Positions 1 to 60,441 of a stretch of 60,441 nt of DNA are shown one piece after another (the stretch's first letter is position 1; each line of letters opens with the position of its first letter). The stretch spans positions 1 through 60,441 of the IMG/VR virus record IMGVR_UViG_3300045283_000290. The stretch is one strand, 5' to 3'. A program made the translations under genes and the position numbers. The notes under the pieces were generated by a model. The model was not told the origin of the DNA and did no database searches. It saw only the letters and a list, made by a program, of their open reading frames with translations. Source of the stretch: a virus.

Positions 1-450
1 GAGGAGCGGGTCGCGCGCGAGGTACAGGCCGAGGCCGACCGGCTGGCGCGCGAGGCGGAGGACGCCCGCCAGGCCGCCGAGCGCGCGAAGAAGCCGGAGA
101 CCACCGCCGCGAAGGAGGCGGTCGCCGGCGTGAGGGAGGAGGCGGCGAGCACCGCCAGGATCGAGGCCGCGGTCGCCACCGGGCGCGCCGAGACCGCGCA
201 TATCGCCACGCTGGCGAGGCCGGCCGACATCATGCGCACGCGCGGAGCGGACGGCACGCTCTCGACGATGGCGACGGAGACCTACGCCGAGATCGAGGAC
301 GACTCGAAGCTCGACATGGCGAAGCTCTGGCCGTTCATCCGGCTCGACGTGAAGAAGACCGCGCTCACCGCATGGGCGAAGACGACGAACTTCGACCAGC
401 AGATGCCGGGCGCGAAGATCGGCCGGCGGCCGAAGTCGGTGGTCCGATGA
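1..450 (+). CDS. 5'-truncated conserved phage protein upstream of the recombination genes
   Basis: The frame is open from base 1, so the true start lies outside the window; the first methionine-type codon inside is at 130. The visible N-terminal part is an Ala/Glu/Arg-rich coiled coil. The C-terminal part (LARPADIMRTRG through PGAKIGRRPKSVV) resembles a conserved phage protein often found next to single-strand annealing proteins. Its TGA overlaps the ATG of the RNase H-like gene (ATGA). No catalytic motif is seen, and the function is unknown; a role linked to the following recombination genes is inferred from position only. Confidence 0.7.
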   Translation, partial: EERVAREVQAEADRLAREAEDARQAAERAKKPETTAAKEAVAGVREEAASTARIEAAVATGRAETAHIATLARPADIMRTRGADGTLSTMATETYAEIEDDSKLDMAKLWPFIRLDVKKTALTAWAKTTNFDQQMPGAKIGRRPKSVVR

Positions 451-1049
451 TCTTCCGCCGGTATCGCGCCCGCGACCTCGGCGCGCAGCACCGAGCGCTC
501 GCCGACAAGTACCTCGCCATCGCGCAGGGGCAGCAGGGATTCCGCGCCTTCTTCGACGGCTGCTGCGAGCCGGTCAATCCGGGTGGGACTGCCGGCTACG
601 GCGCCGTCATTTTCGCCGGCGAGCACCGCGTGTTCGAGACATCCGGCATCGTGCCGGCCGCGCCGACAACGTCCAACAATGTTGCCGAGTACCTCGCGGT
701 GCTCGCGATCTTCGACTGGCTCATCAGGCACGCGCCCACCGGCGCGCGCTCGTGGCTGTTCGGCGATTCGCGTCTCGTGGTCTGCCAGCTGTGGGGCTGG
801 CCGCCCGGCGGGAAGCTGTGGAAGATCGGCGGCGTCGACGACCGCGACCGCCCGAGAGGCCGCTACGCCGACCGCGCGGTCGAGGCGCGCGATAAGCTGA
901 AGCTGCTGCCGGGATGCCGCGGCTTCTGGATTCCCCGCGAGAAAAACTCGCTGGCGGATGACCTCTCGAAGGCCGAGCTGCGGCGCGCGGGGGTCGAGTT
1001 CCGAATCCAACCGGAGGAAGATCATGGCGAAGGCGAAGACGCAGAGTAA
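447..1049 (+). CDS. RNase H-like fold protein
   Basis: 200 residues from the ATG that overlaps the previous stop. The RNase HI pattern is visible in order: FFDGCCEPVNPGG (D37), SNNVAEYLAVL (E81), LFGDSRLVV (D107) and PREKNSLADDLSK (D171), giving the four acidic positions expected of the fold. It would cut RNA in RNA/DNA hybrids in the cytoplasm, for example primers or R-loops, during phage DNA replication or recombination. An upstream in-frame start at 372 is less likely because it buries the coupling overlap. Its end overlaps the ERF gene by 26 bp. It could also be a catalytically altered relative. Confidence 0.75.
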   Translation: MIFRRYRARDLGAQHRALADKYLAIAQGQQGFRAFFDGCCEPVNPGGTAGYGAVIFAGEHRVFETSGIVPAAPTTSNNVAEYLAVLAIFDWLIRHAPTGARSWLFGDSRLVVCQLWGWPPGGKLWKIGGVDDRDRPRGRYADRAVEARDKLKLLPGCRGFWIPREKNSLADDLSKAELRRAGVEFRIQPEEDHGEGEDAE

Positions 1050-2043
1050 GGACGAGCCGGCATTGTTTGAAACGCCGGCGGCGCAGGGCGAACTTGAAAG
1101 CGGCAATCAAGTTGAAAAGGTCGGCGCGGTGACGACCCGGCCGCGCAGCAAGAAGACCGTCGAGGGCGTTGAGGTTCACCAGCGGGCCATGGTGCGCGCG
1201 GAGCCGCCGCCGCCCCCGACCGTCCTGACCGACTATCAGGCGACGCTCGCATCGCTCGAGCGCCTCGCCACCAGGAAGGACGTCAACCCGGACGCGCTCG
1301 ATCGCATCGTCGCGCTGATGGAGCGCATCGAGGCGCGCCAGGCGAAGGCGCGGTTCGACGCGGCGTTCGTCGTCGTGCAGCCGAAGCTGGTCGCCGCCGT
1401 GCTGCCGAAGAGCGGCAGGATCGAGGTCAAGGCGAAGGACCAGAGCACGGGGCAGCGCACCGGCAAGGTGCTCCAGGACACGCCCTACCCGAAGTACGAG
1501 GAGGTCGCGCCGATCATCATCCCGATCCTCAACGCGGAGGGCTTCTCGCTCACGCATCGGACCGAGCGCACGCCGGAGGGGCGGCTCAAGGTCACCGCCG
1601 TGCTCACCGGCCACGGGCACGAGGACGCCACCTGCTCGCTAGAGTTCGAGGCCGACACCACCGGCTCGAAGAACAACGCGCAGGCGTGGGTCAGCGTCCA
1701 GAGCTACGGCCGGCGAGCCACGTCGTTCTCGCGGCTCAACCTCGTCGCCAAGGGCGAGGACGACGACGGCGCGAAGGCCGGCCGGCCGGTCGTCGGCGGC
1801 GATCCGCTCTCCGCCGATCAGACCCAGCAGCTGTTCGAGATTTGCGCGGCGACCGGCGCCGACCGCGACAAGTTCCTGGCCTTCATGAACCGGAAGCGGC
1901 CGAATGGGCACCCGGAGGCGAAGGAGATCGGGCATCTGCCGGCGTCGCGCTTCGAGGAAGCAATCGAGGAGCTGCGGCTGGCCGAAGAGGCGAGGAAGGC
2001 CGTCGCCGAGAAGGATGCTCACCACTGGCGGCGACCTCTATGA
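1024..2043 (+). CDS. ERF-family single-strand annealing recombinase
   Basis: 339 residues; ATG preceded by GGAGG at about 1014. The ERF-family region spans roughly residues 60-240 and contains the typical pattern FDAAFVVVQPKLVAAVLPKS, then PKYEEVAPIIIPIL, LTHRTERTPEGRLKVTAVLTG and VSVQSYGRRATSFSRLNLV. ERF proteins anneal complementary single strands, working with a 5'-3' exonuclease; the YqaJ exonuclease follows two genes later, completing a two-component recombination module. The C-terminal 90 residues are helical and charged, as in many ERF proteins. A longer start at 958 exists but has no ribosome binding site and would overlap the RNase H gene extensively. Confidence 0.9.
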   Translation: MAKAKTQSKDEPALFETPAAQGELESGNQVEKVGAVTTRPRSKKTVEGVEVHQRAMVRAEPPPPPTVLTDYQATLASLERLATRKDVNPDALDRIVALMERIEARQAKARFDAAFVVVQPKLVAAVLPKSGRIEVKAKDQSTGQRTGKVLQDTPYPKYEEVAPIIIPILNAEGFSLTHRTERTPEGRLKVTAVLTGHGHEDATCSLEFEADTTGSKNNAQAWVSVQSYGRRATSFSRLNLVAKGEDDDGAKAGRPVVGGDPLSADQTQQLFEICAATGADRDKFLAFMNRKRPNGHPEAKEIGHLPASRFEEAIEELRLAEEARKAVAEKDAHHWRRPL

Positions 2044-2231
2044 GAATCCCGCCTTCGAGTGCTTGTGGCTCCGATGAAACGCGCGGTCGCAGTTTACGAG
2101 CCGGCAGGGGCCTTCCGCCCTCGCCAACCGAGGAGGACGTGGCGCTGACGATCCGGCGCATCATCGGTTGCTCTAGTGCGATTGCGGAGCACACCGCCCG
2201 GCAATTGGCCCTTTTAACGACGAGACGGTGA
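2040..2231 (+). CDS. small unknown protein between ERF and exonuclease
   Basis: 63 residues, starting at an ATG that overlaps the ERF stop (ATGA) and ending with a TGA that overlaps the ATG of the exonuclease gene. This double coupling is the main support for it. The C-terminal half (TIRRIIGCSSAIAEHTARQLALL) may form helices. The N-terminal half is low complexity and looks less protein-like, so the true start could be further downstream or the reading frame may be wrong. No family recognised. Confidence 0.4.
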   Translation: MRIPPSSACGSDETRGRSLRAGRGLPPSPTEEDVALTIRRIIGCSSAIAEHTARQLALLTTRR

Positions 2232-2956
2232 TGGCGCGTAATCTGGTAAAGCCGAAGCCCGCCCGCTTGGAAGACCTAGTCGAGGAGATCGACGTAGAGC
2301 AGGGCAGCGAGGAGTGGCGCGCGCTCCACGTCGGTGTGCCGTCCGCCGGCATCTTTCGCGCCGTCATGGCGGAGAGCCGAGAAGGTCCAGACACCGGCGT
2401 CCGCGCCTCGCTCCTTCACCGCATGGCTGCGGAGATCATCTTCGAGCGTCCGATGGAGACGTTCTCGAACGCCGACATGGACCGCGGCCGCGAGCAGGAG
2501 CCATGGCTTCTCGAGCAGTATGAGACCGAGCAGCACCGCAAGGCCTTCGCGCGCAACGCCACTTTCCCCGGCCTTCGGCGCGTCGGCTTCATAAAGCGCA
2601 CCATCCGCGACCCGCTGATGGAGGAGCCCCTCGTCGTCGGCTGCTCGCCGGATGCCCTCGTCGAGGACGACGGCATGGTCGAGACGAAGTCGATGCGGCC
2701 GAACCTCCTGGTGAAGCTGCTCGACTCCGGGCGCTTCCCTGGCGAGCACCGCTGGCAATGCCAGGGCTCGCTCTGGGTCAGCGGGCGGGCCTGGTGCGAT
2801 CTCCGCATCGGCTACGAGGAGTTTCCGCTCCGCGGGGAGTGGCGCATCCAGGCCAGCGATACCGATGCCCAGACCCTCCGCAATCAATGCGAGCGGTTCA
2901 TGTGGGACCTGCGCAAGCTAGTCGAGCGGGTGCGGGCGAAAGGAGGAGCGCGATGA
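2231..2956 (+). CDS. YqaJ/lambda-exonuclease-type viral recombinase
   Basis: 241 residues. Motifs of the YqaJ restriction-like fold are clear: REQEPW (about residues 88-93), GCSPDALV (D141), VETKS (E151, K153) and HRWQCQGSLWV (Q176, Q178). Together these form the metal-dependent D...E-x-K nuclease site. The protein would resect 5' ends of double-stranded DNA to feed the ERF annealing protein. The preceding TGA overlaps the start, and its own stop overlaps the ATG of the methyltransferase gene. A GTG three bases upstream is an alternative start. Confidence 0.9.
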   Translation: MARNLVKPKPARLEDLVEEIDVEQGSEEWRALHVGVPSAGIFRAVMAESREGPDTGVRASLLHRMAAEIIFERPMETFSNADMDRGREQEPWLLEQYETEQHRKAFARNATFPGLRRVGFIKRTIRDPLMEEPLVVGCSPDALVEDDGMVETKSMRPNLLVKLLDSGRFPGEHRWQCQGSLWVSGRAWCDLRIGYEEFPLRGEWRIQASDTDAQTLRNQCERFMWDLRKLVERVRAKGGAR

Positions 2957-3663
2957 AAGTCGATGAGCGAGTACTCCGGGTAATTGATCGAGCGACGTGC
3001 CGCGGAGATTTGCTCGTGCTGCCGGAGCAGTTGGAGCGGGAGGACTATCTCGCGGTCGACAAGGTTCTGAAGGCCGCGGGCGGCAAGTGGAATCGCGCAC
3101 GCGCCGGCCACGTCTTTGACGGCGGTGCGGCAGAGGCAATCGACCCGATCATCCTGACCGGGACGGTCACCGATGCAAGGCGCGAGTTCGGAGCGTTCTT
3201 CACCCCGCCGGATTTGGCCCGGCGAGCCGCAAAGCTTGCCGGCCTCCGCGACGGCTACCGCGTGCTTGAGCCGAGCGCCGGCCACGGGGCCCTGGTGCTG
3301 GCGGCACGCGCAGAGGCAAACGTCAAGGTCGACGCCGTCGAGCTGTATCCGGGAAGCTCCGTAGTGCTGAAGTCGGTCGATCTCGGCGGCGGCCGCCTCT
3401 GGGGGGAGACCGATTTCCTCGCCATGGGCCCAGGCGACGTCGGAAAGTTCGACGCCGTTCTGATGAACCCGCCGTTCGCGAAGATGGCGGACGCGAAGCA
3501 CGTCTTGCACGCGATCAACTTCGTTAGCCCTGGCGGTCGGATCGTTGCGATCATGTCGGCCGCAGTCACGTTCCGGCAAGCGGTCGACTATCGAATAATC
3601 CATGCCTATCCGGTTGTCACCCACAAACCCAAATACCCTCTAGATGTAGATGCTGACTCATGA
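2953..3663 (+). pseudogene. N6-adenine DNA methyltransferase, copy 1, 5' part (interrupted by a mobile element)
   Basis: Codes for the N-terminal and catalytic part of an adenine methyltransferase: FFTPPDLARRAAKL, the SAM-binding loop VLEPSAGHGAL (residues 104-114) and the catalytic NPPF (172-175). After residue 216 (..VDYRII, base 3600) the frame enters the terminal repeat of an inserted element and stops 20 codons later. Removing the element and one 8-bp duplication gives a continuous 339-codon frame through 4751. The paralogue at 54440-55498 confirms the uninterrupted order. The short product keeps both SAM and NPPF motifs but lacks the last beta-strands, so activity is doubtful. Confidence 0.85.
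3601..3625 (+). repeat. left terminal inverted repeat of the 774-bp element
   Basis: 25 bp, perfectly matching the reverse complement of 4350-4374. The outer 16 bp, CATGCCTATCCGGTTG, are identical to the left end of the IS at 58743. The repeat is preceded directly by the duplicated target GAATAATC. Confidence 0.9.
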
Positions 3664-3854
3664 TCGAAAAATCCAAAATACGGGATTTCTCAAAGCTCAA
3701 TATTCGAGACGGGGTGATCCATTACCGACTCTACCAGCAAGACGGAACGATGGTCGCCATGACCGTAAGAGACACCTATTCGATGCGGCTTTTCGTTTCG
3801 TGGGTACAAATTCACGACAGGTACACGGCTCACAAATCGGTCGCCGGAACATGA
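3660..3854 (+). CDS. cargo gene 1 of the 774-bp element, unknown
   Basis: 64 residues (MIEKSKIRDFSKLN...), the first gene after the left terminal repeat. Its TGA overlaps the ATG of the SPOUT methyltransferase gene, which suggests translational coupling and a joint function. The sequence looks like a small alpha/beta protein with YRLYQQDGTMVAMTVRDT as a likely beta-hairpin region. I recognise no family. Codon usage is visibly less GC-biased than in the surrounding phage genes, in keeping with arrival as cargo. Confidence 0.55.
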   Translation: MIEKSKIRDFSKLNIRDGVIHYRLYQQDGTMVAMTVRDTYSMRLFVSWVQIHDRYTAHKSVAGT

Positions 3855-4330
3855 ACATGCGCGGCTTTGCGGCAATCGGCCTCGACAATCCCAAAACGCC
3901 GTCGAATATCGGCGGCGTTCTGAGGGCTTGCGGATGCTATGGGGCCGCCCTTGTCGTTATCGGCGGCCCGCGCCCTGAGAGGCTTTCAAAGCTTTCCACG
4001 GACACCCAAAAGGCTTGGCGGCATATCCCTCACGTCCTCGTCGGCGACGTGTTTGATGCCATCCCGTATGACACTGTTGCGGTTGCCGTTGACTTGATTG
4101 ACGGCGCAATACCGCTGCCGCGTTACTGTCATCCCGAGCGCGCTTTCTACATTTTCGGGGCCGAAGACGCGACGCTCGGAAAGCGAATCCTTGATCGTTG
4201 CCGCGACAAGATCGTGGTGCCCACGAACTACTGCATGAATTTGGCGGCGACCGTGAACGTCGTCCTCTATGACCGGGCGGCAAAGGCCGCGCGCGCCGAC
4301 GTAGTTGCGAACAAAATGAGGCATCCATGA
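3851..4330 (+). CDS. SPOUT (SpoU/TrmH-like) RNA 2'-O-methyltransferase carried as transposon cargo
   Basis: 159 residues, about the size of a minimal SpoU domain. The three class motifs are present in order: NPKTPSNIGGVLRAC (13-27), FYIFGAEDATLGK (99-111) and IVVPTNYCMNLAATVNVVLY (from 121). SPOUT enzymes bind SAM in a trefoil knot and methylate ribose 2'-OH in tRNA or rRNA, usually as dimers. Motif 3 has Asn-Leu where Ser-Leu-Asn is typical, so the substrate may differ. There is no extra RNA-binding domain. It is coupled to the 64-residue gene upstream and sits wholly inside the mobile element, so it is cargo rather than a phage gene. Confidence 0.8.
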   Translation: MNMRGFAAIGLDNPKTPSNIGGVLRACGCYGAALVVIGGPRPERLSKLSTDTQKAWRHIPHVLVGDVFDAIPYDTVAVAVDLIDGAIPLPRYCHPERAFYIFGAEDATLGKRILDRCRDKIVVPTNYCMNLAATVNVVLYDRAAKAARADVVANKMRHP

Positions 4331-4349
4331 CCGGCACTAGATGTAGAGG

Positions 4350-4374
4350 TGTGGGTGACAACCGGATAGGCATG
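4350..4374 (-). repeat. right terminal inverted repeat of the 774-bp element
   Basis: Reverse complement of the left repeat at 3601-3625. It is followed directly by the second copy of the 8-bp target GAATAATC (4375-4382), after which the interrupted methyltransferase sequence resumes in phase (ATA ATC CGA TCG). Confidence 0.9.
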
Positions 4375-4751
4375 GAATAATCCGATCGCTGACCTCGCAT
4401 GGAGGCGGCATCGAGCCGCTGCCGGCGGGCTCGTTCAAAAAATCCGGCACCGACGTAAATGCCTGCCTTGTGCATTTCGATGTATCCGCGCGGATGCGAG
4501 AGGAGGACCGGGCAATGAAGGCGCAGATGGAGAGCACCAGCGTGATCGATACCGTCACGCTTCCCGACGGGACGAAGGCGCGGGCGCGGCGATGGGACGG
4601 GGTCAGCGAGAAAGGCGTCCGGTTCTGCGCCTGGGTGCTGTTCTGTCAGGTCCCCGCCGCGGCTGACCAGGCGGAGTTCGAGCGCGCCCTCGCCGAGTCG
4701 AAGATCGAGCGCGAGCTGGTTTCTTTCGACTACCGCATGGTGGCGGACTGA
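4375..4751 (+). pseudogene. adenine methyltransferase copy 1, 3' part
   Basis: After the second target duplication the frame continues as IIRSLTSHGGGIEPLPAGSF and KKSGTDVNACLV, matching the C-terminus of the paralogue at 54440-55017 (..SFKKSGTDVNAALVTINRQ). Unlike that copy it has no stop here and runs in frame into the following small ORF up to 4751. Either copy 1 had a longer C-terminus or a stop was lost. There is no own start codon for the methyltransferase remnant. Confidence 0.7.
4515..4751 (+). CDS. small unknown protein
   Basis: 78 residues from the ATG at 4515, which has GAGGAGG about eight bases upstream. The strong ribosome binding site suggests that this part of the frame is an independent gene even though it is continuous with the methyltransferase remnant. 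It reads MESTSVIDTVTLPDGTKAR, then a mixed alpha/beta stretch ending in ELVSFDYRMVAD. Its TGA overlaps the ATG of the ASCH-domain gene. No family recognised. Confidence 0.5.
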   Translation: MKAQMESTSVIDTVTLPDGTKARARRWDGVSEKGVRFCAWVLFCQVPAAADQAEFERALAESKIERELVSFDYRMVAD

Positions 4752-5236
4752 TGCGCTACGGATTCAAGGCGCGCTTCGTTGCCCCGATCCAGGCCGGGCT
4801 CGGCATCCTGCCGATGTTCGAACACTGCGGCAAAGGCGTGCCGGCCGAGTTCACGCTTGAAGCCGGCGAGCTACGCCCATTCGATCCGGCGCGCGACCTT
4901 GATCCTCCGATATTCCCGAAGCGGCAGACCATCCGCGCGCACCGCAGGGGCCGCAGCCGCCACGTCCGCCCCGGCGAGGAGATTTCGCTGTGGCACGGTC
5001 CTCGTATGAAGCCGAAGCTGATCGGGCGGGCCCGGTGCACGAGCATCGAGCCGATTGGCTTTCGCGTGGCGTCGTCGCATCTTTTCCTCGAGCGGCCGAA
5101 CGGCTTTCAAAGCATCACGGACCTGTTTGCTCGGGCCGATGGCTTCGCCAATGCCGGCGAGATGCGCGACTTCTGGATCGCGGAGCACGGCCTCGGCATC
5201 TTCCGCGGCGTCATCATCCGGTGGGAGCCGCTGTGA
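4751..5236 (+). CDS. ASCH/PUA-like domain phage protein
   Basis: 161 residues. The pattern KRQTIRAHRRGRSRHVRPGE, followed by ISLWHGPRMKPKLIGRARCT and a C-terminal DGFANAGEMRDFWIAEHG, is that of ASCH-domain proteins common in alphaproteobacterial phages. ASCH domains have a PUA-like barrel and are thought to bind RNA or modified nucleotides; some members cleave RNA. No certain catalytic residues can be named here. It is coupled by 4-bp overlaps to both neighbours within the early operon. Confidence 0.65.
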   Translation: MRYGFKARFVAPIQAGLGILPMFEHCGKGVPAEFTLEAGELRPFDPARDLDPPIFPKRQTIRAHRRGRSRHVRPGEEISLWHGPRMKPKLIGRARCTSIEPIGFRVASSHLFLERPNGFQSITDLFARADGFANAGEMRDFWIAEHGLGIFRGVIIRWEPL

Positions 5237-5838
5237 GGTATCTCCCCGTCAACTTCACCTGGCGCGTCGTCGACGTCGTCGATGCCGACGGCGTCGCGGA
5301 GCGCCGCTTCGCCATGGTGCCGGCGAAGCGCTACGCGAACGTCTGCGGGCGCCAGTTTCACGAGGACGAGGAGTACCCGCTGGCGCCGCTCGAGGCGCGA
5401 TCGCGGTCGAGCCACAACCACTTCTTCGCCGCGCTCGCCGACGGCTTCGCGAACATCCCCGAGGACGTCGGCATGGTGCAGCAGCGGCTCAACATCAAGA
5501 CGATGCCGCCGGGCGGCTGGAAGGACGAGGAGCATTTCCGGGCATGGGCGCTGTGCGAGACCGGCTGGTGCGACCTCGACGAGTTCGAGTTCGACTCGCC
5601 GAAGGATGCCGTCACCTTCGCCCGCTACTGCCGCAAGAAGGACGACGAGCGCGACGCCTACACGATGATCCTCGTCCGCGGGAAGCACGTCACCATCAAG
5701 ACCCCGAAGTCTCAGAGCGCGGCGAACATGTCGAAGGAGCCGTTCGAACAGAGCAAGCGCGACGTGCTCGACCTTCTGGAGACGATCACCGGGCTCAAGA
5801 AGGGGACGCTCAACAAGGAGGCGGGGAAACACGCATGA
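5233..5838 (+). CDS. conserved early phage protein, function unknown
   Basis: 201 residues starting at a GTG whose last two bases form part of the preceding TGA (GTGA). Recognisable blocks are RRFAMVPAKRYANVCGRQF, EEYPLAPLEARSRSSHNHFF, WKDEEHFRAWALCETGWCD and VTIKTPKSQSAANMSKEPF. This arrangement matches a protein conserved in rhizobial and other alphaproteobacterial phages near recombination genes. I cannot assign a biochemical role. The C-terminal region (KDVLDLLETITG-like helix) may mediate protein contacts. Confidence 0.7.
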   Translation: MRYLPVNFTWRVVDVVDADGVAERRFAMVPAKRYANVCGRQFHEDEEYPLAPLEARSRSSHNHFFAALADGFANIPEDVGMVQQRLNIKTMPPGGWKDEEHFRAWALCETGWCDLDEFEFDSPKDAVTFARYCRKKDDERDAYTMILVRGKHVTIKTPKSQSAANMSKEPFEQSKRDVLDLLETITGLKKGTLNKEAGKHA

Positions 5839-6164
5839 CTCGCCAGCCCGACCTATTCGACATGCGCTCCCCGTACCGGAACCGGCCGGGGCACAAGGAG
5901 CGCGGCGGCACGTCCGAGGCCGCGGCCCGTGCGGTCGCAGGCGATGCCGACAACCTCCAGCGCGAGGTCTACCGCGCATTCGTGGCCGCCGGCCGGGACG
6001 GACTCACGGCAGACGAGGTCGCCGCCAGGGTCGGGCGCAGCGTGCTCTCGGTGCGCCCGCGCGTGACCGAGCTGGCGCACGCCGAGCGGCCGTGGATCGC
6101 GAGGACCGGCGAGCGCCGGCGCAACGAGAGCGGCCACAGCGCCGCGGTCTGGAGGGCTACATGA
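5835..6164 (+). CDS. small winged-helix-like protein
   Basis: 109 residues. The central part (YRAFVAAGRDGLTADEVAARVGRSVLSVRPRVTELA, shown here only as its outline) has the spacing of a winged helix-turn-helix, ending with RPWIARTGERRRNESGHSA as a basic wing. The N-terminus (PDLFDMRSPYRNRPGHKERG) is flexible. It is likely a DNA-binding accessory or regulator in the early operon. It is overlapped by ATGA at both ends. An ordinary phage helix-turn-helix protein is the best description. Confidence 0.6.
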   Translation: MTRQPDLFDMRSPYRNRPGHKERGGTSEAAARAVAGDADNLQREVYRAFVAAGRDGLTADEVAARVGRSVLSVRPRVTELAHAERPWIARTGERRRNESGHSAAVWRAT

Positions 6165-6334
6165 ATCACATCGTCACAACAGATGACGGGCAGTTTTGCG
6201 TCTTCGAGGACGACCATCAGGTTGCAGGCCCTTTCGCGACGGAAGCTGAGGCTTGGGCGTGGATCGACCGGCACGGCAAAGAGGGGCGCGCCGACTCCGA
6301 TCGTCACAACCGTATCAGGCAGGCATTCTCATGA
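6161..6334 (+). CDS. small unknown protein
   Basis: 57 residues, starting at an ATG that overlaps the previous TGA and ending in a TGA that overlaps the next ATG. It reads MNHIVTTDDGQFCVFEDDHQ then AGPFATEAEAWAWIDRHG, a pattern of a short beta-hairpin followed by a helix seen in many small phage proteins. No function can be given. Confidence 0.6.
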   Translation: MNHIVTTDDGQFCVFEDDHQVAGPFATEAEAWAWIDRHGKEGRADSDRHNRIRQAFS

Positions 6335-6548
6335 ACGCGGCAACCTTCGTCCTCATCGCGACGCTCGCCTGCGGCGACCCCGCGCTGACGTTTCGCGAGT
6401 TCTTCGCCACCACCAGGGCGAGCCGGCGTTTCCTCGCGGCCATCACTACGAGACGACGGAGATGTACCTGACGCGCCAGGCCGAGGCGTTCGCCGACTTC
6501 CTCGACTACCGCGCCGCGCGCGCCGACAAATGCGGGAGGGCAAAGTGA
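6331..6548 (+). pseudogene. small gene apparently split by a frameshift
   Basis: An ATG overlapping the previous stop begins MNAATFVLIATLACGDPALT.., which stops at 6471 in a run of arginines. A different frame then reads HHYETTEMYLTRQAEAFADF to 6548, whose TGA overlaps the GTG of the next gene. Joining the frames near base 6443 gives a sensible protein of roughly 72 residues with an N-terminal hydrophobic segment. This may be a sequencing indel or a real lesion. Confidence 0.4.
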
Positions 6549-6880
6549 GAGAGATGTTTCACCCCCTGGAGTGGGAGCCGATCGCGTCGTGCCCCGAGGG
6601 CACCGCCGTCGAGGGCTGGGTCGATCGACCCGACGGCGGCTACCGGCTGCCGTTCCCGATCGCCTGGCGGCCGCGACGGGCGGCCGATGGGATTGCCATC
6701 TGCTCACCGGCAATGGTGCCGTCGGGATGCGACCCTCGTCGCCGGTGGCAAAACGTCGAGTACGAATCGCCAATCGATCTGGTCGTCGCGCCCTCGCACT
6801 GGCGACGCTGGCCCGAGCGGGTGTCGGCCGTCTTCGTCACCCGGGAGCTACCCCGACGCCAGGCCGGAGTCCGCGCGTGA
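6545..6880 (+). CDS. unknown early phage protein
   Basis: 111 residues from GTG 6545, with GGAGGG six bases upstream; ATG 6554 is an alternative. Begins VREMFHPLEWEPIASCPEGT, with a cluster of tryptophans (W-R-P-R-R, RRRWQNVEYESP, HWRRW). The C-terminus is basic. Coupled to its neighbours by GTGA overlaps. No family recognised. Confidence 0.55.
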   Translation: MREMFHPLEWEPIASCPEGTAVEGWVDRPDGGYRLPFPIAWRPRRAADGIAICSPAMVPSGCDPRRRWQNVEYESPIDLVVAPSHWRRWPERVSAVFVTRELPRRQAGVRA

Positions 6881-7197
6881 GCAAGATCACCGTCCAGGAC
6901 CAGCTCAAGGAGATAGAGGCGCTCATCCTCGACTTCCGGTGGGCGCGCGATACGCCGAGCGCGCCGGAGTGGCGCACGTTCCAGGTCCTCAAGATAATCG
7001 CCGCGAACCTGCGCGCTCAACTCCCCGGGGCTGCGGAGGAGGCGAGGGCCTCGATCACCCGCCGCTTCGGTGACCTGGACGCGCTGCGCGCGCGCATCGG
7101 CGGCGAACTCGGCGTCCTGCAGGAGTTGAACGCGCGATGGCCCGCGATCTCGCACGCGATCGAGGTGGCGTGCCGAATTGATCCGGAGGGAAAATGA
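6877..7197 (+). CDS. helical unknown protein
   Basis: 106 residues from a GTG that overlaps the previous TGA. Almost entirely predicted helix: VQDQLKEIEALILDFRWARD, then ITRRFGDLDALRARIGGELG. A ribosome binding site GGAGG for the next gene lies near its end, and its TGA overlaps that ATG. Function unknown; a structural or adaptor role for a coiled-coil protein is only a guess. Confidence 0.55.
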   Translation: MSKITVQDQLKEIEALILDFRWARDTPSAPEWRTFQVLKIIAANLRAQLPGAAEEARASITRRFGDLDALRARIGGELGVLQELNARWPAISHAIEVACRIDPEGK

Positions 7198-7596
7198 GCC
7201 GGAGCCGCGTGCACATGCTGATGGTTGCGGCCGCCAAGGTGCGGTCGCTCCAGCCGAAGATCGCCGAGGCGCTCGAGACGGCCCGCGCGCGAGCAGGCGG
7301 AGAGCCACGCCGAGGGCGCCGACTTCGACAAGCTGCGAGGCCGCCAGGAGGAGAGGCGCATCGAGCGCCAGCGGACACTCTTCCACGCCCTGCCGTCGTC
7401 GGGCCACACCGACCGGCTGCGCGGGGCGATGCTCCAGCGCGCCTACGACCTCATGTGGGACGGCTTCACGACCGAGTGTGACGCGCTCGTCGAGTTCCTG
7501 CCGAGCGACCTTGTCGAGGAGATGTTCGCGGCGTGGGAGGCCGACTCGATGGGGCGCGAGCCCCGCTCACGATTCTACGACGGAGGAAACAAATGA
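7194..7596 (+). pseudogene. early gene broken by a one-base shift
   Basis: The ATG frame at 7194 gives MSRSRVHMLMVAAAKVRSLQ and continues to about ETARARA, then turns into an Arg/Pro-rich nonsense frame ending at 7481. The neighbouring frame from about 7285 gives a good protein (EQAESHAEGADFDKLRG.., ..YDLMWDGFTTECDALVEF..) to 7596. The switch falls in the alternating GCGCGCG stretch at about 7281-7291. Joined, the product would be about 133 residues. Sequencing error and real frameshift cannot be told apart here. Confidence 0.5.
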
Positions 7597-7982
7597 CGAC
7601 GCTGATTGAGAGCATACTCATCGACCGCCTCATCCAGCAGGTGGAGCGGAGGACGCGGGCGGAAGATAAGAGCGGCGAGCACGTCGCCGCTCTGGGCGAC
7701 GCCGCCCTCCGCATCGTCGATCTGGAGAAGGACTTCGCCCGCGCCAACGAGAAGGCCGACGCGATGGAGAAGCTCGCCGACCGCAAGGCCAGCCAGGTCA
7801 ACGACATGATCCGGAGCCGGAACGACGCGGAGAAGCGACTGTTTGCTCTCTACGAGGCGGCCGACGCGCTGGTGAAGGAAATCGCCCGGCGGAAGAACCC
7901 GCACAAGGTCGACGACCTACGACGCCGCCTCGGCGTGGCGCTGCAGACCGCCCACGACGACTGCGGGCAGATTCCGTTCTGA
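7593..7982 (+). CDS. coiled-coil unknown protein
   Basis: 129 residues; ATG overlaps the preceding TGA and has GGAGG upstream. Long heptad-like stretches (IVDLEKDFARANEKADAMEK, NDAEKRLFALYEAADALVKE) indicate a coiled coil; it ends ..AHDDCGQIPF. A likely scaffold or accessory protein in the early region; no family recognised. Confidence 0.6.
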   Translation: MTTLIESILIDRLIQQVERRTRAEDKSGEHVAALGDAALRIVDLEKDFARANEKADAMEKLADRKASQVNDMIRSRNDAEKRLFALYEAADALVKEIARRKNPHKVDDLRRRLGVALQTAHDDCGQIPF

Positions 7983-7984
7983 CG

Positions 7985-8602
7985 ATGCCGCGCCTCTATC
8001 GCCCGCACATCCCCGTCGAGGTCCGCTGCCGCGTCGCCCTGCGGCAGCTCGGCGAGATGTGGCCGGACCAGGTCATCGCCGCGCGGCGGCACACAGGGCG
8101 CGACGCGCACATCAAAAGCCTTGGCGTCCTCAAATCGAATAGCGGCGGCCTCGGGGCGCTGCTCGACGAGAGCCTCGCCAAGCTGGCCGATCTTCTGAAT
8201 TGTGAGGTCGGGCGCCTTCGGCTCGACCACAACCCTGCCCTGGGTGCGCGCGAGATCGTCGCCGAAGGCATCAAGAACGGCAAGCGGTGGGCGACGTACA
8301 GGCCCGATGCCAACAACCTCGAGTTTTTGATCTATCGGGAGAAGCACGCGCACCACATCAAGACGAACGTCCGCGGCGACGGCGCACAGCACCCCGACCG
8401 CGTGCTCATCAAGCGGGAGCGCCGGCGAAAACGGGAAAATACTTTAGGTGGGCGGCCTGTTTCGGGAAAACGCTTTAGGTGGGCCAAACACTCGCGCGGG
8501 TTGAAGGGCCGGCCGAAGGTGAAAATCCGCTCGCGCGGCTTCCGCAAGGTCGCCAAACAACGAAGGCGCCAGCTCCCGATCCCACCCAGGAGGATGACGT
8601 GA
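7985..8602 (+). CDS. HNH-type phage protein
   Basis: 205 residues. The core has RLRLDHNPALGAREI, YRPDANNLEFLIYREKHAHH and IKTNVRGDGAQHPDRVLIKR, matching a family of HNH-like proteins common in rhizobial phages and prophages. The D-H-x-P-x-L-x-x-R motif and later His residues could form the metal site, but a classical zinc-finger HNH pattern is not visible. The last 70 residues are very basic (RKRENTLGGRPVSGKRFRWA), suggesting nucleic acid binding. It starts two bases after the previous stop. Confidence 0.6.
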   Translation: MPRLYRPHIPVEVRCRVALRQLGEMWPDQVIAARRHTGRDAHIKSLGVLKSNSGGLGALLDESLAKLADLLNCEVGRLRLDHNPALGAREIVAEGIKNGKRWATYRPDANNLEFLIYREKHAHHIKTNVRGDGAQHPDRVLIKRERRRKRENTLGGRPVSGKRFRWAKHSRGLKGRPKVKIRSRGFRKVAKQRRRQLPIPPRRMT

Positions 8603-8761
8603 CCGCCATTGCCCTCGCCGCGGCGATCGCCGCGAGCGTCGCCGGAGCCGAACTCAAGTCGCCGCGGTGGGAATTGGAGCTGACCCCGCATGGCTTCATC
8701 ATTTGGTTCCGCTTCGACCCGCCCGCCGGTCTGCAAGACAGAGACGGAGACGTGCGCGTGA
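8599..8761 (+). CDS. short gene before the UDG-like gene, probably with a frame lesion
   Basis: Starts at a GTG overlapping the preceding TGA, with AGGAGG about seven bases upstream. The first 43 residues (VTAIALAAAIAASVAGAELK..) look protein-like. The same frame runs on into the UDG-like gene. A +1 shift near 8732 would instead end it with VCKTETETCA and a TGA at 8759-8761 that overlaps the GTG at 8758, the arrangement used everywhere else in this operon. I therefore treat it as a separate small gene with one probable indel. Confidence 0.4.
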
Positions 8762-9234
8762 GCAACCGCCCGATGATCCTCGGCATGAACAACCCGCTCT
8801 CCGACGCCCCGGAGCACGCGCTCTACCCGCTGCCGGCCGGCTGCACCGGCTCGCGGCTGTTCGGCATCCTGAAACTCGTGTGGCCCGAGATCGGGTTCCG
8901 CGACTACCTGCGCAGCTACGAGCGGCGCAACCTCGTCGTCGGCCAGGCTTGGAGCGCCGTGGCCGGAAGGATCGCAGCCGACGTGCTGCGCGAGGAGATC
9001 GCCAAGAGGCGGTCGGTCCAACAAATAGCCGTGCTCGGCGCGCAGACGTGGGCGGCGATTCATGGGCACCGCGACGACACGCCGGTGCTGGCCTCGCTGC
9101 GGGTCTCCAACATCGTCTGGAACCGGCTGCCGCATCCGAGCGGCCGGAACCCCTGGTACAATGTCGAGGAGAACCGGCTCGCCGCGGCGCGGCTGCTCCT
9201 CTCTCTCCTCACGCCGCTGCCGGAGACGACATGA
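8758..9234 (+). CDS. uracil-DNA-glycosylase-superfamily-like protein
   Basis: 158 residues from GTG 8758. Two elements recall the uracil-DNA glycosylase fold: an N-terminal ILGMNNPLS loop (residues 7-15) in the place of the active-site G-x-N-P loop, and a C-terminal LPHPSGRNPWYN (124-135) in the place of the H-P-S DNA-intercalation motif. Between them lies AVLGAQTWAAI, as expected for the central strand. UDGs remove uracil or other altered bases. Whether this protein is a glycosylase or a UDG-fold protein with another role cannot be read from sequence. The in-frame upstream GTG at 8599 would add 53 residues. Confidence 0.5.
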   Translation: MSNRPMILGMNNPLSDAPEHALYPLPAGCTGSRLFGILKLVWPEIGFRDYLRSYERRNLVVGQAWSAVAGRIAADVLREEIAKRRSVQQIAVLGAQTWAAIHGHRDDTPVLASLRVSNIVWNRLPHPSGRNPWYNVEENRLAAARLLLSLLTPLPETT

Positions 9235-9414
9235 GCATCGAACGCCGCAACGGAAAGGTCGTCATCGAGTGCGACGTCGTGAACTGTCAGGCCGAGGTCG
9301 AGGGCGACGACTTCGAGAGCGCTTGGCGGGGACGCGAAGGGCGCTGGCTGGCGCGCGAGGAAGATCGGCCGCGACTGGGTGCGGGGCTGCCCGAAACACG
9401 CGAGGGACATCTGA
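9231..9414 (+). pseudogene. small cysteine-containing protein split by an extra base
   Basis: The ATG overlaps the previous TGA and begins MSIERRNGKVVIECDVVNCQ AEVEGDDFESAWR. Reading then fails unless one G is dropped from the GGGG run at about 9328-9331, after which it continues DAKGAGWRARKIGRDWVRGC and PKHARDI, ending in a TGA (9412-9414) that overlaps the radical-SAM ATG. The joined product of about 60 residues has three to four Cys and a conserved Trp pattern seen in small phage zinc-binding proteins. Without the correction the frame runs on into the radical-SAM gene. Confidence 0.5.
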
Positions 9415-10223
9415 TGGGACTCATTCTGGACGACACCGGCAAGCCGGTGAAGGGCTTCGACGTGATCTATCCGCCGGGTTCGCAGGCGTGGGAGTACGCG
9501 CCGCTCGCGACGAACCCCTACAAGGGCTGCGGGCACGGCTGCGCCTACTGCTACGTGCCGCTCGCCACTCACCAGAAGCGCGCGGAGTTCGACGCCGGCG
9601 CCGTGCCGAGGCCAGGCTATTGGGGGCGCCTCGCCGACGACTGCCGCCGATATGAAGCCGCAGGCGTGCGCGAGCAGGTGCTCCTCTGCTTCAGCACCGA
9701 TCCTTATCACCCCGGCGACACATCGCTGACGCGAGGAACGCTGCTGACTCTAAGTCAGTTTGGCCTCGCCTTCTGCACGCTGACGAAGGGCGGAGAGAGA
9801 TCGATCCGCGACTGCGACCTCTTCCGGCCGGACCGCGACGCCTACGCCGCGACTCTCACGAGCCTGGACGACGCCTTCTCGCTGAAGTGGGAGCGCAACG
9901 CCGCGCTCCCGAGGGAGCGCATCGACACGCTGGCGACGTTCCGCAGCCGCGGCATCTTCACCTGGGTATCTATCGAGCCGACGCTCGACGCCGAGCACAG
10001 CCTCGCCGTCATCAGAGAGACGGCGTCCTTCGTCGACCTCTTCAAGATCGGCAAGGCGAACTATCTCGGCGAGTTCGGCAAGCGCATCGACTGGCGAGAC
10101 TACACGCTGCGCGTGATCGACCTCTGCCAGCGGCTCGGCGTCAAACACTACGTGAAGCGCGACCTCCAGCAATTCCTGCCGGAGGGATACCACAACCCGC
10201 TGCGCATCCCGCAGCATCACTGA
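9414..10223 (+). CDS. radical SAM protein (spore photoproduct lyase-like)
   Basis: 269 residues. The radical SAM cluster motif is C39-x3-C43-x2-C46 in YKGCGHGCAYCYVPL. Downstream are EQVLLCFSTDPYHPGD, LTKGGERSIRD and TWVSIEPTLDAEHSLAVI, the layout of the Rad_SAM/SPL-like proteins found in many phages. Enzymes of this class use a [4Fe-4S] cluster to cleave SAM to a 5'-deoxyadenosyl radical. The substrate is unknown; DNA lesion repair or nucleotide modification are possible by analogy. Start chosen at the ATG that overlaps the corrected upstream stop. Confidence 0.8.
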   Translation: MGLILDDTGKPVKGFDVIYPPGSQAWEYAPLATNPYKGCGHGCAYCYVPLATHQKRAEFDAGAVPRPGYWGRLADDCRRYEAAGVREQVLLCFSTDPYHPGDTSLTRGTLLTLSQFGLAFCTLTKGGERSIRDCDLFRPDRDAYAATLTSLDDAFSLKWERNAALPRERIDTLATFRSRGIFTWVSIEPTLDAEHSLAVIRETASFVDLFKIGKANYLGEFGKRIDWRDYTLRVIDLCQRLGVKHYVKRDLQQFLPEGYHNPLRIPQHH

Positions 10224-10238
10224 AGGAGCAAAACCAAA

Positions 10239-10958
10239 ATGAGCATGCAAGGAAACGGGACTGACCCGCGCGGCGCCAGGATAGCGGCCGCGGTCGAGGA
10301 TGAACTCAAGATTCCCGGGTTCCTGGAGGGCAACGGCAAGGGCACGCAGCGTCCGGCCATGGTCGTGCGCGCCTCCTCGCTTCCGGCGCGCAGCAGCACG
10401 GCCGCCGATTTCGCCCCGCCGAGCCAGCGGCCGCCGGTGCCGCCCGAGGTCGAGTCGCACGACAAGCACCTGCGCGCCGCCGCCGAGATCGAGCACGACG
10501 CGGAGGTCCTGCGCGAGCACAGCGTCTCCCTCGACAAGTATCTGAACGACGGCCTGGCGTCCGTCGAGCAGGCGATGGTCGCCGCGCTCAAGAAGGCCGA
10601 GGCGCGGTGCGCCGAGACGCGCGTGCAGCTCGTCGCCGCCAACGACGCCCACAAGGCGGCGGTGGCCGAGTATCTGACCCTATGCGGCAGGCGCGCCGAT
10701 GACTTCCGCAACGTCGGCGTCGAGATTCTCGGCTACATCAAGAAGGCCGACGACCGCCTCGCGGCGAAGCGGGACGCGATCCTGCGGGCTGGCGAGGATG
10801 CCGAGCCGGCCGCGGCGGCAACTCACGAGTCAGGGAGTCAGGTGGCGAGAGGGGCGGTGGAATCAAAACCGCATGACGCGGCCAACGAGCCACGCGCCGA
10901 GCGCCCAGCCGGTCCCGGTGAAGAAGCCGACGCAGAACCAGACGCCGATCGAATATAG
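10239..10958 (+). CDS. coiled-coil protein, last gene of the rightward early block
   Basis: 239 residues with an AAGGAG site about ten bases before the ATG. The N-terminus is Pro/Ala-rich and disordered. The middle (residues 75-190) is a long helix: LREHSVSLDKYLNDGLASVE, MVAALKKAEARCAETRVQLV, DDFRNVGVEILGYIKKADDR. The C-terminus is acidic. Its 3' end overlaps a 37-codon membrane-peptide gene on the opposite strand. Possibly involved in replication or packaging organisation, but nothing specific is visible. Confidence 0.6.
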   Translation: MSMQGNGTDPRGARIAAAVEDELKIPGFLEGNGKGTQRPAMVVRASSLPARSSTAADFAPPSQRPPVPPEVESHDKHLRAAAEIEHDAEVLREHSVSLDKYLNDGLASVEQAMVAALKKAEARCAETRVQLVAANDAHKAAVAEYLTLCGRRADDFRNVGVEILGYIKKADDRLAAKRDAILRAGEDAEPAAAATHESGSQVARGAVESKPHDAANEPRAERPAGPGEEADAEPDADRI

Positions 10959-10976
10959 GGTGATGGCGGTGGGCAT
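10863..10976 (-). CDS. 37-residue transmembrane peptide
   Basis: Read on the minus strand: MPTAITLYSIGVWFCVGFFT followed by GTGWALGAWLVGRVMRF. One long hydrophobic helix with a basic C-terminal end. The ATG overlaps the stop of the upstream gene (TGATG), which is the main argument for reality. It overlaps the 3' end of the plus-strand coiled-coil gene. It could be a small lysis or membrane accessory protein. Confidence 0.5.
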   Translation of the reverse strand: MPTAITLYSIGVWFCVGFFTGTGWALGAWLVGRVMRF

Positions 10977-11140
10977 CAGAGCCTTCCCATCAGCAGCAAG
11001 ACGACGACGACGATCAGAATGACACCGATCACGCCGATGCCGCCGTTGCCGAAGCCGTAACCGGGGCCGCGAGGCGACCAGGGACCGATCCCTCCGAGCA
11101 GGAGGAGGATCAGGACCACGATGAGGATCGTCGACAGCAT
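10976..11140 (-). CDS. DUF3309-like small membrane protein
   Basis: 54 residues: an N-terminal hydrophobic helix (MLSTILIVVLILLLLGGIGP), a Gly/Trp/Tyr-rich turn (WSPRGPGYGFGNGGIG) and a second hydrophobic helix (VILIVVVVLLLMGRL). This two-helix architecture with a GY/GxG centre is that of DUF3309 proteins of alphaproteobacteria. Role unknown. In the leftward block with other membrane proteins, so it may belong to the lysis or envelope module. Confidence 0.75.
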   Translation of the reverse strand: MLSTILIVVLILLLLGGIGPWSPRGPGYGFGNGGIGVIGVILIVVVVLLLMGRL

Positions 11141-11160
11141 TTGGGGCCTCGCGGTCTACA

Positions 11161-11370
11161 TCAACGCGGCTCTGGCGGCGTTGTTCCGGGGATTGCCCGC
11201 GTGATGTCCACGATCCACTCGCTGTCCGGCCGGAAGTTGTCGCCGCCGAGAGCAGCGCGCGGGGCGTTGATGAACACCTCGGCCGGCTGCTCGCCGCCGT
11301 TCGACGTGAGATGAATCTGCACGACCCCGTTGTTGTTGCGCATCGAGCGGCACTGGCATTTCAGGCGCAT
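11161..11370 (-). CDS. small unknown protein
   Basis: 69 residues: MRLKCQCRSMRNNNGVVQIH, then SNGGEQPAEVFINAPRAAL and DSEWIVDITRAIPGTTPPEP. Likely a small beta-rich protein; the two N-terminal cysteines are C5 and C7. Tightly placed between the membrane-peptide gene and the 250-residue exported protein. No family recognised. Confidence 0.55.
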   Translation of the reverse strand: MRLKCQCRSMRNNNGVVQIHLTSNGGEQPAEVFINAPRAALGGDNFRPDSEWIVDITRAIPGTTPPEPR

Positions 11371-11373
11371 GGA

Positions 11374-12126
11374 CTATCCAGTCGTGGACGGTCGCGGGCG
11401 CCGTAAGGCGACGATGACGGCGGTGCCCACTCCAATCATCAAGGACAACAGAGTCAGCCCGCCGAGCACGTAGGCGATCGTGGCTGCGCTCCCGGCGCCG
11501 GCGCCGGCGGCACCGGAACTGCCGGTCTCCAGCGCGGCGATGCGCGTAGACAGAGCCGTGAACTGCTGCTGAACGTTTTTATTTGTTTCAGCAGCGGTAG
11601 AGGCCACCAGTGCACTCAATGTTGCCGCGCTGTCGGTCACTGTTTTTGCCAGGGCATTCGCGGTGGCGTTCGCGCGGTCATTGGCGAGCGCGATCGCGCC
11701 GGTATCTACACCCCTAATCGCATTGAGGCGTTCCGTTTCCTTGGCCTGAAGGATGGAAGCAAACTCGGCACGGAGCTTGGCCTCGCTGTCGAGGCGATCG
11801 CGCGCGACGACGAGCATCTCTCTGTCATGCGCGGAGCGCAGCTCGCCCAGTTCGTTGACGTTCTTCAGCCGGGCCTCGAATAGCTCCTTCGTCGCAATGC
11901 GCAGGTCGTCCTGGCGCAGCCGGTCCGCCGCCATCAGATCGTTGAGTCGCGTGACCGCCGCCAACACGAGGTCGAGGACGTTCTTGGTCGGGTCGATGAC
12001 CGGCTGGCCGCCGGCATCGACGGCGATTCCCGGGCGGTGCTCCTTGCCGGAGTCGACCTGCGCCCACGCAGGCAGCGCGACGGCGATCTGCACGGCCAGG
12101 GCGACCCCGAACGATAGGCGGCGCAT
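11374..12126 (-). CDS. exported coiled-coil protein with C-terminal membrane anchor
   Basis: 250 residues; GGAGAAG precedes the ATG. A clear Sec signal peptide (MRRLSFGVALAVQIAVALP AWAQ, cleavage after AWA) is followed by a long periplasmic coiled coil (about residues 50-215; ELRSAHDREMLVVARDRLDS, ILQAKETERLNAIRG) and a C-terminal membrane helix (IAYVLGGLTLLSLMIGVGTA) with a basic tail. The topology would place most of the protein in the periplasm. Within the lysis-like gene cluster it could help disrupt or bridge the envelope; this is inference. Confidence 0.65.
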   Translation of the reverse strand: MRRLSFGVALAVQIAVALPAWAQVDSGKEHRPGIAVDAGGQPVIDPTKNVLDLVLAAVTRLNDLMAADRLRQDDLRIATKELFEARLKNVNELGELRSAHDREMLVVARDRLDSEAKLRAEFASILQAKETERLNAIRGVDTGAIALANDRANATANALAKTVTDSAATLSALVASTAAETNKNVQQQFTALSTRIAALETGSSGAAGAGAGSAATIAYVLGGLTLLSLMIGVGTAVIVALRRPRPSTTG

Positions 12127-12155
12127 CTCGGCTTCTCCTTTCCACGCCGTAAATA

Positions 12156-12611
12156 TCAGGTAAGGGCGGAGGCGAGAAGCAGGGCAACCGTCACGCAGAT
12201 GATCCAGGCGCGGGGGCCCCAGGGGCGGTCGCCGAAGACGCGCAGCAGACAGAGCAGCGCCCACACCGAGAGCGCCAGGCCGATCGGAACGACCACGGCG
12301 CTCGCGGCCGGCGAGATGAACCCGTAGCTCGCCAGCCATAGCGCCGCGCGCACCCACGCCATCCCCGAGAAGTAGCACATCAACGCGACCGCGCTGTCGG
12401 ATGCCGGCGACCGCCAGAGCAGCGCGTTCCGCCAGCCGACCTCGCGACGGCGGACCTTCATGCGGTGCCAGGCGTAGAGGCCGAACAGCACGACGACGAA
12501 GACGTCGAGGAAGAACAGGAAGGCGTTCTGCCACGCGGCGAGCCACAGCCAGTCCGTCGGCGCGCTGACGGGTGTCGTTCCTCCGAGCACCTCGTGGAGG
12601 AGGTGGATCAA
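12156..12611 (-). CDS. polytopic membrane protein
   Basis: 151 residues, starting with a TTG whose last bases form the preceding TGA (TTGA overlap). About four hydrophobic helices: WQNAFLFFLDVFVVVLFGLY, VALMCYFSGMAWVRAALWLA, ASAVVVPIGLALSVWALLCL and AWIICVTVALLLASALT. A phage holin or other lysis-associated membrane protein is possible from the context. A longer frame upstream of 12611 overlaps the next gene and is poor in protein-like features. Confidence 0.6.
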   Translation of the reverse strand: MIHLLHEVLGGTTPVSAPTDWLWLAAWQNAFLFFLDVFVVVLFGLYAWHRMKVRRREVGWRNALLWRSPASDSAVALMCYFSGMAWVRAALWLASYGFISPAASAVVVPIGLALSVWALLCLLRVFGDRPWGPRAWIICVTVALLLASALT

Positions 12612-12814
12612 GACCGCCTCGGGAAGGTCCGCAGCAGCTCGCTCATCGGGTCGCGCTTCATGTTGTAGGCCGCGTCGGCAACCTCCGCCCCGACGCGCTC
12701 GCCGATCTCGCGCGTCTCGGCCGACACGTGCTCCGCGCGCTCCGATACCGTCCCGCGCTCGTCGTTGAAGATGAGGAGGCGGAGCATGGCGCCCACGCGG
12801 TCGACCACTTTCAC
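12608..12814 (-). CDS. small unknown protein of the lysis-like cluster
   Basis: 68 residues: MKVVDRVGAMLRLLIFNDER, then a helix rich in Glu/Arg (ERAEHVSAETREIGERVGAE) and NMKRDPMSELLRTFPRR. Amphipathic helical, no membrane span. Its stop overlaps the TTG start of the polytopic membrane gene, suggesting coupled expression. Confidence 0.55.
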   Translation of the reverse strand: MKVVDRVGAMLRLLIFNDERGTVSERAEHVSAETREIGERVGAEVADAAYNMKRDPMSELLRTFPRRS

Positions 12815-12838
12815 CGATGTCCCCGCTGGTGCATGTTG

Positions 12839-13096
12839 TCACGGAGGGGCGGCCCTCAGAAGCTCAAGCAGCTCGAGCCGCTCGTTCTTGACGCCGGCGA
12901 CGATCTCAAGCGCCGCGGACAGCTTCTCGCCGTAGGTGGTCGCGTCGTCGATTCGCGCCTGCTGCGCATCCTCCAGCCGCACGAACAGTTTGTAAATGGC
13001 GAGGATGGCGAGGACGAGCAGCGCGGCGACGATGCCATGCTCGGCGACCTTCCCGAGGAGCGCTTCCCACATTTTCCGAATCCCCGCGACGTTCAT
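12839..13096 (-). CDS. single-span membrane protein, holin- or spanin-like
   Basis: 85 residues: N-terminal cytoplasmic stretch MNVAGIRKMWEALLGKVAEH, one membrane helix (GIVAALLVLAILAIYKLFV) and a coiled-coil tail (TTYGEKLSAALEIVAGVKNE RLELLELL). This resembles class-III holins or inner-membrane spanin subunits in shape only. An alternative start six codons upstream in another frame is not supported. It follows a terminator-like hairpin, so it may begin a transcription unit. Confidence 0.55.
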   Translation of the reverse strand: MNVAGIRKMWEALLGKVAEHGIVAALLVLAILAIYKLFVRLEDAQQARIDDATTYGEKLSAALEIVAGVKNERLELLELLRAAPP

Positions 13097-13145
13097 GTGA
13101 AATTTGCACGTCGTCGCCGGGCGCACAACCTCACGCGGGCACCAG

Positions 13146-13182
13146 TGAAACAAACGGGCCGCCTCCGGTTGAAGGCGACCCG
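13146..13182 (-). terminator. rho-independent terminator downstream of the outer-membrane-type gene
   Basis: On the minus strand a 12-bp stem (CGGGTCGCCTTC paired with GGAGGCGGCCCG, two G-U pairs) with an AACC loop is followed by TTTGTTTCA. It lies about 45 bases after the stop of the 13228-14025 gene, where a terminator is expected. Confidence 0.7.
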
Positions 13183-13227
13183 CTGTTGGCGGCCAGGGTG
13201 AAGGGGGCAGATTGCCGCCGCAGGTGA

Positions 13228-14025
13228 TCACAACACCGGCAGGTCGAAACGGAACCCGACGGTGTACTGAGTTCCGAGGTGCGCGCCGCCACTGAACACG
13301 GGCGCGCCGGGGCCGGCGATGCCAGCCACGGTGAACCCGCGCTGCGGGAAGGTGACGTTGAGGTAGGCGTCGATCAGGCCGCCGTTCGCCTTGCCGGTGG
13401 CATCCGCCGTCTGCCAAATCCAGCCGGTGCCGAAGCCCGGCGCCCAGTCCCACGTCGAGCCGGCGGCACCGAAGAACTGCCCGCTCAGCTGGCTCTCCTT
13501 GGCGAGCACGCCGACGTACTGCTTCGGCGCCCCGGACACGACTGCCACGTTCGACGGGAGGCCAGGCTGCGGGAACGCCGTTATGTTGATGAGGTTCGGC
13601 AGCAGGGCCGTAATCTGCGCCAGCCACTCGTAGCCGACGTCGCATTCCTGCGTGGCGCTCCAGCGGCTATCCAGGCTGCCGATCGCGCCGTTGGCCCCGG
13701 CGATGTTCTGGTACGCCACCGTGGCCTGGCAGCGGAACCACCGCTGCCTGTTGTTGAGGAAGCCGACGGCGCCCGTGACGGCTCCGCCGCTGGCCTGGAG
13801 GCTCCCGCCCTGGTTTATCAGACTCGTGGCGAAGAGGTTGGTGCCCTTGACGTCGGCCTGCTCGGTGCTGCCCTCGGCGCCGAGGCCGACGTACCAGATG
13901 AGGGTCGGATTGACCGCCGCCACCATGGGCGGCGCCTTGATCGGAAGGTCCGCGGCTCGCGCCGGGATACTGAGTGCGAGCGGGAGCGCACCGAGCGCCG
14001 CGGCCGCGAGCATGATCTTGCGCAT
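13228..14025 (-). CDS. outer-membrane-protein-like exported protein
   Basis: 265 residues. Signal peptide MRKIMLAAAALGALPLALSI PARA, then ADLPIKAPPMVAAVNPTLIW. This start is typical of alphaproteobacterial Omp25/RopB-like proteins (AADLP..KAPPM). The body alternates short hydrophobic strands with aromatics and ends LGTQYTVGFRFDLPVL, as a beta-barrel C-terminus should. If exported it would sit in the host outer membrane and could alter the surface, for instance in superinfection exclusion. It has its own terminator, suggesting separate expression, like a morphogenetic-independent (moron) gene. A barrel is inferred, not proven. Confidence 0.7.
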   Translation of the reverse strand: MRKIMLAAAALGALPLALSIPARAADLPIKAPPMVAAVNPTLIWYVGLGAEGSTEQADVKGTNLFATSLINQGGSLQASGGAVTGAVGFLNNRQRWFRCQATVAYQNIAGANGAIGSLDSRWSATQECDVGYEWLAQITALLPNLINITAFPQPGLPSNVAVVSGAPKQYVGVLAKESQLSGQFFGAAGSTWDWAPGFGTGWIWQTADATGKANGGLIDAYLNVTFPQRGFTVAGIAGPGAPVFSGGAHLGTQYTVGFRFDLPVL

Positions 14026-14246
14026 CAAATTGTCCCCTTTGTTTGCTGCGAGCGCTGCCCGGCGCCCGCAGGATGAGCGGACACCCGCGCGTGCGCGAGC
14101 ACAAGGGGGAAACGAGACGGCCGGGACGATTCCCTCGCGGGTGTGTCCCGGCCGCCACATACGGCCCCGGCTTGGCGGGTCAGGCGACGAACTGCGTGCT
14201 GGTTCGGGGAACCAAGCCCCCGGCACCCGTCGCCGGCCGTAATCCT
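14026..14246. other. 221-bp intergenic stretch with a strong hairpin
   Basis: No gene seen. It contains a perfect 10-bp stem (CGGCCGGGAC at 14118-14127 with GTCCCGGCCG at 14145-14154), followed on the minus strand by TCTCGTTTCCCCC. This could terminate the 14247-14456 gene. The part next to 14025 probably holds the promoter of the outer-membrane-type gene, but no clear -35/-10 pair can be named. Confidence 0.4.
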
Positions 14247-14456
14247 TTAGTCGGTGACCTTCTCGGCCGCATCGAGCCCGGTGACGAGGATCGCCCGCAC
14301 GCCCGCGTCGATCTGCGCGCGGTGCTCGTGAACCGCCTGGTCGGCCTGGCGCCTCATGAGCGGACTCGCGATGCCGGCCTCGGCGTCGGCGATCATCTTG
14401 TCGACGAGGGGGGTGGCGGCCTCGAACGCGGCGTCTAGCTTGGCCTTGGTAGTCAT
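14247..14456 (-). CDS. small helical protein
   Basis: 69 residues with GGAGGA before the ATG: MTTKAKLDAAFEAATPLVDK MIADAEAGIASPLMRRQADQ AVHEHRAQIDAGVRAILVTG. All helix, moderately charged. No membrane span and no recognised family. It lies between the outer-membrane-type gene and the holin-like gene. Confidence 0.6.
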   Translation of the reverse strand: MTTKAKLDAAFEAATPLVDKMIADAEAGIASPLMRRQADQAVHEHRAQIDAGVRAILVTGLDAAEKVTD

Positions 14457-14536
14457 GCTTCCTCCTTCGGGGTTAGGGGGCAGCGCGACCGGCCGGAAAC
14501 GGGGGGCACGGCGCGCTGTCGAGACGGGGGTGGCTA

Positions 14537-15322
14537 CTACCCCCGCGGGGCGTCCGCCGGACCGGCCTGTGTGGCTGCGGCTGGCGCGGCGGGGGCCTTT
14601 GCGTCGAGGACCGCAGGCGTCGGGACGGCCGGGTCGGCGATCAGCCGCTCGGCGCGAGCCCGGAGGGCCGCGACCGTCGCCGGGTCGTTCGGGTCTACCC
14701 CGAGCACCTTGAGGGTGTCGGCGCCGTGCGCCTGGGCGTAGGTGACCATGCTCGCCAGCGTGTCGTTCTTGACCTCGACCTGCCCCTTGCCGCGGAGGTC
14801 CCTCTGCGCCTCGTTCGCGCCGGCGTGGAGCCCGTTGAGGACGATCTGGTCGAGCCGGTCGCTGGCCTGCTGGCTCAGCTGGACCCCGGCCTTCGCGGCC
14901 AGCCGCTTGACCAGGAGCACCACGTAGCCGGCGATCACCGTCCCGAAGGTGGCGATCACCCACTGGATGATCTCGCCGGCGATGCCGCCGGTGTCGATGA
15001 CCGCCTTGGGAGGCGCGGGCGCCTGGTGCACGATGATGTTCGGCGTCCCGATCCTGCCCTGGTCCGGGTCGCCGATCGCGCCGAGGGGCGGAATATGGAT
15101 GCCGCCCTCGGGGAGCCGCTGCTCGACCTGCTTCTTGATCGCCTCGTCGATCGCCTTCTGGACGTGCTCCGGCGGCTGGAACTGCGCAAGCTGCCAGCAC
15201 GGAGGCAGGGCGGTGGCCTGCTCTACCGTCGCGCACTTGAGATTCCCAACAACCCGTATTTCGGCGAGCGCCGGCGAGCACATCGCTGCCGCGAGGCCGA
15301 GCGCGATCAGAAATTTCCTCAT
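14537..15322 (-). CDS. exported membrane protein resembling LL-H-type holins
   Basis: 261 residues. Signal peptide MRKFLIALGLAAAMCSPALA, a Pro-rich spacer, then a membrane helix (IIQWVIATFGTVIAGYVVLL VKRL) followed by helices with ASDRLDQIVLNGLHAGANEA and TLKVLGVDPNDPATVAALRA. The helix-plus-amphipathic-tail part is like LL-H holins (Phage_holin_6-type), which would permeabilise the inner membrane near the endolysin gene. The additional Sec signal is unusual. The C-terminus is an Ala/Pro-rich tail. Confidence 0.55.
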   Translation of the reverse strand: MRKFLIALGLAAAMCSPALAEIRVVGNLKCATVEQATALPPCWQLAQFQPPEHVQKAIDEAIKKQVEQRLPEGGIHIPPLGAIGDPDQGRIGTPNIIVHQAPAPPKAVIDTGGIAGEIIQWVIATFGTVIAGYVVLLVKRLAAKAGVQLSQQASDRLDQIVLNGLHAGANEAQRDLRGKGQVEVKNDTLASMVTYAQAHGADTLKVLGVDPNDPATVAALRARAERLIADPAVPTPAVLDAKAPAAPAAATQAGPADAPRG

Positions 15323-15359
15323 TTTCCCCTCCGGTTGAGTGTTGCGTCGTTGGCGTAGC

Positions 15360-15581
15360 TCAGGAGCCTCTGACCAACAGATGCACGCTACCCACGTGCG
15401 CCACGCTGCTGCGACCCTCGACCCACGTGGCCTCGATCATCTTCTCGTCGGTGTCGAGACGGGCGACCCGCGGAGAGGCCTCGCGCGCCCCGCAGAAGAC
15501 AACCTTCACCACCACTGCGGCCGTGGCCACCGTCAGCGGCCCGGCCAGACAGACCAATATCAGAAGCTCGCCCTCAGTCAT
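15360..15581 (-). CDS. single-span membrane protein coupled to endolysin
   Basis: 73 residues; the ATG overlaps the endolysin stop. An N-terminal hydrophobic helix (LLILVCLAGPLTVATAAVVV KVVF) is followed by a polar tail. Small size, N-terminal anchor and tight coupling to the endolysin suggest a lysis role (small holin or antiholin), which is an inference from position. Confidence 0.55.
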   Translation of the reverse strand: MTEGELLILVCLAGPLTVATAAVVVKVVFCGAREASPRVARLDTDEKMIEATWVEGRSSVAHVGSVHLLVRGS

Positions 15582-16492
15582 ATCGCCCTCCCGGCCGCGA
15601 TCGTCGCATCGAGCGCGGTCTCGGTCTCCTCGCCGACGACGCCGTCGGGGTCGAGGTGCTTGGCCGCCTGGAAGAGGCGGACCGCCTTGCGCGTCATACG
15701 CCCGAAGTTGCCGTCGACGTCGAGCGGCTTCTCGAGCTGGAAGACGCCGGCCTCGCCGATCTTGTTGAGGGCATCCTGCAGATGCTCGACGCCCGCGATG
15801 GTGTTGCCGAAGCCGGACGGAACCTTTGGCTCCGGCGGGTGGGCGGTGGTGTCGCGCAGCACCGGAGTCGGTGCGAAGGCGAGGTCCGGGAAGGCGCGCG
15901 CCAGCTCCAGCATGATCGGAATGATGCCGGGCTGCGGGTCCAGATAGTCAGGATCCCAACCGCCACCATCGACCTTGTACTTCCCCCGGCCAGGCGGCAC
16001 CGGCGGGTCGTCGTAGACGTTGGTGCCCGACATGCAGTAGCCCGGAATGTGCCCGTGCATGTTCGGCCCGAAGCCGTTCCAGGCGTTCCCTTTGTAGTAG
16101 CCGAAGGCCCACGACCACGTCGGCGGAACAAGGCCGTTCGTCGAGTCCATGTGGTCGTAGCGGACATAGAAAATATCCGCCTGAAGCTTGCTGGAGAAAG
16201 GCCCCTTGTCGCGAGGCACGTGGGTCGATCGATGGTCCCACCGATCCCCCTGGCCGATGCCGGTGCGCGGATCGCAGCCGCTCTCCCGATAATCGAGCGC
16301 GGCGAGGAAGATCGCCGGCACCGGCCGCACGGCGTCGGCGAGCTCGCGGTAGTAGTCGAGCCCGACCTTGTCGCCGATGCGCACCGTCACGATGCGGTGG
16401 ACTCCTTCGTCAATGATCCGGGGCCGGGTGACCCGGGAGATGGAGAGGAGATGCTCGATCTCTGGTCGCTGCTGCGCGAATGGATGATCCAT
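15578..16492 (-). CDS. endolysin with C-terminal peptidoglycan-binding domain
   Basis: 304 residues. The N-terminal two thirds contain FLAALDYRESGCDPRTGIGQ, THVPRDKGPFSS and FGYYKGNAWNGFGPNMHGHI, which look like a lysozyme/muramidase-type domain with E72 (YRES) a candidate catalytic glutamate. Residues about 225-300 form a PG_binding_1 repeat (VEHLQDALNKIG.., LDVDGNFGRMTRKAVRLFQA, PDGVVGEETETAL). It would degrade host peptidoglycan at lysis. No signal peptide, so release depends on a holin; candidates flank it. Confidence 0.75.
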   Translation of the reverse strand: MDHPFAQQRPEIEHLLSISRVTRPRIIDEGVHRIVTVRIGDKVGLDYYRELADAVRPVPAIFLAALDYRESGCDPRTGIGQGDRWDHRSTHVPRDKGPFSSKLQADIFYVRYDHMDSTNGLVPPTWSWAFGYYKGNAWNGFGPNMHGHIPGYCMSGTNVYDDPPVPPGRGKYKVDGGGWDPDYLDPQPGIIPIMLELARAFPDLAFAPTPVLRDTTAHPPEPKVPSGFGNTIAGVEHLQDALNKIGEAGVFQLEKPLDVDGNFGRMTRKAVRLFQAAKHLDPDGVVGEETETALDATIAAGRAI

Positions 16493-16545
16493 GGGGGCCT
16501 CCTAAAGGAGAGGGACAATGCTCCCTCGCGGCACACCGCGTCAAG

Positions 16546-17013
16546 TTATTGGTCGATGATCGGCCAGAGCCCGGAGAGAATCGACGGCGCGAGGTTGAGG
16601 GGCTCGAGGTCGCCCCGCTTCAGGTGGGGCAGCCCCTCCTCGCCGGGGAAGGCGGTCTTCGCCAGCAGCTCGGTCTGGTACGCCTGGAACTTGACCATTC
16701 CCTCCGGCGTGAGGTCGCTGCCGTCGGCCTTGCGCGGCAGCGTCGCGAGGTGCGCGGTCACAATGCGCTGATACTCCTGGACCACGTTCGTTGCGCGGCG
16801 AAGTATCAGCGCGATCTGCCAGGCGAGGCCGACCTTCAGCGGCGCGCATTCCTTCACGCCGGCCTTGGTCGGAGTCGACTCGCACTTGATCTCGGTGAGC
16901 GAGTTCGTGATCTCGATGACCTGCTGGATGGTGAGCGGCTCGGGGCGCGGCTCCTGCGCCGGAGCGGCGCTGACGGCGGCGAGGACGATGGCGGCGGCGG
17001 CGAGCATTCGCAT
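16546..17013 (-). CDS. secreted/periplasmic small protein
   Basis: 155 residues with a Sec signal peptide (MRMLAAAAIVLAAVSAAPAQ). The mature part is helical with C44 and C57 (TEIKCESTPTKAGVKECAPL) that could form a disulfide. LGLAWQIALILRRATNVVQE resembles a region in the exported protein at 17316-17777 (TLGFACYTILSAVIDADKQE), so the two may be distant paralogues. Function unknown. Confidence 0.6.
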   Translation of the reverse strand: MRMLAAAAIVLAAVSAAPAQEPRPEPLTIQQVIEITNSLTEIKCESTPTKAGVKECAPLKVGLAWQIALILRRATNVVQEYQRIVTAHLATLPRKADGSDLTPEGMVKFQAYQTELLAKTAFPGEEGLPHLKRGDLEPLNLAPSILSGLWPIIDQ

Positions 17014-17088
17014 GGCGGGGAACCTTCTCTTTGGTGGGGGACGATAATCCCGTCTCCCTTACTACTGTTTTTGCTGGAGCGCCACCCT

Positions 17089-17253
17089 TCAGGCGTCGCC
17101 GAAGTAGAGGACGTTGAGGACGGCGCCGGCGCCCTGCGCGACGAAGCGGAGCAGCGAGAGGTCGCCCCGCAGGTGGAGCAGCGAGCCCGGCGCGAGCGGC
17201 ATGCCCACCGACGGCGTCGGGTCGGTGCCGTCGAAGCGGAAGCGCACCGTCAT
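17089..17253 (-). CDS. small beta-rich domain protein (paralogue of 35171-35548), start uncertain
   Basis: 54 residues from the only in-frame ATG: MTVRFRFDGTDPTPSVGMPL then LHLRGDLSLLRFVAQGAGAV. It aligns with the C-terminal half of the protein at 35171 (DGTAPSATVGMPLAVGSALL, LRVISQTAGAKLNVTFY). The similarity continues upstream of the ATG (LEPPAGANAVIIAAEG), where no standard start codon exists; the frame there enters through ATAG at the end of the 17316 gene. Either a non-standard start or a -1 frameshift from that gene would provide the missing N-terminus. Confidence 0.45.
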   Translation of the reverse strand: MTVRFRFDGTDPTPSVGMPLAPGSLLHLRGDLSLLRFVAQGAGAVLNVLYFGDA

Positions 17254-17315
17254 TCCCTCGGCGGCGATGATGACGGCGTTGGCGCCGGCCGGCGGCTCAA
17301 GAGCGCCGCCCCCGA

Positions 17316-17777
17316 CTATTTGGCGGCCTCGGCGCCCGCGTCGGGATCGATGAGTCGTACGATGGTGCCGGAGAGCACCGCGCTCGGGTAGACCAGCGGC
17401 GCACGGTCGCGCAGCAGGACGATTTCCTTCGCCGTCAATGCGACCGGCACGTGGTCAACTTCGGACCGCGCGATTTTCCGGGCGAGGTCGTCGCGCTCCC
17501 ACTTCGAGCGCATGTCGCGCTCCTGCTTGTCGGCGTCGATGACCGCGCTCAAAATCGTGTAGCAGGCGAAGCCGAGCGTGAACGGGGTCCACTCCTCGCA
17601 CTTGCCCTCGGCGGGGTTCGCCTTGACGCAAACCGGCGCGCCGAGCTGCTTGCCCCGCGGGTCGACGAGCTCCTGCGAGAAAACGATCAGGCGTTTTTGC
17701 GGCGCGGCGTCATCGCCGCTCGCGGCGCACGGCGCGAACAACGCCACCATGACGAAAAAGATGTGGACTGGCTTCAT
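17316..17777 (-). CDS. secreted/periplasmic small protein
   Basis: 153 residues; AAGGAAGG lies before the ATG. Signal peptide MKPVHIFFVMVALFAPCAAS G. Two Cys pairs (C51 and C60 in PVCVKANPAEGKCEEWTPF, and C69) and a helical centre (YTILSAVIDADKQERDMRSK WERDDL), then TAKEIVLLRDRAPLVYPSAV. Looks like an exported phage protein of unknown role. Its stop is directly followed by the paralogous small beta domain in another frame. Confidence 0.6.
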   Translation of the reverse strand: MKPVHIFFVMVALFAPCAASGDDAAPQKRLIVFSQELVDPRGKQLGAPVCVKANPAEGKCEEWTPFTLGFACYTILSAVIDADKQERDMRSKWERDDLARKIARSEVDHVPVALTAKEIVLLRDRAPLVYPSAVLSGTIVRLIDPDAGAEAAK

Positions 17778-17846
17778 CGACGTATACCTTCCTTTTTTGA
17801 TGGAAGGGCACGAAAGACAGGTTAGGGGTCCCGCGTCAACCCGATC

Positions 17847-18758
17847 TCATTGCGATGAGTAGACGCCGCCGCCGGGACCGATCTTCACGTCGCCCCAGTC
17901 GATGCCGTGGACCCCTCCGGGCGGAGGCAAGTTGCCGCCGGGAAACAGGTCGAGTTTCCCGCCGGTGTTGAGCACGAGGGCGAGGTTGTCGACGATGCAC
18001 CGCCACGGTGAGGTCACGCCGAGCGTGCCGAGGTTGTTCATGTCCCAGATGATGGAGTCGGCGCCCCACAGCGTGCCGTGGACATCGGCAGTGACGGTCG
18101 CCTCGCGGAAGGTCCGACCGCCGCTGGGACCGCTCCAGAGCAGGAACCTGGGGTCGGCGTCGAGGATGCCGCCGGCCACCGAGATCGCGTAGTCGCTGTC
18201 ACCGCCGATCCATATCTCGGTGTTCTCAGGCGTGCTGATTGTCCCGACCCCCTCCCCGCAGAACAAGTGGGAACCGCCCTGGCCGGGAACGCCTGCGTTT
18301 CCCAGCGACAGGTCGTTGCCGCCGGCCCGGTTGCCCGCGAGGCTGACGGTTGCTCCGAACGTGGAGCGGACGCAGTCGCTGGTGTCGGACTGCAGGGTCC
18401 CGTGACCGCTGACGGTCACGACGGCGTCGTACCCGGCCCACAGGCCCTCGGCGCCTGCGCCGTTACCGGCTCCCGGTCCGACTGCGGTGCCGTGTAGTCT
18501 GGCATTCTGGTCGAGCGTGACCGTGCATCCCTTCATAGCCGCTCCGAGCAAGTTGCCCTCGAGGCGTATGCCGGGGCGCTCGCCCTGGATGAAGATGTCC
18601 GGAATGGCAAAGCCGCAGTCCGCGTAGCGCAGGAGCCACCTGTAGCAGCCGGTGCCGGTCGCAAACGTTCCCGGCGTCGGCGTCGCCGGCTGATCGTCGC
18701 TCCCGCCGGAAGCGACGAAGAACCTCGGCGCCTGTGTGTCCAGATAGATGCGGCCCAT
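17847..18758 (-). CDS. beta-helix-like tail or receptor-binding protein
   Basis: 303 residues beginning MGRIYLDTQAPRFFVASGGS. The body is a series of short strands with repeated G-x-x-T/V and N-x-G turns (GIRLEGNLLGAAMKGCTVTL, VTVSGHGTLQSDTSDC, GATVSLAGNRAGGNDLSLG), as in right-handed beta-helix tail spikes or pectate-lyase-like proteins. No signal peptide. Its place between the secreted proteins and two tail-fibre-like genes supports a virion surface role, but the substrate cannot be told. Confidence 0.5.
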   Translation of the reverse strand: MGRIYLDTQAPRFFVASGGSDDQPATPTPGTFATGTGCYRWLLRYADCGFAIPDIFIQGERPGIRLEGNLLGAAMKGCTVTLDQNARLHGTAVGPGAGNGAGAEGLWAGYDAVVTVSGHGTLQSDTSDCVRSTFGATVSLAGNRAGGNDLSLGNAGVPGQGGSHLFCGEGVGTISTPENTEIWIGGDSDYAISVAGGILDADPRFLLWSGPSGGRTFREATVTADVHGTLWGADSIIWDMNNLGTLGVTSPWRCIVDNLALVLNTGGKLDLFPGGNLPPPGGVHGIDWGDVKIGPGGGVYSSQ

Positions 18759-18790
18759 TTTTTGTTCCCTTCCTCAGCGCGCGTCCGATT

Positions 18791-21700
18791 TCAGCGGAAC
18801 CTATAGGCGGTCAGTTCGCAGCTGTTAAAATTCACCGTGCCGACTGCGAAGTTCGCTTGTCCGACGAGGTAGATGGTCGTCGTGCTTGCGAGCTTGATGA
18901 CGGTCGGCCCCACTTGAACGTTGGGATTTTTACTTGCGGTACCCCCTCCGGCGGCCAAATCCGTCTGCGAGGTTAAACCGGCGCCGACGAGTGCGTTGGT
19001 GGTCTGCGAGATCGCCGCCGACAAATCGGTGATGGTCGCAGCCCCACTCGGATTGAAGCCGATTGTCCCGTTGACCATCCAATTGCCCGCTGGCAGGCTC
19101 TTGCTCGTGCAGGTGAGAGGAGTCCCGGTCGTAAGCGACGTGGCGGTCACGGCCGAACTGTCCTGGACCTCGCCGAAATTCCCCGCCGTCGCGTCGTCAT
19201 TAGTATTTGTAGCAACAAGCTGGCCGCGGTTGTAGCAGGTGCCGGTGGTCGTGATGGTCGTGCTGGCGCAAACAACACTCGTCACCGTGCCGGTGCCGCC
19301 CGCGGCGACCCACGACGGCGGCGCGCTGGTGCTGTTCGTCGACAGCACCTTTCCAGCGGTATCGGCCGCGAGCCGTTTGATGACGCCGGTCGAGTCGCGG
19401 TAGTAGATGTCGTAGTTCGCGTCGGAGCCCAGCGTCATAGTGACGCCCGCGATGACGAAGCCCGTGCCGGCCGTGCCGCCCGTCAGAGTGCCGACCGACG
19501 TGAGCGACGACGTGACGACGCCGCTCGCCAGCGTCGTTCCGGTCAGGGTCCCGGCCGCGGCTGCGACCGTGCAGGTGGCGCCGAGCGTGCAGGTCTGTCC
19601 GTTGACGGTCGTCGCCGGATTGACCAGGTCCGCATTGGTCACCAGCCCGGTCGCCGTGAACGACCCCGTGACGGTGACGGCGCCCGACGCCGAGACGGTG
19701 AACGGGTTGCTGGTGCCGATGCGCAGGCTGTCGCCGCCGAGCGCCCAGGAATTTGTGAAGGTTACGTTGGTGCCCGCGATTGGGGCCTTGACGTACAACG
19801 AAATGTAATTCGTGTACGTCACCGCGCTTGATGCCGCGATTGTGTTCCCGCCGAGTGTATCGGTGACGGCCGCCGCGACCGTGCCGCTCGACGTGGTGTC
19901 GGTCAACGTGCCGGTAATGCCCTTGATGCGGACGCCGTTGGTGGTCCAGGCCGGGACGGACTGGTTGCCGCTCAGGACGAAGGGAGCGCCCGCTACGGTG
20001 ACGCTGCCGTTGAAGGTGGAAGTCCCAGTAACCTCCAGGGCGTCGGAGCCGATCGAGCCGCCGCCGAGCGCGAGCGAGGTTCCGGTCGCCACGCCGAGCG
20101 CGGGGGTAACCAGCGCGGGCGAGGTCGCGAGCACCGCCGATCCCGTCCCGGTCGTCGCGATCCAGGAGGGAACGCCCGCGCCGGTCTCCTGCAAGAGGGT
20201 CGTGCCGCTGTTGTTGCCGGCGAGCGTCGTCCAGACGCTGCCGTTCCAGTACACGATCTCGCCCGCGCGCAGCGGCGTGGGCAGGATGTTGTTGAGCGCG
20301 GTGGCGGCGTTGTTCCACGCCGGCAACCCGGACGCTATCTGGAGCGTGAACCCATTGCTGCTGATCGGTAGGCGATGCAGCAGTCCGCCCGAGTCGCGAT
20401 AGTAGATGTCGCCGGTGGCGTCGCTGCCGAGCGCGACCGTGACGGCGCCGATGGAGCCGGTCGTCCACTTGCCCGTGATGTCGACCGTGAACAGGCTCGC
20501 GGCGGCAGCCGACTGGAAGTCGAGGAAGTTGCCGGTCGGACTGGTGTCGGTGTTCCGCTTCGACAGGTACGCGGTGACGTTGTTGGCGCCGAGCGTTTGC
20601 GAGATGCGGCTGTTCGTCGGCGCGGCGACGCCGAGGCCCAGCCCGAGGAGCCCGCCTAGGCCGGTGGTGCCCCAGGTCGACCCGTCTGGGCCGGTGACCG
20701 AGGCCGAGATCGTGAGGTTGGGGCACGACCAGGCGGGCGTGGCGTTCACCCAGCACACATCCACGAAAAGGTGGCTCTGGACCGTGACGTCCTGGGTGCC
20801 CTGCCCGGCGAGAATAAGGCCCTTGCCGGTGGTGGCGCCGATCACGCCCAGGCCGTTCGACACGGTGGGGACCGCGGCGTTGATGCGTATCCCGGCGGCG
20901 GGAGAGGACGTGTTGATGCCCACGCCGGTGAACTGGCCGAGGCCGGGCGTGGTCTGCCCGATATTGGACCCGTTGATGCCGCCCGAGTCCCACGTGCCGG
21001 CGTCCGCGAAGGTCGCCGTGGCGTTGAAAATCGACGCGGAGTTGAAGGTCGTCGCCGCCGTGCTGAAGGTCTGAGCGCCGGTCCACGTGTTCGCGTGCCC
21101 TAACGCAAGCGAGGCGACGACCGCTCCCGTCGTCGGCGAGATCGTCAGCGTGCCGTCGTTGTTAGAGACCGAGGCCACGCCCGAGGCGAGCACGCCGTTG
21201 ACGTAGTAACCGCCGGGAACGTTGAACTTACCGGCCCCGAGATCGCCGCCCGTCGGGCTGTCGAGGGTGACGCCGCCGGTCGCGCGGACGCACAGATGGT
21301 CCGTGATCGAGATCGCAGCAGAGGCGGTCGTCGCGAGGCAGGCCGCGCCGGGGTGAGAGGTGGGGCTCCAGGTGCCATCGGCGTAGACGTGAAGGGACGC
21401 GCCAGTGCCGGTCCAAACGGAGGAGTCGTAGCCCTTGCCCTCGAACGAGGCCAGCAACGTTCCCGAGGTGACCGTCAACGGTGACGCGCGGGTGCCAAGC
21501 GATGTGCGACCGTCGAAGATCGCGGCACCGCTCACGCCGTTGTTGAACGCCGTGATCTCTATTCGTGCCACTGAGCCGTCGGCGCCGTAGGCTTTCCACG
21601 TCGCGCCGGAGCCGCCGGCCGGCACCGCGCCGCTGCCGTTGTCGATCGTTTGCGGCGCAGCCCAGGTGTTGGCATGGGCGAGGTTGAGCGAGGCGGTGAT

Positions 21701-21916
21701 CGCACCGGTGCTCGGCGAGATCGTCAATGTGCCGTCGACATTGGTGATCGATGAGACGACGGCGTTGGCGTCGGCCTTCGCCGCGAAGCAGGTGTTCCAC
21801 TGCCCGGCGGTGAGCACCGCCCCGAACGCGATGTAGGGGCACGCCGACTGCGCGAGCGCGCCCGAGGGCGCCAGCAGCGCGGCTGCGAAAACAATGAGGC
21901 GGAGGAGCGCGCGCAT
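18791..21916 (-). CDS. 1041-residue tail-fibre-like repeat protein with a signal peptide
   Basis: Begins with a Sec-type signal (MRALLRLIVFAAALLAPSGA LAQ) and then consists of beta-rich repeats. One unit, DGTLTISPSTGAITASLNLA HANTW, appears near residues 60 and 255 in near-identical form; another, MTLGSDANYDIYYRDSTGVI, recurs near 500 and 835. Low-complexity Ser/Thr/Gly strands and a 'YYRDS' motif are typical of phage tail fibres and long beta-structured adhesins. Its ATG overlaps the stop of the upstream fibre gene. The N-terminal signal is odd for a virion protein assembled in the cytoplasm. Confidence 0.6.
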   Translation of the reverse strand: MRALLRLIVFAAALLAPSGALAQSACPYIAFGAVLTAGQWNTCFAAKADANAVVSSITNVDGTLTISPSTGAITASLNLAHANTWAAPQTIDNGSGAVPAGGSGATWKAYGADGSVARIEITAFNNGVSGAAIFDGRTSLGTRASPLTVTSGTLLASFEGKGYDSSVWTGTGASLHVYADGTWSPTSHPGAACLATTASAAISITDHLCVRATGGVTLDSPTGGDLGAGKFNVPGGYYVNGVLASGVASVSNNDGTLTISPTTGAVVASLALGHANTWTGAQTFSTAATTFNSASIFNATATFADAGTWDSGGINGSNIGQTTPGLGQFTGVGINTSSPAAGIRINAAVPTVSNGLGVIGATTGKGLILAGQGTQDVTVQSHLFVDVCWVNATPAWSCPNLTISASVTGPDGSTWGTTGLGGLLGLGLGVAAPTNSRISQTLGANNVTAYLSKRNTDTSPTGNFLDFQSAAAASLFTVDITGKWTTGSIGAVTVALGSDATGDIYYRDSGGLLHRLPISSNGFTLQIASGLPAWNNAATALNNILPTPLRAGEIVYWNGSVWTTLAGNNSGTTLLQETGAGVPSWIATTGTGSAVLATSPALVTPALGVATGTSLALGGGSIGSDALEVTGTSTFNGSVTVAGAPFVLSGNQSVPAWTTNGVRIKGITGTLTDTTSSGTVAAAVTDTLGGNTIAASSAVTYTNYISLYVKAPIAGTNVTFTNSWALGGDSLRIGTSNPFTVSASGAVTVTGSFTATGLVTNADLVNPATTVNGQTCTLGATCTVAAAAGTLTGTTLASGVVTSSLTSVGTLTGGTAGTGFVIAGVTMTLGSDANYDIYYRDSTGVIKRLAADTAGKVLSTNSTSAPPSWVAAGGTGTVTSVVCASTTITTTGTCYNRGQLVATNTNDDATAGNFGEVQDSSAVTATSLTTGTPLTCTSKSLPAGNWMVNGTIGFNPSGAATITDLSAAISQTTNALVGAGLTSQTDLAAGGGTASKNPNVQVGPTVIKLASTTTIYLVGQANFAVGTVNFNSCELTAYRFR

Positions 21917-23112
21917 CAGTCATAATACTCCGTGATGGAGAGGATACCGGACTGTGCGTTGCCGGCCCCGGCGCCCACCGTGAAGCCCGTCGACGTGGGA
22001 TTGAAGACATCAAACTCGACGTACTCGCCGGCGCCGCCGCCGCCCGAGCAATTCAGCGAGCTGTTGCTGACGCTGATTGTGCCGAGGCCGACGCCGCCCT
22101 CCCCCGAGTTAGGACCGCCGCCGAAGTGGTTGAGGCCGCCGGCCGTCGAACACGTGATGGCGACCGAGCCGCTCAGAGCCGTCCCGGTCAGGCTGAAACC
22201 GTTCTTGCCGTTGCCGCCCGGGAGGCGCAGCGCGAGCCTGCCGGTGCCGTTCGAGCCGCCGGTGCCGCCGGCGCCTCCTGCCGCGCTGCCGCCGGAGTTC
22301 GTGCCGGGGGAGCCACCAATGGCCGTCCAGCTGCCGAAGGAGGACGTTCCGCCGGTCCCGCCGCCGTTACTGCCGCCGTTGCCGCCGCCGGCGACGAGGA
22401 TCACGTGCGCCCGCACCACGCCCGCGCTCGGGACATAGGTGCTGGTGGTCGGGCCGGAGGACGAGTAGGTCGGCTGCGCGCCGCTCGCCGCCGCCGTGAT
22501 GCGGCCGGTGATGTCGACGGTGAGCTGCGGCCGAACGTAGGTGCCCGAAGAGACGCCCGACGCGACGAGCTGCGCGAGGCCGACCGAGTTGGCCGCGAGC
22601 CCCGGGTTCGGCAGCGTGCCGGTGAGAGAGCCGCCGACCGCGCAGGTGTTCGTCCAGTTGGCGCCCCCGGTGTCGGGGTTCGTCGTGTTGTTGTCGACCG
22701 TCGAAATCCACAGGCACCGCGGGACCGCGAGCTGCTGGACCCTGGCACCGTTCGCGTAGCCGCCGATCACGCCGGAGAAGGCCGAGTTCCAGTAGATCGG
22801 CCCGCCCATGGTCTGCCAGCGCGACCACTGCGAGATGTTCTTGAGGATGCCGTTGAAGTCCTGCCCGAACGGCGGGCAGCCGCCGGCGGAGGCGGGCACG
22901 AAGGTCAGCGGCGGGAAGCCGTCGGTGAACGAGGCCGCGCAATTCTGGATGCCGATCTGCGAGGCGTTCGGGATCGCCCGGACGTAGGCTCCTCCCGCCG
23001 AGTTCGCCCAGGGGATGGAGATCGCCGGCGGAACGCTCCCGGCCGTCTCGGCGAGCGCCGGAACGAACGGGAGGAGGACGAACGCCAGCGCGGCGAGGAG
23101 GAGCTTCCTCAT
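21916..23112 (-). CDS. tail-fibre protein with signal peptide and Gly-rich tip
   Basis: 398 residues. Signal-like N-terminus MRKLLLAALAFVLLPFVPAL A. Residues about 75-165 contain FGQDFNGILKNISQWSRWQT, MGGPIYWNSAFSGVIGGYAN and LWISTVDNNTTNPDTGGANW, the hallmark of phage tail-fibre N-terminal regions that attach to the baseplate. The last 170 residues are very Gly/Ser-rich (GGGNGGSNGGGTGG, GGAGGTGGSNGTG) like receptor-binding tip domains made of polyglycine helices. The likely host-recognition protein. The signal peptide before a typical virion domain is unusual. Confidence 0.7.
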   Translation of the reverse strand: MRKLLLAALAFVLLPFVPALAETAGSVPPAISIPWANSAGGAYVRAIPNASQIGIQNCAASFTDGFPPLTFVPASAGGCPPFGQDFNGILKNISQWSRWQTMGGPIYWNSAFSGVIGGYANGARVQQLAVPRCLWISTVDNNTTNPDTGGANWTNTCAVGGSLTGTLPNPGLAANSVGLAQLVASGVSSGTYVRPQLTVDITGRITAAASGAQPTYSSSGPTTSTYVPSAGVVRAHVILVAGGGNGGSNGGGTGGTSSFGSWTAIGGSPGTNSGGSAAGGAGGTGGSNGTGRLALRLPGGNGKNGFSLTGTALSGSVAITCSTAGGLNHFGGGPNSGEGGVGLGTISVSNSSLNCSGGGGAGEYVEFDVFNPTSTGFTVGAGAGNAQSGILSITEYYD

Positions 23113-23119
23113 CGAGACC

Positions 23120-23785
23120 TCACAGGTGCACGAGGGTTGAAGCGACGCCGACCGGCTTCGGAAGAATCCCGGGCGTGCTCAAGATGGCGACCTCCGGGGC
23201 GGTGAGGACGAAGTTGAATTGAAACGTCATAGTCATGTTTTGACCGTCTGTCACGAAACAATCGCCGCGGTGAGGAAAGAGCGCCAGCAGCACGGCGTTG
23301 ATGCCCGGGATCGACCCGTCGCAGATGTTCGCCGCGGCCTTCGCCAGGATCAGCGTGCGGAACTGGTCGTCGGGCAGCGAGAAGGTCGCGGTGATCGTCT
23401 GCCCGCTGAAGAAGCCGCCCTGCCCGAAGCCGGTCCAGCTCGACGCCTCGTTGAAGCCGAAGAAGCTCGAGCCGGCCGGGATGGCGACGACGCGCGTCAC
23501 CCCGACGATGCGCCCCCAGATGTCCAGACCGACGCCCTGCGCCGTCATCACGTTCCAGATGAAGTCGTAGAAGTTGTCGAGGTTGAGCGTCGGGTCGAGC
23601 GCGGCGTTTATCGAGACCAGGAGCGAGTCGAGCGTCTGGCTGTTCGCGTACTGAGAAATGACCGTCGCCCACAGGTCGAACGGCGGAATCGTCCCGATCG
23701 GCGAGACGCCGATCTGGAACGCGCCGATCGCGTTCGACCCCGGGGCCGGATTCGGGTGCGGATAGGGAGGGCCGGCGCCAAGCAT
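23120..23785 (-). CDS. baseplate protein (DUF2612-type)
   Basis: 221 residues; ATG overlaps the stop of the baseplate J-like gene (TGATG). Blocks WATVISQYANSQTLDSLLVS, DNFYDFIWNVMTAQGVGLDI WGRIVGVTR and DDQFRTLILAKAAANICDGS IP match DUF2612 phage baseplate proteins, which act as the gpI/tail-protein I equivalent linking the wedge to fibres. It precedes the fibre genes directly, as expected. Confidence 0.8.
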   Translation of the reverse strand: MLGAGPPYPHPNPAPGSNAIGAFQIGVSPIGTIPPFDLWATVISQYANSQTLDSLLVSINAALDPTLNLDNFYDFIWNVMTAQGVGLDIWGRIVGVTRVVAIPAGSSFFGFNEASSWTGFGQGGFFSGQTITATFSLPDDQFRTLILAKAAANICDGSIPGINAVLLALFPHRGDCFVTDGQNMTMTFQFNFVLTAPEVAILSTPGILPKPVGVASTLVHL

Positions 23786-25473
23786 CAGGTGTGCCCCACG
23801 GCGATGTTGGCGCCGAGTATCTGCGGGACCTGGTTCGCGTTGACGAGGACGAGGCTCTGGTTCGCCGAGGCCGCGGTGATGCTCTCGCTCGCGACGGTCT
23901 GCGAGTTGTTTATGTTGTAGGTCCCGGTGCCGCCGGTCCCGGTGCCGAACGAGACGATCGACGTCGACGGAAGGATGTTGCCGGTGGAATCGAAGAGCGT
24001 CTGGCCCACCGCGAGCGTCCCCGAGCTGACCGCCGTCACGGTCAGCACGGTCCCCGCGATCGAGCCGGTAACGACGGCGCCGGAGGTGTTGGCGGAGCCG
24101 ATGGTGATCGCGGCGACCTGCGCCCACGACCCGAGCGCCGCGATCGCGGGGATGTAGGAGCCCGCGTAGATCGTCTGCCCGATGCGCGCGCGCAGCCCCG
24201 CCTGGACCGGCTGGGTGGTGAGCGCGGAGTTCATCGTCTCCGCGGCGACGGTCTGAGAGACCGAGACCGTGTAGGTCCCCGTGCCGCCGGTGCCGGAGAG
24301 GAATCCGGTGACCTGCGTCCCGGCGGTCAGCAGGCCGGTGTTGTCGGAGAGGACCTGCCCGACCGCGATCACGCCCGACACCAGCGAGGAAACAGTGAGC
24401 GTGTTGCCGGCGATCGAGCCGACGAAGACCGCGCCGCTGCCGATGATGCCCTGCGTGAACGCCGCGATGACGGCCTGCTGCACCAGCGCGACCGTGTTCG
24501 ACGGCAGCAGCGGCGAGTTGACCAGCGTGACCGAGAACAGGAACTGGAGCGGCGACGGGATCGTGAACTTGACGCTGTAGGCGATCGGCGCCGAGTAGAG
24601 CGGGTTGCTGTCGAACGCGGTGACGGTGGTCGTCCCGGTGTAGGCGCAGCCCGGCGCCTTCTTCGAGAGGATGGCCTGCGCGACCGCCGCCTGCGCGCCG
24701 CCGGCGACGCACAGATAGATCGAGTTCGCCGCGACCGAGACGCCTCCGACCGTGACCGGCGCGGCCGTCGCGTTGTCGAAGCCGAAGAAGTCGAGGACGC
24801 CGGGCACCTTCGCCAGCGCGCCCACGATCGAGCCGATGGCGCCGAAGCTGTTGCCGGCCACCGCGCTCTGCCGGCGCTGCTCGAGCGCCTGGCGGCTCTC
24901 CGTCGCCGTGCCGACGATGCCGGAGACGAGCGTCGCCGTGTCCCACCCCGAGATGGCCTGATAGATCGTGACCGAGGTCGGCACCGGCACCGGGCCCGGC
25001 GTCGTGCACGCGAACGAGAGCGTGATGTTTCCTCCGCCGCCCGGGAGCGTGCCGGCCCCGGTGCAGGCGTAGAGGTTGCCGCTCGCGTCCTGCACCAGCG
25101 CGGCCGGCGTCGGCGGCGTCGAGCCGTCCGGGATGAGCGCGCTGGATCCCGAGCACTGCACCTGGAGGACGGTCGGCTGCGCCGCGTTGCGCTGGAGGCC
25201 GGAGAGTCGCGCGATCGCGTCCTGCATGCGCCCGGTCGCGAACGCGGGGTCGACCTGCGCGGCGTAATAGATAATCTGCTGGTACGCGCTGCTGATGATC
25301 GCCGCGGTGGTCGAGGCGAGCTGCCCCTGCGGCGTGTTGAGGTTGAAGTTTAGCGTCTTCCCGAACGCCGCCGAGATGTCGGCCTGGTAGCCGGCGAGGA
25401 TGGCCGGACCGGACGGCGCGATCGGGCCGGCCGCGGTCCACGAGATCGGAGGGACGCTGGTGCCGCCGGCCAT
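23785..25473 (-). CDS. baseplate J-like protein with two inserted Ig-like modules
   Basis: 562 residues. The N-terminal third ([68 protein letters not shown]) is the gpJ/Mu gp47 baseplate wedge pattern. The C-terminal third carries two copies of a module ending [19 protein letters not shown] and [19 protein letters not shown]. These insert in an otherwise conserved J domain. It forms the baseplate wedge of the contractile tail. Coupled to both neighbours by 1- to 4-base overlaps. Confidence 0.85.
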
Positions 25474-25856
25474 CAGAATGTTCCCTGCGGGATTGAGACC
25501 GCGAATGGCGCCGTCGCGATCTGGCCCGACGACGCCGAGATGACCTGGACTTGGCCGGAGAGGGCGCGCGCGGAGAGCGCGGAGATGAACACCTGCGCGG
25601 CCACGACGTCGTCCACGGTCAGCGCCGCGTCGACGAGCTTCTTCTTGATGAGCGCGAGCGGCGGCGGCGTCACGCCGAGGATTTGCTGCAGCCACGGCAC
25701 GCCGACGGTCGTGTCCCAGTAGCACTCGCCCAGGAACGTCAGGATGGCCGAGGCCGCGTCCTGCGCGAGCGCCGCCGGCTCGTCCAACGTCGCGATGTTC
25801 CCGTTGGCATCGAGCGTGAGGTCCCACGTACTGTCGAGGGCGAGCGTTGACGGCAT
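25473..25856 (-). CDS. baseplate wedge protein (gpW/gp25/Mu gp46-like)
   Basis: 127 residues. [40 protein letters not shown] and PWLQQILG are the core of the phage W/gp25 lysozyme-like baseplate family (Mu gp46). In contractile tails this protein connects the wedge to the sheath. It lies immediately upstream of gpJ, as in Mu and P2. The stop and the gpJ ATG overlap. Confidence 0.85.
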
Positions 25857-25888
25857 CCGAGGAATCCCCCGCGGCGATTCCGAACCGT

Positions 25889-25908
25889 TAGCACGTTTCC
25901 ACGTGCTA
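25889..25908 (-). other. stem-loop overlapping a stop codon
   Basis: Perfect 8-bp stem TAGCACGT/ACGTGCTA with a 4-base loop; the first TAG of the minus-strand stem is the stop codon of the 25906-26583 gene. No T tract follows, so it is not a standard terminator. It might be an RNA-processing or stability element between spike and wedge genes. Confidence 0.4.
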
Positions 25909-26583
25909 CGGCACCGTCACCGCAACGCCGTTGACCTTGAAGACGGTGGTGACGAGGTTGATCTGCCCGGCTGTCATCTGAATCTGGTTCGCCGGCGTGT
26001 TGCAGTCGGTGATGTTGACCCCACCCGCCGAGGTCGTGATCGTGTTGCCCTTGCCATCCTTGAGCACCGCGGTCCCGTCGGGCTTGAGCCAGAGGTACTG
26101 CGTCGGCGCCTTGTTGAGGCAGCCGCCGACATAGATGCCGTCCGCGACGCTCATCCGCCGCCAGGAGCCCGGCGTCACGCTGCCGGCCTGGACCGAGCGG
26201 CCGGCGGTCAGCGCCGCGACGAGGTGCGAGATGTCCTGGCTCGCGGCGATGAGGAAGCCGTAGTCGCCCACGACCGGGTCGGCGACGATGGCCCACGCGC
26301 CGGCCTGGACGCGGAAGTAGGGCAGCCCCGAGACTTTCCCCGCCGGCGTCGTGTTGCCGGAGCCGTCGATCGAGCTGACGAGAAGCTGGACGTCGACCGT
26401 GCCCGCGGCGCCAGGCGGCCCGCCGGCGCCGGGATGCACGGCGGTGACCTGGACCGGCCGCATGACGTCCAGCTCGGCGAGGAGCTGCTGGACGATGAAG
26501 CATGTCACCGTGAACGGCGAGTTGCTGTCGAACGGCGTCTGGAAGCCCGCCCCGGTGCCGCTGCCGCTGCCCTGCGTCGTCAT
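25906..26583 (-). CDS. baseplate spike/hub protein (gpV/Mu gp45-like)
   Basis: 225 residues. PVQVTAVHPGAGGPPGAAGT VDVQLLV is an OB-fold-like segment. It is followed by VADPVVGDYGFLIAASQDIS and a C-terminal beta-helix-like part (PDGTAVLKDGKGNTITTSAG GVNI, NQIQMTAGQINLVTTVFKVN), as in central spike proteins of contractile tails. It would form the trimeric membrane-piercing tip. The ATG overlaps the stop of the hub gene. Confidence 0.8.
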   Translation of the reverse strand: MTTQGSGSGTGAGFQTPFDSNSPFTVTCFIVQQLLAELDVMRPVQVTAVHPGAGGPPGAAGTVDVQLLVSSIDGSGNTTPAGKVSGLPYFRVQAGAWAIVADPVVGDYGFLIAASQDISHLVAALTAGRSVQAGSVTPGSWRRMSVADGIYVGGCLNKAPTQYLWLKPDGTAVLKDGKGNTITTSAGGVNITDCNTPANQIQMTAGQINLVTTVFKVNGVAVTVP

Positions 26584-27581
26584 GCCGGCCCCGCGGGCGG
26601 GAGGATGGTCGGCGCGAAGTTCGGGTTGTAGGCGTACAGGATCGAGGCCCAGTCCCCCTTCTCCACCTGCGCGTCGAGCGCGAGGTCGAGCTTGTTGACC
26701 GCCCACTGTGTCGGGAATTTTGAGGACGCCGACGTGTTGCCCTTCGCGGCCTGCACCGCCGCGATGCCGGAGAGGACGCTGCTCTCGACCTGCACGAGCC
26801 CGTTGAACGCGATGAGCGGATTAAACAGGGTCTTGACCATGATGCCCTGCTGCGTGAACGACGGCGACGTTATCATGCCGGTCGCCTTCGAGATGACGGG
26901 GACCTGCGCGCCGCCGAGGTTGCCGCCCTTGCCGAGCGGCCAGATGCCCATGGTCGCCGGATTGACGAATCCCCACGTGATGCGGGCCTGCCGCGCCAGC
27001 TTGTCGGCCTGCCGCTTGAGCGAGCCCTCGAGGTAGACGTTCGATAGCTTGACGTTGACGCCGAAGTTCTGAAATCCGACGTTCATCTGCCGGGCAATGC
27101 CGGACATGATCGACGCGACGTCCTGAGAGCCCGGGAAGCTCGACGGCGGCGAGTTCACCACCGCATCGGCGAGACCGATCAAACAATCAAAGATGAATGC
27201 GACCGAGGGCTGCGCGGAGTAGTCCGCGTAGGCGTACTGGATGATGCCGGTGAAGATCGAGGTCAGGCCGGTCTTCGCGTCGCCGGCGGCGATCGTCAGC
27301 TTGTTCTTCGGGACCAGATTGAAGACCAGCCCGAGCGTCGAGAGCTGGTTCATCAGGCTCGGCGTCATCCCCCAGACCTTCACCTCGGCGCGCCCGTCGG
27401 CCGGCGAGCCCGAGTTTTGCACGCGGACCGAGGTGCGCAGCTGCTTGGAGATGTCCTTGAGCGCGCCGTCGCTCAGAACGACGGTGTCGGTCCCGCTCTC
27501 CAGGAAGGTGGACGGCTGGTTCGTTCCCGGGTTTGGCGCCAGCTGCACCGTGACCGTGATGACGCGCTGGATGAATGGCAC
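26580..27581 (-). CDS. baseplate hub protein (gpD/Mu gp44-like)
   Basis: 333 residues. VQNSGSPADGRAEVKVWGMT PSLMNQLSTLG is the start of hub proteins in this gene neighbourhood, and residues about 140-300 (IMSGIARQMNVGFQNFGVNV, RQADKLARQARITWGFVNPA) fit a gpD-type hub that connects tail tube and spike. Gene order hub - spike - W - J matches other contractile phages. Assignment rests on position and partial motif resemblance. Confidence 0.65.
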   Translation of the reverse strand: MPFIQRVITVTVQLAPNPGTNQPSTFLESGTDTVVLSDGALKDISKQLRTSVRVQNSGSPADGRAEVKVWGMTPSLMNQLSTLGLVFNLVPKNKLTIAAGDAKTGLTSIFTGIIQYAYADYSAQPSVAFIFDCLIGLADAVVNSPPSSFPGSQDVASIMSGIARQMNVGFQNFGVNVKLSNVYLEGSLKRQADKLARQARITWGFVNPATMGIWPLGKGGNLGGAQVPVISKATGMITSPSFTQQGIMVKTLFNPLIAFNGLVQVESSVLSGIAAVQAAKGNTSASSKFPTQWAVNKLDLALDAQVEKGDWASILYAYNPNFAPTILPPAGPA

Positions 27582-27582
27582 G

Positions 27583-27900
27583 TCACGGCCCCAGCGTCGC
27601 CGGCAGGTCGCCGGGGGCGACGTACACCAGCTGCCAACGCGAGCCGAGCCCGGTGTAGATCGGGTCCGCCGACCCCTGCTGGTCCCAGAAGACGAGGTCG
27701 CCGGAGAAGCCGAGATACGGCGACCGCACGATGCGGTTGAGGTTCTCGCACGGCACCGACGCGACGATCAGCGTCGTCCCGACGAAAAGCGTGAGGAACA
27801 ACCCGAACTGATACTGAAAGAGGTTGATGGTGCAGGTCTGCGTCCCGAGCTGCGCCTGGAAGGACTGGTTCGGGATCGGCTGGAGCGGAATGATCTGCAT
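27583..27900 (-). CDS. baseplate plug-type protein (DUF6983-like)
   Basis: 105 residues: MQIIPLQPIPNQSFQAQLGT then INLFQYQFGLFLTLFVGTTL, IVRSPYLGFSGDLVFWDQQG and LGSRWQLVYV. The pattern F-x-x-x-L-x-x-Q-x-x-x-I-x-L... with a late 'Y-x-G-L-G-x-R-W-x-L-x-Y' matches small baseplate plug proteins of phages. Two overlapping bases with the preceding gene. Likely a small baseplate component near the hub. Confidence 0.65.
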   Translation of the reverse strand: MQIIPLQPIPNQSFQAQLGTQTCTINLFQYQFGLFLTLFVGTTLIVASVPCENLNRIVRSPYLGFSGDLVFWDQQGSADPIYTGLGSRWQLVYVAPGDLPATLGP

Positions 27901-28577
27901 CACTGCACCGAGCCGCTCGGAAAGAACGTGCTCACGTAGGACGAGCCGTTCGATGACGTCGACGGGATGGTCGAGGTCGGCTGCACGAGCCCGGTCGACT
28001 GCGGCGGCGCGTCGCCCGGCTGCTTCGTGCTCGTGAAGGTGGGCGAGCCGGCGACCGGAATCTCCTTGAACCAGAGGTCGACGAGTATCAACTGCACGCC
28101 GCGCCGCGCCTCCCGCCGCGGGATGCTGATGTGCTCGACGTTGCAGCCGCTGTAGATCGTCTCCGGCGTGACGACGTCGAAGAGCGCCATCGAGGTCGCG
28201 ATCGCGGAGCACGAACTGAGGAACGCCTGGCGGTTCTGCGGCGAGCCGGTGCACCCGAGCGTGATCTTCACGTCGAAGGGCATCGTCACCTTGTTGTAGC
28301 TCTGGAACGCTCCCTGCTCCTGCGGGTAGTTCGAGATCGGGAAGTCCTGCGCGTACTCGAAGTCGATCGTCGAGGCGAAGCACGGCAGGAGGTTCGGGAC
28401 GCCGAGCAGGGCGGCCACCGACTGAATCGGCCCGAGCAGGGCGGAGAGCTGCAGGCCGACCTGCGTCGCCGGCTGGATCACCGGCCGGCCGTTGAGGTAG
28501 ACGCCCCACGCCGGCTGCGAGAGCGCCAGCGAAGCCAAGGCCACGGCGTCGGCGATGAGAAGCGCGGGGTTCGCCAT
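27900..28577 (-). CDS. tail/baseplate protein, Dit-like by position
   Basis: 225 residues. GVYLNGRPVIQPATQVGLQL, FEYAQDFPISNYPQEQGAFQ SYNKVTMPFDVKITLGC and VDLWFKEIPV are recognisable. The second motif is conserved in proteins that lie between tape measure and hub in such myophages. It probably sits at the tail-tube/baseplate junction. The last 35 residues are Ser/Thr/Pro-rich and likely flexible. Confidence 0.65.
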   Translation of the reverse strand: MANPALLIADAVALASLALSQPAWGVYLNGRPVIQPATQVGLQLSALLGPIQSVAALLGVPNLLPCFASTIDFEYAQDFPISNYPQEQGAFQSYNKVTMPFDVKITLGCTGSPQNRQAFLSSCSAIATSMALFDVVTPETIYSGCNVEHISIPRREARRGVQLILVDLWFKEIPVAGSPTFTSTKQPGDAPPQSTGLVQPTSTIPSTSSNGSSYVSTFFPSGSVQ

Positions 28578-28584
28578 GGCGGCC

Positions 28585-30102
28585 TCAGTTGTGGTTCGCG
28601 GCGCCGGCGGTCACGCCGCGGTCGATCGCGCCGCCGATGTCGCGCGCGATGCCCGGCGCGTCGGTCGCCTGCGTCTGGATGTTGATGGTCCCGATCGACA
28701 CCGTCGTCCCGGCCCCCGGCGGCCGCGGCCCTCCGCCGCGAAGCTCCTCGCGGAACGTAGCATACCGGCCGGCGCTCTGCGTGGCCTGGCTGCCGCCGGG
28801 CAGACTCGGCCAGCGCTGGTTGAGCATCCCGACCGCCGCAGAGAAGTCGCCGCGGTCCAGCGCGGCCGCGGCGTCGGGGTGGAAGCGCCGGATGAACTGC
28901 TCGGTCGCGCGCCGCTGCGCGCCGTAGTCCCCGACCGCGGGGTCCGGGATCCCGGCGCCGATGGCGTCGCGCCGGGTCGCGCTCGTGAACTGGAAGAACC
29001 CGCGCGCGCTCGACTGCGTGCTCGGCGCGCCGGTGTGCGAGGTCTCCAGGAAGGACAGGCCAGAGAGAAAGTTCTCCCAGTGCGCGCTCGCCGACGCGGC
29101 CGCGGCCGGCGCGCGGGCAGCCTGCATCCGGGCGCCGAGGAGTTCGAGGCCGGCCGTCCGCTGCTCGGACGACACCCCCATCGGCGCCATGCCGAGCTTG
29201 CCCCGCAACCAGTTCTCCAGGCCGACCATTCCCGACGCGTCCTCGAGGCGCGACCGAGCCGCCGCCTCCCTCGCACCCGGCGCGTTGGTAATCTGCGCCA
29301 GGATGCTCGTCGCCGCGTTCATCGTGCCGCTGAGGAAACCGGCCGAGGTCGTCACCACGTTGCGCCAGAGGTTCGTCCATGCGTTGTCGACCTGGCCGAC
29401 CGCCGCCTGGTAGCGCTTCGCCGCCTGCGTGCTCTCGTCGGTCGCCGTGCCGGCCTCGCGCGCGTTCTTGATGTACTGCTCCATCGCCAGCCGGCCCATC
29501 AGCGCGAAGTTAATCATCTCCTGGTTCGCGCCCGGGATCATCTGCAGGAACGCCTTCGCCGCGGCAGGGTCCATGCCGGAGATCGCATCCGAAAGCTCGA
29601 GCCACAGCTGGCCGGAGGTCTTCAGGTTCCGGTTCTGGTCGTAGAGGCTGATGCCGAGCCGCGAGAGCACGCCGAGCATCTGAGACTGGCCGGTGAGCTG
29701 AAAGCGGTTCATCTCGCCGGAGAGGCCGGCGAGCGCGGCGCTGGCGCCCTCGGCGGTGCCGCCGGCCTGCTTCATGCCGCCCTGCCACGCCGACACGTCG
29801 CGCACGCTCATGTCCATCGTGTGCGCGAGCCGGCCGGTAGCGGCGTCGAGGTTCGCGACGTTGTCGATGAAGTGCTTGAAGCCGAAGCCGCCGACGATGG
29901 CGGCGAGCCCGCCGAGGAATCCGCGCCGCAGCGTGTCGAGCGTCCCGACGACCTTGTTGACCGCCGTCTCGGTGCCGCGCGCGCTGCGCACGGCCTGCTC
30001 CTCGAAGGTGCGCAGCTGGCGCATCGACTCCTGCGCGCCCCGCGTGAACTTCGACGGGTCGAGGCCAAGCTCGAGGACGAGCGAGTCGATGACGGTCGGC
30101 AC
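28585..30102 (-). CDS. tape measure protein with a lysozyme-like domain
   Basis: 505 residues, short for a tape measure. The N-terminal half has helical tape-measure features (GAQESMRQLRTFEEQAVRSA, FLGGLAAIVGGFGFKHFIDN, DVSAWQGGMKQAGGTAEGAS). Residues about 335-455 resemble lambda-type transglycosylase/lysozyme domains: FLSGLSFLETSH (candidate catalytic Glu), SSARGFFQFTSATRRDA and ALDRGDFSAAVGMLNQRWPS LPGG. The domain would open peptidoglycan during DNA entry. It lies between the chaperone genes and baseplate genes, the usual place. A length of about 500 residues predicts a short tail. Confidence 0.8.
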   Translation of the reverse strand: MPTVIDSLVLELGLDPSKFTRGAQESMRQLRTFEEQAVRSARGTETAVNKVVGTLDTLRRGFLGGLAAIVGGFGFKHFIDNVANLDAATGRLAHTMDMSVRDVSAWQGGMKQAGGTAEGASAALAGLSGEMNRFQLTGQSQMLGVLSRLGISLYDQNRNLKTSGQLWLELSDAISGMDPAAAKAFLQMIPGANQEMINFALMGRLAMEQYIKNAREAGTATDESTQAAKRYQAAVGQVDNAWTNLWRNVVTTSAGFLSGTMNAATSILAQITNAPGAREAAARSRLEDASGMVGLENWLRGKLGMAPMGVSSEQRTAGLELLGARMQAARAPAAAASASAHWENFLSGLSFLETSHTGAPSTQSSARGFFQFTSATRRDAIGAGIPDPAVGDYGAQRRATEQFIRRFHPDAAAALDRGDFSAAVGMLNQRWPSLPGGSQATQSAGRYATFREELRGGGPRPPGAGTTVSIGTINIQTQATDAPGIARDIGGAIDRGVTAGAANHN

Positions 30103-30104
30103 GG

Positions 30105-30455
30105 CTATGTCCCGAGGTAGCGGTCTGTGAGTTCAAGCGGGAGCGCGGGCAGCGGCACGCGCTGCCCCTTCAGGGCGTGCGTGCAGTCGGGCAGGAACTC
30201 AATCTCGCCGGCGCGGAGGAAGTAGTGGCAGACCGACGAGCATGCCTGCGGCTGATACTCCGGCATGTCCGGCGTGTTCACCTTGACGTGGACGCTCGGC
30301 GCGAAGGTCGGCGCCTCGATGTTGCCGTCCCACGTCCATTTGGCGCCCGACGAGTTCGGCGCGTCGATCGCGATCTGGTGCATGCCTCGGCAGCCCGGGC
30401 ACCAGTGGGCGAGCCCGCCGACAATACTGCGCAGCTTCGTTCCGACCTGGCCCAT
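30105..30455 (-). CDS. DUF6527-like small phage protein
   Basis: 116 residues. LAHWCPGCRGMHQIAI, WTWDGNIEAPTFAPSVHV, CHYFLRAGEIEFLPDCTHAL and GQRVPLPALPLE match a small phage protein family with a CxxC zinc knuckle and PTF-x-PSV motif (DUF6527). Biochemical role unknown. Coupled with the nucleotidyltransferase-like gene by an ATGA-type overlap. Confidence 0.7.
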   Translation of the reverse strand: MGQVGTKLRSIVGGLAHWCPGCRGMHQIAIDAPNSSGAKWTWDGNIEAPTFAPSVHVKVNTPDMPEYQPQACSSVCHYFLRAGEIEFLPDCTHALKGQRVPLPALPLELTDRYLGT

Positions 30456-30883
30456 CAGCCGCCCCCGGGGTACTTCGGCACGACGACGTCGCGCGAGAGG
30501 AAGAGGCCGATCGCGCTGCGCGGGTTATCCTCCGCGCGCGGGTACATCCGGTTCGCCTGCGTCATGCGCTGAATCTGAAAATCGACCGGCAGGCCGGTGC
30601 GGTTCTTGAGCCACTCCGATGTCGCCGCGCATATCAGCGACCAGAAGCCGTCGAGCGCGGGGTTGCCCTCGCCGCCCTTCAGCGTGGGGAAAAGGCGGTC
30701 GAAGTCCTTGTCCGCGAGGATCACGCGGATGTCGACGTCGCGCCAGTCCCGCTTCTTCAGGCACGAGCCGCAGAGGAAGACGCTGCCGTGCTCGAACGCA
30801 TCCTGCAGCGCGGCGCAGGCCAGCGTGAGGTTGTGGTACTCGGCACCGCCGAGCCAGTTCGCCCGCCTCACTCCCCCGAGCAT
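30455..30883 (-). CDS. nucleotidyltransferase-fold-like protein in the tail operon
   Basis: 142 residues. FLCGSCLKKRDWRDVDIRVI LAD contains the G-S-x(n)-D-x-D pattern of minimal nucleotidyltransferases (G38-S39, D48 and D50), and VDFQIQRMTQANRMYPR could supply the third acidic residue and strand. Such folds transfer AMP or other nucleotides to proteins, tRNA or antibiotics. The location between tail chaperone and tape measure is unexpected for an enzyme. It could instead be a degenerate fold with a structural role. Confidence 0.5.
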   Translation of the reverse strand: MLGGVRRANWLGGAEYHNLTLACAALQDAFEHGSVFLCGSCLKKRDWRDVDIRVILADKDFDRLFPTLKGGEGNPALDGFWSLICAATSEWLKNRTGLPVDFQIQRMTQANRMYPRAEDNPRSAIGLFLSRDVVVPKYPGGG

Positions 30884-30905
30884 CTCTCATCGCCCATGGC
30901 CGTCC

Positions 30906-31591
30906 TCAGTAGTCGAAGTCGACGCTCCCGCGCTCGCGCCGGAGCCGCTTCGCCGTGATTCGCGCATTGTGCTGGTTGACCTCGTGGACCTCAAGCAGGT
31001 CGTAGAGGTCCTCGAGCCCGTAGACCGTCTGAAGCTCGCGCAGCGTCGCCAGCCGCTCCGAGACGACGATTGCTATGCCGGGGGGGATGTTTCGGTACTC
31101 GGCGAAACCCCCTCCGGCGTCATGATGAGACTGACCAAGTGAGAGAGGGCGTCGCCGGGAGAAAAACCCGTGTGAAGTCTTATTACCTCCGATCTCAGCC
31201 ACAAGCGAGTGGCGACCTCCTCGATGTCGTCGTCGCTCACGATCGGCGTCGCCACCGGCTCCCCGGTCTCCTTGTCGCGCGCGCTCGGGTCGCGGATTAT
31301 TTTCACGCACTCGAGCAGCTCGTTAAGGATCGGAACGATCTCCTCGGCCCGCATCTGACCGCGCAGGAACGTCTGAATCCCGAAGATGGCGATCGCCCTC
31401 ATCCCCATGCCGAGCGCGCGGTCGAGGTTGATGTCGACGCCGCCGCGGTTGTAGGCGAGGATCGCGCGGATGGCCCACTCCTCGGCACGCGCGGCCGGCC
31501 ACTCGGTCAGGAGGAAGTGTTTGCTCGTCGGCTCGCGGTCGCGGCCGTACTTCGGGTCGCTCGGGACCACGACGACTTCGGTCTTGCGCAT
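30906..31591 (-). CDS. tail assembly chaperone, long form made by -1 frameshift (gpGT-like)
   Basis: Predicted fusion: the 172-residue frame (31591 to 31073) is read until the C7 run, slips back one base and continues as GIAIVVSERLATLRELQTVY GLEDLYDLLEVHEVNQHNAR and ends at 30906, giving roughly 230 residues. The added part has no start codon of its own close to the slip site. Tail chaperones of this type (lambda G and G-T) coat the tape measure protein during tail-tube assembly and lie just upstream of its gene, as here. Confidence 0.7.
31073..31591 (-). CDS. tail assembly chaperone, short form (gpG-like)
   Basis: 172 residues: MRKTEVVVVPSDPKYGRDRE, TSKHFLLTEWPAARAEEWAI RAILAYN, LGMGMRAIAIFGIQTFLRG and SPGDALSHLVSLIMTPEGVS. 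The KHFLLTEWPA...EEW pattern and position between tube and tape measure identify it as the first tail chaperone. It ends four codons after the slippery stretch (..CCC CCG GCA TAG), as is typical of frameshifting chaperone genes. Confidence 0.75.
   Translation of the reverse strand: MRKTEVVVVPSDPKYGRDREPTSKHFLLTEWPAARAEEWAIRAILAYNRGGVDINLDRALGMGMRAIAIFGIQTFLRGQMRAEEIVPILNELLECVKIIRDPSARDKETGEPVATPIVSDDDIEEVATRLWLRSEVIRLHTGFSPGDALSHLVSLIMTPEGVSPSTETSPPA
31080..31086 (-). promoter_or_regulatory. slippery heptamer C CCC CCC for -1 ribosomal frameshift
   Basis: Seven consecutive C on the minus strand, preceded by AT and followed by GGCATAG. In the zero frame it reads TCC CCC CCG GCA TAG. A one-base slip back gives CCC GGC ATA GCA and opens the downstream frame. 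Both tRNA positions can re-pair after slipping. The stop six bases after the site matches other tail chaperone signals. Confidence 0.7.
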
Positions 31592-31592
31592 C

Positions 31593-31832
31593 TCACTCCC
31601 CGCTCGGCTTGAGGCGCGGGTAGCTCGCCGGGCCGGCCGCGGGGTCGGTCGGCTGCGGCTTCTCCTCGCGCGCGACGCCGAAGTCGGCCGGCACCAGGAA
31701 CTCGACGCGGGTGATGATGAGGCCGGTGACGTCGTCGAACTCGACCGCCTTCACGTACGGGCAGAGCCGGTGTTCGCCGCCGCACCAGCGGCAGGGTTTT
31801 TCTGCGGGGGCCTCGCTCATCCCCGCGACCAT
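31593..31832 (-). CDS. small cysteine-containing protein
   Basis: 79 residues (or 75 from the second ATG at 31820). AEKPCRWCGGEHRLCPYVKA has C-x2-C ... C and a His, a possible zinc knuckle, followed by FDDVTGLIITRVEFLVPADF. Found between tube and tail chaperone genes; an accessory tail or assembly protein is likely by position. No recognised family. Confidence 0.6.
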   Translation of the reverse strand: MVAGMSEAPAEKPCRWCGGEHRLCPYVKAVEFDDVTGLIITRVEFLVPADFGVAREEKPQPTDPAAGPASYPRLKPSGE

Positions 31833-31853
31833 GACAGGCGCGGGGACGATTGT

Positions 31854-32279
31854 CTACGCCGGCGCCGGCAGGGCGAGATTCCAGGTGATGTGATACGGCC
31901 GCGGCTGCACCAGCTTCTTCGCGCTCGGGAGCTTGTAGCCGGTGAGGTAGCCGTTCGAGAGGACGATCTTCAGCCCGATCGACGGGAGCCGGATGACGCC
32001 GTTGGCGAGGTACGCCTGGCCGGTGGCGACCTGCTGCGCGTTCCATGTGTCGAAGACCGCGTTCGAGGCCGAGTCCGCCTGCAGGATGACCCGCTGCGGC
32101 TGCGGCTTCCAAACAAAGCCGCCGGAGAGGATGCCGTCGACGCCCATCATGGTCTCGACGCTCTCGATCTGGTCGAGGTCGAATACGTCGTCGGCCGCGA
32201 AGCCCTGGATGTTCTGCGGGATCGGAAAGACCGACGCGATCTGAAGCGAGAGCGTGGCGTTCGCTGCGCTGATGTCCAT
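31854..32279 (-). CDS. tail tube protein
   Basis: 141 residues: MDISAANATLSLQIASVFPI PQNIQGFAADDVFDLDQIES VETMMGVDGILSGGFVWKPQ. Length, position directly after the sheath gene and the alternating strand pattern (QRVILQADSASNAVFDTWNA QQ) match tail tube proteins of contractile phages carrying DUF3383-type sheaths. It would polymerise as hexameric rings in the virion. Confidence 0.75.
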   Translation of the reverse strand: MDISAANATLSLQIASVFPIPQNIQGFAADDVFDLDQIESVETMMGVDGILSGGFVWKPQPQRVILQADSASNAVFDTWNAQQVATGQAYLANGVIRLPSIGLKIVLSNGYLTGYKLPSAKKLVQPRPYHITWNLALPAPA

Positions 32280-32289
32280 GGCGTTCCCC

Positions 32290-34302
32290 TTATTGCAGCG
32301 AGACCGAGCCGAGGTTGAAGGACTGCACCGACCCCTGGTCCAGATACCAGAACGTCATCGGCGGCGAGGTGCGCTGCGCTCGCACCGACGGCGCGGCCGG
32401 CAGTATTTGTAGATAGTAGCCCTGCGAGGCGATCGACGGCGCGACGTTCGCCCCGGCGGCGTTGTTGACCGCCGCGATCTCCGATGCCGAGAGCACGCCG
32501 GGCCCGAACGCGCCGAAGTTCTTGAACTGCTGAATCGTCGGCGCCAGCGCGGCCTCGATCTGGCTGTTGCCGATCGTCGAGTACGGAATCGACTTCGCGA
32601 GCGCGGCCAGGGTGAGCAGCGCGTTCTGGAAGCTGTAGTTCATCACCACCTGGTTGACGTAGCTGTCCAACCAGATGAACGGGCCGGTCACCGTGCCGCG
32701 CTGCATCCACACGAAGCTCGTCGTCGCCGAGCCGTAGGCGCCGTAGAAATTGTAGCCGTTGCCGAAGCTGTTCGCCTGCTGCGGGTTGCCGGCGAGGTTC
32801 GCCGCGATCGTCGGGTCCGACACCGAGGCGACGAGCCCGCCCTGAGACTTGAACGCCAGCGTCGCGCGGCCGCCGATCTGCGTGAAGTCGATCGACGCGA
32901 CGGCGCCGCAGACGAAGGCCGCGTGGTTGAGGTCGGTGGCCTCCCACATGATGCACGTGCCGCTGTCGCCGTTGCCGGCGAGGACCTGCCCGAGGCTCGA
33001 GGAGGCCGGCAGCGTGGTGGTCGGCGTCGGGTCGCTGTCGAAGGGGACGTAGAGGAAGCGGTTGTTCTGCGTCTGCTTCCACGCCGCGAACGCCTGCTTC
33101 TGCGCGCTGCCGCCCGCCGCGCCGCCGTCGGGGTCGAAGCCCGTCATGAACGACACCCAGTTGGAGTTCTGGGTGACCAGGTTGTTCATGAAGGTCGCGA
33201 TGTTCGCCGAGGCCGCGCCCTGCGAGAGCACCGCGCCGGTCGCCGAGGTCAGGAGGAGGAGCGGCGCGGCCGCCCCGGTCGCGAAGGCGATGGTCGAGGC
33301 CGGGCCGACGATGCCGGAGGTGATGATGAACGCCGTCGAGACGGAGTCGTAGGTCACCGCGACCGCGGTCCCCGACGAGTTGAGCGCCGCGCTCGCGACG
33401 GTCTGCGTCAGGTTGACGTAGTAGGTGCCCGCGCCGCCAGTGCCGGTGCCGAGCGCGATGATGATCGTCCCGGCGCTCGTCGTGCCGCCGGTGATGGTCT
33501 GGCCCACCGCGTAGGCCGAGCCGCCCACGGCGCCGCCGATCGTCAGCAGGCCGCAGGTCTGGGTGATCGCGGTCGAGGCGACGGTCTGAGAGACGCTGAC
33601 GGCGTAGACGCCGATGCCGCCGGTCGTGCCGGAAATCTGGCCGGTCACCACGGTGCTCGCCGCGACGCCGGTGCCGGTCACGAGGCTCCCGAGGAGGACC
33701 GCCGCCGGGCCGCCCGCAGGCGCCGTCGTCACGGTCATCAGGTTGCCGTTGATCGAGGCGGTGTAGGTCGTCGTCTGCGCGGCGATCGTCGAGGCCGTGC
33801 TGGTGCCCTGCGCCGGCAGCGCCGCGTTTAGCGCGGTCTGGATCAGGCCCGCGGCGTTCGAGAGGCTGGTCGCGCCGGTGAGGTTGCACGCGCCGGTGCG
33901 CGCGTAGCCGTCGACCACGACGTTGAGGGTGGCGTTGATCGCCTGGACCTGAGTGAGCGTCAGGCCCGGGCCGCCGCGCATGTAGGCCGCGACGGCGTTC
34001 TGGTTGAACTGTGCGAAGAGGATGGCGCCCGGCTTTTTGTTTGAACCGTCGAAGCCGCCGAAGTAGCCGGTGCCCTTGCCGAGTCCGCCCTGCGCGATCG
34101 TATTCTCGTTCGACGACGGGCCGAAGAAGTTGGAGACCGCGACGCCGTTCGGGAACGAGGCCACCGTCGGGAGGTTCGAGCCGTTGATCGGCACCCGGGT
34201 GCTCGGCGTCAGGATGAGGCCGCTCGCCGAGAGGGCGGCGCCGCCGGCCGCGATGACGCTCGGATTGACGGTAGCGAGCGAGCTTACCGGGATCGTTGAC
34301 AT
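32290..34302 (-). CDS. tail sheath protein (DUF3383-type) with inserted Ig-like modules
   Basis: 670 residues. MSTIPVSSLATVNPSVIAAG GAAL and VSNFFGPSSNE are typical starts of DUF3383 proteins, and the C-terminal half (WVSFMTGFD, WKQTQNNRFLYVPFDSDP, AAFVCGAVASIDFTQIGGRA TLAFKSQ) fits contractile sheath proteins. Residues about 175-310 hold two extra modules ([17 protein letters not shown] and GTGGAGTYYVNLTQTVASA) inserted in the core, making it longer than usual. The protein wraps around the tube and contracts on infection. Confidence 0.8.
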   Translation of the reverse strand: MSTIPVSSLATVNPSVIAAGGAALSASGLILTPSTRVPINGSNLPTVASFPNGVAVSNFFGPSSNENTIAQGGLGKGTGYFGGFDGSNKKPGAILFAQFNQNAVAAYMRGGPGLTLTQVQAINATLNVVVDGYARTGACNLTGATSLSNAAGLIQTALNAALPAQGTSTASTIAAQTTTYTASINGNLMTVTTAPAGGPAAVLLGSLVTGTGVAASTVVTGQISGTTGGIGVYAVSVSQTVASTAITQTCGLLTIGGAVGGSAYAVGQTITGGTTSAGTIIIALGTGTGGAGTYYVNLTQTVASAALNSSGTAVAVTYDSVSTAFIITSGIVGPASTIAFATGAAAPLLLLTSATGAVLSQGAASANIATFMNNLVTQNSNWVSFMTGFDPDGGAAGGSAQKQAFAAWKQTQNNRFLYVPFDSDPTPTTTLPASSSLGQVLAGNGDSGTCIMWEATDLNHAAFVCGAVASIDFTQIGGRATLAFKSQGGLVASVSDPTIAANLAGNPQQANSFGNGYNFYGAYGSATTSFVWMQRGTVTGPFIWLDSYVNQVVMNYSFQNALLTLAALAKSIPYSTIGNSQIEAALAPTIQQFKNFGAFGPGVLSASEIAAVNNAAGANVAPSIASQGYYLQILPAAPSVRAQRTSPPMTFWYLDQGSVQSFNLGSVSLQ

Positions 34303-34372
34303 CGCGTGGTCCCCTCAAAGGCCGAGTCGGCGCGGCTCTCTGCTGTTAACACGACCTCGCCGCCCGCACAAT

Positions 34373-35164
34373 TCAATGCGGCGGGTAGGCGGCGTCGACG
34401 CTGACGAGGACGACCGAGAGCGAGTCCGTGAACTGCTGCGGCACCGCGACGACCTGGTTCGCCTGGAGGTGGACGTCGAGCACCCACCGCCACTCGTACT
34501 GCTGGCTCTCGTTGATGAAGGGCATGTAGCGCGGGTCGTCGGCGTAGAGAGGCGCGACCGCGTTGAGCGGCGGCGCCAGGCCGGCGAAGAAGTTGACGCC
34601 GAACTCGTCGCGCAGCGTGGTCGCCACGGTCTGCGCCATGTCCGACGCGGCCGCGGGGTCCGGCGTGCCGTCCGCCGGCGGCGCGGAGTGGAAGTCGAGC
34701 TGAACGACGACCTCGGCCTCCTGGAGGAGCGACTCCTGGCCCGCCGAGAGCGTGCGCGAGCCGAGGGTCTGAGAGACGGAGACCTGATACATCCCGACGC
34801 CGCCGGGCGCGCCGGTGAGCTGCGCCTGCACCACGGTGCTCGCGGCCACGCCGACGCCGAAGATAGTCGCGCCGACGTTCACGGTCCCGCCGACGCCCGG
34901 GTCGACCGCGGTCACCGTCATGACGTTCGCGGCGATCGAGGCGGTGAACTTGCTGTCCGCCGAGGTGTCCTGGTTCGTCGCGAGGCGCGCGAAGCGCAGC
35001 GGCGACATGACCACGAAGCTGACGCCGTCCGGTTCCGGCACGCGGTTCTCGACCGCCGCCACCACCGAGACCGGCTTGCCGTCGCCCCCGAGCGGCGGCA
35101 GCACGGCCGCGAGGAACGCGGCGAGCGCGGCCTGGATGTTGGACTGCGTCGGGGAGACGTTCAT
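34373..35164 (-). CDS. neck/tail terminator protein (LIC_12616-type)
   Basis: 263 residues. AVENRVPEPDGVSFVVMSPL RFARLATNQD and the C-terminal APLYADDPRYMPFINESQQY EWRWVLDVHLQANQVVAVPQ QF are hallmarks of the LIC_12616 family of phage neck or tail terminator proteins. An Ig-like module (ITASIAANVMTVTAVDPG-type, ending GMYQVSVSQTLGSRTL) is inserted at residues 70-140. It would close the tail tube at the head end. Confidence 0.8.
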   Translation of the reverse strand: MNVSPTQSNIQAALAAFLAAVLPPLGGDGKPVSVVAAVENRVPEPDGVSFVVMSPLRFARLATNQDTSADSKFTASIAANVMTVTAVDPGVGGTVNVGATIFGVGVAASTVVQAQLTGAPGGVGMYQVSVSQTLGSRTLSAGQESLLQEAEVVVQLDFHSAPPADGTPDPAAASDMAQTVATTLRDEFGVNFFAGLAPPLNAVAPLYADDPRYMPFINESQQYEWRWVLDVHLQANQVVAVPQQFTDSLSVVLVSVDAAYPPH

Positions 35165-35170
35165 CGCCGA

Positions 35171-35548
35171 CTATTTGTAGAACGTCACGTTGAGCTTCGC
35201 GCCCGCGGTTTGCGAGATAACCCGGAGCGCCGGGAGCGTGCCGACGTAGAGCAGCGCGGATCCCACCGCGAGCGGCATGCCGACCGTGGCCGAGGGCGCC
35301 GTCCCGTCGTCGCGCCAGCGCACCGCCTGCGCCTCGGGCTGGACGTAGGCCATCGTCGCGCCCGCCGGGATCCCGCCGCTGCACGACGAGATGAGCGTCG
35401 AGGAATCGATCGAGGTGAGCTGGCAGTAGCCGAGCGGCGTCATCGGCAGCCCGGGTACCGTCACCTGCGCGCGCGCGACGGTGTGGAGCGCGGCGAGCGC
35501 CAGGAAGAAGGCGAGCGCGAGCAGGAGCCGAGCGATCTTCGCGGTCAT
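35171..35548 (-). CDS. signal-bearing small structural protein
   Basis: 125 residues from ATG 35548. Signal-like N-terminus MTAKIARLLLALAFFLALAA LHTVARAQ, then CQLTSIDSSTLISSCSGGIP AGATMAYVQPEAQAVRWRDD GTAPSATVGMPLAVGSALLY. The latter half is a small beta domain repeated at 17089-17253. The same frame is open up to ATG 35722, which has a better ribosome binding site (GGAGG) and would add 58 residues (MAAEVFRFPDPDQRDPDACA.., ..VIIILPVVRAE..). That part resembles a separate small phage protein, so a lost stop between two genes is possible. Confidence 0.55.
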   Translation of the reverse strand: MTAKIARLLLALAFFLALAALHTVARAQVTVPGLPMTPLGYCQLTSIDSSTLISSCSGGIPAGATMAYVQPEAQAVRWRDDGTAPSATVGMPLAVGSALLYVGTLPALRVISQTAGAKLNVTFYK

Positions 35549-35725
35549 CTTGATTGTCCTCTTCTTTCCTCTTCTTTCAAGTTGCGCCCGCCATCCCGCA
35601 CTTTCAGCGCGCACCACCGGCAGGATGATGATGACCGCCGCCCTCGCCGGGTCGCGCTGCACCGCGCAGGCATCGGGGTCGCGTTGGTCGGGGTCGGGGA
35701 AACGGAAGACTTCTGCCGCCATCTT

Positions 35726-36322
35726 TCATCCTCCATTTTGCAGCGTGATCGCCGCGCAGCACCAGTCCGGGAACTGCTCGAGGATCATCGCGACCAGCCA
35801 CGTGCCGGCGTGCGGCCCGCTCGGGATGATCACCAGGTCGCCGCCCTTCTTCTCCGATCGCACCAGCGCGTCGACCTCGCCGTGCAGATAGACCTTGTAG
35901 CGCACGCCGCCGAGGTTGAGCCCCTCCATCTGCTGCGTGTCGCGCCAGCCCACCGGCTGCACGCTGCCGAACAGCACGTAGAAGGTCGTCATCGCCTCGG
36001 ACCCGACGTTCTGGTTGATGCTGACCCCGTAGGTTCCGGCCCCGCCAGGCGTGCCGCCGAGCTGCTGTGTGATGACGGTCTGGCCGGCGACGCCAGCCCC
36101 GGCGATCGACTGGCCGGGCTGCAGGACCGTCCCCGGCGCGACGGCGGAGACGGTGAGGACGTTACCGGCGATCGAGGCGGTGATCGAGCCCGGCGAGGCG
36201 TAGCCCGGCGTCCTGGTGCCGTCCGGCGCCGCCTGGCCTGGCCCCGTGCTGATGCGCACGGTGACCAGCATCTGCGGGAGCACCGAACCGACGAGGGGGC
36301 CCGCGAGGCCGGCGAGGTCCAT
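35726..36322 (-). CDS. head-tail connector region protein with Ig-like module
   Basis: 198 residues. MDLAGLAGPLVGSVLPQMLV TVRIS and the C-terminal VGWRDTQQMEGLNLGGVRYK VYLHGEVDALVRSEKKGGDL VII are conserved features of a phage protein placed between capsid-side and neck genes. Residues about 45-112 are an inserted module ending GGAGTYGVSINQNVGSEAM. The likely role is in the neck; the exact function is unknown. Confidence 0.6.
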   Translation of the reverse strand: MDLAGLAGPLVGSVLPQMLVTVRISTGPGQAAPDGTRTPGYASPGSITASIAGNVLTVSAVAPGTVLQPGQSIAGAGVAGQTVITQQLGGTPGGAGTYGVSINQNVGSEAMTTFYVLFGSVQPVGWRDTQQMEGLNLGGVRYKVYLHGEVDALVRSEKKGGDLVIIPSGPHAGTWLVAMILEQFPDWCCAAITLQNGG

Positions 36323-36364
36323 CGGTGCTCCGAAGCGCTCCGGGCTTCCCCCCGGGGGCGCCGC

Positions 36365-37204
36365 TTAGTTCATCGCGTTCACTTCGAGGAAGCTGAAGAC
36401 GATGTCCGACGCGGCGGTCGTCGCGTTGCCGGTGACGGCGATCAGGATGGCCGCGTTCTCGACCGCGGTGATGAGCGAGGGCGCCAGCAGCGCCGCGACG
36501 GCCGCGCCGACCTGCGCCTGCTGGTGCAGGCCGATCTGCGTGTTCGAGTTCGCCGCACCGTACTTGAAGACGTTCGCCGCGAGCGACCAGCCGCCGCCGT
36601 TCGTCGCTACGGTCCCGGTGTCTGCGATCGTGGTGCCGCCGGCGCCGACGGTCGAGCCCACCACCGCCGTGGCGGGATTGAAGATGATCTTGACGCGCTT
36701 GTTGTTGCCGGTCGCGCCGAAGGAGCCCTGCGCGCTGATGCACAGGCCGCGGTTCGTGTTGGCGACGCCGTCGAAGGAGTTCGCCGGAAGCGAGAAGAAG
36801 GCGAGGACGTTGTCGGCGCCGGTCGCGCCGGGCTGCACGCCGGCCGAGGAAATCTGCCGGTTGATGTTGCCCTCGGCAGCCATCAGGCCGGCGCCGGTGC
36901 CGAACTGCGTCGCCTCCGTCGCGGGAACGGTCCCGCCGCTCGAGTAGTCCGCGCCGACGAATGCCCACTTCGCCGCGCCGGCCGTGGCGTCGTAGCAGCT
37001 CCACACCCGCTTGGCGCCGGCGGCGTTGTTGAACCAGAGGGAGCCGACCGAGTAGCCCTGCGTGCTGTCGTTGCCGACGCCGGGGTCCGCCGAGGCCGCC
37101 AGGTTGCTGAAGGCGACGATGCTCGGAAGGACGCCGCCGACCTTGCCGGGGACCGCGACCGGAATGTCGGCGCCGGTGACGGTGTCGAGAAGGCGAGCAA
37201 GCAT
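36365..37204 (-). CDS. structural protein of unknown role
   Basis: 279 residues. YSVGSLWFNNAAGAKRVWSC YDATAGAAKWAFVGADYS is similar to segments found in phage head fibre or receptor-type proteins. The remainder is beta-rich (FSLPANSFDGVANTNRGLCI SAQGSFGATGNNKRVKIIFN). No domain can be named. Located among head-completion genes, so it is probably a virion decoration or fibre component. Confidence 0.55.
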   Translation of the reverse strand: MLARLLDTVTGADIPVAVPGKVGGVLPSIVAFSNLAASADPGVGNDSTQGYSVGSLWFNNAAGAKRVWSCYDATAGAAKWAFVGADYSSGGTVPATEATQFGTGAGLMAAEGNINRQISSAGVQPGATGADNVLAFFSLPANSFDGVANTNRGLCISAQGSFGATGNNKRVKIIFNPATAVVGSTVGAGGTTIADTGTVATNGGGWSLAANVFKYGAANSNTQIGLHQQAQVGAAVAALLAPSLITAVENAAILIAVTGNATTAASDIVFSFLEVNAMN

Positions 37205-37219
37205 GGGTCTCCCCCTTTG

Positions 37220-37690
37220 TTAGATCGCCCGGACCTCGTGGTCGATCGAGTTGAGCATGTGGCCGGTCTCGACGAGCGGCTTCGCGTGACCCTTCCGCCG
37301 AATCGTGCTGGGCGCCAGCGGCGGCTCGTTGGTATCTATCACGCTTTGGCGAAGCTGTCCTGCGATCGCGGCGCCGGCGATGTCAAGCGCGCGCCTGGCG
37401 ATGTCGTCGATGGCCCCGCCGGAGCGGGTCACGTTCGCGATGATGCCGGCGATCGCCGCCGGCCACTCGCCCTTCTTCGCCGCGATCATGTTGCGGAAGA
37501 ACGGGCGAGGCGGGATCCCGGCGCGGGGTGCGCCGAAGTCCTGGATGGCCGCGATCATCGCGACCGGCTTTCCGTCGGGGTAGCGGGCGCGCTCCAGGAA
37601 GCCGACGCGGAGCACCGCGCCGGCCTGGAGGCCCTGCGCCAGGCGGCGCATCTCGGCCTCGAACTTCTTCCCCCCGGAGAGCGTCGCCAT
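37220..37690 (-). CDS. HK97 gp10-like head-tail joining / tail completion protein
   Basis: 156 residues. VGFLERARYPDGKPVAMIAA IQDFGAPRAGIPPRPFFRNM is characteristic of the gp10-like tail-component family (Y-P-D-G-x-x-V-A-x-I-A-x-x-x-E/D-F-G...IPxRPF). The C-terminus (PLAPSTIRRKGHAKPLVETG HMLNSI) also matches. It is thought to act at the tail/head junction. Confidence 0.8.
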   Translation of the reverse strand: MATLSGGKKFEAEMRRLAQGLQAGAVLRVGFLERARYPDGKPVAMIAAIQDFGAPRAGIPPRPFFRNMIAAKKGEWPAAIAGIIANVTRSGGAIDDIARRALDIAGAAIAGQLRQSVIDTNEPPLAPSTIRRKGHAKPLVETGHMLNSIDHEVRAI

Positions 37691-37691
37691 C

Positions 37692-37874
37692 TCAGGTCCG
37701 CCGCTCCTTGTTGTGGGCGACCCAGTCGTGGAAGTGGCCGCGCCAGCCCTCGGGCAGCTGGCCCATCGCCATCATCTGTTCGGCGCGGGCGTGGCCCATG
37801 TCCTCGAACCTGTCGAGGACGTGCTGCGGCATGCCGGCCTCGACGAGCGGGTGCTTCTTTTCCTCGGCCATCAC
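37692..37874 (-). CDS. small conserved head-region protein
   Basis: 60 residues: MMAEEKKHPLVEAGMPQHVL DRFEDMGHARAEQMMAMGQL PEGWRGHFHDWVAHNKERR. Likely all helix. Its start overlaps the stop of the coiled-coil protein upstream. Function unknown. Confidence 0.65.
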   Translation of the reverse strand: MMAEEKKHPLVEAGMPQHVLDRFEDMGHARAEQMMAMGQLPEGWRGHFHDWVAHNKERRT

Positions 37875-38392
37875 CCGCCCTCGGTGCCGCCGGTCCCGCC
37901 GGACGGCGGTTGCTGCTCGGTTCTGCCGGCGTCGGCCTCGGTGCTCCCGCCTGCCGCCTGCGGAACGAACCCAGTGTTGCCGCCGCCGGAGAAGTGCGCC
38001 GCGTCCTCGAGGTGGCGCTCGATGTGCGTGATGCGCTCGTGGAGCGGGGGCCGGTCGCCGGGGTCCGCCGCGCCGGTCGCGTCCTCCAGCTTGCGAATGC
38101 GCTCCTCGTGGGTCTTGAGCCAGTCGGCCTTATCCGCAAACTCGGCGACGGAGGCTTCGACCGCCGCCATGCGTTCCTCGGTCGGGCCGTTCGCCGGCTG
38201 GTGCTCGATCGCAGCGACGCGGTCGGAAAGCTCGCGCTGGCGCTCGCGGCCGCCGCGGATGGTATCTGCGGCCTCGATGAGTTGCTCGATCAGGTCGGGG
38301 TGCTGCCCGAGCTTCTCGAGCATCGGGAGGACGCCGTACAGCCTGCGGAGGGTGCCCTCGTGATCGTGGGCTGCGCCTGCTTCACCTGCCAT
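37871..38392 (-). CDS. coiled-coil head-region protein
   Basis: 173 residues from ATG 38392. Long coiled-coil pattern (MLEKLGQHPDLIEQLIEAAD, RQRELSDRVAAIEHQPANGP, KTHEERIRKLEDATGAADPG, LHERITHIERHLEDAAHF) and a Gly/Pro-rich tail. May serve in head completion or as an assembly aid. A longer frame to 38464 lacks a ribosome binding site and is not preferred. Confidence 0.6.
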   Translation of the reverse strand: MAGEAGAAHDHEGTLRRLYGVLPMLEKLGQHPDLIEQLIEAADTIRGGRERQRELSDRVAAIEHQPANGPTEERMAAVEASVAEFADKADWLKTHEERIRKLEDATGAADPGDRPPLHERITHIERHLEDAAHFSGGGNTGFVPQAAGGSTEADAGRTEQQPPSGGTGGTEGG

Positions 38393-38414
38393 GTCTCGCT
38401 CCTTTGTTTGTTTG

Positions 38415-38903
38415 CTACCACCGGCCGCGGAGTCCCGGGAAGACGTAGCTGGCCGCCGCTGCACGCCGGGCCCGCTGCGGGCCGGGCACGTAGAAGCCGG
38501 TGCGGAACTGCGCCGTGGCCGACCAATACGCCGCGCCGTAGGGTGTCTGCAAGTACCACGACGCCGACGGGTTCTGGTTCGCGTCGAACTCCGCCTGCAC
38601 CGAGACGGAGCCCTGCGAGGCCGAGGAGATGCGGCCGACGATCGGCGGCGGCGGGATGATCCCGGAGTCGCTCGGGCGCCCCTGCGCGTCGCGCATCGAG
38701 AAGAGGTAGGCGACGTGCGCGGTGAGCAGCCCGAGGAGCGTCGGCGCCTGCGTCAGGCCGCTCGGCCAGCCGATCGTGTCGAACCACAGGCTGGCGAGCG
38801 GGAGGTAGGTGTTAGCGAAGGTCGTCGGGCCGATGCCCGCGAGCGCCGGATAGGTGGCGACCCAGGTGTTGTAGTCGATCGTTACGTTGCCCTGCGTCGC
38901 CAC
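38415..38903 (-). CDS. head completion protein (DUF4054)
   Basis: 162 residues. FPALAGIGPTTFANTYLPLA-like N-terminus, then LLGLLTAHVAYLFSMRDAQG, GRISSASQGSVSVQAEFDA and SWYLQTPYGAAYWSATAQFR TGFYVPG, which is the DUF4054 signature. DUF4054 proteins form the head-tail adaptor. The position between capsid and tail completion genes agrees. Confidence 0.85.
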   Translation of the reverse strand: MATQGNVTIDYNTWVATYPALAGIGPTTFANTYLPLASLWFDTIGWPSGLTQAPTLLGLLTAHVAYLFSMRDAQGRPSDSGIIPPPPIVGRISSASQGSVSVQAEFDANQNPSASWYLQTPYGAAYWSATAQFRTGFYVPGPQRARRAAAASYVFPGLRGRW

Positions 38904-38915
38904 TGTTCATCACGA

Positions 38916-39476
38916 TCAGGCCGCGATGGGACGCCGGCGGCGCTGCTCCTCGTCATACTCGACGTTCTCGATCTCGGTGATGTTGATCGGGCGCGGCATG
39001 CGCGGATCCTGGTCGAGCGCATCGGGGTTGAGCGGCTGGAAGCCGCTCTCCAGCTTGGCGTGCTCGGCGGAGTGGCCCTCGGCGTGGTCGATCGACGCGT
39101 GCGCGTAGATGAGGCCGTTCACGACCATGTCGTCCGTCGCGTGCTGCTCGCGCCACGCCTCCCAGAAGTCGGCCCGGACGTTATGCGTGAGCGCGAAGCC
39201 GCCGTCGACCATCTCCGGCCGGCGGTACTTCTTCGGCGCCTGGCCGGCGGGCTCCTGCGTGCCGCGGATGTAGACCTGCCCCATGCTCGGGTCCGGCTCG
39301 TAGACGGTCTCGGCTTCCGAGCCGTAGCGGCCGGGGACCCTCTTCGTGACCGGCTTGTCGACGTGCAGCCAGATCGAGAACGGCAGCTTCGACGCGACGG
39401 TGACGGTCTTCGCGGACTTCAGCGGGTCGGTGCGGACGACGGGCGCGGCCGCGACCTTCGCCGGGGACTTCGACAT
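38916..39476 (-). CDS. conserved phage head-region protein
   Basis: 186 residues. TVTVASKLPFSIWLHVDKPV, GGFALTHNVRADFWEAWREQ and VVNGLIYAHASIDHAEGHSA are distinctive and recur in this myophage group. Starts a few bases after the capsid stop region. Probably a small virion or assembly protein; role unknown. Confidence 0.65.
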   Translation of the reverse strand: MSKSPAKVAAAPVVRTDPLKSAKTVTVASKLPFSIWLHVDKPVTKRVPGRYGSEAETVYEPDPSMGQVYIRGTQEPAGQAPKKYRRPEMVDGGFALTHNVRADFWEAWREQHATDDMVVNGLIYAHASIDHAEGHSAEHAKLESGFQPLNPDALDQDPRMPRPINITEIENVEYDEEQRRRRPIAA

Positions 39477-39551
39477 GGGTACTCCTCGGGGTTGCCGAGC
39501 GTGGCCCGCCGGACGCTCGAACTACTGCCGGCGGGCGCTCTCGGTGTGAAA

Positions 39552-40685
39552 TCAGACGCCGATCATGCCGGAGACGGCGACCGGGCTGCGAAGGATCGTG
39601 CCCCAGGTGCCCGACGTGTGCTTCTGCTTCCACGCCGATGACTCCGGCACCAGCTTGTGGGCGCGCAGCTTCTCGGTGAACGAGCAGTAGGCGACCGGCT
39701 GCCCCTGAATCTTCTTGGCGATAAGCTGCAGCACGTTGCCGGCGGACGAGTAGCCCTGCGGGTTGTTGGTGGTCTGCGTGCCGTACTGCGGCGCGGTCTT
39801 GATCTCGATGTTCGGGTAGCCCTTCTTGAGCAGGTCCGCGACGCTCACGCCGAAGGAGTTCGTGAAGGTGAGCGCGATCTCGCTCTGCGGGCTCATCGCG
39901 AGGAGCATCGGAGACTTGAGGTCGAGCGCGCCGTTCGTCTGCGCGATCAGCTTGTTCACGAGCGCGATGATGTCGTTGTAGACCTCGTTCGCGGTCGCGT
40001 TCGGCGTGTTGCCGCTGAACCAGCCAGTGCCGCCCGCCGCCTTCGTCGCCGGGGTCAGGAACGCCGACAGGAACGGGTTGTTGATGATGCCGTAGTTCTG
40101 CAGCCCGCTGATGCCGAAGGCGTAGCTGAGGTTCTGCGCGCGGTTGAGCAGGTCGGACGCCGCGCCCTGAAGCTCCGAGACGTAATTGATCTTCGCGAGG
40201 CCGGCGCGGTCGATCTCGCGCTCGCCGTAGCGGACCATCGTCTGGAAGTGGTAGCTCTGGAACTGCGGCCAGTTGAGGTTCACGCCGGCGCGGCCGTTCT
40301 CGTTGAAGTCCCCGTAGCTGGAGACCTCGCCGGTGATCTCGATCACCGGGAACATGTCGACGTCGGTGACCCACGTCCCGCGCTTGTTCTCGCCGAGCAT
40401 CTCGCCGAACGCGAGCGGCGACAGGATGACCCGGATAATCTCGGGGTCGATCATGGTCGAGAGGATCGCCGGGATGGCCGAGTTCGGGTCGGTCACCAGC
40501 GGACCGGCGGTGACGTCCATGCCGAGCGCGTCGAGCCCGAGCGCGTCCATCGCCAGCAGGTCGCCGTTGCCGTTCTTCCACTCGTCCGCGACGTAGGTCT
40601 TGATGCTCCGCGGGAGCACGATCCCCTTGGCCGCGATCATCGCCCGGTGATCGGCGAACCTGGCGAGAGCCTCTTGGCGGTTCAT
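39552..40685 (-). CDS. major capsid protein (DUF2184-type)
   Basis: 377 residues. SAIPAILSTMIDPEIIRVIL SPLAFGEMLGENKRGTWVTD and the following LNWPQFQSYHFQTMVRYGER EIDRAGLAKI are the DUF2184 capsid pattern (HK97-fold family). Late motifs LLAMSPQSEIALTFTNSFGV and KKGYPNIEIKTAPQY also fit. It builds the icosahedral head. Encoded just downstream of the cement protein and scaffold, as in related phages. Confidence 0.9.
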   Translation of the reverse strand: MNRQEALARFADHRAMIAAKGIVLPRSIKTYVADEWKNGNGDLLAMDALGLDALGMDVTAGPLVTDPNSAIPAILSTMIDPEIIRVILSPLAFGEMLGENKRGTWVTDVDMFPVIEITGEVSSYGDFNENGRAGVNLNWPQFQSYHFQTMVRYGEREIDRAGLAKINYVSELQGAASDLLNRAQNLSYAFGISGLQNYGIINNPFLSAFLTPATKAAGGTGWFSGNTPNATANEVYNDIIALVNKLIAQTNGALDLKSPMLLAMSPQSEIALTFTNSFGVSVADLLKKGYPNIEIKTAPQYGTQTTNNPQGYSSAGNVLQLIAKKIQGQPVAYCSFTEKLRAHKLVPESSAWKQKHTSGTWGTILRSPVAVSGMIGV

Positions 40686-40728
40686 CTCTGCGCTCCCTCG
40701 TGAAGTTTTAGGTCAGCCTCGGCCACTA

Positions 40729-41721
40729 TCAGCCGAGCGGGTGGTCGGTGATCTTGACCAGCTCGCCCGTCAGACCCGAGGACATCGCGTACCACTTCGT
40801 CTCGATGTACGCGGTCTGCGTGATGGTGGTCGAGCCGACCACGGTGTTGTTGTTGACGAAGTAGGTCCCGGTGCCACCAGTGCCGGTGCCGAACTGCGTC
40901 ACGGCCGTCCCGGCCGCCACGCCCGCGCCCGCGAGCACGCCGCCGCCGATGACGGCGCCCGAGCCGACCGCGGTCACGGTCATCGTCCCGTAGGTGCCGG
41001 AGACCGTGGTCGACGCGGCCGTCTGCTCGTCGATCGAGACGTAGTAGCGGCCGATGCCGCCGAGCGCCTCGCCGGCGAGAAGCGGCGTGAGCTGCGAGAC
41101 GATCTGCGTCCCGGTTGCGATGCCGGTGCCCGAGATGGTCGCGCCCTGGACGACCGTGCCGGAGCCGACGGCGGTGACCGTCAGGATGTTGTTGGTGATC
41201 GAGCCGGTGACCGAGAAGGTCGAGGCCGCGATCGAGGCGGTGACCGACGCCGCCTGCGGGGGCGCGCCCGTGGCAGCGAACGCGACCGAGCCGTCGGAGA
41301 ACTTCGCGTACGCCTTCATCGCCGCCTGGCCGGGGCCCTGCGGCAGCGCCTCGGTCGTGCCGGCATTGACGACCCAGAAGTCGCCGCCGGTCAGCAGCGT
41401 GGCCTGCGTCCCCTTCTGGATGGTCATCCCGGCGAACGCGAGGAACGCCGTGATTAGGCCCTGCTGCTCGCGGTGCACGAAGCCGGCCACCGGCCCGTAG
41501 TTGCCGCCGCCGACGTTCTGCGCGATCTGCGCCGTCCCGTTCGGGTCGAGCGGCGGGAACACCCACGCGAAGTTGCCGATCACCAGGCCGTTCGGGCCGG
41601 CGACCAGGCCGCCGGGGCCGGCGTTGTAGCTGAAGAACGGGTTGTTGCTGGCGAAGTCGCCCGCAACGGCCGCGTTCGGCTGATTGTAGACTTGCGTCTG
41701 GAAGCCGCCGGTGCCGGACAT
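40729..41721 (-). CDS. structural cement/decoration protein with Ig-like modules
   Basis: 330 residues. QTQVYNQPNAAVAGDFASNN PFFSYNAGPGGLVAGPNGLV IGNFAWV is the signature of Gp24-type structural cement proteins. Residues about 175-310 hold two further modules (ITNNILTVTAVGSGTV..., [20 protein letters not shown]). The native cement domain would sit on the capsid surface; the modules would be displayed outside. Confidence 0.8.
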   Translation of the reverse strand: MSGTGGFQTQVYNQPNAAVAGDFASNNPFFSYNAGPGGLVAGPNGLVIGNFAWVFPPLDPNGTAQIAQNVGGGNYGPVAGFVHREQQGLITAFLAFAGMTIQKGTQATLLTGGDFWVVNAGTTEALPQGPGQAAMKAYAKFSDGSVAFAATGAPPQAASVTASIAASTFSVTGSITNNILTVTAVGSGTVVQGATISGTGIATGTQIVSQLTPLLAGEALGGIGRYYVSIDEQTAASTTVSGTYGTMTVTAVGSGAVIGGGVLAGAGVAAGTAVTQFGTGTGGTGTYFVNNNTVVGSTTITQTAYIETKWYAMSSGLTGELVKITDHPLG

Positions 41722-41763
41722 CTAAAAGCTCCTCCGTCGTGTGGCGTTCGGTTCGAGCGCCGA

Positions 41764-42918
41764 TCAGGCCGTGCCGATGCGCGCGGCGCCGGGAAACAAC
41801 GTGTTGAAGTCCGACAGCTGCGTCTCGTCCATGCCGAGGTGCGCATCGCCGGGCGCCTTCGGGCGGGCGTTGATCGGCTCGAGCATCGCGACCGCCAGCT
41901 TCAGGCCGGCGCTGTTGACGCCCTCGATCGACTTGCCGCGCGCCTTGAGCACGTGCCGGCGCACCGCGTCGGCGCTGTCGAACGCGAGGTCGCTGCGCAG
42001 CTTGCCGACCAGCGGAATCGCCTCGTCGAGCGCTACGCGGACCTCCGCCTGGTTCTGGCGCTCGCGCGCAACGGCCGCGCTGACCTCGCGCGTCATCTCG
42101 TCCTTCGTGACCATCTTGTCCCTCGCTCCGCGATCTTCGGCCTCCTTGGCCTCGCGCTTCTTGCGCTCGGTCTCCTCGTCGCTGGCGTAGTGGTGGTGGT
42201 GCTGCGCGTCTTTCCCGGCAGGGTGTCGGTCCTCGGCCGCCTTCTCGCGCTCGCGCCGCGCCTCCTCCGCCTCGCTCTCGTCGCGCGCGCCGTGATAGTG
42301 GTGGACGTCGTGGGCGGCGGCGCCCATCGCGCTCTCCGGCATCATGCCCTTGAGGTGCTCGATGTCGTCGTCGCCGAAGCCCTTGCCCCGCAGGTAGTCG
42401 AAGACCGCGTCGAAGCTCTTGCCCTTGTCGGCCTCGGCGAACTCCTCGCCGACGTCCTTCGGGATGCCGAGGTTCGACTGGCCGTGCGCGGCCGCCTCCA
42501 TCGCCTTGTGCTGCTCGGCCGAGACGGACTCGTCGAGCGTGCCGGGGAGTTCCTTGCCGGGCTCGTGCGGCTTCTCGAGCATCTTGAGCGCCGTCTCGAC
42601 GTGCCCGAGGTCGGCATCCTTCGCGATCGTCTTGCCGCGGATGACCTTGCGCAGGCGGTCGACGACGAGCTTCGGCTTGAAGTTCTTCGTGGTGAGGTCC
42701 GCCACGACCGGCATGAACTCGACCTTGGCGTCCATCGCCAGCAGCGGCTCGGTCGCGCGCTTGATGACGGCCAGCGAGACGGCGGCGAGCCTGGTCGGAC
42801 GGTTCATGATGTTCTCCCGCGTGAGCAGCGCCTCGTCGAGGCCGAGGGCCTTAGCCACCTCTCGCGGGGTCATCCCTTTGGCTTTGAGAGCGGCAACAAT
42901 TTCTTTAGCTGCGCTCAT
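41764..42918 (-). CDS. scaffold-like protein
   Basis: 384 residues, very charged. An N-terminal helix-turn-helix-like stretch (TPREVAKALGLDEALLTREN), a His-rich middle (AAAHDVHHYHGARDESEAEE, KDAQHHHHYASDEETERKK) and a long helical C-terminus with DSADAVRRHVLKARGKSIEG V. The C-terminal half resembles the scaffold-like extension often fused to DUF2213 proteases; here protease and scaffold are separate genes with an XRE gene between. It would guide capsid assembly and then be removed. Confidence 0.65.
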   Translation of the reverse strand: MSAAKEIVAALKAKGMTPREVAKALGLDEALLTRENIMNRPTRLAAVSLAVIKRATEPLLAMDAKVEFMPVVADLTTKNFKPKLVVDRLRKVIRGKTIAKDADLGHVETALKMLEKPHEPGKELPGTLDESVSAEQHKAMEAAAHGQSNLGIPKDVGEEFAEADKGKSFDAVFDYLRGKGFGDDDIEHLKGMMPESAMGAAAHDVHHYHGARDESEAEEARREREKAAEDRHPAGKDAQHHHHYASDEETERKKREAKEAEDRGARDKMVTKDEMTREVSAAVARERQNQAEVRVALDEAIPLVGKLRSDLAFDSADAVRRHVLKARGKSIEGVNSAGLKLAVAMLEPINARPKAPGDAHLGMDETQLSDFNTLFPGAARIGTA

Positions 42919-42942
42919 CGCCCCTCGCGAGATTCGGCGTCC

Positions 42943-42956
42943 CGCGATATTTCGCG
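42943..42956. promoter_or_regulatory. short inverted repeat between XRE gene and scaffold gene
   Basis: CGCGATATTTCGCG: 5-bp arms with a 4-base centre, in the 63-bp gap between the helix-turn-helix gene and the scaffold gene. Could be an operator for the adjacent regulator. Too short to be certain. Confidence 0.3.
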
Positions 42957-42981
42957 CATTTTGTGAGAATCCGAAAGTGCG

Positions 42982-43179
42982 TCAGTGACCGACCACACGC
43001 TGGACGGCCTCCGGCTCGCGCTCGATCAGCATCAGGAGCACGCGCGCCGGCCCGTCGGGACGACGGCGGTCTTGCTCCCACTGGCGAAGCGTCTGGAGGT
43101 TGAGGCCGAAGGTAATCGCGAACTTGCGCTGGCTCATCCCGAGCCGCTCGCGGATCTCCCGGACGCTGGACTCAGCCAC
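42982..43179 (-). CDS. XRE/NadS-like helix-turn-helix protein
   Basis: 65 residues from a GTG inside the end of the protease gene. [40 protein letters not shown] is a typical Cro/XRE domain, close to NadS or HigA-type antitoxin regulators (..[17 protein letters not shown]). Such proteins bind operators and repress their own transcription. An earlier ATG at 43230 overlaps the protease coding region and is less likely. Placement inside the head operon is unusual. Confidence 0.75.
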
Positions 43180-44320
43180 CGAGCGCCTCCGCAAGAACGG
43201 CCCACTGCAAGTCGGCGAGCGAGTCGGCAACGACGACGTCGGGCCCGGCGCGCCCCTGCTCGACGAGGGCGACGTGGTTGACCCGGATGTCGCGCATCAC
43301 GCCGTCGTAGTCCTCCCCCTCCGGCGTTCGGCCGGGCGTCATGTCCGCCCGGTAGTGATAGCCCATCGAGAGCTGCTTCTTCTCGCTGTTGTTGATCGCC
43401 TCGATGGCCGGCTTCGTCCAGATAGTCAGGCTGTTGTCGAGGTACGGGTGCGAGAACGCGCCCTCGGTGCCGACCGAGCCGACGACGTCGTACTGCTGCG
43501 CGTCGTCTGCGCTTACCGGGATGTGCTTGCGGAGCAGCTGGACACCGTTTGACGACGCCGCGCCCCTCGCGAGTTCGTCGGGGTCGCGGTAGAGCCGGTA
43601 GAGCCGCCCCGGGTCGAGGCCGAGCTTCTCCCACCCCGGAATCTCGTTCCCCTTGTAGGGGCAGACGTTGGCCTTCGAGATGTGCACGCGCGCGACGCGC
43701 AGCCGGCCGTCCTGGTCCTCCTCGCGGCCGCCCACCGGCTGGTCCGCGGCGAAGTCGGTCGCCATGTCCCACGGCAGATAGTCGTAGGCGAGCGCCTGGT
43801 CCGACGCCTGCTTCTCGCGATCGAGCCCCATCACGTCGATCGCGTAGTCGACGCCCTCTCGGGTAAGCCAGGCGTGCCCGAACTCATGATGCGCCAGGCC
43901 GAGGTCGCACAGCTCGCCGCGGCCGACCTTCGACGGGATGTCTCCGTCCCATGTCGGCCCGTTGAGGAAGAGCCCGCGCATCGTGTCGCTTGCGCCGCCA
44001 GATAGCTCCCACTTCTGGCATACGGCCTTCGCTGCGATCGGGCCGGCGACAAGCGTGCAGCGGGCCGCGCCCTCGGCCGGACGGAACATTGCGCAGTTCG
44101 CGCACTTCTTCGGGCCCGGCGCCTCGTCGACGTAGCCGGCCTCCGCCTTCGTCAGCGACGGCTCGTCCTCGGCGTGCTCGTCCTCCTCGCGCTCCTCGGC
44201 GAAGAACTCGGCCAGGCCGGCCTCGAGCGCGCGCCACGCGCTCTCGGTCATGTCCTCGCCCTGGCGCCGCGTCGAGAGGGCGGCCGGGATCCCGGAGCTT
44301 GGCGCGGTGACGAGCGTCAT
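43172..44320 (-). CDS. prohead protease (DUF2213) with N-terminal four-Cys and HEFGH region
   Basis: 382 residues. Residues about 205-370 carry the DUF2213 pattern: [70 protein letters not shown] and [17 protein letters not shown], with [19 protein letters not shown]. The N-terminal 160 residues are extra: C73-x2-C76-x11-C88-x12-C101 resembles a HiPIP-like cluster, and HEFGH (145-149) has the HExxH form of zinc proteases. It would cleave scaffold and capsid precursors. The role of the extension is unknown. Internal ATG 44251 is an alternative start. Confidence 0.75.
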
Positions 44321-44360
44321 GCGTCAAGCCACTACCACGGAGTCGCGCCGCCGAAAAGGC

Positions 44361-44394
44361 GAGAGGGGCCGGTCCCGAAGGCCCCGCCCCCTCT
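44361..44394 (-). terminator. probable terminator closing the portal/head-morphogenesis transcript
   Basis: In the 132-bp gap between 44320 and 44453. On the minus strand an 8-bp outer stem GAGAGGGG/CCCCTCTC encloses a GC-rich loop (GCGGGGCCTTCGGGACCGG) that can pair further, and is followed by GCCTTTTCGG. It lies about 58 bases after the stop of the 44453-44692 gene. Confidence 0.5.
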
Positions 44395-44452
44395 CCCATC
44401 CGTTTGCTGTGTGCTGATAGAGTTAGTCCGGTGCGTCAAGCGTAGACCGGCC

Positions 44453-44692
44453 TCAAGCGAATCCCATGCGGCCGCCGGGATGCGGGTCCGGCGCCTTCCT
44501 CACGCCGACCAGGATGGCGTCGCCGGTCGGCCGCGTGCGACCGCGGAACGTTCCGTCGGGCTCAAGCGCGCCCATGCGGGTGTGGCGATCGCTGCCCCTT
44601 AGCAACTCGCCACCCTCCTTGCTCATCCCCTGCGTCCCGATGATCTCGTACTCGGGATGCGCGCGCAGCCACTCCGCCTGCTCGTTGGTCAT
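44453..44692 (-). CDS. small unknown protein
   Basis: 79 residues: MTNEQAEWLRAHPEYEIIGT QGMSKEGGELLRGSD then PDGTFRGRTRPTGDAILVGV. Last gene of the portal-side transcript. Its ATG overlaps the stop of the upstream gene. No family recognised. Confidence 0.6.
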   Translation of the reverse strand: MTNEQAEWLRAHPEYEIIGTQGMSKEGGELLRGSDRHTRMGALEPDGTFRGRTRPTGDAILVGVRKAPDPHPGGRMGFA

Positions 44693-44907
44693 CGGAAGAC
44701 CTGCACCAGTTTTTGGTCAGACACCCGTTCCGACTGCCACCCATAGCTCGCAGCGCGTCTAGCCTGCTCGGCTGACACCCACATGCGACCACGCGGCAGG
44801 CTGCCGCACGCAATACCCCTTACCCCGTCACTTATCCAAAGATCGCCCATCGCATTGGCCACCTCGCCAGGAGTTTTAAGGTCGATGGTGGCCCCGGGAA
44901 TCCTCAT
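44689..44907 (-). CDS. small unknown protein
   Basis: 72 residues from ATG 44907: MRIPGATIDLKTPGEVANAM GDLWISDGVRGIACGSLPRG. Contains VSAEQARRAASYGWQ. The start overlaps the preceding stop (ATGA). Unknown function; probably a minor head-region protein. Confidence 0.6.
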   Translation of the reverse strand: MRIPGATIDLKTPGEVANAMGDLWISDGVRGIACGSLPRGRMWVSAEQARRAASYGWQSERVSDQKLVQVFR

Positions 44908-45128
44908 CGTTTTCTCCCGACGACCTCGCGGGCGAGCTGATGCGACGCATCGTCCCCCGGAATTTCGCCGTAGTCGATCATGCGGTTGCGCCACCCGTGC
45001 CAGAACGCGCGGCCGCGGTTCTCCCCGGGCTCGGGGTCGCCGCGCTGCGTCGTCGTGTAGCCCTCGATGACGGCCGAATGATCGAGCGTCGCGAGGTCGG
45101 CAGCGGTGCGCACGGGCGCGAACTTCAT
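44904..45128 (-). CDS. small conserved phage protein
   Basis: 74 residues: MKFAPVRTAADLATLDHSAV IEGYTTTQRGDPEPGENRGR AFWHGWRNRMIDYGEIPGDD ASHQLAREVVGRKR. The GENRGRAFWHGWRNRMID block is typical of a small conserved phage protein. Role unknown. Coupled on both sides. Confidence 0.65.
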   Translation of the reverse strand: MKFAPVRTAADLATLDHSAVIEGYTTTQRGDPEPGENRGRAFWHGWRNRMIDYGEIPGDDASHQLAREVVGRKR

Positions 45129-45343
45129 TTGTAGATCGCCGCGCGCACGGCGGCATCCTTCGCCTCGAGCAGCTTGCGCAGCGCGACCCTCCGCTCCGGG
45201 TTGCGCGGTAGTTCGTCCACGAGATTGTGGGCGAGCAGGTGGAACGGGGCGGAGACCGTCTTCAGGTCGTCGCGGAGGTGCGCGAAGTCGAAGAACTGAA
45301 GAATCGGCTCGGTCGTGACCGTTGCGTCTTCGTGGTGTGCCAT
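45125..45343 (-). CDS. small conserved head-region protein
   Basis: 72 residues with TEPILQFFDFAHLRDDLKTV, PFHLLAHNLVDELPRNPERR and ALRKLLEAKDAAVRAAI. This small helical protein is widely conserved in phages near portal or capsid genes (Acb2-like or similar 'ILQFF..AHL' proteins). In some relatives such small proteins bind cyclic nucleotides, but that cannot be asserted here. Its start overlaps the SPP1-gp7-like gene stop. Confidence 0.7.
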   Translation of the reverse strand: MAHHEDATVTTEPILQFFDFAHLRDDLKTVSAPFHLLAHNLVDELPRNPERRVALRKLLEAKDAAVRAAIYK

Positions 45344-46134
45344 CAGCTAAACCCCTTCACTACCGGCCGCCAGGTACAGCGGCACCGGATAAGCTCGCCG
45401 GGCATGATGCGCCGGCGCACCCTCGGGTCCGGATCATACCAGCCCTCGCGGATGTTGAATCGCTTGCCGTGGTTCGCAAGGTGCGTCCGGCGCGGTTCCT
45501 TGCCGGCCTTCGAGTGCAGCCATACACCCTCCTCGAGGCCGAGGTCCAGCTCGCGCACGCGCCGCAGCGCCGTCGTCGCCTTGTTGTTCTGATCGAGCGC
45601 GATGAGGTTCGCGCGGTCCTGCGTCACGCCGAATCGCTTGCGCAGCTGGCGGGAGAGCGCGGCGAGGTCGCGGCCCTCGGTCACCGACCGCATCACCAGC
45701 CCCTCGACCTGGCCGTGGTACTCGACGCCGATCGACTTGATGAGCGAGACGTTCTCCGCGACGACGGCGTCGACCACGTCGCGCATCGCCGGCGTCATCT
45801 GGTAGCGGACCGTCATCCCGGCGTCGCGGAGTATCTTGCGCAGCGCGGCGTCGGAGCGCTGCCACGCCTTCTGCTGGAACCACTTCGCGAGCTTCGGGGC
45901 TGCCGCGTTGAATCGCCGCTCCCACCTGTCGCCGAGGACGCGCAGCTCGCGCTGAAGCTCGCGCGCCGGCGTGGCGTCGGTCGCCATCCGCGGCGGCTTC
46001 TCCTCGTATTGATCGGCGAGCACGGTCTCATAGTCGTCCGCCATCTCGGCGATGAGCCTGCGCATCTGGCGCCGGTAGGCGGCCGCGAGGCCCGCGTTCG
46101 GCCAGACCGGGCGGAGCGGCCGCGGCTTCTTCAC
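45343..46134 (-). CDS. head morphogenesis protein (SPP1 gp7/MuF-type)
   Basis: 263 residues. AYRRQMRRLIAEMADDYETV, VDAVVAENVSLIKSIGVEYH, LRKRFGVTQDRANLIALDQN NKATTALRRVREL and the C-terminal HLANHGKRFNIREGW ... RRIMPGELIRCRCTWRPV match the SPP1 gp7/Mu F minor head protein. Late Cys/His residues fit the family's metal-binding end. It works with the portal in capsid assembly. Located directly after the portal, as usual. Confidence 0.85.
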   Translation of the reverse strand: MKKPRPLRPVWPNAGLAAAYRRQMRRLIAEMADDYETVLADQYEEKPPRMATDATPARELQRELRVLGDRWERRFNAAAPKLAKWFQQKAWQRSDAALRKILRDAGMTVRYQMTPAMRDVVDAVVAENVSLIKSIGVEYHGQVEGLVMRSVTEGRDLAALSRQLRKRFGVTQDRANLIALDQNNKATTALRRVRELDLGLEEGVWLHSKAGKEPRRTHLANHGKRFNIREGWYDPDPRVRRRIMPGELIRCRCTWRPVVKGFS

Positions 46135-46308
46135 CTATTTGGTCCCCAGATTCGTATTGCTGTCGTTACCGACTCCGCAGATTTGGAAACACGGATTCGA
46201 GCCAACGACGGTGAAAGTTGAAGAAGCGACGATTGGCCCACCAGCGCCAGAGATTGGGCCAGCGACCGTAAATGAACGCCAGAACAGCCTTCCCCTACTT
46301 CGCAGCAT
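46135..46308 (-). CDS. small unknown protein in a low-GC patch
   Basis: 57 residues from ATG 46308, with GAGGCGG upstream: MLRSRGRLFWRSFTVAGPIS GAGGPIVASSTFTVVGSNPC FQICGVGNDSNTNLGTK. The DNA between about 46135 and 46440 is visibly less GC-rich than its surroundings. Other frames here (to 46391 or 46443) are also open. It may be a short decoration-type protein or an insertion; no repeats flank it. Confidence 0.4.
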   Translation of the reverse strand: MLRSRGRLFWRSFTVAGPISGAGGPIVASSTFTVVGSNPCFQICGVGNDSNTNLGTK

Positions 46309-46494
46309 TGCCGCCTCGTTGTAAAAGGGCCAATTCCTCCCCGAAAAAGCGGCGGCGCCGGGGCCGGATTGCCGAGACGCCGCTCGCTCATTCAGGTTGC
46401 CCCGATGCCGGGGATTATTTTCCCTTTTTCCCGCGCTGTCCACCCCCGAACAGCGCGTCGATCTCGGGCAGGTCCGAGAGGTCGTCGTCGTCGG

Positions 46495-49400
46495 TCAGGT
46501 CGAGGCGACCGAGCCGCCCACGCCGGTCGAGGAGAACTTCCCCTCCGGGTCGCGCGGGTGTTTGCTCTCCTCCCACTTCGCCTCGTCGCCGGCGAGGCCC
46601 TCCGCGATCTTGCGGTCGCGGGCGCGGTTGAGGAAGTCGTCGAGCCGCTTCGCCGGCGCCAGGACGACGCCCTCGGTCTCATTGTCGTGCTGCGACGGGT
46701 CGCCGGCCTCGCGCTCCGCGTAGTAGTAGCGCGTCATCGACGTGTCGCCCTCGTGGTCGCCGGCGTGCCCCGTGATGCGCACCTTGAGCCCGCTCTCCTC
46801 GTACGCCTCCTTGATGGCGTTCGCCTGGAGCGAGAGCCCGGCGTCGACGCCGCCCTTCGGGAAGGTCGCCTCGTAGCCGCCGAAGCCGCCGCGCGGCTGC
46901 ACGAGCCAGATGCGCCCGTCGGCCTCGCGCACGATGACGCCCGAGGACGGTTTCTTGCCGGTCGGCACGGTAAACTCGGGCTCGTCGAGATCGATCTGGC
47001 CGTCGACGCCAGCCCAGTCCGACGGCGCGCGCCACGCCTTGAACGGAACGCCGTTTAGCTCCTTCACCGGCATGGCCTCGCCGGCCGGGACGACCATCGT
47101 GCCCGTCGGCTTCTTCGGGTCGCCCTCGGCGCCGAACCTGCGGGCGCGCTCGGCGATGTCGGCCTTCCGCTTGACCAGCTTCTCCGCCAGCTTGTCGTCG
47201 CCGCCCGCGGCCTTGACGGTCTCGCGGATTCGGTCGTCCGGGATCCCGGTGACGAGGCGCGCGCTCTCGCGGAGCTGCCCCGGCGTCATCTTGCCGAACA
47301 GGCCGGCCGAGTCGCCGTTGACCGCGGGGTCGCGCAGGCTGTCCAGCTCGCCGACGCTGTCGCCGAACGCCTTGCCCTTGGGACCGCCCTGCGCGCGGTA
47401 CTCCAGCGCGCCGCCGAGGTCGAGCGCCGTCGGCACGCCGCCCACGGTGCCGATGTTGTCGCCGCCGAGGCCGACCGCGTCCCAGTTGCCGAGCCAGGCG
47501 TGCACGGCGAACTCGCGCTGCGCCTCGCGCCGCTCCTCCTTCGAGAGCTTCGAGACGTTGTCCTTCGATAGTTTCGACATCTCGGTCGCGATCGAGCCGC
47601 CGCCCTCGACCGGGCGGTACTTGAGCGTGGGCGAGCCGGCCAGGCCGTAGAGCGCGGCCGCGACCATCTCATTTCTGACGTGCGCCGGTGACTTGCCCTT
47701 CTTGACGTAGAACCGCTTGCCGTCGGCATCCTCGAACACGCCGCCGGGGTTCGAGCCCATCTGCGCGCCGACCTTCGTGAGCTTGGACGCGTCGAGCGGC
47801 GCGCCGATGTTGCGGGGCCCGGCCGGCTTCGCCCACCCGACCGACGGGTGCGAGGCCGGGCCGTACGGTAGCCCGAGCTGCGGCGCGCGGAACGTGCCGC
47901 TGCCGCCGCCGCCGGTGATCTTGCCGGGAATCTTCAGGTGGGTCGGCGTGCCTCCGCCGGAGCCCGCGGTGAACTTGCCGCCGTCATCTCGGGGGTGCTC
48001 GGCCTCGCGGAACTCGTCGGCCGCCCCATCACGCGGGGCGTCGCGGCCGAAAGGGGTGACGTTCTCGCCACCGCCCTCCCCACCTTCGCCGCCTTCGCCG
48101 CCCCCGCCGCCGCCGCCGCCGCTCGCGCGCTTGCCGCCGGGCTCGAGGCCCGCATCTTCCTCCTCCTGGAGGTCCGGCACGTCGTCGACGTCGATGTCGG
48201 GGTAGCGGCTCTTAGGATCATCGGCGATCGCCTGGCGCTCCTCGACCTGGTCGATGACGCCGTCGCCGATGCGGATGCTCGCGGTCTCCGCGCGCATCTT
48301 CTCAAGCTCGGCCTCCTCCTTCTCGGACATCGCCTCGAGCGGCACGAACTCGTGCGTGATGTCGTCGTCGATCTCACCCCACAGCGAGAGGTTCATCACC
48401 CACCCGACGTAGTCGAGCTTCGGCGCGTACAGCTTGCCCTGGTAGGAGCCGATCGTCTCGTCGAACGCCCGCAGCTCGCCGTCGGACGTGGCGTTGAGGC
48501 CCTGCGGCTGCATGCCGGTGAACTTGACCGCCGGGATGCGCGCCACGCTCATGATGTCCTCGTGCGCCGAGGACTTCAGCTCGTGGAGCCCGGCGATCGG
48601 GTGCGCGACCGACTTGACGTCCTCCGATTCTTTGTTGGCGACGAACATGCCCTGGTTGTCGCGCATGATCGTGAACCCGGCGATGCGCGCGATAAGGTCG
48701 GCCGCACCGCCGCCGGGCGCCAGCAGCGTCGAGAGGTCGGTGAGCAGCACCATCGTGGCGTAGGACTGCACCAGGTCGGCGACGCTCTCGCGCGTGCGCA
48801 CCCAGATGTCGACGTACGGCTTCGCCATCTGAGTGAGCGAGAGGCCGCCGAACGAGTAGGCCGGCTTGAGCAGGTCGGGCACCGGGCGCCCGATGAACGT
48901 CGGGATGCGGGAGCGATGAATCTGCCTCCCCATCACGTACCAGACCTGCGGGTTGTACCAGTCGAGCGCGAGCGGATTGCTCGCGTTGTAGGTCATCGGA
49001 TAGACCCACATCGGCTCGATGTGCGCGACGCGCTTGAGCCAGTCGCGCCCGACCTTCGCCTTGAGGGCATCGCGCAGCTGCTCGCGGCTCAGTCCCGGCG
49101 GGACGAGCGGCTGCTTTAGTTCCTCGTCGTCGTCCTTGCCGTCGTCGAGGAACAGGTGGCTGCGCCCCATCAGCCCGTCGTAGAGCGCGGCGTCGCAGAA
49201 GCGGTCGACCAGCTGCAGGTGCTTCTCCATGTCCCGCAGCTCGCGAATCTTCGCGCTCTTGTCGTCGTCGCCGAGCTTCGTCGCCCGCGAGGCCGGGCCG
49301 TTCGGCTTGCGCTTCTCCGCGATGCGCGCCGCGGCCGCCTCGTCGCCCTTGTCGCGCTTCTTCTCGTCGTCCTCGCCGGTGCCCTTCCAGCGCCAGCCCT

Positions 49401-49863
49401 TGCGCGTCATCTCGGTCGCGATCGTCTCGCTGATGACGCGGAACTCCGGCCGCTGCGCCAGCTCAGAGAGCAGCGGGTAGCCGAGGAACATGAGCCCCTC
49501 GGATTCGACGGCGCCGAGCAGGCCGCCGGTCAGCCACTGCTGCTGCGCCCACGCGTTGTTCGCCACGAGCGCGCTGTCGCTCGCCATCCGGTGCTCGCGC
49601 GCCGGCATCGCGGCCTTCGGGTGGAGGAACTGCGTCGCGTACCTGCCCTCGATCCGGTAGGGGCACCAGTCCAGCGTGCGCTCGCGCTTCTTCGCCGCCG
49701 CCTGGCTGGCCTCGACCAGCGCGCCCATCTGCTCGATGCTGATGCGCGTCTTCGCCGGCGCGGGCTTCGGCTCGGCCGGCACGGTGGCGACGGGGGCCTT
49801 CCTCCGCGGCGGGCCTGCACCCTCGCGACGGCCGCCCCACCCACCCTTGCGCTTGTAGGCCAT
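46495..49863 (-). CDS. portal protein (DUF1073) fused to kinase-like and Nudix regions
   Basis: 1122 residues, about twice a normal portal. Residues 60-560 are a DUF1073 portal (LAQRPEFRVISETIATEMTR KGWRW, WVYPMTYNASNPLALDWYNP, SYATMVLLTDLSTLLAPGGG). A polyglycine linker (~578-600) and HPRDDGGKF (~624) follow. Residues ~690-905 look like a kinase fold: GVFEDADGKRFYVKKGKSPA HVRNEMVAAALYGLAG, HAWLGNWDAVGLGGDNIG, and ALDLGGALEYRA. Residues ~970-1085 have a Nudix box (GGVDAGLSLQANAIKEAYEE SGL; the usual Arg is Lys). A second KHPRDPEGKF lies at ~1104. The frame ends ..GSVAST, while a -1 frame runs on with an acidic tail (LTDDDDLSDLPEIDALFGG) to 46415, so the annotated C-terminus may be frameshifted. 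Confidence 0.8.
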   Translation of the reverse strand: MAYKRKGGWGGRREGAGPPRRKAPVATVPAEPKPAPAKTRISIEQMGALVEASQAAAKKRERTLDWCPYRIEGRYATQFLHPKAAMPAREHRMASDSALVANNAWAQQQWLTGGLLGAVESEGLMFLGYPLLSELAQRPEFRVISETIATEMTRKGWRWKGTGEDDEKKRDKGDEAAAARIAEKRKPNGPASRATKLGDDDKSAKIRELRDMEKHLQLVDRFCDAALYDGLMGRSHLFLDDGKDDDEELKQPLVPPGLSREQLRDALKAKVGRDWLKRVAHIEPMWVYPMTYNASNPLALDWYNPQVWYVMGRQIHRSRIPTFIGRPVPDLLKPAYSFGGLSLTQMAKPYVDIWVRTRESVADLVQSYATMVLLTDLSTLLAPGGGAADLIARIAGFTIMRDNQGMFVANKESEDVKSVAHPIAGLHELKSSAHEDIMSVARIPAVKFTGMQPQGLNATSDGELRAFDETIGSYQGKLYAPKLDYVGWVMNLSLWGEIDDDITHEFVPLEAMSEKEEAELEKMRAETASIRIGDGVIDQVEERQAIADDPKSRYPDIDVDDVPDLQEEEDAGLEPGGKRASGGGGGGGGEGGEGGEGGGENVTPFGRDAPRDGAADEFREAEHPRDDGGKFTAGSGGGTPTHLKIPGKITGGGGSGTFRAPQLGLPYGPASHPSVGWAKPAGPRNIGAPLDASKLTKVGAQMGSNPGGVFEDADGKRFYVKKGKSPAHVRNEMVAAALYGLAGSPTLKYRPVEGGGSIATEMSKLSKDNVSKLSKEERREAQREFAVHAWLGNWDAVGLGGDNIGTVGGVPTALDLGGALEYRAQGGPKGKAFGDSVGELDSLRDPAVNGDSAGLFGKMTPGQLRESARLVTGIPDDRIRETVKAAGGDDKLAEKLVKRKADIAERARRFGAEGDPKKPTGTMVVPAGEAMPVKELNGVPFKAWRAPSDWAGVDGQIDLDEPEFTVPTGKKPSSGVIVREADGRIWLVQPRGGFGGYEATFPKGGVDAGLSLQANAIKEAYEESGLKVRITGHAGDHEGDTSMTRYYYAEREAGDPSQHDNETEGVVLAPAKRLDDFLNRARDRKIAEGLAGDEAKWEESKHPRDPEGKFSSTGVGGSVAST

Positions 49864-50351
49864 CAGCGCAGCCCCCGGAGAACCGCCAGCGCGGTGTTGA
49901 GCGCGCGCCTGACCGAGATGCCGTCGCTCTTGCCGCGGCGCTCAGCGAGGCACCTGTGGCCCTCCAGGCAGGCATTGACGTCGGGGTTTAGCGCGAGCCA
50001 CGCCCGCCGCTCGTTCGTGAGGCGGTCGAGCCGGCACGCCTGGCCGGTGCGCACCGCCATAAACTCGTCGGGCAGGAGGTGGCCCTTCTCGTTGTTGCAG
50101 GTCGCGCAGCAGATGACGATGTTCTCGATGGCGTCGCTCCCGCCGCGGGCCTGCGGAATCCGGTGGTCGCGCGTCGGCGCGCGCGGCGTGTTGACGCCGC
50201 GGCTCATCGGGTGGCCGCACCACGGGCACGGCTTGCCCAGGAACCGCAGGAGGTAGCCACCTCCCTCCATCGTGAAGCGCTCGCGCTCGCGCGCCCCGAT
50301 CGGCCGCATGCGCAGCGCGGTCCCGGCGATCTGCTCCGGCAACACCTGCAT
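49863..50351 (-). CDS. HNH endonuclease
   Basis: 162 residues from ATG 50351 (175 if the in-frame ATG at 50390, inside the palindrome, is used). The HNH core is clear: PCPWCGHPMSRGVNT, TRDHRIPQARGGSDAIENIV ICCATCNNEKGHL, giving two Cys pairs and the D-H...N...H-type site. HNH nucleases next to portal and terminase genes often assist DNA packaging by nicking or cutting at termini. Its start lies 19 bp from the AT-rich palindrome. Confidence 0.85.
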   Translation of the reverse strand: MQVLPEQIAGTALRMRPIGARERERFTMEGGGYLLRFLGKPCPWCGHPMSRGVNTPRAPTRDHRIPQARGGSDAIENIVICCATCNNEKGHLLPDEFMAVRTGQACRLDRLTNERRAWLALNPDVNACLEGHRCLAERRGKSDGISVRRALNTALAVLRGLR

Positions 50352-50369
50352 CGCCCCTTCCCTCCGGGA

Positions 50370-50396
50370 ATCAACTTGATTAGTAATCAAGTTGAT
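50370..50396. promoter_or_regulatory. 27-bp perfect AT-rich palindrome between divergent genes
   Basis: Arms ATCAACTTGATTA and TAATCAAGTTGAT separated by a single G. It sits between the leftward HNH/portal operon and the rightward gene at 50425 in a very GC-rich genome. Such a symmetric site is a likely operator for a dimeric regulator controlling both directions. It also contains the upstream ATG of the HNH frame. Confidence 0.6.
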
Positions 50397-50424
50397 CTAA
50401 CCTGCCAGCCGCCAGGAGCACAAG

Positions 50425-50751
50425 ATGTCCGAGACCAACGGATCAAAGCCGCCGGAGCCGCCAGCGGAAGGCCGCCCGCTCTCCCCGACCGAGAGCTACA
50501 TGCGCCAGCACCTCGGCGTGATCATGTGCGGGATGAACGCCACGAACCCGCTGGTTCCGGCGCCAGTGCTGGTCGAGGAGGCCGCGCGCGCCATGGGCTT
50601 CGCTCTCGCGGCCCTCCTCATCACCACGCCCGAGGACCGCGGCAAGCTCTACCAGGCCATGCGCCGGGGCTTCCGCGACGGGATGGACGAGGCGCCGCGG
50701 CTCGAGCCGCTGGTGGCGCCGGCGACCGCCGACACGGCGGTGAAGGCGTGA
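50425..50751 (+). CDS. small unknown protein, divergent from the packaging operon
   Basis: 108 residues with AGGAGC about eight bases before the ATG. MSETNGSKPPEPPAEGRPLS is disordered, then PTESYMRQHLGVIMCGMNAT NPLVPAPVLVEEAARAMGFA LAALLITTPEDRGKLYQAMR. One of only two rightward genes between 10 and 56 kb. Function unknown. Confidence 0.6.
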   Translation: MSETNGSKPPEPPAEGRPLSPTESYMRQHLGVIMCGMNATNPLVPAPVLVEEAARAMGFALAALLITTPEDRGKLYQAMRRGFRDGMDEAPRLEPLVAPATADTAVKA

Positions 50752-50903
50752 CGGTCGATTGGACGCGCTGGTGCGAGGGGCCGGAGACGCAGGCGCGGCT
50801 GAGGGCCGAGTACCTGGAGACGATCGCCAAGGAGCGCGATGCCGCAGCCGCCCGGTGGAAGCGGATGACGCCCGCGCAGCAGGCCGCATGGCCGCGGGTC
50901 TAG
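50748..50903 (+). CDS. short unknown protein
   Basis: 51 residues from a GTG overlapping the previous TGA (GTGA): VTVDWTRWCEGPETQARLRA EYLETIAKERDAAAARWKRM TPAQQAAWPRV. Helical with several Trp. Its 3' end converges on the large terminase gene (4-base overlap). Confidence 0.55.
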   Translation: MTVDWTRWCEGPETQARLRAEYLETIAKERDAAAARWKRMTPAQQAAWPRV

Positions 50904-52597
50904 CGCCGGCGACGCCCCGCGGCCGCGAGCGCCTGGACCACGTCGGGCGTGAACGCGGCGGGCCCGGCCTCCACCCTGGCGAACCGCATCATGCAGCCGT
51001 CGGCGAGGTTCGGCGACGGCATGCCCTCGGGCGCCTTGTCGATGACGACCTTCCCCACGCCGTTCGTCGCGTAGGTCGCCTGCGATAGCTCGCGCTCCAG
51101 CTTGTCGAGGTTCGGCATGTCGGGGTCGAGGTCGATGATGTCGTCGGGCTCGCACGCCTGGCCCTTCTCGATCCACAGCCACGTCCGGTGGAAGCGACGG
51201 CGCAGGTCCATCCAGCCCTGCGCCTTGGCGTTCTGATAGTAGTCCTTGTTGAGCCGCCCGCCCTCGCCCTCGCGCCCCTTCGTCCCCTCGACGATGCCCT
51301 CGGGGTCTACGACGGCGCCGGATGCGCGCCAGCCGATGACGCGGTGCGTCTTGACCTTCTCCGCCCTCCGCCGGTCGTTGATCACGCGGGCATCGCCGCG
51401 CACCAGGGCGCCGAGGCCGTCGGCGTCGTAGCGCCACTCGTCGAAGCCGTGCTCGTCGGCGAGCGCGAACGCCCGCTCCACGGTGGCGAACGTGTCGGAA
51501 CCCTTGCCGCTCCACTCCTCGGCGACGCTGACCGTCGTGCCCTGGCCGCCGACGAAGGCGTTCGCGTCCTTGCCCTCGTCCGCGACGTCGAGCGCGGCGA
51601 GCTTGCGGCCGGACGGCGCGATGCCGAGCCGGCGCTTCGCCCCGATCGCCGCGCGCACCCACGTCCCGGGGATGACGATGCCGGCGACCGACGCCGATCG
51701 GTCGCGGTCGATCTCCTGCGCGACGACCACGGGGTCGAGGTCGCGCTGCTGGCGCTTGTACCACTCGTCGTCCTTGCGGGGGTCGTGGCGCCAGTCGAAG
51801 ACGAACGTCTTGACGCGCTTCTTGATGATCCGCTGCGCCGTCGGGTTCGCGCTGCCGTTGACCGAGGAGATGTCGATGCGGCAGTTCGTCGTCTGCGAGA
51901 GCGCGAAGTCGACGAGGTCCGGCCGCTCCAGGTACTCGGCCTCGTCCACGAAGTAGATCGACGTGCGGTCGCCGCGCCCGAGCTGGTCGCCGGCCTCCCC
52001 GGTGATGATCGAGCCGCTCTGCGGGAAGTTGATCCGCATGAAGGGCGCGTCGCGCCACGGCGTCCAGCCGCCGCGGAACTCCTCGGGCAGGTTCGTCATG
52101 AAGAGCCGCGCCTTCGGCAGGATCGGCTTGAACGTGCCGATCTTGTCGACGTACTCCTCCTTGCGGGAGCCGAAGCCCACCGCCATGCCCTCGAAGAATA
52201 GGCAGGCCGTGCAGGCGAACGCGACCGCCTCCCACGTGACGCCGCACTCGCGCGCCTTCTCCGTCGCGCCTGGCTCGCGCGAGCGCCAGCGCTCCCACAC
52301 CCAGTGAATCCACTCCCGCTGCTTCTCGAACAGCACGAACGGGACGATCGCCGGCAGGCCGATCTCGGGATTGCGCGGGTCGTAGGTGACGCCCCAGTCG
52401 CTGATGAAGTCGCAGATGCCGGCCGGCCCGGCCTTGTAGTACGCGCGGATGGAGGGGAGGTCCTCGGGGTGCGCGCGGATGTCGTCCAGCGCGGCGAGCC
52501 GCTGCGAGAAGATCGCGGCGTAGTCCGGGTTCTTGAAGTCGACGCGGTGGCGAGGCGCGAAGCTGACCGTCGGCGCCGCGAGCGCTCGGGCACTCAT
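50900..52597 (-). CDS. terL: terminase large subunit
   Basis: 565 residues from ATG 52597. ATPase part: KARECGVTW (114-122) is the deviant Walker A of many phage terminases, and IYFVDEAEYL (214-223) the Walker B with catalytic Glu. The C-terminal nuclease half shows LAALDVADEGKDANAFVGGQ, EWRYDADGLGALVRGDARVI and later acidic residues of the RNase H-like nuclease. It drives DNA packaging at the portal. The genes downstream (transcription is leftward) are the HNH and the portal fusion, separated by the two small rightward genes. Confidence 0.85.
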   Translation of the reverse strand: MSARALAAPTVSFAPRHRVDFKNPDYAAIFSQRLAALDDIRAHPEDLPSIRAYYKAGPAGICDFISDWGVTYDPRNPEIGLPAIVPFVLFEKQREWIHWVWERWRSREPGATEKARECGVTWEAVAFACTACLFFEGMAVGFGSRKEEYVDKIGTFKPILPKARLFMTNLPEEFRGGWTPWRDAPFMRINFPQSGSIITGEAGDQLGRGDRTSIYFVDEAEYLERPDLVDFALSQTTNCRIDISSVNGSANPTAQRIIKKRVKTFVFDWRHDPRKDDEWYKRQQRDLDPVVVAQEIDRDRSASVAGIVIPGTWVRAAIGAKRRLGIAPSGRKLAALDVADEGKDANAFVGGQGTTVSVAEEWSGKGSDTFATVERAFALADEHGFDEWRYDADGLGALVRGDARVINDRRRAEKVKTHRVIGWRASGAVVDPEGIVEGTKGREGEGGRLNKDYYQNAKAQGWMDLRRRFHRTWLWIEKGQACEPDDIIDLDPDMPNLDKLERELSQATYATNGVGKVVIDKAPEGMPSPNLADGCMMRFARVEAGPAAFTPDVVQALAAAGRRRR

Positions 52598-52818
52598 CGC
52601 AATAGCCCGGCGAGCGGGTGCCCCGCACGCACTCGACCGAAGCGCACCCACCTGCGGGCCGCCAGCTCGCACAGGGGCGCCGTGAGCGCGATTCCGTTGG
52701 CGCAGCCCGTGTGGGTCGCGCGCATCTTGCAACCGCACCAGCAACGGCGCCGCGTTTTGACCGGCAGCATGTAGCGCGGGTGCTCGACCGCCGACGCTCT
52801 TCGACCCCACTCGCTCAC
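52594..52818 (-). CDS. small zinc-knuckle-type phage protein
   Basis: 74 residues from GTG 52818: MLPVKTRRRCWCGCKMRATH TGCANGIALTAPLCELAARR WVRFGRV. The RCWCGCK...THTGCANG block is characteristic of a small basic phage protein with clustered Cys/His. The start overlaps no stop but lies two bases from the TGA of the upstream small gene. Coupled with terL by ATGA. Confidence 0.6.
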   Translation of the reverse strand: MSEWGRRASAVEHPRYMLPVKTRRRCWCGCKMRATHTGCANGIALTAPLCELAARRWVRFGRVRAGHPLAGLLR

Positions 52819-52819
52819 G

Positions 52820-52980
52820 TCAGTCCCTCGCGCCGCGGCCGTGCAGATAGAGCACGTCGGACATCTCGCGCGCGGTGAGCGGGAAGGCACCGGAACGTTC
52901 CCGCCTCTCCTCGACGCTAATGCTGTACTGCGGTGCAGGTACGCAAGCTGCGAGCGCGCATCGCGATTGCGCCTCATCAT
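52820..52980 (-). pseudogene. small gene with probable frameshift
   Basis: ATG 52980 begins MMRRNRDARSQLA, which overlaps the stop of the gene upstream. Meaningful sequence continues only in a neighbouring frame: PQYSISVEERRERSGAFPLT AREMSDVLYLHGRGARD, ending in a TGA at 52820-52822. The latter has no start of its own. A single-base shift near 52935 would join them into a protein of about 52 residues. Confidence 0.4.
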
Positions 52981-53159
52981 GGACTCCTCAGGGCTGTCAG
53001 GAGAGCGTTTCGTTCAGCGATCTTGCGCTCTGCGTCGGAATTGCCGGCGCCAAGGTTGACGCGACGATAACAGGTCCAGCAACAGACTTGTCCGCGTCCC
53101 TTTGATCCCGAGCAAAGCGGGCAGGTATCGTCCGCTCGGACTGCGGGGTTGTCTTCCAT
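52977..53159 (-). CDS. small zinc-finger-like protein
   Basis: 60 residues: MEDNPAVRADDTCPLCSGSK GRGQVCCWTCYRRVNLGAGN SDAERKIAERNALLTAL. Two C-x2-C pairs (CPLC and CWTC) suggest a zinc ribbon, as in small terminase-adjacent phage proteins. Function unknown. Confidence 0.65.
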   Translation of the reverse strand: MEDNPAVRADDTCPLCSGSKGRGQVCCWTCYRRVNLGAGNSDAERKIAERNALLTALRSP

Positions 53160-53160
53160 G

Positions 53161-53304
53161 TCATGCCCTCGCGTGGATGATCGCCGGGCGCGCCCATCTA
53201 CGCTGGAAGGCGCGCCACTCGAGAAGGTCGGGAGGTCCGAACCGCGCCAGCGCGTCGTCGGGCGTCGCCTTCGTCTTGCGCGGGAAGACGCGGATGATCC
53301 TCAT
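53161..53304 (-). CDS. short conserved phage protein
   Basis: 47 residues: MRIIRVFPRKTKATPDDALA RFGPPDLLEWRAFQRRWARP. The I-R-V-F-P-R-K-T-K-A-T-P-x-D start is frequent in small phage proteins lying next to terminase genes. ATG overlaps the stop of the small terminase gene (ATGA). Role unknown. Confidence 0.65.
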   Translation of the reverse strand: MRIIRVFPRKTKATPDDALARFGPPDLLEWRAFQRRWARPAIIHARA

Positions 53305-53756
53305 CGCACCGCCTGCACGCGCCGCTGATAGATGCGCGAGAGTTCCTCGGCGTCGTGCAGCGCCACGACCTTCTCGCCGTCGATCATGCGCGGGTCCGGC
53401 GGCAGCGGCGGCGGGACGACCGCGATCGCCTTGAGCTTCGGGCTCTGGTACTCGGCGAGCTTGGCCGCCGTGTCGACCGCGAGGCGCGCGTACTTCTCGA
53501 ACTTCGCGTCGTCGGGCGTGCGGCCGGGCGCCGACACCACCCCGGGCGGGAGCGGCTGGTAGGCCGCCGCCATCCCGGCGAACAGCTCCATGAAGTCGTG
53601 GAGGACCTGCTTGCCGAGCTTCTCGGGCTTGCCGCCGGTGAGCATCTGCTCGGCGATGCGCGCCTTCTCCTCGCGCTCGATCGTGAGCTTGTTGCGGGAG
53701 CCGCGGGGTCGGCCGCCGGGGTGCTTCGGCTTGGTCGTCGTGGGGAGCGGCGTCAT
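53301..53756 (-). CDS. terminase small subunit-like protein
   Basis: 151 residues. KHPGGRPRGSRNKLTIEREE is a typical DNA-binding start of terminase small subunits, followed by a helical core (QVLHDFMELFAGMAAAYQPL, ARLAVDTAAKLAEYQSPKLK AIAVV). It would recognise phage DNA and load the large subunit. Located upstream of terL with four tiny genes between. Confidence 0.7.
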   Translation of the reverse strand: MTPLPTTTKPKHPGGRPRGSRNKLTIEREEKARIAEQMLTGGKPEKLGKQVLHDFMELFAGMAAAYQPLPPGVVSAPGRTPDDAKFEKYARLAVDTAAKLAEYQSPKLKAIAVVPPPLPPDPRMIDGEKVVALHDAEELSRIYQRRVQAVR

Positions 53757-53795
53757 GGAGAGTATTTTACTGCGGAAACTCGGCGGGCGCCAAGC

Positions 53796-54443
53796 TCAGC
53801 GCATGCGGACGCGCCCCACGCGCCCGTGGTCCCGACCTTTCAATTCAGCGGGCGCGTCGAAGCGGAAGGCATACTTGTCCACGATCTCGATCGCGAGGCG
53901 GCGCACGCGCGCGGCGTCGCCGACCTCGATGGTCTTCGCGTCGTGCTGGCGCAGGCGGTTCTCGAGCATGCGCTCGATCGGGCGCGCGGGATCCGTGCTC
54001 TTGAAGCGCGCGGCAATGTCGACGAGCGTCTCGCGGATGATCTTGCCGGCCTCGACGGTCTGCTCGGCCTGGGCGATCTCGTTGACCATCTGCAGGCGGA
54101 ACTCGGACAGGAGGTCGCGGCGGCGCGGGTCGTCGGCCGGGTCCAGGTTCGTGATGTATTTGTTGAGCGCCGTCTCGACGAACGCCTGGATGATGCCGAG
54201 AGCGGCCGCGCGGTCCGCGTTCTCGGTGGGCTCGTCGCCCATGGCGCCGGTCGCGTCGTAGCGGGCGCGCAGGTTGGGGTCTGAGAGGACGACGAGCGCG
54301 CGGCTCGTGCGGTTGAACGCGTCGACCGAGCCGCCGGCGTCGGGGTGCGTCTTCTTGCGGCGACGCTTGCCGGCGCGCTTGATCTCCTCGGTGGAGGCGT
54401 CGCGCGGCAAGCCGAGTTCCTCGTAAGGGTCGAAGGTCGTCAT
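53796..54443 (-). CDS. J-domain (DnaJ-like) phage protein
   Basis: 215 residues. Residues 4-65 form a J domain: PYEELGLPRDASTEEIKRAG KRRRKKTHPDAGGSVDAFNR, with the HPD tripeptide, then ALVVLSDPNLRARYDATGA. J domains stimulate ATP hydrolysis of the host Hsp70 (DnaK). The C-terminal 150 residues are helical (LLSEFRLQMVNEIAQAEQTV). Without Gly/Phe or zinc regions it is a class-C type J protein. It could recruit DnaK for head or replication complex remodelling. The ATG overlaps the methyltransferase stop. Confidence 0.8.
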   Translation of the reverse strand: MTTFDPYEELGLPRDASTEEIKRAGKRRRKKTHPDAGGSVDAFNRTSRALVVLSDPNLRARYDATGAMGDEPTENADRAAALGIIQAFVETALNKYITNLDPADDPRRRDLLSEFRLQMVNEIAQAEQTVEAGKIIRETLVDIAARFKSTDPARPIERMLENRLRQHDAKTIEVGDAARVRRLAIEIVDKYAFRFDAPAELKGRDHGRVGRVRMR

Positions 54444-55017
54444 TGCCTGTTTATGGTCACAAGGGCCGCATTGACGTCTGTGCCGGATTTCTTGAAGGAG
54501 CCCGGTGGCAGCGCCTCGATGGCCCCGCCGTTGTGAGAGGCCAGCGATCGAACGATCTGATAGTCCGTCGTCTCGCGGAATGTCACCGCAGCCGACATAA
54601 TCGCCACGAGATGACCGCCCTCGTCGAGGAAATTGACGGCGTGCAGCACGTGGCGCGCATCGGCCATCTTCGCGAACGGCGGATTCATGAGCACGCGATC
54701 GAAGCGGCCTATATCGCCCGGACTGGCCGCCAGGAAGTCGACCTCGCCCCACAGCCGGCCGCCGCCGAGGTCGATCGACTTCATCACGACCGCACTCCCC
54801 GGGTAAAGCTCGATAGCATCGACCTGGACGTCGGCCTCCGCTCGGGCGGCGAGGACCAGCGCGCCGTGCCCGGCACTCGGCTCCAGCACTCGCATGCCTG
54901 CCCGAAGGTCTGCGAGTTTAGCTGCGCGGCGCGCGAGGTCCGGCGGCGTGAAAAACACACCGAACTCTCGCTTGGCGTCCGTCACAATGCCGGTAAGCAG
55001 AATGGGATCAATGGCGC
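54440..55017 (-). pseudogene. N6-adenine DNA methyltransferase, copy 2, catalytic 3' part
   Basis: Encodes AIDPILLTGIVTDAKREFGV, FFTPPDLARRAAKL, VLEPSAGHGALVLAARAE and VLMNPPFAKMADARHVL, closely matching copy 1 at 2953. The natural 5' part is cut off by a 293-bp insertion. Reading outward from the insertion end, an ATG (55039) gives MSKPDKHG in frame, so a nearly full catalytic domain may still be translated. The end, SFKKSGTDVNAALVTINRQ, shows the normal C-terminus. Activity of this shortened form is uncertain. Confidence 0.85.
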
Positions 55018-55032
55018 CATGCTTATCCGGTT
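55018..55032 (+). repeat. left terminal inverted repeat of the 293-bp element
   Basis: CATGCTTATCCGGTT, identical to the reverse complement of 55296-55310. Differs from the repeats at 3601 and 58743 by T for C at the sixth base. Confidence 0.9.
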
Positions 55033-55058
55033 TAGACACACAGCCCTACATCTTGTGT

Positions 55059-55235
55059 CTAGGCTGATTTCTTTGCAGCGGGCGCCGCGCGCTTGGCCGC
55101 TTCGAGAAATAGCGAGATGTCGTTGAGATGCCCGAAAAACTCTGCCTGCTTGGACTTAGGCAGCGCTTTGAACAACTCTTCGACCGCTTTCATGGTCTCT
55201 GTCGCCTCTTCCTTGGTAAATTCGCCCTGTGCCAT
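55059..55235 (-). CDS. 58-residue cargo protein of the 293-bp element
   Basis: From ATG 55235 with AAGGAG seven bases upstream: MAQGEFTKEEATETMKAVEE LFKALPKSKQAEFFGHLNDI SLFLEAAKRAAPAAKKSA. Predicted as two or three amphipathic helices with a basic tail. The frame is open for nine further codons upstream. No family recognised. A gene that occupies most of a 293-bp mobile unit, with a good translation start, is presumably the reason the unit is kept or spreads. Confidence 0.65.
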   Translation of the reverse strand: MAQGEFTKEEATETMKAVEELFKALPKSKQAEFFGHLNDISLFLEAAKRAAPAAKKSA

Positions 55236-55295
55236 CGTCACTCTCCTTTGGTTGATGATCACAACATCTAGTAGGTCTCAGCGTTTGTGTGTGTT

Positions 55296-55310
55296 AACCG
55301 GATAAGCATG
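55296..55310 (-). repeat. right terminal inverted repeat of the 293-bp element
   Basis: Reverse complement of 55018-55032. It is followed by the second copy of the target AATGGCGC. Confidence 0.9.
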
Positions 55311-55498
55311 AATGGCGCCGGCCGCGTCGTCCGGGAAGACATGCCCACTCCTCTTGCGGTCCCACTTGCCGCCCGCAGCATGGAGCACCTTGTCGACCGC
55401 GAGATAGGGGAACGCGATAGCTGCTCCGGCAATCGCAGCAGGTCTCCCTCGCAGGAGGATCGGTCGAGGACGCGCAACGTCGATTCGTCAACGCGCAT
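55311..55498 (-). pseudogene. adenine methyltransferase copy 2, 5' part with a frameshift
   Basis: ATG 55498 starts MRVDESTLRVLDRSSCEGDL LRLPEQLSR, matching copy 1 (MKVDERVLRVIDRATCRGDL). The frame then becomes wrong; the correct sequence YLAVDKVLHAAGGKWDRKRS GHVFPDDAAGAI appears in another frame up to the insertion. Comparison with copy 1 indicates one missing base after ..LSRSP. The total length without the element is one base short of a whole number of codons, which agrees. Confidence 0.75.
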
Positions 55499-55839
55499 CC
55501 TGCTTCTCCTCCGCGGGCGGCTCGACCTTCTCCGGCTTCCAGCCCTCGTCGCCGGGCAGGATCATCCGCATGCCCATGTCGCGCGCCAGCTCCCAGTCGA
55601 ACTCGCGGCCCATGTTGCCGACGATGGTGACGGCGATGCGCTCCTGGACGGCGCGGTTGAGGATCGGCCCGCACTCCTTGCCCCTCGTAGGGACCGAAGC
55701 GGAACGCGAAGGCGCCGCGGCCGACGACTATCCACCACTCCGTCGCGCGGCCGAGCGCGGCGTAGGTCTTGTCGAGTTCGCCCTCGCCGACGTGCATCTC
55801 CTTCGGCTCGCGGAAGGGTTTCGATTCCTGCTCGCTCAC
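55488..55839 (-). pseudogene. unknown gene with one extra G
   Basis: GTG 55839 begins VSEQESKPFREPKEMHVGEG ELDKTYAALGRATEWWIVVG RGAFAFRFGPYEG. From there the good sequence changes frame: KECGPILNRAVQERIAVTIV GNMGREFDWELARDMGMRMI LPGDEGWKPEKVEPPAEEKQ, ending in a TGA (55488-55490) that overlaps the methyltransferase ATG. Dropping one G of the GGGG run at 55681-55684 restores a 116-residue protein. Function unknown. Confidence 0.55.
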
Positions 55840-56040
55840 TTTGTTTGCTCCCGAAAATGAAAGGAGCCCGGCCCGCCGGCGTCCGTGCTCCCTGAGTTTT
55901 GCTGATGCTGTCGGAGGCTGTCGCCGCTCGGGCCAGGCGAATCGCAGCATAGGGGAAATCGGTCCCCGGCGTCCAGTGGACAACCTCGGGTCCAGGACGG
56001 TAAGTTGCCTGTGGAAAACTCGGAAAGGCGGGGGAACCAA
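55840..56040. other. 201-bp divergent intergenic region
   Basis: Separates the leftward genes ending at 55839 from the rightward regulator at 56041. Contains a stem GGAGC/GCTCC at 55862-55890 with a GC-rich loop and, on the minus strand, a following TTTCATTTT, which may be a terminator for leftward transcription from 56639. Promoters for both directions are expected here but I cannot name a -35/-10 pair with confidence. Confidence 0.4.
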
Positions 56041-56499
56041 ATGAACCGGATAAGGCGCCATCGCGACCTGGTGATCACGACGCACCAGCGCGACCTCTTG
56101 ATCGACCACCTCGACGGGCCGGCGCCGATCGTCAACTCGCCGCTGGCACGACGCGAGCACGCCGCGAACTGGAAGACGGTCTCGGCCAGGCGCGAGGCGC
56201 TCAAGGGTCTCGTCGAGCGCGGGCTGCTGCGGCTCGACATGCGTCACCGTACGCCCCGGACCACGGTGATGACCGAGAAGGGGCGGGCGGCGCTCGCGGC
56301 CGCGCTCGCGGACTGGGCCGAGGCGCTGGTGCGCGCCGGCTACGGCGTTAACGGTTCGTTGACCATGCCGGTGGTAGCCTCCTCGGCGATCTTGGAGGTC
56401 CACCAATGCTTGAGCGACGACGTCCCCGCGCCCTGCCCTGCGGCTGCTGGACAGACTGCCGGTTCCTCTGCGACGAGCACGCCCCTGTCGGGGTCGTGA
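56041..56499 (+). CDS. MarR-like winged-helix regulator
   Basis: 152 residues from ATG 56041. HRDLVITTHQRDLLIDHLDG, TVSARREALKGLVERGLLRL DMRHRTPRTTVMTEKGRAAL has the helix-turn-helix followed by a wing as in MarR/PadR-type proteins. The last 45 residues after about A107 look unlike protein and overlap the opposite-strand gene at 56340, so the true end may be earlier. It could regulate the neighbouring divergent genes. Confidence 0.6.
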   Translation: MNRIRRHRDLVITTHQRDLLIDHLDGPAPIVNSPLARREHAANWKTVSARREALKGLVERGLLRLDMRHRTPRTTVMTEKGRAALAAALADWAEALVRAGYGVNGSLTMPVVASSAILEVHQCLSDDVPAPCPAAAGQTAGSSATSTPLSGS

Positions 56500-56639
56500 T
56501 TCTCGACCCGCCGGTTGCCGAAGTAAATCTGCCAGCCCCGGATGCCCTCCTCCCGGGCGTACCGCCGCGCGCCGTCTAGCGTCGCGAAGCCTCCCCGCGA
56601 GGTGCCGTCGTCGAGCGCGAGCAGGTGGTATTCACGCAT
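56340..56639 (-). CDS. small unknown protein
   Basis: 99 residues: MREYHLLALDDGTSRGGFAT LDGARRYAREEGIRGWQIYF GNRRVENHDPDRGVLVAEEP. The first 55 residues have the form of small rhizobial proteins with a Y-x-L-x-x-L-D start and W-x-I-x-x-G-N-x-R-V-E end. The C-terminal part is less convincing and overlaps the + strand regulator gene. Convergent with it. Confidence 0.5.
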   Translation of the reverse strand: MREYHLLALDDGTSRGGFATLDGARRYAREEGIRGWQIYFGNRRVENHDPDRGVLVAEEPAVCPAAAGQGAGTSSLKHWWTSKIAEEATTGMVNEPLTP

Positions 56640-56760
56640 CGGCGTCTCCCCGGGGCCGGGGGAATGCGATCCACCTGCCCGCAGCCGCAGTAGCCGCCTC
56701 TTTTGGCGGCGCGCGCGGGGACTGGACATTCACCGGAAAGCACGCAACACGACGACTGCC

Positions 56761-56776
56761 GGGGACAATCGTCCCC
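56761..56776. promoter_or_regulatory. inverted repeat upstream of the 56810 gene
   Basis: GGGGACAATCGTCCCC, 6-bp arms with a 4-base centre, about 33 bases before the ATG at 56810, in a 170-bp gap without a gene (56640-56809). Could be an operator or a small hairpin. The AAGGAG site before the ATG is nearby. Confidence 0.35.
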
Positions 56777-56809
56777 GCAACCGGGCCAAGGCCCCACAAG
56801 GAGAGTACC

Positions 56810-57058
56810 ATGGAGACGAAGAAGAACGGCGCCGACGCGCCGACCATCGACCTGCCGGCGGACGGCTCGATCCCGCCGGAACTGCAGCGCGAGGACACCC
56901 CCGAGCAGCGGGAGCGGATCAAGGAGATCGTCGCGGCGGACCAGCGTGCCGCCACCGGCGCCGGCATCAAGACTGGCGGGCGAGCGGGGCCTCGCTCTCG
57001 GAACCGCGCGCCAGCACGTGAGCGCGTTCTTCGCCTATTGCAAGGAGGCGCTCGATGA
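56810..57058 (+). CDS. small unknown protein, frame uncertain at 3' end
   Basis: 82 residues with AAGGAGAG before the ATG: METKKNGADAPTIDLPADGS IPPELQREDTPEQRERIKEI VAADQRAATGAGIKTGG, then a basic tail (GRAGPRSRNRAPARERVLRL). A different frame gives a plausible continuation (HVSAFFAYCKEALDDFHGPA SRLQRVRRGVYKLADG) leading into the next gene, so a one-base shift near 56970 is possible. Function unknown. Confidence 0.45.
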   Translation: METKKNGADAPTIDLPADGSIPPELQREDTPEQRERIKEIVAADQRAATGAGIKTGGRAGPRSRNRAPARERVLRLLQGGAR

Positions 57059-57125
57059 CTTCCACGGCCCGGCCTCGCGGCTCCAGCGGGTTCGGCGCGG
57101 CGTCTACAAGCTGGCGGACGGGCCC

Positions 57126-57491
57126 ATGCGCCGAGTGATCGTCGAGAGCCCCTACCGGGGCAAGGACCGCGCCGAGACCGAGCGGAACCGCAGGTACGCG
57201 CGAGCGTGCCTGCGGGACTGCCTCGTGCGCGGGGAATCGCCGCTGGCGAGCCACCTGCTCTACACGCAGGCCGGCGTCCTCGACGACGCCGACGAGGAAG
57301 AGCGCAACCTCGGCATCGAGGCCGGGCTCGCCTGGGGCGTCGTCGCCGAGGCGAGCGTCGTCTACGAGGACCTCGGCATCAGCCCGGGGATGGCGCGGGG
57401 GATCGAGCAGGCGCTCGGCGACGGCCGGCCGGTCGAGTACCGGCGCCTTCCGCCGCTCGCGCTTCGGCTCGGACTGCTTTCCGGCCGGTGA
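57126..57491 (+). CDS. DUF7768-like protein
   Basis: 121 residues from ATG 57126: MRRVIVESPYRGKDRAETER NRRYARACLRDCLVRGESPL ASHLLYTQAGVLDDADEEER NLGIEAGLAWGVVAEASVVY EDLGISPGMARGIEQALGDG RPVEYRRLP matches the DUF7768 family of phage proteins (a nucleotide-binding-like Rossmann/SLOG-type fold related to DUF4406). The enzymatic role is unknown. The last 15 residues overlap the opposite methylase gene. Confidence 0.75.
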   Translation: MRRVIVESPYRGKDRAETERNRRYARACLRDCLVRGESPLASHLLYTQAGVLDDADEEERNLGIEAGLAWGVVAEASVVYEDLGISPGMARGIEQALGDGRPVEYRRLPPLALRLGLLSGR

Positions 57492-58742
57492 AGGTCTCCC
57501 ACCTCCGCACGGCGAGGTCGCAGTAGGTCGGGTCGACCTCGAGGCCGACCGCCCGCCGCTTCTCGATCTCAGCCGCGATGATCGTCGTCCCCGAGCCCAT
57601 GAACGGGTCGAGCACCGCCTCGCCTGGCCGGGTGTTGTTGACCATCGGGCGGCGCATGCACTCGACCGGCTTCTGCGTGCCGTGGCCGGTGCGGGCGTCC
57701 TTGCCCTCGGTCTTGCTCGTGAAGCCGACGTTCGAGTTGATGTCCCACACCGTCGTCTGCTTGCGGTCCCCGTTCCAGTGCGAGCGGGCGCCGCGCCGGA
57801 CGCCGTAGAAGCAGCACTCGTGCTGCCAGTGATAGTCGCCCATCGCCATCGCGAAGTGCGGCTTGTTCCAGATGATCTGCGCGCGGAGGAGGTAGCCGGC
57901 CTGCTGCAGCGAGCGCTGGACGACCGAGCTGCGCAGCCCGGCGTGCCAGATGTAGGCGACGTCGCATCCGCAAATCTGCCAGACCACCGTCCAGTCGGCC
58001 TGGTCGTCGTTGTAGACGGCGCCGCTCGCCGAGAAGTTCCGCTTCATCACCTTCTTGCCGTCCTGGCTCAGCTTCAGCTTGGTGTCGATGCGCTCCTTCC
58101 GCCAGGCCGGCCGGTAGTCGATGCCGTAGGGCGGGTCGGTGATGAGCAGGTGCGGATTGAGGTCGCCGCAGGCGAGCGCCACGTCGTCGCCGTCGGTGCT
58201 GTCGCCGCACAGCAGGCGGTGGTCGCCCATGATCCACAGGTCGCCCGGCTTGGTTACCGCGACCGCCGGCGGCTCCGGCACCGCCTCGGGGTCCGGCCCG
58301 TCGGTGCCGAGCGAGACGCCGAAGACGCGGAGCTGCGCCTCGGAGAACCCGAGCAGCGGCAGGTCGTAGCCCTCGTTCTTGAGTTCCAGCAGATCGCCGC
58401 GGAGCAGCTTCGCGTCCCACCCGGCGAGGAGCGGCAGCGCGTTGTCCTCGATGCGGATCGCCTTCTTCTCCGCCTCGCTGAGGCCGCGGCGCTGGACGTA
58501 CGGCGCGCCCTTGAGCCCGGCGAGCTGCGCCGCCTCGAGCCGGCCGTGCCCCTTGAGGATGACCCACGCCTCGTCGACGACGATCGGCTGGTCGAAGCCG
58601 CGCTCCTTGAGGATGGTCGCCAGCGCGGCGACCTCGTTCTCGGGGTGCGTGCGCGCGTTGTTCGGATACGGGACGAACCTGTCGAGCGGCGCCCACCCGC
58701 TCGCCATCTTGCGGCCGTCGACCGCGAACGGGTCGGTCTTAA
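57379..58742 (-). CDS. ParB-like/DNA methylase fusion, 5' end cut by an IS
   Basis: 442 residues if started at ATG 58707. N-terminal ParB-like domain: FVPYPNNARTHPENEVAALA, GFDQPIVVDEAWVILKGHGR LEAAQLAG. C-terminal N6/N4 methylase: LLCGDSTDGDDVALACGD, LLITDPPYGIDYRPAW (catalytic DPPY), HGTQKPVECMRRPMVNNTRP and AVLDPFMGSGTTIIAAEIEK (SAM loop). Phage enzymes of this layout modify DNA against restriction. The IS at 58743 breaks the frame a few codons before; reading in from the IS end, ATGs at 58764 and 58803 join in frame, so translation may persist. The C-terminus (57379) overlaps the DUF7768 gene. Confidence 0.8.
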
Positions 58743-58767
58743 CATGCCTATCCGGTTGACGCATACA
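58743..58767 (+). repeat. left terminal repeat of the IS
   Basis: Starts CATGCCTATCCGGTTG, identical over 16 bp to 3601-3616 and the reverse complement of 4359-4374, and differing by one base from the 293-bp element over the first 15. Confidence 0.85.
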
Positions 58768-58832
58768 GATACTTGTGCTAGTGTTTCCGACGTTGACGGG
58801 CATTTCGCCCTCCGATGTTGGAGTAAAGAGCC

Positions 58833-59882
58833 ATGCCGCCCCATGCCGACGTTCTCCAATGGGAACACCTGCCGTTTCCCCGGTCGCTTCCGCAGTTCCA
58901 GAGGCTTTTCCCGAATGACGAGGCGTGCGCGCGGTACTTGGAAGGGGCCAAATGGCCCAAGGGCTTCGTTTGCCCCTACTGCGACGAAAAGGGCGAGCCG
59001 TTCCGCATGACCACGCGCCCGACCGTGCTCACTTGCCGTTCCTGCCGTCGCCAGCATTCGCTGACGACCGGAACCGTGATGCAAAAGACACACTCGCCGC
59101 TGACGACGTGGTTCTGGGGCGCGTACCTCGTTTCGAGCATGACGCCCGGAATGTCCGCGATGCAATTCCAGCGCCAGCTTGGCTTGACCCGGTACGAGAC
59201 GGCCTTCCAAATCCTGCACAAGCTGCGCGCGGGGATGGTGCGCCAAGGGCGCGACCGGATCGGCGGCAATCTCGCGCGCGGCGATCACGTCGAAATTGAC
59301 GAGACGTACATCGGTGGCGTGACGCGCGGCGAAGGCAAAGGCCCCCATGCCGAAGACAAGACGCTTGTGGTCGCGGCGGTAGAGGTTCGCACCCGGCCGG
59401 CCAAGAAGGGCGACAAGCCCATGAAGCGCGGCGGGCGCTATGCTGGCCGGTTGCGGCTGGAAATCGCGCCGACGCGCGGCGCTAAGTCCCTGACGGGCTT
59501 TGTGGAAGCCGCCGTCGAACCGGGCGCGATGGTCATCACGGATGCTTGGGGCGGATACAACGGGCTGGCCGCGCTCGGCTACCAGCACTTGCCCGTTGTC
59601 GAGTCCGGCCGACCGGACGTGGCGGAAGAATACCTGCCCATCGTCCACTTGGTTTTCAGCAACTTGAAGGCTTGGCTGGCGGGGACGCATCACGGCGCGA
59701 TCAGCCACAAGCACCTGCAAACCTATTTGAACGAGTTCACCTTTCGCTTTAACCGGCGCTTCTACCCCTTCAACGCCTTCCGTTCGCTCTTGGGCATCGG
59801 GACCAACGGCGAAGGCCCGACTTATGATGGGCTTTATCAAGGAACTTGGAAGCATCCGACGATGGCTAGTCATCATGCGTGA
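58833..59882 (+). CDS. IS1595-family (ISXO2-like) transposase
   Basis: 349 residues. N-terminal zinc ribbon CPYC (47-50)...CRSC (68-71) followed by RQHSLTTGTVMQKTHSPL, the classical start of ISXO2-type proteins. The DDE-type core has HVEIDETYIGG (D156), VITDAWGGYNGL (D237) and FSNLKAWLAGTHHGAISHKH LQTYLNEFTFRFNRR (N277/K279, H, E301). Such enzymes cut and insert elements with 8-bp duplications, in agreement with the two complete elements here. It probably mobilises all three. Whether the enzyme is active cannot be judged. Confidence 0.9.
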   Translation: MPPHADVLQWEHLPFPRSLPQFQRLFPNDEACARYLEGAKWPKGFVCPYCDEKGEPFRMTTRPTVLTCRSCRRQHSLTTGTVMQKTHSPLTTWFWGAYLVSSMTPGMSAMQFQRQLGLTRYETAFQILHKLRAGMVRQGRDRIGGNLARGDHVEIDETYIGGVTRGEGKGPHAEDKTLVVAAVEVRTRPAKKGDKPMKRGGRYAGRLRLEIAPTRGAKSLTGFVEAAVEPGAMVITDAWGGYNGLAALGYQHLPVVESGRPDVAEEYLPIVHLVFSNLKAWLAGTHHGAISHKHLQTYLNEFTFRFNRRFYPFNAFRSLLGIGTNGEGPTYDGLYQGTWKHPTMASHHA

Positions 59883-60042
59883 CGTCAACCAATTGGGAAT
59901 ACTCGGATCGATCATTGCCACATGCGTCATAGTCGCCATTGCAGCGCTGATAAGTGCTGCGATGGACCCCCCTGGGGTCGCTCCTGGCGTCGCCATGTTC
60001 TGGTTTGCCGTAGGGGCTGGCGTTTCCAGAATTTGGCGCTGA
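59875..60042 (+). CDS. short membrane peptide in the IS
   Basis: 55 residues: MRDVNQLGILGSIIATCVIV AIAALISAAMDPPGVAPGVA MFWFAVGAGVSRIWR. Two hydrophobic helices joined by a Pro/Gly turn. Overlaps the end of the transposase gene by eight bases. An earlier in-frame ATG at 59824 lies inside the transposase. Passenger of unknown role. Confidence 0.5.
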   Translation: MRDVNQLGILGSIIATCVIVAIAALISAAMDPPGVAPGVAMFWFAVGAGVSRIWR

Positions 60043-60080
60043 CCCGACCTAACCCGATGTTGAAAATCTAGGAGAGAACG

Positions 60081-60410
60081 ATGTCCGACAACGTAACCCA
60101 ACTTCCGCGCCGCGACTTGATCGCTGAAATGAAGGGGCCTGAATGCCCCGGAACATCCGTCATTATGGAGGGGCGCGAAGTCCCCGGCATGATGATGTTC
60201 GATCGGGGCGACGAAATCGAGTTCATAATCGATCATCGCGTCGCTTTCGGGTTTCCCAAGGCGCAAGCTTGGAACGCGGCTGCTTTCGCGTTCGCCGCAA
60301 TGGCCTTCGGCGCGGGGTGTGATCCGTTGAATTTCGAGCCGCGCCCCTTCGCAAAAAAAGTTGTGAGCCTCGGAATCATCGAAGGGCCTACGGAAGATGG
60401 TCATGGGTAA
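60081..60410 (+). CDS. cargo protein of the IS, unknown
   Basis: 109 residues with AGGAGAG before the ATG: MSDNVTQLPRRDLIAEMKGP ECPGTSVIMEGREVPGMMMF DRGDEIEFIIDHRVAFGFPK AQAWNAAAFAFAAMAFGAGC. Beta-rich N-terminal half, Ala-rich helix after residue 62. No family recognised. Lies between transposase and the end of the window, so it is a second passenger. Confidence 0.6.
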   Translation: MSDNVTQLPRRDLIAEMKGPECPGTSVIMEGREVPGMMMFDRGDEIEFIIDHRVAFGFPKAQAWNAAAFAFAAMAFGAGCDPLNFEPRPFAKKVVSLGIIEGPTEDGHG

Positions 60411-60426
60411 GGCTTGCCTACCCATG
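60402..60426 (+). terminator. probable stem-loop after the IS cargo gene
   Basis: CATGGGTA (60402-60409) pairs with TACCCATG (60419-60426); the loop AGGCTTGCC can extend the stem (GGC/GCC) with a bulge. It overlaps the end of the 109-residue gene. No T tract follows within the window, so a terminator is only likely, not certain. Confidence 0.4.
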
Positions 60427-60441
60427 GGTGACCTCCGAAAA

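Follow-up and report, generated by a model that had tools for sequence, protein, structure and literature searches.

The window analysed here, a stretch of 60,441 nucleotides that makes up IMG/VR virus record IMGVR_UViG_3300045283_000290, carries a head gene module on its minus strand (Table 1). At the place of the portal gene, with the terminase before it and MuF, protease and capsid genes after it, lies an open reading frame of 1122 residues with no internal stop. It encodes a portal, a Gly/Glu-rich linker, a first HPRD motif, a domain with a predicted kinase fold, a Nudix domain and a second HPRD motif. The order portal-HPRD-kinase-Nudix-HPRD recurs in a single frame in independent contigs, at 66-72% identity, and therefore does not result from a frame error; a chimeric assembly is ruled out by the same observation. 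The initial annotation had read portal, kinase-like region and Nudix as parts of one protein, joined by a Gly-rich linker and two HPRD-x-x-GKF motifs. This layout holds: the linker and both motifs are present, the domain figures come close to the measured ones, and the gene is not split by a frame error, the case which that annotation had set against itself. What it missed is an ADP-ribosyltransferase (ART) domain, into which the nearest complete relatives continue beyond the second HPRD motif, where the window protein ends.

Table 1 Features of the portal fusion gene and of the surrounding head gene module in the window
Feature	Position	Strand	Evidence
Terminase large subunit, upstream of the portal fusion	50900..52810	-	phrog_2 E 1.6e-20
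HNH endonuclease gene, between terminase and portal	49863-50390	-	
Portal-kinase-Nudix fusion, 1122 aa	46495..49863	-	uninterrupted ORF; domain order repeated in independent contigs
Complete portal body, aa 1-560	48184..49863	-	PF06381 E 2.6e-64; alignment with 2_D05 portal; PDB relatives 9b41, 8fvh
Gly/Glu-rich linker, about aa 576-602	48058..48138	-	direct reading of translation
First HPRD motif HPRDDGGKF, aa 623-631	47971..47997	-	motif search
HipA/CtkA-like kinase-fold domain (predicted fold), aa 694-912	47128..47784	-	AlphaFold model; Foldseek; residue conservation
Nudix domain, aa 950-1086	46606..47016	-	Pfam; alignments; model pLDDT 94.3; top PDB match 3i7u
Nudix catalytic helix KEAYEESG, aa 1018-1025	46789..46812	-	alignment, direct reading
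Second HPRD motif HPRDPEGKF, aa 1102-1110	46534..46560	-	motif search; stop 12 residues on
MuF/head morphogenesis protein, gene after the portal fusion	45343..46134	-	PF04233 E 4e-10; phrog_324 E 1e-70
DUF2213 head maturation protease	43172..44320	-	PF09979 E 1e-45; phrog_2229 E 3e-81
Major head protein	39552..40685	-	phrog_264 E 9e-55

The portal itself is complete. Residues 131-529 match the DUF1073/Phage_portal_3 family over positions 3-356 of the 357 in its profile, with 217.6 bits against a curated cut-off of 33.8, so that the family named in the initial annotation was correct. The portal of Aeromonas phage 2_D05 (516 aa) aligns over almost its entire length with the portal body, in a genome with the same gene order (terminase, portal, head morphogenesis protein, head maturation protease, capsid-type protein), and has no extension. 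The additional 560 residues in the window are therefore an add-on. No second portal gene was found within the window.

The HPRD motifs mark the borders of the modules. In the family, 47 strict motifs were observed, compared with none in shuffled sequences; none falls within a recognised domain, and all are located between modules. Neither the major capsid protein nor any of the remaining ORFs of the window contains the motif, which argues against a common site of the maturation protease. Since the capsid protein lacks it, the motif is possibly not the site of this protease, and may instead be a docking or packing tag.

The sequence of the kinase region matched no model in Pfam, NCBIfam or PHROGs, HipA_C and HipA_2 included. 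Its AlphaFold model, computed from an alignment of 100 sequences, reached a pLDDT of 96.6 and a pTM of 0.93, and shows two lobes, with the Lys, Glu, Asp-Asn and Asp of kinases kept, and a helical C-terminal part. The top Foldseek match in the PDB was CtkA, a HipA-like kinase of Helicobacter pylori (E 1.8e-5, probability 1.00, TM 0.57), and each of the 50 PDB matches listed is a kinase-fold entry. The window protein has K721, E732, D795, N803, D815 and GG817-818. Among 100 homologues, K721, E732, N803, GG817-818, K829 and R899 do not vary and 99 retain D815, while the invariance of D795 is partly by construction, because this residue lies within WLxNWD, the motif-scan pattern used to collect the relatives. 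A single motif scan of IMG/VR viral contigs returned 402 relatives, and GTDB genomes yielded 69. Two residues before the Trp of this motif, the family has either His or Asp.

At the sequence level, the relationship to HipA is faint. HipA_C was matched weakly by 14 of the 100 relatives (best E 3e-5) and HipA_2 by six (best E 1.1e-3). An hhalign comparison of the family profile with seven HipA_C proteins gave a probability of 29 over 48 columns, aligning part of the N-lobe alone, and the profile retrieved nothing but repeat-protein artefacts from the PDB sequences. Membership in HipA_C is ruled out by scores below the curated cut-off. As modelled, the domain thus has a HipA-like fold and the active-site residues, yet stands outside the Pfam families as curated. 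Assignment to a defence-system model was likewise rejected: matches to PDC-M03A were weak and limited to few members.

The kinase fold hosts reactions besides protein phosphorylation, and the domain might accordingly be another enzyme, such as an AMPylase, a glutamylase or a small-molecule kinase. The weak similarity to HipA points in this direction, as does the spacing between the catalytic Asp and Asn, which is 8 in 88 of the 100 members and 5 as read in HipA_C proteins. However, the Lys/Glu/Asp/Asn/Asp set is complete, and a HipA-like protein kinase comes nearest among solved structures; we regard a different activity as rather unlikely. It would concern only the reaction catalysed, and is compatible with the domain being virion cargo, as discussed below.

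Some relatives of the kinase occur in other protein contexts. In two ORFs from Fuscovulum and Rhodobacter (L105, L108), the kinase is joined to a dual-specificity/tyrosine phosphatase domain (PTP-SAK); these two and the related ORFs L106, L107 and L109-L111 are short proteins of about 290-470 aa. In Pseudomonas genomes (L138, L140, L160, L163), kinase-Nudix proteins of 560-773 aa, measured from stop to stop, have neither portal nor ART.

The Nudix domain was recognised directly by Pfam (PF00293, aa 971-1086, E 1e-11, 45.5 bits against a cut-off of 21.1). Its catalytic helix is of the REUxEExGU type, reading KEAYEESGL after a preceding PKG, with KE..EE.G intact. Both the profile of the subfamily (E 4.5e-13, nearly full coverage) and the fold search with the model (E 2.9e-10) gave Aquifex Ap4A hydrolase (3i7u) as the nearest match. 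It was followed among the fold matches by DR1025, the Ap6A hydrolase Ndx1, MutT1 and RppH, with ADP-ribose pyrophosphatase and NADH pyrophosphatase ranking lower. An ADP-ribose or NudE type was rejected, other types being nearer by profile and by fold. The nearest matches, of the Ap4A hydrolase/RppH type, point to a substrate class, and the enzyme would thus likely act on dinucleoside polyphosphates, NTPs or RNA 5' ends. Structure prediction and fold search, as proposed in the initial annotation, therefore bear out both of its enzyme assignments: the kinase-like region, closest to CtkA, and the Nudix domain, closest to Ap4A hydrolase, with the active helix lying near the position given for its box.

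The kinase is not restricted to portals. It is located on the portal in 20 of the best 80 IMG/VR kinase contigs, some of them near-identical, and in one bacterial contig (L104, Sulfuritalea), where the fusion belongs to a prophage; elsewhere it sits on the DUF2213 protease, on MuF or on free large proteins, frequently with a terminal ART. Two cultivable Pseudomonas phages, Jeremy and Dolphis, also have the cassette. Across the relatives, kinase, Nudix and ART are fused in either order or encoded by adjacent genes. Starting from the Nudix side, the kinase was found at 63 of the best 80 IMG/VR loci, in the same ORF at 44 and nearby at 19. Among 50,697 phage records, the Nudix subfamily occurs in eight and the kinase in 19, with an overlap of seven (hypergeometric 2e-24, for records that are not independent). 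The kinase tree requires at least four changes for the portal fusion and at least three for the protease fusion, gains and losses being indistinguishable, which indicates that the cassette moved between head proteins.

ART exceeds the Pfam cut-off in several relatives (L012, L015, L020 and L175) and stays below it in L002. In L175 (4767-10007, plus strand), the portal protein carries, in addition to kinase, Nudix and ART, an Acb1 domain (PF23474, E 3.5e-33) between portal and kinase; Acb1 is an anti-CBASS enzyme. Other companions are a zinc peptidase-like domain in L005 and an InPase in L012. The window protein resembles polyvalent effectors, with several disparate enzyme domains on one protein of a head-gene module. 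In a further contig (L036, 4527-8564), the portal frame is broken by a region with a weak match to Hint_2 (intein-type), after which portal sequence resumes.

Where such cargo resides can be judged from solved virions. The portals of E217 and Pa193 belong to the same Pfam family as the portal of the window; in both, the C-terminal barrel reaches into the interior of the head, and no density is visible for residues 529-765 (PMC10329688, PMC11042391). In the E217 portal (L256, 9124-11421), the stretch without density encodes an InPase domain (PF18823, E 3e-43), so that at least one isolated phage with a solved structure has cargo on a portal of this type. In Yersinia phage fHe-Yen8-01, a kinase-ART protein is followed two genes on by a Nudix of the same subfamily, and the depositors annotate both as particle-associated. 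There, the three domains are off the portal and the association with the particle is a note in the record; a literature search for this phage found no paper. The structural proteins which carry the cassette in the relatives (portal, protease and MuF) are all head proteins. By analogy, kinase and Nudix are likely located in the head of this virus, in line with the suggestion of the initial annotation that the enzymes ride in the virion, for which the geometry of the E217/Pa193 C-terminus and the Yersinia phage record both speak.

The fusion, the intact catalytic residues and the repeated association with head proteins and with ART are observed in the window and its relatives. They are probably best read as an enzyme cargo tethered to the portal inside the head, which would be freed and injected to take over the host or to counter its defences. 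A working portal would carry the cargo module at its C-terminus and, because its crown faces the interior of the head, twelve kinase and twelve Nudix copies would be packed within the capsid. As the portal remains in the head, the cargo could act in the host only when cut free. The Gly-rich linker, which looks flexible, would allow this, with the resident DUF2213 head protease as the obvious candidate cutter, and the freed domains would leave the head as the DNA does. Once inside the host, the kinase might modify a host or defence protein by phosphorylation, and the Nudix might hydrolyse a dinucleoside polyphosphate, a 5'-triphosphate RNA end or a nucleotide alarm signal. The presence of ART, and once of Acb1, on the same protein in related phages indicates early host takeover and counter-defence.

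Instead of being released, the tethered enzymes could serve in assembly or packaging, the kinase for example acting on terminase or head proteins and the Nudix on nucleotides near the motor. The packaging motor docks on the portal (PMC11042391), and the release of the cargo is itself something we infer. However, homologous portals have their C-terminus inside the head and away from the motor, the syntenic portal of 2_D05 exists without any extension, and the cassette is also found on protease, MuF or free proteins. A packaging role therefore appears improbable, and the suggestion of the initial annotation that the domains act on nucleotides during packaging finds no support. The companion domains (ART, Acb1, zinc peptidase-like and InPase) fit takeover and counter-defence, the framework given for such domains in PMC5512222 and PMC9503650, and this favours release and injection over packaging. 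That the cargo is cut off and injected as effectors, the other option raised in the initial annotation, would thus be the most likely mechanism.

An ART was not detected anywhere in the window with the family profile at maximum sensitivity, nor in the interval 46135-46494 behind the fusion gene. Having neither ART nor Acb1, this virus would rely on kinase and Nudix to do the work. A reading that we consider very doubtful is that the extension is mainly passive, the remnant of a portal-kinase-Nudix-ART effector that lost its key toxin. The nearest complete relatives do end in ART, and the window protein stops 12 residues past the second HPRD motif, with no trace of ART following. Against a remnant speak the intact catalytic residues of both enzymes and their lower divergence: in a comparison of the window with L002, pN is 0.19 for the kinase, 0.18 for the Nudix and 0.31 for the portal body. 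Because of GC-rich codons and high divergence, we used only relative pN, although dN/dS was also computed, and the lower divergence of the cargo could reflect a recent exchange and not function. Moreover, a relative with portal and kinase but neither Nudix nor ART (L028) suggests that smaller sets may persist.

Injected multi-enzyme proteins, and Nudix and ART fusions to the portal, are already known. Polyvalent virion proteins (Iyer et al. 2017, PMC5512222) are multi-enzyme products of head genes, predicted to be packaged and injected; like the window protein, they combine several enzyme domains in one large protein, and fusions to portal and MuF are included. The kinase group described there, from Verrucomicrobia/Chlamydia and Bacteroidetes elements, is said to be without a C-terminal subdomain and to have a His-Asp motif. 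By this description it may differ from the kinase of the window, which is HipA/CtkA-like, has the WLxNWD motif and, in its model, a helical C-terminal part. In Iyer et al. 2022 (PMC9503650), Nudix and ART are likewise fused to portal, MuF and protease, with injection proposed. Most phage Nudix proteins are assigned there to NudE-like or NadM-like clades, whereas the subfamily of the window is nearest to Ap4A hydrolase/RppH, and a HipA-like kinase partner was not found in the passages of that article consulted.

The E217/Pa193 portal gp19, solved in the virion, is similar in its portal family and in the C-terminal position of an enzyme domain, but this single cargo domain is invisible in the map, and gp19 has neither kinase nor Nudix. 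The T4 Alt protein, as summarised in PMC5512222, is likewise a head-packaged enzyme, injected together with the DNA; in contrast to the window, it is a separate ART protein and not a portal fusion. With the CtkA/HipA-like kinases, the window domain shares the modelled fold and the set of catalytic residues, and differs in its weak sequence similarity, below Pfam cut-offs, in the spacing of the catalytic loop and in its virion-gene context.

In the literature searched (open journal papers), no paper joined the kinase to portal, Nudix and ART, or described a HipA/CtkA-like kinase as steady partner of an Ap4A-hydrolase-like Nudix. Some public entries name single family members PI3/4-kinase or portal. 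The kinase family is apparently undescribed, a recurrent head-borne phage enzyme that carries no Pfam, PHROGs or NCBIfam label and is linked with one Nudix subfamily and with ART. More tentatively, the HipA/CtkA-like kinase, the dinucleoside-polyphosphate-type Nudix and ART may form a standard virion effector set, moved repeatedly among portal, protease and MuF, packed into the head and delivered jointly against nucleotide-signal defences or for host reprogramming. A fixed number of enzyme copies per portal would mean a defined dose per infection. With the cargo placed on the portal, its release can be measured as a difference between virions that still hold their DNA and virions that have ejected it, and Acb1 in the same slot opens counter-defence to direct tests.

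The head maturation protease of the window contains, at aa 70-104 and before its protease domain, a Cys-rich, HiPIP-like stretch (Pfam HIPIP E 0.04, below the cut-off). By eye, a comparable Cys pattern follows the Nudix in the portal fusion of L001. Close to the kinase gene of phage DSL-LC01 lies a gene whose annotation reads high potential iron-sulfur protein. At 57379-58803, on the minus strand, the window encodes an N6/N4 DNA methylase whose N-terminus weakly matches ParB-N.
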